Source: a virus
Strand: one strand, 5' to 3'
Length of the DNA: 26,211 nucleotides
Virus record (IMG/VR): IMGVR_UViG_3300048589_000349
Coordinates: 1 to 26,211 of that record
Shown here piece by piece: positions 1-26,211 of the stretch. Under the pieces are notes generated by a model. The model did not search any database. It was given only the letters and a program-made list of their open reading frames with translations, and was not told the origin of the DNA. The first letter of the stretch is position 1, and each line of letters starts with the position of its first letter. Made by a program: the position numbers and the translations under genes.

Positions 1-218
1 GCGGGCCGCACGTACACGGCCAGCCGAACCCGCACGCCCTCGCGCCGCGCCGACAGGCGGTACACGCCCGCGGCGTTTCGCCCGCCGATGAAGCCGACGG
101 CCCGATATTTCGCCACCAGCGCCGACCGCGCCTGATACGCAGCGGCCATGTCGACGTACTGGCCCTCGACCCACTCCGAACCGCGCACGCGCCGCACCAC
201 CACCTCAAACCCGTTCAC
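1..218 (-). CDS. Unknown phage protein, C-terminus cut by window edge
   Basis: The frame opens with a GTG at 216-218 whose last two bases share the TGA stop of the preceding gene (GTGA overlap), the coupling style used throughout this operon. It stays open for 72 codons to the window edge. The visible part begins MNGFEVVVRRVRGSEW and is rich in Val and Arg; I recognise no domain. It is the seventh gene of the early minus-strand operon and is probably a small accessory protein. Strong G/C at third codon positions supports real coding. Confidence 0.6.
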   Translation of the reverse strand, partial: MNGFEVVVRRVRGSEWVEGQYVDMAAAYQARSALVAKYRAVGFIGGRNAAGVYRLSARREGVRVRLAVYVRP

Positions 219-361
219 GCTGATTTCTCCTCTGCGTCCTCGTCCATCGTCTCGGCCAGCGCGAAATACGCCGCCGTGTTCAGCCTGGAAATCACCTGTT
301 GAAGCGCTTTGTCGTCCATGTCGGCCAGCGGCACAAAGGCCGCTTCGGCGTGGTCGGTCAC
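215..361 (-). CDS. Small acidic phage protein (48 aa)
   Basis: A 48-codon frame starts at GTG 359-361, overlapping the TGA of the upstream gene by 4 bases (GTGA), and ends in a TGA that again overlaps the next gene's GTG. The product starts MTDHAEAAFVPLADMDDK and ends MDEDAEEKSA. It is acidic, has no cysteine and no membrane segment, and is mostly predicted helix. It fills exactly the gap between two other genes with coupled starts and stops, which is the main evidence that it is real. Function is unknown; small acidic early phage proteins are often host-takeover or inhibitor proteins, but nothing here shows that. Confidence 0.6.
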   Translation of the reverse strand: MTDHAEAAFVPLADMDDKALQQVISRLNTAAYFALAETMDEDAEEKSA

Positions 362-573
362 AGCTTCACCACCTTCCCGGCAAGGAACGCAGCGGCCAGG
401 CCGGGGCGGGTTTCAAGAAACGCGCTTTCGTCCTGCGCAAACCGCTCATGCGTGCATGTGGGTACGGTTACGCCAGTCCACTTCAGGTTGACGCCGTAGC
501 GCGTAGGGCGCACCAGCGCGCGGTAAAACACGCCATCAATTGCGATCACCTTGATACACTGTGCAGGAGTCAT
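358..573 (-). CDS. Small unknown early phage protein (71 aa)
   Basis: The start is ATG at 571-573, in an ATGA overlap with the previous gene's stop. The same frame stays open further upstream, but that part is only a shadow of the preceding gene, and the coupled ATG explains the spacing. The product begins MTPAQCIKVIAIDGVFYRAL and has a beta-rich first half followed by a helical FLETRPGLAAAFLAG segment. No family recognised. It belongs to the early operon with the methyltransferase and probably depends on coupled translation, since no strong ribosome site is visible. Confidence 0.6.
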   Translation of the reverse strand: MTPAQCIKVIAIDGVFYRALVRPTRYGVNLKWTGVTVPTCTHERFAQDESAFLETRPGLAAAFLAGKVVKL

Positions 574-887
574 GACTTCGCCCGGCCGCTCTTGTTGCGT
601 GGCCCGGCCTTGCGTCGCCAGTATTTCGGCTCGTGACGGCGCGGGCGCGGGGACGGCTGGCGCTGGCCGCGCACGGGCAGCGGCGGGCAGGTTGCGCACT
701 CCGCCGTCACCGCCGCCGCCTGCTCGATCAGCCAGTCGAGTTCTTCTGCGTTCGGCGCGTGGCGCATCAGCCGTTCCAGCCGCGTCAGTTGCGCCAGCGC
801 GTCGGCGGGCAGCGGTTCGTAGTGAATGGCCGCTGCACGCGGGTGCACGATATAGGCGCTGTCTGTGTCGAACGGGTTGGTGGTCAT
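570..887 (-). CDS. Unknown early protein with basic C-terminal tail (105 aa)
   Basis: ATG 885-887 overlaps the previous stop by 4 bases (ATGA), so this start is preferred over longer in-frame versions running back to about 965. Residues 1-70 are mixed and acidic, with a helical region containing ALAQLTRLERLM. A CATCPP motif follows, and the last 35 residues are dominated by Arg, Lys and Pro. A basic tail of this kind suggests nucleic-acid contact, but this is inference. No domain recognised. It is co-transcribed with the methyltransferase. Confidence 0.6.
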   Translation of the reverse strand: MTTNPFDTDSAYIVHPRAAAIHYEPLPADALAQLTRLERLMRHAPNAEELDWLIEQAAAVTAECATCPPLPVRGQRQPSPRPRRHEPKYWRRKAGPRNKSGRAKS

Positions 888-1186
888 GACGCACCCCCGA
901 TCCGGTTCAGCTTCATGCGCCATGCGTTGTAACCGGCCAGCGCTTTCGTCTCGGCGGCTTCCCACGTCGGCCCGTACCCCGCGAAGCTTTCGGCCAGCGG
1001 ACGGGTGCTGTTCTCGTCGCGCCAGCGGGCGATAATCGTCACCTCGTGGCGATACGCGGGCAGGTTGAGCGTGTCGACGCGGCGCGTCACGCGCGTGTGG
1101 ACGATCTCGTACCCGCAGGTTTCGGTGCTGAGTTCCAGCACGCCCGCTTCACGCTCGTCTACCAGCATGTCTACAAACGCGTTCAT
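884..1186 (-). CDS. Unknown early phage protein (100 aa)
   Basis: ATG at 1184-1186 is preceded by a strong ribosome site (GGAGGAG, five bases before the ATG). The protein begins MNAFVDMLVDEREAGVLEL, has two aromatic beta-type stretches (CGYEIVHTRV, HEVTIIARW) and ends in a helix around WEAAETKALAGYNAW. No membrane segment or known motif. The strong ribosome site suggests it is made in larger amounts than its coupled neighbours. Its stop overlaps the next start (ATGA). Confidence 0.65.
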   Translation of the reverse strand: MNAFVDMLVDEREAGVLELSTETCGYEIVHTRVTRRVDTLNLPAYRHEVTIIARWRDENSTRPLAESFAGYGPTWEAAETKALAGYNAWRMKLNRIGGAS

Positions 1187-1199
1187 AGTTACTCCTCCG

Positions 1200-1748
1200 C
1201 TAGCTCGTCTTCACAACCTGAACCACTGGCACGCGGCAAGCCGCGCTGATCGCCCGGTAAATTTCCGGCACCGGCACAGGAATGCTGTGCGTCAGGTAGC
1301 CGTCATTCGCCGCCGTCTTGACGCCGTACTTCTGTTTCCAGTACGCCGCGTTCCGACTCCACACGCGCCGCAATCCGTCCCACGGCAGCATGTAGACCGT
1401 CCTCACGTCCATGAGCGCGTAGGCGATAAAGTCCACGTTCAGCGGCTTGTTCATCCAGCCCGGCGCGCCGGTTTTGTCGTTGCTGAGAAACTCCAGCAGA
1501 ATGTCGGGGTTGCCGTCCGGATCGCAGTACGACTGCGCCCGCTTCTTTTCGTCCACGCGCACCTCGCGCCCGTTGGTCAGCACGATCACGCGGTCAACGC
1601 CGGTGCGCTGCGCGTTCACGTCGGGGATACACGGCGTCATAGACAGGAAATCGGGGAAATAGGCGCGGTACGCTGCTTCCCAAAACGCCTCGTCGGCTGG
1701 CTTCTGGCTGTAAGCGTTCTGCTGCTGAAAGTCATGGACGGCGTTCAC
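1200..1748 (-). CDS. Putative PD-(D/E)XK nuclease-fold protein
   Basis: A 182-aa protein starting at GTG 1746-1748, which overlaps the methyltransferase stop (GTGA); GAGGTGG lies just upstream as ribosome site. Residues 51-70 read GVDRVIVLTNGREVRVDEKK: an Asp (D52), two beta strands, then D66-E67-K68. This matches the D...(D/E)xK core of the PD-(D/E)XK nuclease fold, with a possible extra acidic residue E86 in DILLEF. A helical start (residues 18-35) and an aromatic C-terminal half with LPWDGLRRVW follow. The fold call rests on motif layout only. It could act as a restriction-type, repair or recombination nuclease, or be an inactive relative. Tight coupling to the adenine methyltransferase is suggestive of joint function. 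Confidence 0.5.
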   Translation of the reverse strand: MNAVHDFQQQNAYSQKPADEAFWEAAYRAYFPDFLSMTPCIPDVNAQRTGVDRVIVLTNGREVRVDEKKRAQSYCDPDGNPDILLEFLSNDKTGAPGWMNKPLNVDFIAYALMDVRTVYMLPWDGLRRVWSRNAAYWKQKYGVKTAANDGYLTHSIPVPVPEIYRAISAACRVPVVQVVKTS

Positions 1749-2776
1749 GCGGCCACCTCATTCCCCCAGCAGTCCCAGCCTTCGCGCGTATTGCGGGCGA
1801 ACAGTTCCAGGCGCGCCCAGTTGGGATACATGCGCTCGATCAGGTCATAGAAAAGGTGCGGCTTCTCGCTGTGCCGCCCGCGCGGCCACTCCTGCACACT
1901 GTCGGGCCGGGCGTCGGTCGCGGGTACCGGCGGGTGTCCCTTGACGGCGATCAGCAGCAGTTCGTGCCGCTGGCGCGCGTAGTAGCCCATGCCGATCGCG
2001 TCTTTCACCCACACCATGCACGTGCGATAGTTGAAGCCCCACGCCTCGATCACCTGCATGGCTTCGGCCAGCTTGGGGCTGGTGGCCCACATGAACAGCA
2101 CCGCGTCGTCAGCGGCCAGCGTAGACACAGGAAGCGCGCAGATTTCGGCCAGTTCCAGCGTGGGGTAGTGGTTCTCAATCGCGCGGTTTTCCGTTTCGAC
2201 ATGCTCGTAACGCCACGGCGGATCGGCGTAAATCACGCGGTACTGCCCCGCCGGAACGTCCTGCAACGCCTCGCGCCGGTCTTCCAGCGCCAGCGCCCGC
2301 CGTTCCAGCCGCGCCTCGCGCGTCTCTGCCTCACCCGCGTCCGGCGCAAGCCACGCCGCCGCTGTTTCGATTTCACCCGTCTCTTCGTCGATCTCGCGGA
2401 ACTGCTGAACCGCCTCTTTTGCCGCTGCGTAGGTGATCGATTCACCGGCCTGCGCCCGCGCGATCACGTACTGCGCCGTGCCTTCCGAAACCGACGGACT
2501 GGCCAGCAGGTACAGCGCAGAGGGGGCGATTGCCAAATCCGCAAAATTTGCGGATTTGAAACGTGCATGCACAGCCATGAAGTTCTGCGCCGTGCGTTCG
2601 CCCCAGTTGAATTCCTGCTGAAGCCAGTCCCCGAATTGCCCATGCTGAAGGCGCGCCTTGACTTCGATCAGCTTGCCGCCGATTTCCACAATGTCCTGCG
2701 CCGTGCGGCGCAGCATGGCGTGGATTTCAGCCGCCCGCTGGTTCACGAAGTCTTCGGTGGATAGGTCGATCTGCAT
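1745..2776 (-). CDS. DUF3102 / MT-A70 adenine-N6 DNA methyltransferase
   Basis: Two-part protein of 343 aa from the chosen ATG at 2774-2776. An AGGA site sits six bases before it; an ATG at 2794 that overlaps the previous stop is the alternative. Residues about 10-100 match the DUF3102 helical domain (IVEIGGKLIEVKARL, GQFGDWLQQEFNWGERTAQNF), a probable DNA-binding part. Residues about 180-335 are an MT-A70 methyltransferase with the catalytic DPPW motif at 185-188, followed by the usual MW, WVK and HSEKP elements. The family transfers methyl groups from SAM to the N6 of adenine. In phages this normally protects DNA from host restriction or alters regulation. No cognate restriction gene is certain, but a nuclease-fold protein is coupled downstream. 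A perfect DNA palindrome lies within the gene. Confidence 0.85.
   Translation of the reverse strand: MQIDLSTEDFVNQRAAEIHAMLRRTAQDIVEIGGKLIEVKARLQHGQFGDWLQQEFNWGERTAQNFMAVHARFKSANFADLAIAPSALYLLASPSVSEGTAQYVIARAQAGESITYAAAKEAVQQFREIDEETGEIETAAAWLAPDAGEAETREARLERRALALEDRREALQDVPAGQYRVIYADPPWRYEHVETENRAIENHYPTLELAEICALPVSTLAADDAVLFMWATSPKLAEAMQVIEAWGFNYRTCMVWVKDAIGMGYYARQRHELLLIAVKGHPPVPATDARPDSVQEWPRGRHSEKPHLFYDLIERMYPNWARLELFARNTREGWDCWGNEVAA
2534..2558. repeat. Perfect 12-bp inverted repeat inside the methyltransferase gene
   Basis: Left arm CAAATCCGCAAA (2534-2545), one central A, right arm TTTGCGGATTTG (2547-2558): 12 of 12 bases match. It encodes the methyltransferase residues FKSANFADL. 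Five codons here (GCA, AAT, TTT, GAT, TTG) are AT-rich or uncommon choices compared with the G/C-ending codons used around it, so selection on the DNA itself is plausible. It could be an operator, a replication or packaging site, or a site for the DUF3102 domain. Confidence 0.75.
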
Positions 2777-2790
2777 ACCGTTTCCTATCA

Positions 2791-2970
2791 TCATTTGTTC
2801 CGCTTCTGCAACACGCCAGGCATGGAAGTAACGTCGATGCCGTACTGCTTACGCAGCGCGACCCGGATTAACTCGGACATGTTCGTGTCACGCTCAACTG
2901 CCAGCTTGCGAAGGCGTCTGCGTTCATCCGCAGAGACCCACACCGCCAACAGTTTCCGCTCGTCTGCCAT
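2791..2970 (-). CDS. Ribbon-helix-helix (CopG/Arc-like) regulator
   Basis: A 59-aa protein. ATG at 2968-2970 is chosen because AGGAGG lies six bases upstream; a longer version starting at 3009 has no ribosome site and would begin inside the operator. Residues 5-48 form a typical ribbon-helix-helix: strand KLLAVWVS, helix ADERRRLRKLAVERD, turn and second helix MSELIRVALRKQYG. These proteins bind operator DNA as dimers and usually repress their own promoter. It is the first gene of the early minus operon. It stands divergent to the XRE regulator with an inverted repeat just upstream, so it is a likely Cro-like or early-operon regulator. Its stop overlaps an ATG of the methyltransferase gene. 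Confidence 0.8.
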   Translation of the reverse strand: MADERKLLAVWVSADERRRLRKLAVERDTNMSELIRVALRKQYGIDVTSMPGVLQKRNK

Positions 2971-2985
2971 TTGCGCCCTCCTGTT

Positions 2986-3009
2986 GTGCAACCTCATCAT
3001 GTGTTGCAC
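2986..3009. promoter_or_regulatory. Inverted-repeat operator candidate
   Basis: GTGCAAC (2986-2992) and GTTGCAC (3003-3009) form a perfect 7-bp inverted repeat with a 10-base spacer. It lies immediately downstream of the predicted start point of the early promoter and upstream of the regulator's ribosome site. Occupancy here would block early transcription. Either the ribbon-helix-helix protein or the XRE protein could bind. Confidence 0.5.
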
Positions 3010-3018
3010 TTATGTATC

Positions 3019-3046
3019 ATTATAAGCGCGAATTCTGGCGAGTCAA
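3019..3046 (-). promoter_or_regulatory. Early leftward sigma-70 type promoter
   Basis: On the minus strand, TTGACT (3041-3046) is followed after 16 bases by a perfect TATAAT (3019-3024). Transcription would start near 3012, about 40 bases before the regulator's ATG at 2970. The stretch is conspicuously AT-rich compared with its surroundings. This is the best promoter visible in the window and probably drives the entire early operon. Confidence 0.75.
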
Positions 3047-3086
3047 GTAGTAGAATACAGATGCGAAGCGTAAGGTTCGGGTAGAC

Positions 3087-3446
3087 ATGGATCGGGGCCG
3101 CGCGTTCAAAGAGTGGTTGTGGAGTATCTACAAAGCTGGCGACTACGAAAGCCAGCGGGCTTTCGCGCGCGCCGTCGGCTCGGATATTGCCACGATCAGC
3201 CGCATGATGGACTTCGATAATCCAGCGCGCCCGTCGGCTGACTTCATCCTGAAGATGCACAAACTCACAGGCGTTAGCGCGGGCGCGCTGCTCGAACTGG
3301 CATATCCCGATCAGGTAGATCGGGCTGAGGCCGGGTTATCGTCGCTGGTGCTTGCAGAGATGATTGAACAACTGCCGGATGATCTGCGCGCGGCTGTCTA
3401 CGCTATCGTACGCGGCAGCGCCAACCGGCGCGGGGCCCAGCACTAG
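3087..3446 (+). CDS. XRE-type helix-turn-helix regulator, lysogeny repressor candidate
   Basis: 119 aa, with a Cro/CI-type helix-turn-helix at about residues 20-70: SQRAFARAVGSDIATISRMM carries the two key helices, followed by the hydrophobic VSAGALLELA segment typical of the XRE fold. The C-terminal part (AEMIEQLPDDLRAAVYAIVRG) is a helix likely used for dimerisation; there is no RecA-dependent peptidase domain, so induction would not be by CI-type self-cleavage. It is transcribed divergently from the early operon and towards the recombinase, as expected for a repressor. A TAGAAT box at 3051-3056 could be its -10, but no good -35 is seen. The ribosome site is weak (AAGG about ten bases upstream). 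Confidence 0.75.
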   Translation: MDRGRAFKEWLWSIYKAGDYESQRAFARAVGSDIATISRMMDFDNPARPSADFILKMHKLTGVSAGALLELAYPDQVDRAEAGLSSLVLAEMIEQLPDDLRAAVYAIVRGSANRRGAQH

Positions 3447-3566
3447 GATGCTCAAGTGCAAGGCCCGCGCCTCGCGCACGGTCAGGTTGTCGAGTTCGTT
3501 GGCGGTCATCAGTGGGTTGGCGGGCTGGGTATCTTCGTCTTCGTAGGAGTAGGTGTTCAAATTCAC
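3336..3566 (-). CDS. Doubtful small ORF convergent with the XRE gene
   Basis: A 76-codon frame on the minus strand begins at GTG 3564-3566 and runs into the 3' part of the XRE gene, which it overlaps by 111 bases on the opposite strand. Its first 40 codons lie in otherwise empty sequence and show the strong G/C third-position bias of true genes here; the product contains MTANELDNLTVREARALHLS. The overlapping part may simply be the shadow of the XRE gene. It could be a real small gene, the remnant of a gene truncated when the repressor module was acquired, or chance. Confidence 0.25.
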   Translation of the reverse strand: MNLNTYSYEDEDTQPANPLMTANELDNLTVREARALHLSILVLGPAPVGAAAYDSVDSRAQIIRQLFNHLCKHQRR

Positions 3567-3586
3567 CTCATGGCATAGGGAACCAC

Positions 3587-4033
3587 ATGCGAAAAGTCCT
3601 GCACGCCCTTATCATCATTGCGGTTCTCCTGTTGGCTATGCCGGTCGTGGCGCAGACGGATCGTGAACCGGGCCGCTGTCGCACGCTGGAAGCCATGCAA
3701 TTTCAAAGCTGGCTGGATCAATTCCAGGTGATTTACGCGGATCGTGAACACGACATGTTTTTCAACATGGGCTTCATCGCCGTTTACATTGAAGAAGGCG
3801 CAGCCTTCGGCGAAACGTCGTGCGACTGGATACGTGCAGACTATTACCAAACTGCGGCCCTGTTCTATTCCATGTATACCGGCGCGTTGGCTACGGCGAT
3901 TGTCAACCTTACGGGCGCTACAACCGCTGACATTGGCTTGCTTGATAGTGCGTCGCTGCGTTTCCACGACTGGTTGCTCGAAGTCAGCCGTCCTGAAGTG
4001 ACAACAGACTTCCCGTTCGTGCGAACGCCGTGA
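3587..4033 (+). CDS. Small secreted protein of unknown function (lysogenic cargo candidate)
   Basis: 148 aa from ATG 3587-3589, which has AGGGA just upstream; longer in-frame starts add a basic stretch ahead of the signal and are unlikely. Residues 1-23 form a classical signal peptide: MRK, a long hydrophobic core ALIIIAVLLLAMP, and a VVA-Q type cleavage site. The mature part is acidic and aromatic, with two cysteines (GRCRTL and SCDW) that could form one disulfide. No domain recognised. The gene is visibly less GC-rich than the structural genes. It sits between repressor and recombinase, where temperate phages often carry genes expressed from the prophage; a role outside the cell during lysogeny is inference. 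Confidence 0.7.
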   Translation: MRKVLHALIIIAVLLLAMPVVAQTDREPGRCRTLEAMQFQSWLDQFQVIYADREHDMFFNMGFIAVYIEEGAAFGETSCDWIRADYYQTAALFYSMYTGALATAIVNLTGATTADIGLLDSASLRFHDWLLEVSRPEVTTDFPFVRTP

Positions 4034-4100
4034 GACTTTGTACATAACCCGAAGTATAGAACGGTTTTTCTAATTGCGAGTGTAAATTCGGACGTTTTTC
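4034..4100. other. AT-rich gap before the recombinase, possible attP or promoter
   Basis: This 67-base stretch is unusually AT-rich. It contains two similar blocks, ACGGTTTTTC (4061-4070) and GACGTTTTTC (4091-4100), in direct orientation. Serine integrases normally use an attP next to their own gene, so this gap and 5640-5786 are the two candidate places. No convincing promoter or strong ribosome site for the recombinase was found here. Confidence 0.25.
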
Positions 4101-5639
4101 ATGACGCAACGGGCGATCTTCTTTCTCGCCGTCTCCACCGAAGCGCAGGCCAGCGACGACCGCGATAGCCTGCCGGAGCAGCGCCGCCAACTCGACGCGG
4201 CGGCGGCACAGTTCGGCTGGCGCGTGGTGGACGTCATCGCCTTGCCGGGCCAGTCGCGCTCGCACTATACCTATGCCGAGATGGCGAACGAAGCCGCCGC
4301 CGCCGGGATGCCCGACGCCCTGCGCCTGTTCGACCACTGGCAGCGGCGCGATTTCGACGTGCTGGCCGCGCTCAACACCACGCGGCTCGGCCGCGATCAG
4401 TCCATCCTGGCGGAAGTCATCCGGCGCACCATCGACGCGGGCGCAACCGTCTACACGGTCAAGGACGGCTTCATCGACGCGCAGAACCAGCGCATGCATA
4501 TCGCCATGTCGGGCTACGCCACCGGCGCGGAGATGGACGAGTTCAAACGGCGGTTCCAGTTCGGCATGAACGCCCGCGTCAAGCGCGGCCTGCACCCGAA
4601 CCATATCCCGCCGACCCACCTTGCGCTGCGCAACGGCGCGGGTAGGGTAATCGCGGTTGAAGTCGACGAGTCGAAGCGCCGGCTGTTTGACGATATTTTC
4701 GAGCTGGTCGTGCATGAACGGCTCGCGCTCAATCGCGTGCCCGCCGCGCTGGCCGAACGCGGCCACCCGCCGCTGAACGAGTGGGCGGTCGACCGCTGGC
4801 TGCACAACCCGTACACCTGGGGGCACAGTTTCCGCCGCGCGCATACCGCCGCCCGCGCCCGTAACTGGCGCTGGGTGTTTGACGAGGCGCAGCCGCTGCC
4901 CGACGGCGTGACGATCTTCCGCGATACGCACCCCGCGGTATGGACGGGCACGCAGGCGGCATTGCTCAAGGCGGAACTGGCGCGGCGTATCGACCGCAGC
5001 CTGAAACGCACGATCACCACCACCGCCCGTTACAGCGGCCTGTGTCAGTGCGGCGAGTGCGGACGGCCCATGAATTACGACGGCCAGCACTTCACGACGC
5101 TTTCAGGCGCGGTCAACCGCTACCTGCGCTGTATTGGCCGACACACGTCCACCTGTCCCAACGCCGTGCGCGAAGACCAATTGACGGCGGACGTTCACCG
5201 CTTGCTGGAACAGGTTGAACAGGCCGGCCCCGGCGCGCTGCGTCCGCAAGGCGCGGCGCAGGAAGCCGAACGCCGCGCCGCCCGGCTGGCGTCGATTGCG
5301 GGCGAAATCGAAGCCGCCGAAGCGCGAGCGCGTCAACTGATCCGCAAGCAGGCCGCCGCGCCCGTCAGTCTGGCCGGCCTTTATGACGACGAATTGACGG
5401 CGCTCGGCGCGCAAATCGACGCGCTGCGCGCCGAACAGGCCCGCTTGCCCACGCCCGTCGTCACCACGCCCGCGCAGCTCGAAATCACCGCCCGCCTGCG
5501 CGCCGGTTCGGCGGCGTGGTTTTGGCAGCAGCCCGACGCCACACAGAACCAGTTGCTCGCTATCCTGCTGGGAGACTATCGCCTTGTCGTGCGCCGCCGC
5601 CGCGTCGTCGGAATTGAACCGCTCACGGCCAAACCGTGA
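4101..5639 (+). CDS. Large serine recombinase (phage integrase)
   Basis: 512 aa. Residues 1-150 are the resolvase/invertase catalytic domain with nucleophile Ser12 in FFLAVSTEAQ, the SLPEQRRQL helix, and TRLGRD (Arg95, Arg98) matching the R68/R71 pair of gamma-delta resolvase. A recombinase DNA-binding domain follows (about 165-290), then a zinc ribbon (C315, C317, C320, C344, C352) and a coiled-coil region (about 360-450), the layout of large serine integrases. The enzyme would cut attP and attB with a 2-base stagger and form Ser-linked intermediates. Two usual active-site residues differ: the Arg two positions before the nucleophile is Ala10, and the Asp before Arg95 is Thr94. The gene converges with the late operon and ends before a hairpin terminator. 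Confidence 0.9.
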   Translation: MTQRAIFFLAVSTEAQASDDRDSLPEQRRQLDAAAAQFGWRVVDVIALPGQSRSHYTYAEMANEAAAAGMPDALRLFDHWQRRDFDVLAALNTTRLGRDQSILAEVIRRTIDAGATVYTVKDGFIDAQNQRMHIAMSGYATGAEMDEFKRRFQFGMNARVKRGLHPNHIPPTHLALRNGAGRVIAVEVDESKRRLFDDIFELVVHERLALNRVPAALAERGHPPLNEWAVDRWLHNPYTWGHSFRRAHTAARARNWRWVFDEAQPLPDGVTIFRDTHPAVWTGTQAALLKAELARRIDRSLKRTITTTARYSGLCQCGECGRPMNYDGQHFTTLSGAVNRYLRCIGRHTSTCPNAVREDQLTADVHRLLEQVEQAGPGALRPQGAAQEAERRAARLASIAGEIEAAEARARQLIRKQAAAPVSLAGLYDDELTALGAQIDALRAEQARLPTPVVTTPAQLEITARLRAGSAAWFWQQPDATQNQLLAILLGDYRLVVRRRRVVGIEPLTAKP

Positions 5640-5650
5640 TTTGCCCGATA

Positions 5651-5674
5651 CCGCTCGCACGTTCGTGCGGGTGG
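5651..5674 (+). terminator. Hairpin just after the recombinase stop
   Basis: Ten paired positions (two of them G-U) around a GTTC loop, core CGCAC/GTGCG, beginning 11 bases after the recombinase stop. No T-run follows, so it could be a weak terminator or an mRNA 3'-end stabiliser. Confidence 0.4.
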
Positions 5675-5686
5675 AGTGAAGCATAA

Positions 5687-5724
5687 AGCACAACGCCCCC
5701 GGCAATCACCGGGGGCGTTGTGCT
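5687..5724 (-). terminator. Strong terminator between late operon and recombinase
   Basis: A perfect 16-bp inverted repeat (AGCACAACGCCCCCGG at 5687-5702, its complement at 5709-5724) around the 6-base loop CAATCA. On the minus strand it is followed by TTTATG, a short T-rich tail, so it best serves as the end of the late operon. It lies between convergent genes and may also stop recombinase transcripts. Confidence 0.75.
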
Positions 5725-5786
5725 GGAGCGGGCCAGCGGCAGAACGCGCTACAGGGGCGTGTGGGCGGGCCTGGCGGTCACTCTCA

Positions 5787-6065
5787 CTAACCCAGCGCGT
5801 TCGGATCGATCGGCGGCAGTGTGCCCGCCGGGGGTTCGGGCTGCGTCAGCGCCTGGCGCAGCTTTTCAATCAGCGCGTCGTCGTCCGGCGTCGCGGTCGT
5901 CTCGGCCAGCGTCTTTGCCAGCGCCAGCAGGCCCATCAGCACCGGCAGGAGTTCCGGGGGGATCGACTGCGAAAGGCGCTTACCCTGCCTGTCCAGCACG
6001 AACAGCACCGCGGCCAGCAGCGCCCCAAGAAACACGAGAATTGAGATATACAGTTCGGTATTCAT
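5787..6065 (-). CDS. Small membrane protein, holin candidate
   Basis: 92 aa from ATG 6063-6065 with GGGAGA as ribosome site. A clear N-terminal membrane segment covers about residues 6-24 (YISILVFLGALLAAVLFVL), followed by a basic stretch, a weaker hydrophobic helix (LLPVLMGLLALAK, about 40-53) and an acidic, proline-rich tail. Size and last position in the late operon fit a holin or holin-like protein. The separate location from the lysins, about 3 kb away, leaves room for doubt; it might instead be a virion or superinfection-exclusion membrane protein. Confidence 0.55.
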   Translation of the reverse strand: MNTELYISILVFLGALLAAVLFVLDRQGKRLSQSIPPELLPVLMGLLALAKTLAETTATPDDDALIEKLRQALTQPEPPAGTLPPIDPNALG

Positions 6066-6083
6066 GATGTCTCCCTATACCTG

Positions 6084-6374
6084 CTACTGAAACTGCGTTG
6101 GCTGAACCACGAAATACGTGTCGGGGCTGGCCGCCTGCACCGCGCCCGTGCCCGCCCACTTGTACACCCACCTGCCCACCAACGCGGGCGTCACCACGCA
6201 CTGAAACACGCCGTCGGCCACTTTCGTCACGCCGGAGACGAGGGTATACGTCGTTGTCACGCCCGCCGGGTCGATCACGCTCAGCGTAACCGCCGTCGGG
6301 TCAGTCAGCACGCCGGCCAAACTCTCAAACGACGCCTGCAGCGTCACCGCGTCGCCTATCTGGTACACGCCCAT
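6084..6374 (-). CDS. Small beta-rich virion protein candidate (96 aa)
   Basis: Start ATG 6372-6374 is chosen: GGAGGTG lies about six bases upstream and the ATG overlaps the previous stop (TGATG). A longer frame from 6437 is Gly/Arg-rich shadow sequence. The product begins MGVYQIGDAVTLQASF and reads like a single immunoglobulin-like beta sandwich, with alternating hydrophobics, a DPAGVTTTYTL hairpin and W/Y residues near the end. Similar small domains occur in phage tail tips and fibres. Function is inferred from its place after the fibre-like gene. Confidence 0.6.
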   Translation of the reverse strand: MGVYQIGDAVTLQASFESLAGVLTDPTAVTLSVIDPAGVTTTYTLVSGVTKVADGVFQCVVTPALVGRWVYKWAGTGAVQAASPDTYFVVQPTQFQ

Positions 6375-7012
6375 CAGTCCACCTCCGCCAGCGCCACCGA
6401 CGGCGCGAACTCGTCCAGCGCCACCCCGCTCACCCATGCCTCAACCGCCACACCAGCCGCGAACTCTGCTGTCACCACGCCGCTCGCCCGCTCGCTCAGC
6501 ACCACCGACGGCGCGTACTCGGCCACGAACACCCGCCCGTCGGCGACGGCGGCTTCAATCTCCACCTCACCCGCGATCAGCGTGGTGACCAGTGCAAGCG
6601 TTGCCCCGCCCACCGAGACCGGGCCTTGCGCCAGTCCGCCCACAATCGACGCCGTGGCGGTCAGCGTTTGCCCACTCACGGCGACCGGCCCCTGCGCCGC
6701 GCCAGAAACAACCGAAGCGCTGACGGTGATCGTTTGCCCGCTGATGACCACCGCGCCGCTGGCCGCGCCACTGAGGATGCTGGCCGCCGCCGTGAGCGTT
6801 TGCCCGCCCACGACCGCAGGCCCGGACGCAAACCCACCAACGATGCTGGCGCTGGCCGTGAGCGTTGCGCCCGTGACGACGACCGGGCCGCTGGCCGCGC
6901 CGCTGAGGATGGAGACGGTCGCCGTGATCGTCGCACCGCTGGCGTTGCCAGGCGTGCCGCCGCTGCTCAGGCTGACCGCAAATCCGCTGCCGGGGCGCAG
7001 TTCGACAGGCAT
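6374..7012 (-). CDS. Repeat-built fibre-like virion protein
   Basis: 212 aa, composed almost entirely of repeats. Residues 26-135 are five copies of a 22-residue unit of the form GxTLTAxASIVxGxAxGPVxV, with a degenerate sixth copy. Residues 166-210 are five copies of a 9-residue unit ending in Glu (for example FAPSVALAE). No cysteine, few charges in the first array, mostly Ala, Gly, Ser, Thr and Val: a beta-rich, fibrous composition. Such arrays are common in phage tail fibres and surface decorations. GGGAG lies nine bases before ATG 7010-7012. It lies downstream of the large 630-aa protein, so both may form an adhesion structure. Confidence 0.65.
   Translation of the reverse strand: MPVELRPGSGFAVSLSSGGTPGNASGATITATVSILSGAASGPVVVTGATLTASASIVGGFASGPAVVGGQTLTAAASILSGAASGAVVISGQTITVSASVVSGAAQGPVAVSGQTLTATASIVGGLAQGPVSVGGATLALVTTLIAGEVEIEAAVADGRVFVAEYAPSVVLSERASGVVTAEFAAGVAVEAWVSGVALDEFAPSVALAEVD
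6383..6517 (-). repeat. Five tandem 9-residue repeats (27 bp units)
   Basis: Residues 166-210 of the fibre-like protein: YAPSVVLSE, RASGVVTAE, FAAGVAVEA, WVSGVALDE, FAPSVALAE. Similarity is at protein level; the DNA has diverged. Confidence 0.7.
6608..6937 (-). repeat. Five tandem 22-residue repeats (66 bp units)
   Basis: Residues 26-135 of the same protein, each unit starting GAT or GQT and containing a conserved SGAASGP/GGLAQGP turn. The DNA units are similar enough to permit slippage or unequal recombination, which would change fibre length. Confidence 0.75.
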
Positions 7013-7014
7013 GA

Positions 7015-8907
7015 TTACGGACTCCCGCTCGCCAGCGCAGGCGCGGACAGGCCGTAGTTCGTGCCGTCATCCGCCGCCACCTGCATCGTCTCGGTGTTGT
7101 CGTACCACGTGAACGAGAACGCCCCATCGCCCGTGCGCGTGGTCGCCAGCACCGGCTCGCCGCTGGACGCACGCTGAAGCGTGATGTCCACCGTGCCCGC
7201 GTCCGAACCACTCACGCTATCCGCGACGGTGAACGTAATTGAGTGATAGGTGAGCATCAGATCGAGATGCGTAAAGGCGAGTTGGCCGCCGATGATGATG
7301 CGCCAGCGCCGCGCCGTCTCGATGTTGAGCCGGTCGCCGCCCTCAATGTCTCCGGGCCAGCGCGTAAACACGCTGCGGGCCGTGCCGTATCCGTAAAAGA
7401 TGCCGACCTCCGGGTCCGTCCCGCCGAGGCTTTCGTATACGTTCTCCCAATCGAAGCCGCCCTCCGCCACGAGCCTCTCCGCGCCAACTGCCAACCCGCC
7501 GTTGGTGAGCGTGCCGCTGGTGGTGTACATGGCCGCCACGCCAACGCCCGTGAGGAAGTAACTCGTCTCCGGGATGTTTGGCGCGTCCGACGCGCTCAGG
7601 TTGAACGCCGTTGCCGACTGCGTGCCTACTGTCATCAGGTTGCGAATGACCGTATGATTGGCCGCCCAGATTCCGTTGGCAGGCACGTCAGACGTATAGT
7701 TAATCAGCCACAGGCAGGACGTGTTGAAGCCGCAGTCGGCGGTGTCGGTGTTGTAGGTGTCGAGCGAGATGACGTTACGCCCCCGCGCCAGCGTGAACGC
7801 CGAGTCGTTACGCACCATGAAACCACACTGCCCGCCGAGCGTGGTGGCGACGCTCGTGTAGCCGACAAACGAACCCGTGCCTACTCGCGCATTGAGGCTG
7901 CTGATAGCCGCCGCCACGCTGTAGAACACCAGCGCCGCCACGCGCAGCGTCGTGATCGTTTCCGGCTCCTCGATGAACAGGTCGCGCTTGGTGCGGCTGT
8001 AGAGCGCAGAGGTGTTACCACCCATCGCGCCCGCCACTTCCATCGGTAGGAGCAGGCTGTTGAGGATACGGGTCGTGCCCGCCACGGTAAACTCATAGGT
8101 CACCGACAGCCACGCCTGCGGATGGTCAAAATCAGCCACGCTTGCCCACATCTGGAAATCCTGCGTGGCGTTGGTGGAAAAGTCCTGCGGTTGGGCAATG
8201 CGATACCACATATCGACGTTACTGCCCTTCTCGTACAATTGAGAGGTATAGGGCGTGCCGTCGCCACAATCGAAGGAAATTGTCAAGTCGGTTGCGCTGT
8301 TGCTTTCGGTGTTCCCCTGAATAACCACCGTGTACTGACGAATGACCACGCTCTGCTCAGGCAGGTAAGTGGACAGGTTCGGGATCGTGTCGTGTACGGT
8401 CGATTGTGTGGTAGGCAATGCGCCCGTAGGTGCGTTGAGCGGTATCCACACGGTCTTCAAATGCGCCGGCTGCGTGTCATCAAACGAGTAGGTGATGACG
8501 ACGCGGATACTGGCGTTGCGGCTGCCCAGTGGCGACGTGTTGATGGTGAGGCTGCAATCCAGCGTTCGACTGGCGTTCGCGCCCCAATTGGCATTGAAAT
8601 AGGCCGTGAAATCGGCGCTGAAAAAGTGCGTGAAATTCTCGCCCGACTGCGTGAGGGTTTGCGAGTTCGTGACCGTCGAGGCGGACGCACCCTGCAAGGT
8701 GAGCGTGGTGATGCGGCTGGTGACGTTGGTGGCAGTCGTGTACACGTCCGCCACCACCACGTCCGTGTAGACGCTGCGGAACGTGACCACGCCCGCCGCC
8801 GCCTCCGGGATGTACACGGTAATTTGCGTCGCGGCGGTGGCGGCGTTGTCGGCCAGCGTGTCGATCATGGGGAACCAGTATTCGACTGTTTTCAGGCGCG
8901 TTGCCAT
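7015..8907 (-). CDS. Large beta-rich virion protein, receptor-binding candidate
   Basis: 630 aa with GGAGG as ribosome site six bases before ATG 8905-8907. It is Thr/Ser/Asn-rich and beta-type throughout, with many aromatic residues and no membrane segment. The N-terminal half contains repeated strands such as TLDCSLTINTS and a SFDDTQP motif; the last 80 residues (TVADSVSGSDAGTVDITLQRAS onward in short strands) resemble an immunoglobulin-like or carboxypeptidase-regulatory-like sandwich. Size, composition and position after the lysis genes and before the repeat-built fibre suggest a tail fibre or baseplate spike. I do not recognise a specific family and no catalytic motif stands out. Confidence 0.6.
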   Translation of the reverse strand: MATRLKTVEYWFPMIDTLADNAATAATQITVYIPEAAAGVVTFRSVYTDVVVADVYTTATNVTSRITTLTLQGASASTVTNSQTLTQSGENFTHFFSADFTAYFNANWGANASRTLDCSLTINTSPLGSRNASIRVVITYSFDDTQPAHLKTVWIPLNAPTGALPTTQSTVHDTIPNLSTYLPEQSVVIRQYTVVIQGNTESNSATDLTISFDCGDGTPYTSQLYEKGSNVDMWYRIAQPQDFSTNATQDFQMWASVADFDHPQAWLSVTYEFTVAGTTRILNSLLLPMEVAGAMGGNTSALYSRTKRDLFIEEPETITTLRVAALVFYSVAAAISSLNARVGTGSFVGYTSVATTLGGQCGFMVRNDSAFTLARGRNVISLDTYNTDTADCGFNTSCLWLINYTSDVPANGIWAANHTVIRNLMTVGTQSATAFNLSASDAPNIPETSYFLTGVGVAAMYTTSGTLTNGGLAVGAERLVAEGGFDWENVYESLGGTDPEVGIFYGYGTARSVFTRWPGDIEGGDRLNIETARRWRIIIGGQLAFTHLDLMLTYHSITFTVADSVSGSDAGTVDITLQRASSGEPVLATTRTGDGAFSFTWYDNTETMQVAADDGTNYGLSAPALASGSP

Positions 8908-8922
8908 GCACCGCCTCCGGGC

Positions 8923-9339
8923 TTAGTTCTGAACGCGCAGCGTGCTCGCGTTCAGCGTGAACGTCGCGTTGGTGGCGGTAACGGTGCCGCCGAAGTCGAT
9001 GAACGCGATCACCTCGTCGGCGCTGGACGCCCCGCCGCGCGCCTTGTAATAGACCGCGCCCGCCGCCGCCAGCGTGCCCCCCGTCGCGTCCCACGTCGCG
9101 TCGCCGAGCGCTACATCGGCGCGGTCGTTGGCGCTGTCAAACGCCACCGAGCAGGTGGCTACTGCGCCGCCCGCCACGTAGCCCGTGCCAGTCACTTCGT
9201 TGGTGACGTCGTTGCGAAAATCGTGGTCTTTGTTGGCGACGTAAGCGGACGTGACCAGCATCACCTTGATACTGCTGTCCATATCGACATCCCCGGCCAG
9301 CGCGCGGGCAATCGTGTTCGTGTACGCAAGGCTCGCCAT
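8923..9339 (-). CDS. Phage virion protein of a common unnamed family (138 aa)
   Basis: Begins MASLAYTNTIARALAGDVDM and contains KVMLVTSAYVANKDHDFRND followed by VTNEVTGTGYVAGG. This pattern recurs in many siphophages as a small structural protein encoded with tail genes, usually annotated only as hypothetical or tail protein. It is beta-rich with an AT-poor coding sequence. AGGAGG lies four bases before ATG 9337-9339. It is probably part of the tail tip or a fibre attachment; that is inferred from family context. Confidence 0.6.
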   Translation of the reverse strand: MASLAYTNTIARALAGDVDMDSSIKVMLVTSAYVANKDHDFRNDVTNEVTGTGYVAGGAVATCSVAFDSANDRADVALGDATWDATGGTLAAAGAVYYKARGGASSADEVIAFIDFGGTVTATNATFTLNASTLRVQN

Positions 9340-9347
9340 ACGCCCTC

Positions 9348-10379
9348 CTAAAGGCTAATCACTTCCAGCGCCACATACCCGCTGCGGCAATCGTCCAGCG
9401 TCACGCGCTGCCACGTGTACCCGTTCGCCTTCGCGGTGGGGCCGGACGGTTTCACCCAGTCGCCCGTTTTCACCGTGGCAATCGGCGCGTAATTCAACCC
9501 TGCGCCGCTTCTCACGTTCACACCCCGCGGCCCGGTCTTGACTTGCACCCACCCCGGCGGTCCGGCCATAGCGTCGTCCCCCTTGCCCGCGTTGTAATCC
9601 GCAATCGCGTTCAGCACGTCCGGCGCGTCCTGAATATCAAACGTGCGCCAGTCCCTGCTACCGCCCGTGCCATAGCAGAACACCGCCATAGGTATCCCGT
9701 CGTCCGCGTATACGGCCGCCTGCGCCTTCAAAAACGCGGCATAGGCGCTCGCGTCCATGACCGCCCGCCAACCGTCGTCAGGCCCGCCCCCAACGTCGCG
9801 CCCGGCCTCTGTCATGACGAAGCGCACCCGCGCCCCGATACGCGCCGCCCGCGCCTTCAGCGCCCGGTAGCGGCCCACCCGGTACGGCTCGCGCGCCGGG
9901 TCAACCTGCGCGTACTCGTGCAGCCCGAAGCGGTGCAGCGGGAACTCGTTAAACGCGAGCAGCAGCGCGTCGAAATCCCCCGCGTCAATCGCGGCCTGCG
10001 GCGGGTTGCCGACGGCCAAATTGCCGACGATTAGCGGTTGATTGCGCGCGGCGGCGATACTCATGACGTCTGCACACCACCGGCTGATCGCGCGCCAGTC
10101 CCCGGAAGGCTCGTTCAGCGCATAGCCCGCCACGCCAGCGGGCAGGCCGGGCAGGAAACGCGCGGCCCATGCGCGCGGCGTGAGCGCGTCGACGCTCGCG
10201 TCCTCGTCGTATATCCAGCGATGCGCCACCAGCGCGCCCGGCGCGGCCATTTTCACGCGCATAGCCACGTCCGGCTCGTCACACACGACGCACAGGCCCG
10301 GCTTCGCCCGCGCCAGCCAGTCATACAGCCGCGCCCGGTCATGCACCGTCTGCGCCAGAATATTCAGGCCGATACTCAT
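9348..10379 (-). CDS. Glycosidase-like hydrolase with C-terminal SH3 domain, lysin candidate
   Basis: 343 aa from ATG 10377-10379, which overlaps the M23 gene's stop (ATGA); a GTG at 10400 is less likely. Residues 1-265 look like a TIM-barrel glycoside hydrolase of the GH-A clan type: GYALNEPSG holds an N-E pair (E90) expected of the acid/base, and RFVMTEAGRD (E191) the nucleophile position. Residues about 277-343 form a bacterial SH3 domain (VNVRSGAGLNYAPIATVKTGDWV), which binds cell walls. Together they suggest cleavage of peptidoglycan or surface glycan. No signal peptide, so it needs a holin or acts from the virion. It is paired with an M23 peptidase directly upstream. Confidence 0.7.
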   Translation of the reverse strand: MSIGLNILAQTVHDRARLYDWLARAKPGLCVVCDEPDVAMRVKMAAPGALVAHRWIYDEDASVDALTPRAWAARFLPGLPAGVAGYALNEPSGDWRAISRWCADVMSIAAARNQPLIVGNLAVGNPPQAAIDAGDFDALLLAFNEFPLHRFGLHEYAQVDPAREPYRVGRYRALKARAARIGARVRFVMTEAGRDVGGGPDDGWRAVMDASAYAAFLKAQAAVYADDGIPMAVFCYGTGGSRDWRTFDIQDAPDVLNAIADYNAGKGDDAMAGPPGWVQVKTGPRGVNVRSGAGLNYAPIATVKTGDWVKPSGPTAKANGYTWQRVTLDDCRSGYVALEVISL

Positions 10380-10816
10380 GCCGTCTCCGGCAATAGCCAC
10401 GGTTCGGGGTCAACGATGCGCCCGCCGCGCCGGACTGAAAGATGCAGATGCGGGCCAGTGGAGTTGCCAGTGTTGCCACTGAACGCAATCACCTGCCCGC
10501 GCTTCACTTCCGTACCCACCCGCAAATCGGGCGCAATCTCATTCAGGTGGCCGTAGACCGTAATCCAGTATTGCCAGTCGTGCGTGTGCTTGATACGCAG
10601 GTAAATCCCGTAGGGGTGTCGCGCCGACGCGTCGCGCTGCAACGTCACAATCCTGCCGTCGGCGGCGGCGCGGATCGGTGTGCCCACCGGACACGCGAAG
10701 TCGATACCCTCGTGGCCCATCGGCAGGCCGAGCTTTTGATACTTCGGCTTGTTCGCGCCGTAGGGCTGCGAGATCGGCCAGCCCGCGCAGGGGTGGGTAA
10801 GCCATGCGTCGCTCAT
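10376..10816 (-). CDS. M23 family metallo-endopeptidase (peptidoglycan lysin)
   Basis: 146 aa, essentially a bare LytM/M23 domain. Zinc ligands and active site are complete: H35 and D39 in GHEGIDF, H90 in YGHL, and H123/H125 in GPHLHLS. These enzymes cut peptide cross-bridges in peptidoglycan. No signal peptide or separate binding domain is present. Its start overlaps the stop of the membrane coiled-coil gene and its stop overlaps the hydrolase gene, forming a tightly coupled three-gene lysis cassette. A tail-associated role in infection is the alternative. Confidence 0.85.
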   Translation of the reverse strand: MSDAWLTHPCAGWPISQPYGANKPKYQKLGLPMGHEGIDFACPVGTPIRAAADGRIVTLQRDASARHPYGIYLRIKHTHDWQYWITVYGHLNEIAPDLRVGTEVKRGQVIAFSGNTGNSTGPHLHLSVRRGGRIVDPEPWLLPETA

Positions 10817-11412
10817 GCCGCTTTGTCCTCGCTCAGTGCGGTGTGCGTCTCCACCTTCAGCGCCACGGGCGGCGGCGGGTTCGGCGGCGGTTTCAGCGCG
10901 GCGATCTCGGCCAGCACCTGATCCAGCTTGCCTAGCACTTCCACCCGCTGCGCCTTGTGTCCCGCGCCAATTTCTTGGCGCAGCGTCTCAATCGTCGTCT
11001 CAATGCGCACAATCGCGGCGCGCATGTCGCTGTCGTGCGTCTCAATTTGCTTACTCAGCGACGGCGCAATATCGATCAGCACCGCCGTCTGCTCCTTGAG
11101 TTCGCGCGTCATGGCGTTGATACCGGCGGTCAGCGACGCCGCCGCGCTTTGCAGCCCGGCCTGCGTCTGTTCCGCTTTAGCCTGCGACTGTTCAGCTTTG
11201 GCGTATGCCGCGTCTGCTTTCGCCTGCGCCGCCTGCGCCGCGTCCGTCATGCGCCCCAGCAGCGCCACGACGGGCCGCCCGATCACCAGCGTGACGGCCA
11301 CCACCATGACGATCAGGCCAATCGCCATGACCGCCGCCAGCGTCCCGATCTGCGCTTGCAGCAGTTGCTCGAAGGGAATGTCGATCTGCGCCAGCGCAGT
11401 CAGTGGGTTCAT
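10813..11412 (-). CDS. Membrane-anchored coiled-coil protein in the lysis cassette
   Basis: 199 aa. One strong membrane helix at about residues 25-50 (LAAVMAIGLIVMVVAVTLVI). It is followed by a long Ala/Gln/Lys coiled coil (about 55-165, with AKAEQSQAKAEQTQ type repeats) and a Pro-rich tail (PPPNPPPPV). The ribosome site GGAGG lies six bases before ATG 11410-11412. Directly upstream of two lysins, it may act as a holin partner or spanin-like protein bridging the envelope. A tail or anchoring role cannot be excluded. There is no known holin family signature. Confidence 0.6.
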   Translation of the reverse strand: MNPLTALAQIDIPFEQLLQAQIGTLAAVMAIGLIVMVVAVTLVIGRPVVALLGRMTDAAQAAQAKADAAYAKAEQSQAKAEQTQAGLQSAAASLTAGINAMTRELKEQTAVLIDIAPSLSKQIETHDSDMRAAIVRIETTIETLRQEIGAGHKAQRVEVLGKLDQVLAEIAALKPPPNPPPPVALKVETHTALSEDKAA

Positions 11413-11820
11413 TTACGCCTCCGGGTCTTGAGCGCGGGTCAACCCCTGCGCCTTCGCCAGCATCCACACGACGCGCCCCAGTTGCAGCAGCAGCGGGCGC
11501 AGCGCCGCCAGCGACGCCGCGTTCTGCACGTCCGCTTTCCAGCGCGCGAAATCCGCCTGTTCCAGCGCCCGGCGCGTGGTTTCCCGCGCCTCGTCTTCCC
11601 GCTGTTCGGGCGTCTTCACCGCCGGGTCGTGCGCGGCCAGCACCGCCGCGATCTGCGGGCGCAGCGCGTCCGCGCTCTCGCTGTCCTTCACATGCACGAC
11701 CAGCTCGCCGCGCTTGTCGAAACTTGTGCCGTCCAGCTTGCCGGGCAGCGCCGCGTGCAGTTCGGCGTCGAGCGCCGGCCAGTTGATACCGGGCTGCTGG
11801 CCCATATTCAGGTTTGCCAT
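11413..11820 (-). CDS. Unknown phage protein (135 aa)
   Basis: Begins MANLNMGQQPGINWPALDAE. The first 65 residues look like a small alpha/beta domain (GELVVHVKD, ALRPQIAAVLAAHDP); the rest is a long charged helix (TPEQREDEARETTRRALEQ) and a hydrophobic helix LLLQLGRVVWMLAKA. It lies between a fibre-like protein and the lysis cassette, with GGAG seven bases before ATG 11818-11820. It may be a chaperone or connector for the neighbouring tail protein, but this is only positional inference. Confidence 0.6.
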   Translation of the reverse strand: MANLNMGQQPGINWPALDAELHAALPGKLDGTSFDKRGELVVHVKDSESADALRPQIAAVLAAHDPAVKTPEQREDEARETTRRALEQADFARWKADVQNAASLAALRPLLLQLGRVVWMLAKAQGLTRAQDPEA

Positions 11821-11821
11821 G

Positions 11822-12319
11822 CTACGCTCCGATCTCCATAGCCCACATCTGCACCTGTGTCAGGCTCGCGGTGGATGACCCATTCGATGATTTCAGGTGC
11901 AGGTTCCAGGTATGCGAGGCGGCGCTGGGCGCAGTCGGCGTCAGGTACACGATACCGAACGGCGTGTACAGGCCATTGGCGAGGCTGTTGGAGCGCGTCA
12001 TGCCCTCCGTGCTGTGCCCGACGTTCGACCCGTCCTGATACAGCGACAACTGCGCCGACAGGGTCGAGTTCTGCGCGTACACCGTGCCGAACGCCACCAC
12101 CAGCACGCGCCCGCCGGTGGTCGTGATCGTCACCGAGATACCCGTGTCCTGAAACGACGCGCTGGTGGTGGAAAACACCGTGCCGTCGAAGTCCTGCACC
12201 TGCGATACCGGACGCCCCTTGAGCCACTCCAGGTTGTCGCGGATATGCGGGTTGAGCAACGAAGCCGTGACCAGTTCGGCGTCCGTCCATGTGCGCGGGG
12301 CTGTCCATACTGCCGGCAT
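11822..12319 (-). CDS. Minor tail / fibre-type protein
   Basis: 165 aa. The N-terminus has the motif W-x-A/T-P-R-T-W...VTASLLNPHIRDNLEWL, which recurs at the start of many siphophage tail-tip or fibre proteins. The rest is beta-rich, Ser/Thr/Asn-heavy and resembles a C1q- or knob-like sandwich (VLVVAFGTVYAQNS, LSLYQDGSNVG). It probably lies at the tail tip and contacts the host. AGGAGG lies six bases before ATG 12317-12319. It follows the large minor tail protein. Confidence 0.65.
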   Translation of the reverse strand: MPAVWTAPRTWTDAELVTASLLNPHIRDNLEWLKGRPVSQVQDFDGTVFSTTSASFQDTGISVTITTTGGRVLVVAFGTVYAQNSTLSAQLSLYQDGSNVGHSTEGMTRSNSLANGLYTPFGIVYLTPTAPSAASHTWNLHLKSSNGSSTASLTQVQMWAMEIGA

Positions 12320-12328
12320 AAGAGCCTC

Positions 12329-13972
12329 CTAGAACACCAGAACCGTCGATACGCCCAGCACGCTCAGGTCGGGGTCGCCCAGCACCCACCCGGCGTTGGC
12401 GCTGAAGTCTTCCAGATACCACGTCGTGCGCCACTGGCGCGTCTGCGCGTCCACCACATGACGCTCACCGGCTATCCACTGCGGCGGCAAACGGTCTCCG
12501 CCGCCTAAATACGAGTCGGCGACCTTGATCGCGTTGTAACCCGTGACGAACGCGGCGTTCCACAACGGGTCGCTGGCGTCGTCGGGGAAGTCGAATTGCA
12601 CGCGCCGGTAGCGGTTGAGCGGTTGCGCGTGTCGGCGCACATACGAGTCGGCGTACCGCCGCGCCAAGTCCAGGTCATCCACCCCGGCCACGGTCAGCGA
12701 CCGCTTGTGATAGCCGTAGGCTTGCACGGACGCGGCGTCGGCGGCCTTCAGCACCTGCGGCGTGCGCGCTGTCAACGGCGTGCCGCGCAGGCGCAGGAAC
12801 GTCACATACAACGGCTCGCTGCCACTGTTGCTCACGCGCACGTCCGCCGCCGAGGTGCGATTCTCGACGGCGATCCGCACGTCCGCCGTGCGATTTGCGC
12901 CGCTGCCATCCGCCGCGGCGTTGGCGCTGTAATCCAGGCTCGCCACCGGCTGCACCAGCGTCGTAGCGCTACATGTGCCGTCGGGGAAGTCGGGATCGCG
13001 GTAACGGGCGGTGAACTGGCGCATTTCGCCCGCCGGCAAGCTGAAGGCGCTGTCCGTGCGCCACAACTCCGTACCCGCCGCGCCCGCCCGCCGCGGGTAC
13101 ACCGTCAGTTCCAGTTCGTTGCACAAGTCGTCGCTGGCCGAATACTCCGTTTCATCCGTCAGAAACCGGCTGGCCGGAATGGTATCGACCGTCAGACTGC
13201 TGTACTGCTGCGCCAGCGCCGTGCGGCTGTAGAACACGTACAGCGGTAGGCGGTAGATCGTGTTGCAGGAGAACGAGAAACGCCCGCCCATCTCGGCGCT
13301 GCACATCTCGTCAATGAAGGCGTACAAGGACGTGCCTTGCCCGCTCGTGTCGAGATTATTGCCTACCCACTGAAGCGACGTATCCCCCCGAAACCAAATG
13401 AAATAGCTACTTGCCGAATACAGGCGCGTGGTTTCGCCGAGCTTGCCCGCCCCCAGCACCCACCAGTATCCGGGATAGGGCAGCGGCAACACGCCCGACT
13501 GAAACGCCTGCCCTACCGCGTTGCCGGTGTACTGGTATTGCGTCAGCGGGTGATCCCACGTCGTTTCCATGAGTTCGCTGTGCCAGTCGCCGAGCGTCAG
13601 CACCACGCGCCGCGCGCCCCACCGGCCCGGCGCGAGCGAGATATTGAGGATACGCAGCGCCAGCAGTGGCCACTTGCGAACCATCGGCGGCGCGGCGTTG
13701 CGCTTGCTGTTCTGATGCTCAAACAGGATGACGACGTTGCGGCGCAGCAGGTCACGATACAACGCGCCGGGCTGGTCGATATTGAACGCGCCGTCGCTGT
13801 TATCCAGCACGAGCGTGCCCTGCGCGGGCGGGGCCATCGTCTGGCCGGGCGCGTCAAAGCCGTACGCCCACTCGGCATACACCACGCGGCTGGTGATATC
13901 CGACAACGGGTGCGCGTAGGTCATATCGCGCCCCCAGTCGGCGTACACCTTGAGATCGTCAATCGCGGCCAT
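12329..13972 (-). CDS. Minor tail protein, distal tail candidate
   Basis: 547 aa, starting at ATG 13970-13972 in a TGATG overlap with the tape measure stop. The N-terminal 130 residues (VYADWGRDM, TLVLDNSDGAFNI, RRNVVILFEH, RRVVLTLGDW) have the beta pattern of distal tail or baseplate-hub proteins, and the gene sits directly after the tape measure, as distal-tail genes do. The middle contains MCSAEMGGRFSFSCN and ELELTVYPRR; the C-terminus resembles hub proteins that continue a curve-fitting beta domain. No enzymatic motif seen. Assignment rests on gene order and general pattern. Confidence 0.65.
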   Translation of the reverse strand: MAAIDDLKVYADWGRDMTYAHPLSDITSRVVYAEWAYGFDAPGQTMAPPAQGTLVLDNSDGAFNIDQPGALYRDLLRRNVVILFEHQNSKRNAAPPMVRKWPLLALRILNISLAPGRWGARRVVLTLGDWHSELMETTWDHPLTQYQYTGNAVGQAFQSGVLPLPYPGYWWVLGAGKLGETTRLYSASSYFIWFRGDTSLQWVGNNLDTSGQGTSLYAFIDEMCSAEMGGRFSFSCNTIYRLPLYVFYSRTALAQQYSSLTVDTIPASRFLTDETEYSASDDLCNELELTVYPRRAGAAGTELWRTDSAFSLPAGEMRQFTARYRDPDFPDGTCSATTLVQPVASLDYSANAAADGSGANRTADVRIAVENRTSAADVRVSNSGSEPLYVTFLRLRGTPLTARTPQVLKAADAASVQAYGYHKRSLTVAGVDDLDLARRYADSYVRRHAQPLNRYRRVQFDFPDDASDPLWNAAFVTGYNAIKVADSYLGGGDRLPPQWIAGERHVVDAQTRQWRTTWYLEDFSANAGWVLGDPDLSVLGVSTVLVF

Positions 13973-16302
13973 CAGCGATCCACCTGCCTGCGCCCAATAT
14001 TACTGCGCCCCGTGCGCGGCGACGTGCCCGGCGTGACGCCACCCGCGCCGTTGACGAGTTCGGCGATCAATTGGCTCAGCTTATCCTTGCCCAGGACCGA
14101 CAGGTCGAGTTCCAGCGTGTAGCGCTTGCTGAACACGTTATCGACGCCTTCCGCCAGCTTGTCGGTGGCCGTTTGCATATCGTCCGCCAGCCCCGCGCCG
14201 TCTTCCGCGATATTCGCCATGCTGGTTTCGGCCTGCAGCATGCTCGCCTCTAGCGGGTCAAACATTTCCGGCGCGAAATAGCCGCCCGCGGCCATGCCCG
14301 ACGTCGGCGCGCCGCCGAACGTGCCCACGGGCATGGAATAGGCGTTGGCTGCGCCGGTGGCGCGTAGCACCTCGTCCACCGTCATGTTTTCACGCGCCGC
14401 CACCGCGCCCGGCGTATCGCCCGGATTTACGGTGAAGCGCCGCCCGCCGCTCCCGCCCTGCGCGCCCCAACCGTAATAGCTCATGCCGGTGGAGCCACCC
14501 AGCACGGCCGCCCAGTCAATCGCCTGCCCGCCCCTGCCCGCCGCGGCCGCGTCTGCAATCGACTGCTCATAAGCTGTGCGTGCGGTCAGATAGGCGTCCG
14601 CGCCCCACTGCAGCGCCAGCGCCGTCAATTGGGGCGTCACTTCCTCGTCAAACTGCAAGCTGGCTTCGGTCAACTGCCCGGTATCCAGCCCCATCGCACG
14701 GCGTAGCGCAGCCACCGTGTCGGCGCTCGCGCCGCCCGCTTCCAGTGAAGCGAGAATACCCGCGTCGATTTCGCCCAAGCGCCCGCCACTGCCCTGCCCG
14801 AACAGTTGGGACAGGCTTGCGTTTGCGAGATTGTCGGCCCAGTCCGCCGCCGCGTCTGCGCCCGCCCTCGACGCCTCCGCCGCTGCGCGCAACGGCGTAA
14901 GCAGGTTATCCTCCAGGCCCGCGCCGTCCAGCCGGTCGACAAGCGTCTCAATTGCATACGCGGCGTTCTCCGCATCTTGCGCCGCCTCCGGCGAAATAAT
15001 GCGAATACCGCCCTGCAATACCGATCCGCTCAAAAGCGTTTGAAGCTGCTGCGCTTGCCGCTCGACGCTGAATATGTACGGCGAATAAAGCATCCCCATC
15101 CCCGCCGTCGGGTTGTCGCTCGCGGCGAAGCCGGGCCGGGCCAGCGTGCCGCCCGTGCGCGCGCTGGCCACTGTCACGCTGTTTTGCGCCGCAGCGACCA
15201 CCGCCGTGTATTGGTTAAACCACGACACGACGGACGCGGCCTGCTGTAACATTTGCTGGCCGGAGTCCGTATTGAACGCGTAATCGGTTGAAGATAGGCC
15301 AAACGCATTGCGAGTCAGTAAGTCCATGAAACCGGCGCTGCCCATGTCCATGCCGGACTGCTGGGCAAGAATGGCCGCGGTGAGCGCGCCAGAAATATTC
15401 TGGCCGGACAGGCTGCCTGCGCTGACCCCCGACGATGCAAACAACGGCGCGTACACGCCCGCCACAGTCTGCGCGTTGAGCAGGCTTTGCCCGGATGCGC
15501 CGCCCGAACCACCGCTGCCAAGCCGGCCGAGTTCTTCGAGAATGGAGTTGACCAGGTAGGCGAAATTGTCCGCAATGTCGGACGTGATATTTTCGATTTC
15601 CACGCGCATGCGCTGGAACGGCGTAATCGTCGCTTCGGCCACCGCGTTCATTTGCGGGGCCATGCCCTCGGCCACGTCAAGAAATGCCTGCGTGAACGCG
15701 CTGGCGCTATCCATGCCAGCCGCCCTGTATCCGTTGGACAGTTCCCGCACTTCGGCGCTGGAAATGCCGAGCGTATCCAAACGCAGGAAACTTTGGTTGC
15801 TAAGCAGCATTGACAGGTTTTGCAGCGACGCGCTCACGTCTTCGCCGCGTGCCTGCGCGAACGTGACGCCAATATCAACAAGACGCGCAACCTCGTCGGC
15901 GTTCTTGGCAATGCCCATACTGAGCATTGAACTGGACGCGTTCATGAGGTCGAGATCGGTCACTGTGCCGCGTGTTGCCGTCCGCAGCCGGTCAAGCAAC
16001 GTCGTTGTGTTTCCGATCTGCGCGCCAAAGGAGCGGAACAGCGTTTCGGTACGCTGCGTTTCCATGCCCAGCTCGTACACCTGCTGTCCCATGCGGACTG
16101 CGCCTGCAAGCGCAACGCCGGTGAACACCGTCGTCATGACGGTCTGCAAGCCGCCCATCGCCCGCTGCATGCCGGTTACGCCGCTACTGACGCTCTTGGC
16201 TTCCGTGTTGAGTTGGCGCAGCGACCGCGTGGCCTGCCCCACGGGCGAGGAAAGTTGGTCAGTCCCTTTCAAGGTCACTGTTACGGAATAGTTATCTGTC
16301 AT
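13972..16302 (-). CDS. Tail tape measure protein
   Basis: 776 aa, the largest protein of the late operon, placed after the two overlapping tail-chaperone ORFs as in lambda-like phages. The N-terminal 50 residues are polar and helical; a hydrophobic stretch follows (about 51-70, LQTVMTTVFTGVALAGAV), and the rest is mostly Ala/Gln/Ser-rich helix. At about 1.5 angstrom per residue it would specify a tail of very roughly 115 nm. A LysM-like segment lies at about residues 621-662. AAGGGGG lies upstream of ATG 16300-16302. The C-terminal end is basic (SPRTGRSNIGRRQVDR). Confidence 0.85.
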   Translation of the reverse strand: MTDNYSVTVTLKGTDQLSSPVGQATRSLRQLNTEAKSVSSGVTGMQRAMGGLQTVMTTVFTGVALAGAVRMGQQVYELGMETQRTETLFRSFGAQIGNTTTLLDRLRTATRGTVTDLDLMNASSSMLSMGIAKNADEVARLVDIGVTFAQARGEDVSASLQNLSMLLSNQSFLRLDTLGISSAEVRELSNGYRAAGMDSASAFTQAFLDVAEGMAPQMNAVAEATITPFQRMRVEIENITSDIADNFAYLVNSILEELGRLGSGGSGGASGQSLLNAQTVAGVYAPLFASSGVSAGSLSGQNISGALTAAILAQQSGMDMGSAGFMDLLTRNAFGLSSTDYAFNTDSGQQMLQQAASVVSWFNQYTAVVAAAQNSVTVASARTGGTLARPGFAASDNPTAGMGMLYSPYIFSVERQAQQLQTLLSGSVLQGGIRIISPEAAQDAENAAYAIETLVDRLDGAGLEDNLLTPLRAAAEASRAGADAAADWADNLANASLSQLFGQGSGGRLGEIDAGILASLEAGGASADTVAALRRAMGLDTGQLTEASLQFDEEVTPQLTALALQWGADAYLTARTAYEQSIADAAAAGRGGQAIDWAAVLGGSTGMSYYGWGAQGGSGGRRFTVNPGDTPGAVAARENMTVDEVLRATGAANAYSMPVGTFGGAPTSGMAAGGYFAPEMFDPLEASMLQAETSMANIAEDGAGLADDMQTATDKLAEGVDNVFSKRYTLELDLSVLGKDKLSQLIAELVNGAGGVTPGTSPRTGRSNIGRRQVDR
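14317..14442 (-). other. LysM-like segment within the tape measure protein
   Basis: Residues about 621-662 read FTVNPGDTPGAVAARENMTV then DEVLRATGAANAYSMPVG, matching the LysM pattern of [FY]TVxPGDT, a first helix, and a second helix with Asn/Ala turn. LysM binds N-acetylglucosamine polymers such as peptidoglycan. Flanks are Gly-rich linkers on both sides, which supports a discrete domain. Confidence 0.65.
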
Positions 16303-16320
16303 AGTGACCCCCTTTCCACC

Positions 16321-16515
16321 CTACAGCCCGCCGAGCAGGAGCAACGTCGCCGTCTCCGGCGTGAAATTCGACTTGCCTTCTTCCGTGCCAATAAGCGCCT
16401 TGCGCCACTCGGTCATACACACGCCGCGATACAATTCGTAGCCGAGCATGAACGCCTGTTCGTCTTTTGGCAGCGCCGCGTACTCGGTCATGGTCATGCG
16501 GTAGTGGCGCAGCAT
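16321..16515 (-). CDS. Tail assembly chaperone, second part (T-like extension)
   Basis: 64 codons counted from the first in-frame ATG (16513-16515), but the frame is open back to about 16577 and no good ribosome site precedes the ATG. The product contains MTMTEYAALPKDEQAFMLGY and resembles the C-terminal part of phage tail chaperones. It is in the +1 frame relative to the preceding gene and lies just before the tape measure gene, the classical G/GT arrangement. It is most likely made only as a frameshift fusion of about 219 aa. GT-type fusions bind the tape measure and the tail tube protein during tail assembly. Confidence 0.65.
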   Translation of the reverse strand: MLRHYRMTMTEYAALPKDEQAFMLGYELYRGVCMTEWRKALIGTEEGKSNFTPETATLLLLGGL

Positions 16516-16537
16516 GCCGCCAATCAGCGCCAGTTCG

Positions 16538-16981
16538 CTACTCGCTTCGAAACGTGGCGGCGGCGGCTTCCGCCGTCACTTTCCCGCTCATAGCCGCGTT
16601 GGTCAGCCAGACCAGCAGCGCGTTAGACACGCCCGCGTCAAGGTCGCGCTGAATCGCCTGTGCCTTCTCTGCCTCGTCCGCGCCGGGGATAACCGTGCCG
16701 CCCTTTTCGAGCGCCAGCGCCAGCCGCCGGTAGGCGCGTTCCTCGTTCACCCGCGCCAGCTTCTGCTGATAGTCCACATCGGCCTGATTCGGCAGTTTCA
16801 CCCCGTTTGCGCCGGCAATCGTACGTGGTACGGGCGGCGCAGGCACGGCCAGTTCGACGGCCATCCACTCGCCGTAACTAAGCGTTCCCAGCGTCACCTG
16901 CAGCGTGCGCTCATAGGGCAATTCCACCGTCACGGTCACCTGCGCGGGCGCAAGCTGCGCCTTAAGCGTTTTCCAGTCCAT
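16538..16981 (-). CDS. Tail assembly chaperone, first part (G-like)
   Basis: 147 aa with GGAGG just before ATG 16979-16981. It begins MDWKTLKAQLAPAQVTVTVE and has a beta strand region, the LGTLSYGEWMAVE motif, then helices up to VTAEAAAATFRSE. This matches the usual tail chaperone composition: beta N-terminus and helical end. It lies between the tail tube region and the tape measure, and its last codons overlap the open frame of the T-like extension. The protein would coat the tape measure during assembly and is not part of the virion. Confidence 0.65.
   Translation of the reverse strand: MDWKTLKAQLAPAQVTVTVELPYERTLQVTLGTLSYGEWMAVELAVPAPPVPRTIAGANGVKLPNQADVDYQQKLARVNEERAYRRLALALEKGGTVIPGADEAEKAQAIQRDLDAGVSNALLVWLTNAAMSGKVTAEAAAATFRSE
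16546..16552 (-). other. Predicted +1 frameshift site of the tail chaperone
   Basis: In the G frame the codons are ACG-TTT-CGA-AGC-GAG-TAG. Slipping forward one base at TTT gives TTC-GAA-GCG-AGT-AGC, which joins in frame to the T-like extension (F144 then EASSELALIGGM). The Phe tRNA pairs at least as well with TTC, so a shift is mechanistically reasonable. The window allowed by stops is narrow: from a TGA in the new frame near 16578 to the TAG at 16538. A -2 shift would give the same frame. Confidence 0.5.
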
Positions 16982-16996
16982 ACGCCTCCAAAGACA

Positions 16997-17018
16997 GGGC
17001 CGGGGTTGCGCCCGGCCC
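16997..17018 (-). terminator. GC-rich hairpin after the decoration-like gene
   Basis: GGGCCGGG (16997-17004) and CCCGGCCC (17011-17018), a perfect 8-bp stem with a 6-base loop, lies between the 17034 gene and the chaperone. On the minus strand TGTCTTTGG follows. It may be a partial terminator or mRNA stabiliser reducing chaperone expression relative to the upstream gene. Confidence 0.5.
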
Positions 17019-17033
17019 GTCGGCTGCTACGTG

Positions 17034-17447
17034 CTAGACCTGCACGCCGGTCACAATCGGGTTGATGAGGATGGACGTGGTGCTGAGGCCAATGCCCAGC
17101 AGCGTCCAATACGTGCCCGCGCCGGTAATGTCCGCCGCCGGCGCAATGCCGCCCGCCGTCTTGGACACGTAATACGCCGTGCCCTTCGCAGCGACCGCGT
17201 TGAGGGTGATCGGCCCGCTGCGCACGACCGATACGGGCGCGCCCGCGGCCAGCGCCGAGTTGAGCGCAACGCCGATGGCCGCCTGCGTCGAAGCGGACGC
17301 GTCCGCGTCGGCCAGCCCGACACGCGCCGTCGCGCCGTCGAAATAGACCACCTGCCCGGCGGTGATGGCGGCGGCGGCGGTGAACGTCTCAATGACGCAA
17401 CCGACGCCCGGCGTGACGCTCGAAGCGGTAATCGAAAGGTCAGCCAT
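17034..17447 (-). CDS. Putative capsid/tail decoration protein (137 aa)
   Basis: Begins MADLSITASSVTPGVG and continues with ITAGQVVYFDGATARVGLAD, PVSVVRSGPITLNAVAA, and a GTAYYVSKTAGGIAP block. This is a common phage family of small, Gly/Ala-rich beta proteins usually annotated as hypothetical or head-decoration proteins. No cysteine pairs, no membrane part. AGGGGGTG lies upstream of ATG 17445-17447. It lies directly after the tail tube gene, and a stable hairpin follows it, as after the capsid gene, consistent with a highly expressed virion component. Whether it sits on head or tail cannot be told. Confidence 0.6.
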   Translation of the reverse strand: MADLSITASSVTPGVGCVIETFTAAAAITAGQVVYFDGATARVGLADADASASTQAAIGVALNSALAAGAPVSVVRSGPITLNAVAAKGTAYYVSKTAGGIAPAADITGAGTYWTLLGIGLSTTSILINPIVTGVQV

Positions 17448-17457
17448 GAGTCACCCC

Positions 17458-17895
17458 CTACGCCACAATTGAGGCGGTCAAAGCCCCGTCGCCGGTCAAG
17501 GTGAACGTGACACGCACGGGGTCGCCGCTACTGGCGTCGGCCATGAGCAGGCCGCTGGCGTTGGAAATGCGCGCCTCGCCCTCGTACCGCTGCGCGCCGG
17601 TCGTGCTGTCCGGCTGATCCATGCGCACCGTGCGCGCGCCGGGGCTGGTCGCCATGACCCAGTCGCGCAGCAGCGAATAGCCGTTCGTGCCCGGTTCGGC
17701 GATCAACTCGCAGTTGACCGACCACGAGCGCGGGCCGTCGGTGGCCTTCGTCCACGGCGTATTGAGCGTGTTGTACTGGCCGACGGTGTTCGTCACGTCC
17801 AGCGAGAACTTGGTATCGTTCGCGCTGATGTCGGTCAGCGTGCCACCCGCATTGTCGATGTAGAGCTTGCCCAGGAACTGCTGCAAGACCGCCAT
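17458..17895 (-). CDS. Major tail tube protein
   Basis: 145 aa, beginning MAVLQQFLGKLYIDNAGGTL. It has the beta pattern of tail tube proteins: SLDVTNTVGQYNTLNTPW, SWSVNCELIAEPG, a central helix YSLLRDWVMATSPG, and a final VRVTFTLTGDGALTAS strand. Tube proteins of this type form stacked hexameric rings inside a siphophage tail. Its position before the chaperones and tape measure matches. It starts at ATG 17893-17895, overlapping the previous stop by one base (TAATG). Confidence 0.75.
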   Translation of the reverse strand: MAVLQQFLGKLYIDNAGGTLTDISANDTKFSLDVTNTVGQYNTLNTPWTKATDGPRSWSVNCELIAEPGTNGYSLLRDWVMATSPGARTVRMDQPDSTTGAQRYEGEARISNASGLLMADASSGDPVRVTFTLTGDGALTASIVA

Positions 17896-18089
17896 TAGTC
17901 GTCCTCCTGCCCGTCATGAGCGGGCGGTTGTGTCGTTTGCGCCACCGCCACAATCGCGGGCGGGTCGAACGATTCGAGCATGAGAATTTCGTCCGGCGTC
18001 AGATGGCTGGCGTCAAACGGTTCGCCCGCTTCCACCAGCGCGCCGGTTTTCGAGTGCGTCAGACGCACCCCTGCGACGTAATCCGTCAC
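17895..18089 (-). CDS. Small unknown tail-region protein (64 aa)
   Basis: Start is placed at GTG 18087-18089: it overlaps the previous stop (GTGA) and lies seven bases after AGGAGG. The nearby ATG at 18095 is only one base from that ribosome site, and longer frames from 18134 are shadow sequence. The product contains DYVAGVRLTHSKTGALVEAG, FDASHLTPDEILMLESF and ends in an acidic tail DGQEDD. No domain recognised. Position between the completion protein and the tube suggests a minor structural or assembly role. Confidence 0.65.
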   Translation of the reverse strand: MTDYVAGVRLTHSKTGALVEAGEPFDASHLTPDEILMLESFDPPAIVAVAQTTQPPAHDGQEDD

Positions 18090-18535
18090 CGCCATACCTC
18101 CTTGACCGTCAGACTGGCCTCGACGCCGAACCACTGCGCCGTACCGCCCGCCGGATACGTGAACACCCCCGCTTCCAACGCCGCGCCCTGAATGAACGCG
18201 CCGGCCAGCGCCCGCGTGCTATTGAGCGCCACCGCGTAATCCTGCATGTACTGCACCAGCGCCGCCGCCGCCTGTTCCAGCCGCCCCGCCTGCGCCGGTC
18301 TCAGCAGCAGCAAGTCGGCAATGCGCCACTCCGCTTGCGCCGCCCCGCCGAGCGCCAGCGCCGCAATCGACGTCGCGCCGGGCCGCGTGCCCAGCGGCAT
18401 GAGCAGCCGCACCGGCGTGCGCCCCGCTGCCACACTTTCCGGCAGTTGCGTCACGTTCAGCACCGGCACGGCCACGCCGTCGATTTCCACCGGCATAGCC
18501 GCGAGCGCCGCGTAAATCGCCAGCAACGCGCTCAT
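18086..18535 (-). CDS. Tail completion / terminator-type protein candidate
   Basis: 149 aa from ATG 18533-18535, overlapping the connector stop by 4 bases. It begins MSALLAIYAALAAMPVEIDG. Like tail terminator proteins it has an N-terminal helix, beta strands (VRLLMPLGTRPG, AEWRIADLLLLRP), a long helix ending LVQYMQDYAVALN, and a C-terminal strand ASLTVKEVWR. It lies between the head-tail connector and the tail tube, where lambda gpU-like proteins sit. No strong motif; the role is inferred mainly from gene order and length. Confidence 0.6.
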   Translation of the reverse strand: MSALLAIYAALAAMPVEIDGVAVPVLNVTQLPESVAAGRTPVRLLMPLGTRPGATSIAALALGGAAQAEWRIADLLLLRPAQAGRLEQAAAALVQYMQDYAVALNSTRALAGAFIQGAALEAGVFTYPAGGTAQWFGVEASLTVKEVWR

Positions 18536-19113
18536 ACGGCTACCCGCCGATAGAGCTTAAGGATCGCCTGCACATCCGCCGGAACCTGCGCGGGCATGAG
18601 CGTCGCGCCGTCGGCGGAAACGACAGGCCGATCCAAATCGGCGCTTGAGTCCTTTTGCCGGTACAGCCACGCGGCCAGTCGGATGCACGCCTGTTCAATG
18701 TCGGCAGGCGGCGTGACGCTGTACGCCCACCGGCCCGTGACGCTGATCGCGTCTTCCGGGTCAGTCTCATACGTCCACACCAGTCCACTCGACGCCTTGA
18801 GCGTGAGCGCGTAATACGGCGTGCTGTTGCGCGGTTCGCTCACCACCTGCACCGGCGTCACACTGCCGCCGTCGCCGTTGGTAATCGACGTGAGCGCGCA
18901 CAGGTCGCCGTCCAGCCACAACGTGCGCCCGCCCCTGGATACGTCCACCACGCCGTCGAACGTGCGCGTGCTATCGGCGGCCGCTTCGAAGCGGCGGCTC
19001 GTGGCCGAGTCAATCATGGCCTGCGCCCGCGTCAGACAATCGGTCAGCAGGAGGTCGTCGGTCGTGTCGGTGGCCCCGACGTAAGTTTTGAGTTGATCGA
19101 GCGTCGCGTACAT
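18532..19113 (-). CDS. Head-tail connector protein (HK97 gp6-like)
   Basis: 193 aa. The N-terminus (MYATLDQLKTYVGATDTTDD then LLLTDCLTRAQAMIDSATSRRF) is the typical helical pattern of gp6/gp15-type connector proteins; the middle has beta strands (GRTLWLDGDLCALTSI), and a helix ending ACIRLAAWLYRQK follows. These proteins form a ring below the portal. Ribosome site GAGGGG. The gene follows the capsid and a small decoration-like gene, the standard place. Confidence 0.75.
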   Translation of the reverse strand: MYATLDQLKTYVGATDTTDDLLLTDCLTRAQAMIDSATSRRFEAAADSTRTFDGVVDVSRGGRTLWLDGDLCALTSITNGDGGSVTPVQVVSEPRNSTPYYALTLKASSGLVWTYETDPEDAISVTGRWAYSVTPPADIEQACIRLAAWLYRQKDSSADLDRPVVSADGATLMPAQVPADVQAILKLYRRVAV

Positions 19114-19130
19114 GCCGCCCCCTCAATGGA

Positions 19131-19154
19131 AGGGCCGAGCAGAAGCCCGGCCCT
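19131..19154 (-). terminator. Hairpin after the 19182 gene
   Basis: AGGGCCG (19131-19137) pairs with CGGCCCT (19148-19154), with two more inner pairs (GC/GC) capped by an AGAA loop. On the minus strand TTCCATTG follows. It resembles the hairpins at 16997 and 19640 and probably works as a weak terminator or 3'-end stabiliser. Confidence 0.45.
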
Positions 19155-19181
19155 GTGCTGCTTTGTGAGCGCCGAACTGCG

Positions 19182-19619
19182 CTAGACGAGCTGCGCCACG
19201 CTCGACAAATCGACCTCGGACGCGGGCGTGTAGTCGATGCCGTCCGCCAGCGCGACCAGGCTGATGATGCTGGCCGCCGTGCCCACGGTCACCGCCGCGC
19301 GGATGTACCGGAAGCCCTGCGCGGCCACTTCGTCGGCGTTAACCTCGATCACCGCCTGCTTATTGTCGTCGGTCGCCTTGACCAACTGCGTGATCGCCTT
19401 GCCGGTGATCGTGGTCGTGTACGAACCGCCGCTGGCCGTATCGCCCTTGATGACCATGTCCACCGTCGCTGACGCGCCCAGCACGCCCGTGCTGAGAATG
19501 AACATGACACGCTGGTACGATTTCATGTCGATGGACGTGCTGGTGACGGTGGCCGCCCCCTGCGAAACGGGATTGAGGACGCTGACAATCGGCAGCGTTT
19601 CAATCATTTTTGCGATCAT
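19182..19619 (-). CDS. Capsid-region structural protein, decoration candidate (145 aa)
   Basis: Begins MIAKMIETLPIVSVLNPVSQ and is beta-rich with repeated Thr/Val strands (AATVTSTSIDMKSYQRVMFIL, split by turns; ATVDMVIKGDTAS; YIRAAVTVGTAAS). The family often follows the major capsid gene in siphophages and lacks a firm name; a head decoration or head-fibre role is plausible. It sits between two hairpins that isolate it from the capsid and connector genes, which suits independent high expression. AGCGAGG lies six bases before ATG 19617-19619. Confidence 0.6.
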   Translation of the reverse strand: MIAKMIETLPIVSVLNPVSQGAATVTSTSIDMKSYQRVMFILSTGVLGASATVDMVIKGDTASGGSYTTTITGKAITQLVKATDDNKQAVIEVNADEVAAQGFRYIRAAVTVGTAASIISLVALADGIDYTPASEVDLSSVAQLV

Positions 19620-19639
19620 GTTGTGCCTCGCTCTCGCTT

Positions 19640-19663
19640 AGGGCGGGCCACATAGCCCGCCCT
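19640..19663 (-). terminator. Perfect 9-bp hairpin after the capsid gene
   Basis: AGGGCGGGC (19640-19648), loop CACATA, GCCCGCCCT (19655-19663), lying 18 bases after the capsid stop. On the minus strand AAGCGAG follows, so no T-run: more likely an mRNA-stabilising or attenuating stem than a full terminator. Confidence 0.55.
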
Positions 19664-19680
19664 CGTTCGGGTTGTGGGAA

Positions 19681-21423
19681 CTAGTCGTTGAAGTTGATGA
19701 AGGCCGACTTGGTATAGGCCGAGCCGGGGCCGCCGAGCGTGATCGCGCTCTTGAGCCACGGCTTGCCGTCCAGTCGCTGGCCGAAGCGCCACGCCGACAG
19801 GCCGTTGTCGAAGTCGTAATACTCGTCAAACTCGATGTACAGGCCGCCGAGCGTGAACAGCATGTAGGCCGACAGGTCGACCAGCACGATGCAACCGCTG
19901 GCGTCCGCCTGCGCCACATGTTCGCTTTCCACCAGCCGGTAGCCGCGCAACGGCGGGTACACGTCCGACGTCGGCGTGACGAACGTCACGGTCGACCCGC
20001 CCGCCGCCGCGATGGCGTCGAGATCGGGCTGCAGCGAGGCGTGATGCACCCACATGCACTGCGCGCGGTCGCCGAAGCGCTTGAAACGCGCGAGCATGTT
20101 GGACGCGTCCGCCATGGCGAACAGGTTGTTCGTCGCGGGCGTCACGTCCACCTTGGCCGGCGCATTGAGGATGCCCAGCGGCTGGCCGACGCCCGTCCCG
20201 CGCAGGATGTAATACTCCAGCTTGGCGGCGGCGGCGTTGCCGATCAGCACAGTCATGAGGCTGTTCAGGTCAAACGGCGCGTCCTGGCGAAACTCGCGCG
20301 TCACCGGGATGATGCCGCTCACCGCGTCGCTCACGTCCCACGAAATCTGCTGGAAGCGGGCGTCGGTTGACGTGTACTGGCCGCTCTCGGCGCGAGTGGC
20401 CGCCGTGACGCGCCCCGCCGCCGCCGTGTCGCCCACGCCAGCCGTCGGCGCGGCGAACAGGTCGAGCGACGGCATTTTGCCCGAAGGCGCGTTCACCGGC
20501 GTCGTGGTCACCGCGTTCACGATGGGCGAGTTCTGCTGCATGACGCCGAGAATGGTCGCCATGAACTGCTCAGGGATGGTGTAGCCACCGCCCGCGCCGG
20601 TGCTTTCCGCCAGCTTGATTTCGTCGCGGCTGTAATAGCTCTTGATGGCCGCGCTATCGCGCTCGCGTACCGCCTTGAGGAAGCCGTTGAACCGCTTTTC
20701 GGTCTCGACCAGCTTGTCTTCCGTGACCGCGTACCCCACCGACTTGACCGGGGTGGTCAGTTCGGCGCGCAGCGCACTCAGTTCGTCGCGCAGGGCCTTC
20801 ACCTCTGCGCCCGGATCGGCGGCCTGTTCCGCCGCCTGCTTAATGTCTTCAGCCATGATCGGCTTCTCCTCTTGCGTCTCACCCTCGATACGAATGTCTG
20901 CAACGGGATCGCCCGCCGGTACTGGCGCAGTCTGCGTTTCCGCCTCTGCCGCGCCCTCCGCCGTATCGAGGTCTCCCGACGTTGCCTTGATTTGCGCCAC
21001 GCCTAGCGTGCGAGGCTCCGCTGGCGTCACGGTCAAGCTGAGTTCAGCGACCGGCCAGCGTTTGATATGCTTCTGTTCGTCACGGCGCACCAGGTGCGAA
21101 ACCGCGCCGGTACTCAACCCCACCACGCCGCGCTTGACCAGTTCCAGCACGTCATTCAGGTACTCGTGCGCCTTGTCGAGTTCGGCTTCGAACCAGACGC
21201 CGGTTTCGTCGCGCTTGGTGCTGACCACGCGCCCGATTTCGTTATCCAGCGCCTTGACCGACTGCTGCGCGTGGTCGTAAAAGACGGGCAGGTCGACCAT
21301 GCCGCCGAAGTTCGTCTCCGGTGTGAACGTGTCCCCGTCCAGATCGCGCCCGCCGAACACCACGCCGTAGCCCGCAATCACGGGCGTGCCGTCGTCGCGG
21401 TACTTGAGTTCCACTGCCTGCAT
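19681..21423 (-). CDS. Fused prohead protease and HK97-fold major capsid protein
   Basis: 580 aa. Residues 1-145 are a U35-type prohead protease: GYGVVFGGRDLDGD, catalytic His51 in VFYDHAQ, and Ser104 in GLSTGAVSH. Residues about 146-189 are an acidic Pro/Ala linker. From Met190 follows the capsid part: a delta-like coiled coil (about 195-260), a likely cleavage region near residues 270-276 (KLAESTGAGG), then the HK97 fold beginning YTIPEQFMATILGVMQQ and SPIVNAVTTTPV. Separate genes are usual; fusion forms are known. An internal ribosome site precedes Met190, so capsid protein could also be made alone. The fused protease would cleave the delta domains during maturation. Confidence 0.9.
   Translation of the reverse strand: MQAVELKYRDDGTPVIAGYGVVFGGRDLDGDTFTPETNFGGMVDLPVFYDHAQQSVKALDNEIGRVVSTKRDETGVWFEAELDKAHEYLNDVLELVKRGVVGLSTGAVSHLVRRDEQKHIKRWPVAELSLTVTPAEPRTLGVAQIKATSGDLDTAEGAAEAETQTAPVPAGDPVADIRIEGETQEEKPIMAEDIKQAAEQAADPGAEVKALRDELSALRAELTTPVKSVGYAVTEDKLVETEKRFNGFLKAVRERDSAAIKSYYSRDEIKLAESTGAGGGYTIPEQFMATILGVMQQNSPIVNAVTTTPVNAPSGKMPSLDLFAAPTAGVGDTAAAGRVTAATRAESGQYTSTDARFQQISWDVSDAVSGIIPVTREFRQDAPFDLNSLMTVLIGNAAAAKLEYYILRGTGVGQPLGILNAPAKVDVTPATNNLFAMADASNMLARFKRFGDRAQCMWVHHASLQPDLDAIAAAGGSTVTFVTPTSDVYPPLRGYRLVESEHVAQADASGCIVLVDLSAYMLFTLGGLYIEFDEYYDFDNGLSAWRFGQRLDGKPWLKSAITLGGPGSAYTKSAFINFND
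20854..20873 (-). promoter_or_regulatory. Internal ribosome site and start for capsid-only translation
   Basis: Inside the fusion gene, AAGAGGAG (20866-20873) lies nine bases before ATG 20854-20856, which is Met190 in frame. Starting here gives a 391-aa protein (MAEDIKQAAEQ...), the normal size and start of a free HK97-type capsid protein with its delta domain. Confidence 0.6.
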
Positions 21424-21425
21424 GG

Positions 21426-21884
21426 TTATCTCCCCTGCATACTCTGCCGGAAGCCGGTCACGAACGTGCTGAACGCCGCGTCGGCTTCCTGCTCCACCAC
21501 GTCGGCGGTTGATTTCCAGCCGAGCGAGCGCATGTACAGCGATTGTGACGTTGCGCCGATCACGTAAGGCGCGTATTCGGCGTCATTGCCGACGATCTGC
21601 GTGTAGCCCCCGTCGGCTTCACTCTGCCCCCACTTTTTGGCAAGGTTGCTGCTGCGCCGGTAGGGCAGGCGGATGCGCCCATCGCGCAGCGCCGCGAAGA
21701 AATAGCGCCGCTGCTTTTCGCTCACGAACGGCTGCGGCGGGCGGTTGCCGTCCGTCGGCGGGTAGACGCTGAATTTGCCGCGCAAGTGGCCCGCCATCGC
21801 CTTCAGGCCCGCTTTGAACGCCGTACCCTGCTCCAGCTTCGCCAGCATACGCTGTACCGCCGCGTCGTCTATCGTCACACTCAT
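21426..21884 (-). CDS. Small head-region protein (152 aa)
   Basis: Begins MSVTIDDAAVQRMLAKLEQG; start ATG 21882-21884 overlaps the head morphogenesis stop (ATGA). It has an N-terminal helix, a PPTDGNRPPQPF loop, KQRRYFFAALRDGRI, and a C-terminal helix with DVVEQEADAAFSTFVTGF. The layout is similar to phage HK97 gp10-like or minor capsid proteins, but the match is weak. It lies two bases before the protease-capsid gene. Possible neck, completion or scaffold role. Confidence 0.6.
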   Translation of the reverse strand: MSVTIDDAAVQRMLAKLEQGTAFKAGLKAMAGHLRGKFSVYPPTDGNRPPQPFVSEKQRRYFFAALRDGRIRLPYRRSSNLAKKWGQSEADGGYTQIVGNDAEYAPYVIGATSQSLYMRSLGWKSTADVVEQEADAAFSTFVTGFRQSMQGR

Positions 21885-22540
21885 GGCTGCGTCGCTCCGC
21901 GAAGTTCGGTCGAGATTCCGCAGCGGCAGCGCGGATGGTACGGTGGGTAGCCCGCTTCGCTGACCGGCTTGCCGTTCTGCGGCCCGCAGATGGCACAGAC
22001 CAGTTCGTCGTTGCTGGTGCCGACGATTTGCACCGGTTGCAGCCCGAGAGCTTCCAGCTCGCGCGCGAACGCCTGTTCCCCCGCGCTGGCCGCCCGCGTC
22101 ACTTCGGTCACGGCGATCATTTCGCTGCGTACCGGCCCGAACGCCGTCGCCAGCCGCGCTTCCAAATCGGTCAGCGTCATGCGCTGGCTAAAGTAGTCGC
22201 TTACCGCCCCTTGCAGCAGTTGCCGGTTCGTGTCGTTGAGTTTGGAGACCAGCTCGAAGCTGTACCGGCGCGCCCAGTCGATAGCCCGCGCGTGCAACGC
22301 CGCGCTGTCCACGCCCACGTTGAGCGCTTCGCTGGCGGCCATACCCGCACTAAACGCGACGCCTTCCAACTCAGCCTGAATGACATTCTGATAGGCCTGG
22401 GCAATCGCTGACCACTCGTTTTCGTCAATGCGCCCGTCCTCAATGGCGGCCAGCAGCCGCCTGCGCGCTTCCGCGTTCGCCTTGCCCAGCCGCCGCGCCA
22501 GCGCCGCTTCGCGTTCAGCCCGATCCGCCAGATCGACCAT
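21881..22540 (-). CDS. Head morphogenesis protein (phage Mu gpF / SPP1 gp7-like)
   Basis: 219 aa from ATG 22538-22540; a TTG at 22561 in the same frame is weaker and would overlap the portal gene. A long helical N-terminal part leads to the family signature at the C-terminus: ELVCAICGPQNGKPVSEAG then YPPYHPRCRCGIS, with four cysteines and a histidine likely binding zinc. These minor head proteins are packed with the portal and take part in head assembly or DNA ejection. The gene directly follows the portal, the usual place. Confidence 0.85.
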   Translation of the reverse strand: MVDLADRAEREAALARRLGKANAEARRRLLAAIEDGRIDENEWSAIAQAYQNVIQAELEGVAFSAGMAASEALNVGVDSAALHARAIDWARRYSFELVSKLNDTNRQLLQGAVSDYFSQRMTLTDLEARLATAFGPVRSEMIAVTEVTRAASAGEQAFARELEALGLQPVQIVGTSNDELVCAICGPQNGKPVSEAGYPPYHPRCRCGISTELRGATQP

Positions 22541-22542
22541 GG

Positions 22543-23934
22543 CTACGGATACCCCACCCAACGCGCCGCGTCGTCAAACACCGCCTTGACCGCCGCCGCG
22601 TCCGCTACGCCGTCGATCTGGCCTTCGATGGCCGCTACCGTGACAGCGGGCAGGTGTTCGGCTTTGAACGGGCGGGCGGGCTGCTTGCCGTCCTTTAGCC
22701 GCTTCACGACGAACCGTTCCCAGGCCCGCAGTTCGGCGCGCTGATTGTCCGCCGGGTTGTCCTGCGGTTCAGGCAGCGCCGCGACCGTCTCCTGTTGGGC
22801 GGGCGCGCTATCGGGCGTGTCGAGTTGCGGATCGTCCAGCGGCGTGAAGCCGACGCGCTGGCGCAGTTCGTTGATCGTAATCACGCGCCGGTCAAACAAC
22901 TGTGCGAGCGCCGTCACCTGTTCGCCGTTCGCCTGCTGGTACAGTTCCAGTTCCGACTCGGCGGTTTCAACCGTCAGCCCGTACTCGGCCAGCACTTGAT
23001 CGTTGAGCGCCGACAGGATGCGCTTGACCAACGGAATGACGGTCAGATCGTAGAAGTTCAGCGCGTCCTGGTGACTGGTGGCGAAGTTGGCGGCGTTGGC
23101 GCGCAGGATGCTTTCAGGCACGCCCAGCGCCGACGCAATATCGCGCCACTTGCTATCGGTCAGTTCCGGCATAGCCAGTTCGCCGGGTTTATCGCCCAGC
23201 GTCTGCGTGGTGATCGTCGTGCCCACCGCCAGCGGGCGGAAAGCGTTACGAATACCCGCGACCTTCTGTTCCAGCCAGCCCTGCACGCGCTGGCGTTCGG
23301 CGTCCTGCACCATGCCTTCAAACGTCACCAGTGTGGGCCTTATCGCGCCGTTCTGGAACAGGAACGCCGTCGCTTCGTCAATGGCCGTGAGCGCGCCCGC
23401 CGCGGCCAGCGCCGCCTGCGCGGGTGACGTGCCCGGCCCGATTTCGCCGGTGCGATTGGGCAGCCACACGTACACCAGATCGCCCACCGCGAGCGTCACC
23501 TGCCGCCCGTTGGCCGTGCGCGTGAAGCCGGTCAACCCGGCCTGCGCGTCGATGACGGGCTTGATCGTGGTGGGCAGCATGCGCCGCAGGGTCGTCACGC
23601 GCCCGCGCGCGCTGCGCCCCAGAAACACATAGGCCGCGCCGTAGAGCATGAGATCGCCCGCCATGGCGTTGAGCAGGTCGCCGAGCGATTGCGCCCAGTC
23701 CGCAGGCGCGTCGGTCGCTTCGCCGTTGGCCTTCAGCCAGCGCAGGGGCAGCGACCCGACGGCGTTACTGACATGGTTGACCCCGGCATAGAGCGGGGGC
23801 AGGACGCGGTAATAGGCGGCGGGCGTGCCCACGTCGGGGCGGCCGAACAGGTCGCCCCACTGGTCAGGCGTCAGGGCCGACAGGGGTATGCTTTTGGTTG
23901 CGCCACGCGCCAGCAGTACCGATTTCGTCGTCAT
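22543..23934 (-). CDS. HK97-type portal protein
   Basis: 463 aa. Start ATG 23932-23934 is chosen for GAGGTG seven bases upstream; an in-frame ATG at 23985 would overlap the terminase. Family marks include PLYAGVNHVSNAVGSLPL, a LLNAMAGDLMLYGAAYVFLGR helix (in part), VYVWLPNRTGE, and ALGVPESILRANAANFATS, the typical HK97 portal segment. The portal forms the 12-fold ring through which DNA is packed and ejected. Followed by the Mu-F-like gene three bases on. The C-terminal 100 residues are Pro/Ala/Gln-rich and probably flexible, ending in a helix. Confidence 0.85.
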   Translation of the reverse strand: MTTKSVLLARGATKSIPLSALTPDQWGDLFGRPDVGTPAAYYRVLPPLYAGVNHVSNAVGSLPLRWLKANGEATDAPADWAQSLGDLLNAMAGDLMLYGAAYVFLGRSARGRVTTLRRMLPTTIKPVIDAQAGLTGFTRTANGRQVTLAVGDLVYVWLPNRTGEIGPGTSPAQAALAAAGALTAIDEATAFLFQNGAIRPTLVTFEGMVQDAERQRVQGWLEQKVAGIRNAFRPLAVGTTITTQTLGDKPGELAMPELTDSKWRDIASALGVPESILRANAANFATSHQDALNFYDLTVIPLVKRILSALNDQVLAEYGLTVETAESELELYQQANGEQVTALAQLFDRRVITINELRQRVGFTPLDDPQLDTPDSAPAQQETVAALPEPQDNPADNQRAELRAWERFVVKRLKDGKQPARPFKAEHLPAVTVAAIEGQIDGVADAAAVKAVFDDAARWVGYP

Positions 23935-23941
23935 GCCCACC

Positions 23942-25333
23942 TCATGCCCCAAACAGAATGATCGGGCGGGCCGCAAGCATGGCATACGCGCCGCTGAGCG
24001 CGTCCACCTGATCGTCGTGCGCCCCTACCGGAAACGTGCTGAGTTCATCCAGAAACGCGCGGTTCCATGCGCCCCGCACCAGCTTCAGCCGCCCGGCGTT
24101 CACACGCGCCGCCACCGGCCCGGCCCGCGTGAACTTGTCCCCTTCCGGCGGCGCGGCGTCCACGGCGTAGGCGTGCATGCGCGGATCGCGCAGCAGAAAT
24201 TGCAGCCCGACAATCCCCGCTTTTTCCGCTTCAAGGCGGATGCGCGTGGCCGGCCCGTCGATGACGGCGTTTTGCACAATCGCCTCATGCACGTCCGGCA
24301 ACTCGCGCTGGCCGCGCCACATGTCCAGCACGATCAGCGTTTCGTCACTCAGCAGGCCCAGCTTCAGCCCGGCCGTGTAATCGGCGCTGCGCTTGGCCGT
24401 GACGGCCAGGTCATAGAAGCGCACCGTCTTGACGCACTCCGGCGCAGCGTCCACCACCTCAATCTTCGTCGCGTCAAACAGGCGGCCCCCGGCAGGCATG
24501 GGCTGCTGCTGATACAGCGACGCGAACGCATACGCGCCCAGCGCCGCCTCAATGCGATCCAGCGCCGCCTCGTCATACCGCGCCGGCCACAACGCCGCGC
24601 CCTCGGCCCGGCCGAGCGGATCGCCCGCTTCGGCCCGCGCCGGCAGGCGCAACCGCTTGAACTCGCCCGGCATGTTCGCCAGCACCCGCCCCACCAGGTC
24701 GTCTTCGTGCCAGCGCGTCATTTGCAGTACCGCCGCGCCGCCCGGCTCCAGGCGTGTGTACAAGTCGTTGGTGAAGCTGTCGTAAATGCGGTTGCGGAAC
24801 GTCTGACTTTCCGCTTCGGCGCGGTTCTTCAGCACGTCGTCAATCAGCAGGATGTGCGCGCCCTTGCCGGTGGCGCCCGCGCCAATGCCCAGCGCGTCGG
24901 CCCCGCCTTCATGCCCGGCAATATCCCAACTGCTGGCGCTGCGGCTGTCGGCGGCCAGTTGCACGTCGGGAAACACGCCGCGGTAATACTCACCCGCGAT
25001 CAGGTTGCGCGCCGCCCGCCCGTTCTTATCGGCCAGCGACGCGGCATAACTGACGAGCATGATGCGGTAGTGCGGATTGCGCCCCAGCGCCCACGCCGGA
25101 AACAGGCGCGAGGTGGTGAACGTCTTGCCGTGGCGCGGCGGCATTTCGACAATCAGCCGCCCGATGCCCTGCGCGCCGCCGGTTTCGACATAGCGCAGCA
25201 CTTGCGTGAGCGCCGCGTCAAGCGCGGTGAGGTGCGGCGCATGGAGATAGCGCCGGTACAGGATGCGCTTGAAGGCGGTGAAATCCGCCTGCGCCCGCCG
25301 GTACGCCGTCTCAGTCCGTGAGGATGTCGTCAA
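23942..25333 (-). CDS. Terminase large subunit
   Basis: 463 aa. ATPase: Walker A MPPRHGKT (64-71), Walker B ILLIDD (161-166), coupling motif MTRWHEDD (205-212). Nuclease: YDLA Asp308, acidic LEAEKAG (368-370) and HDDQVDA (439-445). It translocates DNA into the prohead and cuts the concatemer. The start is a TTG at 25331-25333, overlapping the small subunit by 23 bases; the ribosome site is weak, so coupling is likely. Its stop lies seven bases before the portal start. Confidence 0.9.
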   Translation of the reverse strand: MTTSSRTETAYRRAQADFTAFKRILYRRYLHAPHLTALDAALTQVLRYVETGGAQGIGRLIVEMPPRHGKTFTTSRLFPAWALGRNPHYRIMLVSYAASLADKNGRAARNLIAGEYYRGVFPDVQLAADSRSASSWDIAGHEGGADALGIGAGATGKGAHILLIDDVLKNRAEAESQTFRNRIYDSFTNDLYTRLEPGGAAVLQMTRWHEDDLVGRVLANMPGEFKRLRLPARAEAGDPLGRAEGAALWPARYDEAALDRIEAALGAYAFASLYQQQPMPAGGRLFDATKIEVVDAAPECVKTVRFYDLAVTAKRSADYTAGLKLGLLSDETLIVLDMWRGQRELPDVHEAIVQNAVIDGPATRIRLEAEKAGIVGLQFLLRDPRMHAYAVDAAPPEGDKFTRAGPVAARVNAGRLKLVRGAWNRAFLDELSTFPVGAHDDQVDALSGAYAMLAARPIILFGA

Positions 25334-25706
25334 GTGTGTCTTCGGGCAGCGGCGGCAGGTTGCGGACGTTCATTTCGATACGGCTGGTGGCCCCGCCTTC
25401 GAGCAGCAGCAGCTTGTCAGCCAAAATACCGGCGGCCGTCGCCAACGCCTTGTAGTCCGCGCCGTCGCGCTTGCTGTGCATAGTCTCAAAAATCGCGTCC
25501 AGTTCGGCGCGGATGAGATCGGCCAGTTCCAGCTTTTTTTCGGTGCGGAGATCGTCAGACGGCGGCGTTTGCACGTTGTCACGCCATGCCACCAGCGTGC
25601 TTTTGGGCACGCCTGTATCGCGGGCTGTCTTGGACAGGTTGCCGTTGTTGGCGTCGAGTGCGGCCAGCACAGCGGCGCGTTGTTCGTCGCTGTAGCGCGT
25701 CCACAT
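25311..25706 (-). CDS. Terminase small subunit
   Basis: 131 aa from ATG 25704-25706, with GGAGA about ten bases upstream; a GTG at 25721 in frame is the alternative. Residues 21-44 (NNGNLSKTARDTGVPKSTLV) form a helix-turn-helix for recognising the packaging site; the helical middle (LRTEKKLELADLIRAELDAI) is for oligomerisation, and an acidic end (PLPEDTLDDILTD) probably contacts the large subunit. It is the first gene of the late operon. Confidence 0.8.
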   Translation of the reverse strand: MWTRYSDEQRAAVLAALDANNGNLSKTARDTGVPKSTLVAWRDNVQTPPSDDLRTEKKLELADLIRAELDAIFETMHSKRDGADYKALATAAGILADKLLLLEGGATSRIEMNVRNLPPLPEDTLDDILTD

Positions 25707-25731
25707 AGGGAAAGTCTCCACTCAAACAAAT

Positions 25732-25753
25732 GGGCCAGCGCATAAGCTGGCCC
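25732..25753 (-). terminator. Terminator upstream of the terminase genes
   Basis: GGGCCAGC (25732-25739), loop GCATAA, GCTGGCCC (25746-25753): perfect 8-bp stem, followed on the minus strand by ATTTGTTT. This is a reasonable Rho-independent terminator lying between the leader and the small terminase gene. Confidence 0.6.
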
Positions 25754-25921
25754 TTCCCGACGTGCCCCGCGTGAGCGGGGAGCGGTATGCCCCGCGCCGG
25801 GGCTTGCGACTGGCCGGGCCGGAGTGCCCTTGCCGCCACCATGCCGACGCGCGAGCGGACGCGAGAAGCGTCACTACTCTTATTATCCCACACAAACCCC
25901 CCTTGACGCGGGTGAGCCGGG
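25754..25921 (-). promoter_or_regulatory. Untranslated leader of the late operon, possible late promoter
   Basis: The 215 bases from 25707 to 25921 contain no gene. An AT-rich patch on the minus strand, GGGATAATA (25881-25889), is a possible -10 element without a good -35, as in activator-dependent late promoters. A transcript from there would carry about 170 bases of leader with three hairpins before the terminase start. Confidence 0.35.
25765..25803. other. Two GC hairpins, one resembling a type I-E CRISPR repeat
   Basis: CCCCGC-GTGA-GCGGGG (25765-25780), followed by A, matches the core stem of type I-E CRISPR repeats. A second hairpin GCCCCG-CGC-CGGGGC lies at 25789-25803. There is only one repeat-like unit and no spacers, so this is no CRISPR array. 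It could be structured leader RNA or a solitary-repeat mimic. Confidence 0.4.
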
Positions 25922-26211
25922 CTAGGCCACGTGTTTGAGCGATACCTCCATGCGCTGGCCGGCGACTTCCTCGACGGTGACGCCGCGCAGGGCGTGCAGC
26001 TCGCGCAGCGGCAGATCGCGGCGGCGCGTCTGTGCGGCCTCGGTCATGGCCTCGCGCACGATCTGGCGAAACTCGCGGGCCATCGCCTGCGCCAGCGTTT
26101 CGGGCGGCTTCTGTCCGGCCAGCGCCCGCGCTTCGGCGGCGATATTGGCAATCGCCTCGCGTTCGACCACCGAGTGAGCCGGGCCGGGGTCGCGCCACAA
26201 AGCCGGGTCGC
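25922..26211 (-). CDS. Unknown protein, N-terminus beyond window edge
   Basis: The frame is open from the right window edge to TAG 25922-25924, giving at least 96 residues; a TTG at 26200 is not needed as start. The sequence has DPALWRDPGPAH, then a helical AIANIAAEARALAGQKPPET, LAQAMAREFRQIVREAMTEA, a basic TRRRDLP and a final beta-type part (GVTVEEVAGQRMEVSLKHVA). No domain recognised. It ends before the late leader and may be the last gene of a middle or early transcript. Confidence 0.6.
   Translation of the reverse strand, partial: DPALWRDPGPAHSVVEREAIANIAAEARALAGQKPPETLAQAMAREFRQIVREAMTEAAQTRRRDLPLRELHALRGVTVEEVAGQRMEVSLKHVA

Follow-up and report, generated by a model that had tools for sequence, protein, structure and literature searches.

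The window, that is, the whole stretch of 26,211 nucleotides that was analyzed (IMG/VR record IMGVR_UViG_3300048589_000349), codes on its minus strand for a prohead protease and a major capsid protein fused in a single gene. Profile matches identify the neighboring genes as a terminase, a portal, a MuF-like protein, and a head-tail connector, which confirms that this region is the head module of a tailed phage. The features of the fusion gene, including its Shine-Dalgarno (SD) motifs, are the following.

19681..21423, minus strand: protease-capsid fusion ORF of 580 aa with an ATG start and matches to TIGR01543 and TIGR01554
21430..21435, minus strand: GGGGAG, the SD that serves Met1 at a distance of 6 nt (script energy, -9.2 kcal/mol)
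20980..21423, minus strand: S78-type prohead protease domain, approximately residues 1-148 (TIGR01543 at residues 15-146)
21271-21273, minus strand: His51 codon (alignment A2)
21112-21114, minus strand: Ser104 codon (alignment A2)
20857..20979, minus strand: variable linker, approximately residues 149-189, not conserved in the relatives L002 or L004
20866..20873, minus strand: putative internal SD, AAGAGGAG, 9 nt before Met190 (-10.3 kcal/mol, the best in the ORF)
20854..20856, minus strand: ATG of Met190, the candidate internal start codon, where the RNA of the ORF is least structured
20614..20856, minus strand: scaffold-like (delta) segment, approximately residues 190-270, starting with MAEDIKQAAEQAADPGAEVKALRDELSALRAEL; the TIGR01554 match runs from residue 183
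19735..20589, minus strand: HK97-fold major capsid core, residues 279-563 (PF05065, E=2.7e-30)

The capsid part of the 580-aa ORF is an HK97-fold major capsid protein, as both profiles match in full and over their cutoffs (TIGR01554 at residues 183-563, E=2.6e-45, 155 bits versus a cutoff of 27.5; PF05065, 106 bits versus 24.2). The protease match is weaker, with TIGR01543 reaching E=3.5e-7 and 30.5 bits, under the curated cutoff of 59, and PF04586 (Peptidase_S78) giving no match in the window protein at E<=0.01. PF04586 is, however, over its cutoff in two fused relatives, L002 and L004, and His51 (in FYDH) and Ser104 (in GLSTG) are invariant across the fused relatives in the three-sequence alignment A2. 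The preliminary description of a U35 protease and an HK97-fold capsid in one ORF holds; U35 is the old MEROPS name of what is now S78 (Pfam PF04586). A PDB sequence search with the fusion protein gave no meaningful match, and the AlphaFold2 model built from the three-sequence alignment (pLDDT of 34) was of no use. By analogy with the mcpN domain of HK97 (PMC10275583), we infer a helical role for the scaffold-like segment. Within the phage collection, the closest relative of the window protease (ca. 39% identical) is found in Salinibacter phage B2_17 (L008:4312-6831) and its relatives from Salinibacter, as part of an 839-aa protein with no other recognized content that is followed by a separate capsid gene.

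Other genes of the window deserve a brief mention. The MuF-like head morphogenesis protein (226 aa, 21881-22561, minus strand) carries 64 N-terminal residues with a weak resemblance to regulators of the CII/YmfL type (phrog_101, E=8e-5; NF041471, E=0.001), an odd pairing. In the tail region, three long ORFs on the same strand (7015-8907, 12329-13972, and 13972-16302) have no Pfam match and no or weak PHROG matches. There is also an MT-A70-type DNA methyltransferase with a DUF3102 region at its N terminus (1745-2794, minus strand), while a large serine recombinase, with resolvase and recombinase zinc ribbon domains, is coded at 4101-5639 on the plus strand, opposite to the structural genes, which suggests a temperate phage.

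Within the fusion ORF, the boundary between linker and scaffold-like segment resembles the start of a gene. The motif AAGAGGAG (20873-20866) ends exactly 9 nt before Met190, and 391 aa comprising scaffold and capsid remain from there to the end of the ORF, just as had been proposed from the sequence. With a simplified nearest-neighbor script in which G-U terms are approximate, the anti-SD pairing energy at Met190 (-10.3) is the best among the 40 in-frame ATG, GTG, and TTG codons scored, Met1 having -9.2. The 71 nt around Met190 have a minimum free energy of -10.4 kcal/mol, whereas the median for the ORF is -24.5; none of the approximately 545 windows scored within the ORF is less structured. 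The SD could nevertheless be fortuitous, as a Glu/Gly-rich linker can encode GAGGAG-like motifs that serve no function. Tests confined to the window leave room for this explanation, since an equally good SD arose in 11% of codon permutations of the junction segment (p=0.11) and in 46% of synonymous recodings (p=0.46), neither of them significant; the Glu-rich linker readily encodes such a motif. As the window-only tests are weak, the case rests on comparative evidence.

A second way to obtain the capsid alone would be an internal promoter producing a separate capsid transcript, as in the nested assemblin/scaffold genes of herpesviruses. The same two proteins would result, but a consensus scan of positions 19400-22000, covering sigma-70-like promoters only, found none, and the conserved signal described below is an SD. 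We therefore assign a practically negligible probability to this option.

Fusions of the window's own branch are scarce in IMG/VR, where we found only two others, L002 and L004. Viral scans for their close kin returned only themselves and an unfused capsid (L040). Contig L001 adds no comparative information, its sequence being 100% identical to that of the window. L004, which is 33% identical to the window, has AAGAGGAG 8 nt before an ATG just after the protease, at the same junction, although the site is encoded there by the peptide IRGVKTM and in the window by EEKPIM. At its junction, L002 lacks an ATG with an SD and instead has GGGTGGAG 5 nt before a GTG, with two candidate GTGs. In general, fusions up to approximately 35% identical to the window have, at the junction, a start codon that follows a strong SD and lies in open RNA, and a different linker peptide each time.

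To extend the comparison, the planctomycete fusion L014 was searched against annotated phages, which gave 56 records matching at least 80% of the query, all of them full-length protease-capsid fusions. They include VP882, phiHAP-1, Jilinvirus, RcCronus, and marine roseophages. Helicobacter prophages and Escherichia coli phage JLK-2012 joined this set, and none of the annotated records that were read marks an internal capsid start. A good SD nevertheless stands before the initial in-frame ATG past the protease in most of them. From several phage lineages we drew 24 nonredundant fusions and took in each the in-frame ATG that comes first after the protease, without selecting it by its SD. A strong SD (<= -6.5) precedes this codon in 18/24 fusions, compared with 49/331 of the other in-frame ATGs (p=6e-10; the sequences compared are phylogenetically related, so that this and the other p-values are approximate and overstate independence). 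The RNA is also open at this ATG, with a median rank of 0.03 versus 0.50 elsewhere (p=6e-11). Frame matters as well, as strong SDs in the same segments precede 21/44 in-frame ATGs but only 3/28 out-of-frame ones, and the segment permutation, combined over 23 fusions, gave p=3e-7. In approximately one-quarter of the fusions, the first ATG does not follow a strong SD; Xanthomonas phage M29 and the cyanophages L019 and L021 are among these. The cyanophage cases possibly reflect a lesser reliance on SD pairing in cyanobacteria. The JLK-2012 fusion (L041) has, 24 codons past its junction Met193, a second in-frame ATG (L041:2219, residue 217) with an SD of -16.4 that lies in highly structured RNA.

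The pattern was replicated in a second set, obtained by searching 392 Planctomycetota genomes with the model NF045541. We kept 25 new fusions that were <70% identical and in which the end of the protease could be located, 23 of them with an ATG within 71 aa. A strong SD was present in 18/23, versus 44/298 elsewhere (p=2e-10). Two exceptions, L047 and L064, have a strong SD at a later ATG, and two others have it at a GTG. The preliminary description had pointed to the SD region of homologous fusions as the place to look, and in both sets most fusions indeed keep the signal there. Although the window by itself could be explained by chance, the combined permutation, the Planctomycetota replication, and the out-of-frame ATGs, which do not have the signal, speak against it. 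Given this comparative evidence, chance appears unlikely as an explanation for the class, and we consider this reading overall to be extremely improbable.

The junction itself also looks like the beginning of a gene. Across seven Jilinvirus-like fusions, the 25 residues that precede the Met have an ungapped identity of 11%, and the sequence that follows it approximately 60 to 61%; in six planctomycete fusions, identity rises from 12% before the junction Met to 40% after it. RNA openness forms a single peak centered on this codon that is gone approximately 15 codons to either side, and in L004, L037, and L041 the model for standalone capsids, TIGR01554, begins near the junction Met. The real starts of six unfused capsid genes look much the same, with an SD of approximately -7.7 to -9.3 in five of them and an openness rank of <=0.036 in all six. 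Protein constraint alone does not account for the retained SD, given how far the junction linkers have diverged, and under selection for internal initiation one would expect SD and open RNA to persist despite a differing linker peptide, as they do here. The fusion, the SD with its ATG, the openness of the RNA, and the conservation of this arrangement are features present in the sequences themselves.

A start with these properties could also be a relic, if neighboring protease and capsid genes had fused recently and the old capsid start had been left unused. Salinibacter phage B2_17 has a relative of the protease and a capsid as adjacent separate genes, which makes fusion by loss of a stop codon plausible. 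However, an unused SD should decay, and this one persists across lineages while the linker has diverged to approximately 11% identity, so we regard a relic as very unlikely.

Taken together, the data support the initial proposal of an internal ribosome start for the plain capsid. Very probably, judging from these comparisons, one gene and one message provide two in-frame starts, one for a protease-tagged form and another for a plain capsid form. Ribosomes initiating at Met1 would produce the protease-linker-scaffold-capsid protein of 580 aa, and those initiating at Met190 a scaffold-capsid protein of 391 aa, which is about as large as an unfused capsid precursor of the HK97 type. The plain capsid would be the major product; the internal SD is stronger than that of the first start in 12/18 fusions with a known first start, the window included, which is consistent with such a ratio, while the first-start SD is equal or stronger in the other 6/18. 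The long form would then be a minority subunit that brings the protease into the procapsid. As the capsid domain is common to both forms, the long one could be expected to coassemble. In HK97, the scaffold is the N-terminal domain of the capsid protein itself, and its helical towers project into the procapsid (PMC10275583), so a protease joined at that point would be delivered inside. The protease would subsequently cut the scaffold segment off all subunits.

The alternative to two starts is that only the fusion is made, with each subunit carrying its own self-cleaving protease and the SD-like site not being used for initiation. Many phages are annotated with single-chain fused-protease capsid genes and no internal start, and if the protease removed everything N-terminal of the core, the band seen in mature virions would hide a second start. 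Nevertheless, this explanation would place a protease on every subunit, and it gives no reason why an SD, open RNA, and a sharp rise in conservation should fall on one and the same Met in most fusions of two independent sets. We consider it unlikely.

Dual-start translation in frame is probably a general rule in the S78 protease-capsid fusions of tailed phages. If so, many genes annotated as "major capsid protein" would each specify two subunits, a plain one in the majority and a protease-tagged one in the minority, and this would account for how a phage with a fused protease can keep it from sitting on every capsid subunit. Many phages, relatives of VP882, phiHAP-1, Jilinvirus, and RcCronus among them, would also need a different annotated N terminus for their main capsid protein.

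The best-known parallel is the C/Nu3 pair of phage lambda, in which nested in-frame starts yield a long protease form and a short form with a common frame and C terminus, the internal start supplying an excess of the partner. The window gene likewise has an in-frame candidate internal start with an SD after the protease domain. However, the short product of lambda is the scaffold only, and its capsid protein E is coded by a separate gene, whereas the short product of the window would comprise scaffold and capsid, as the ORF runs through the capsid core to position 19681; in addition, the window protease is of the S78 type. Both lambda proteins and their interaction have been listed (PMC3224144). 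The gp4 protease and gp5 capsid of HK97, where the scaffold domain is at the capsid N terminus and in a 1:1 ratio with the capsid (PMC10275583), belong to the same families as the window fusion. They are nevertheless two separate genes instead of a fused one.

Among fusions, a known case is Salmonella phage Gifsy-2, with a tripartite capsid gene that holds protease, central domain, and capsid, the protease being ClpP-like. In ES18, the coat is encoded by a separate gene. The curated model NF045541 (scaf_prot_MCP2, prohead protease/major capsid protein fusion; cutoff of 525 bits) has the same domain order as the window protein, which does not match it at E<=1, and its description mentions no internal start; L031, L020, L014, and L029 match it below the cutoff, and it is mostly their protease and linker that align. 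NF045540 is described as a ClpP-like prohead protease/major capsid fusion, unlike the S78-type protease of the window, and a search with it gave mostly partial-model matches, none over the cutoff. The available part of the source on the capsid-protease fusion of Arthrobacter phage Powelldog mentions no internal start. Protease-capsid fusion is thus already known, both from these two curated models and from the report of such a fusion in a phage (PMC12760985). In the open-license papers searched, we came across no account of a capsid start inside such a fusion gene. What appears to be new is the internal start giving a plain capsid protein from a fusion gene, together with its spread among these phages.
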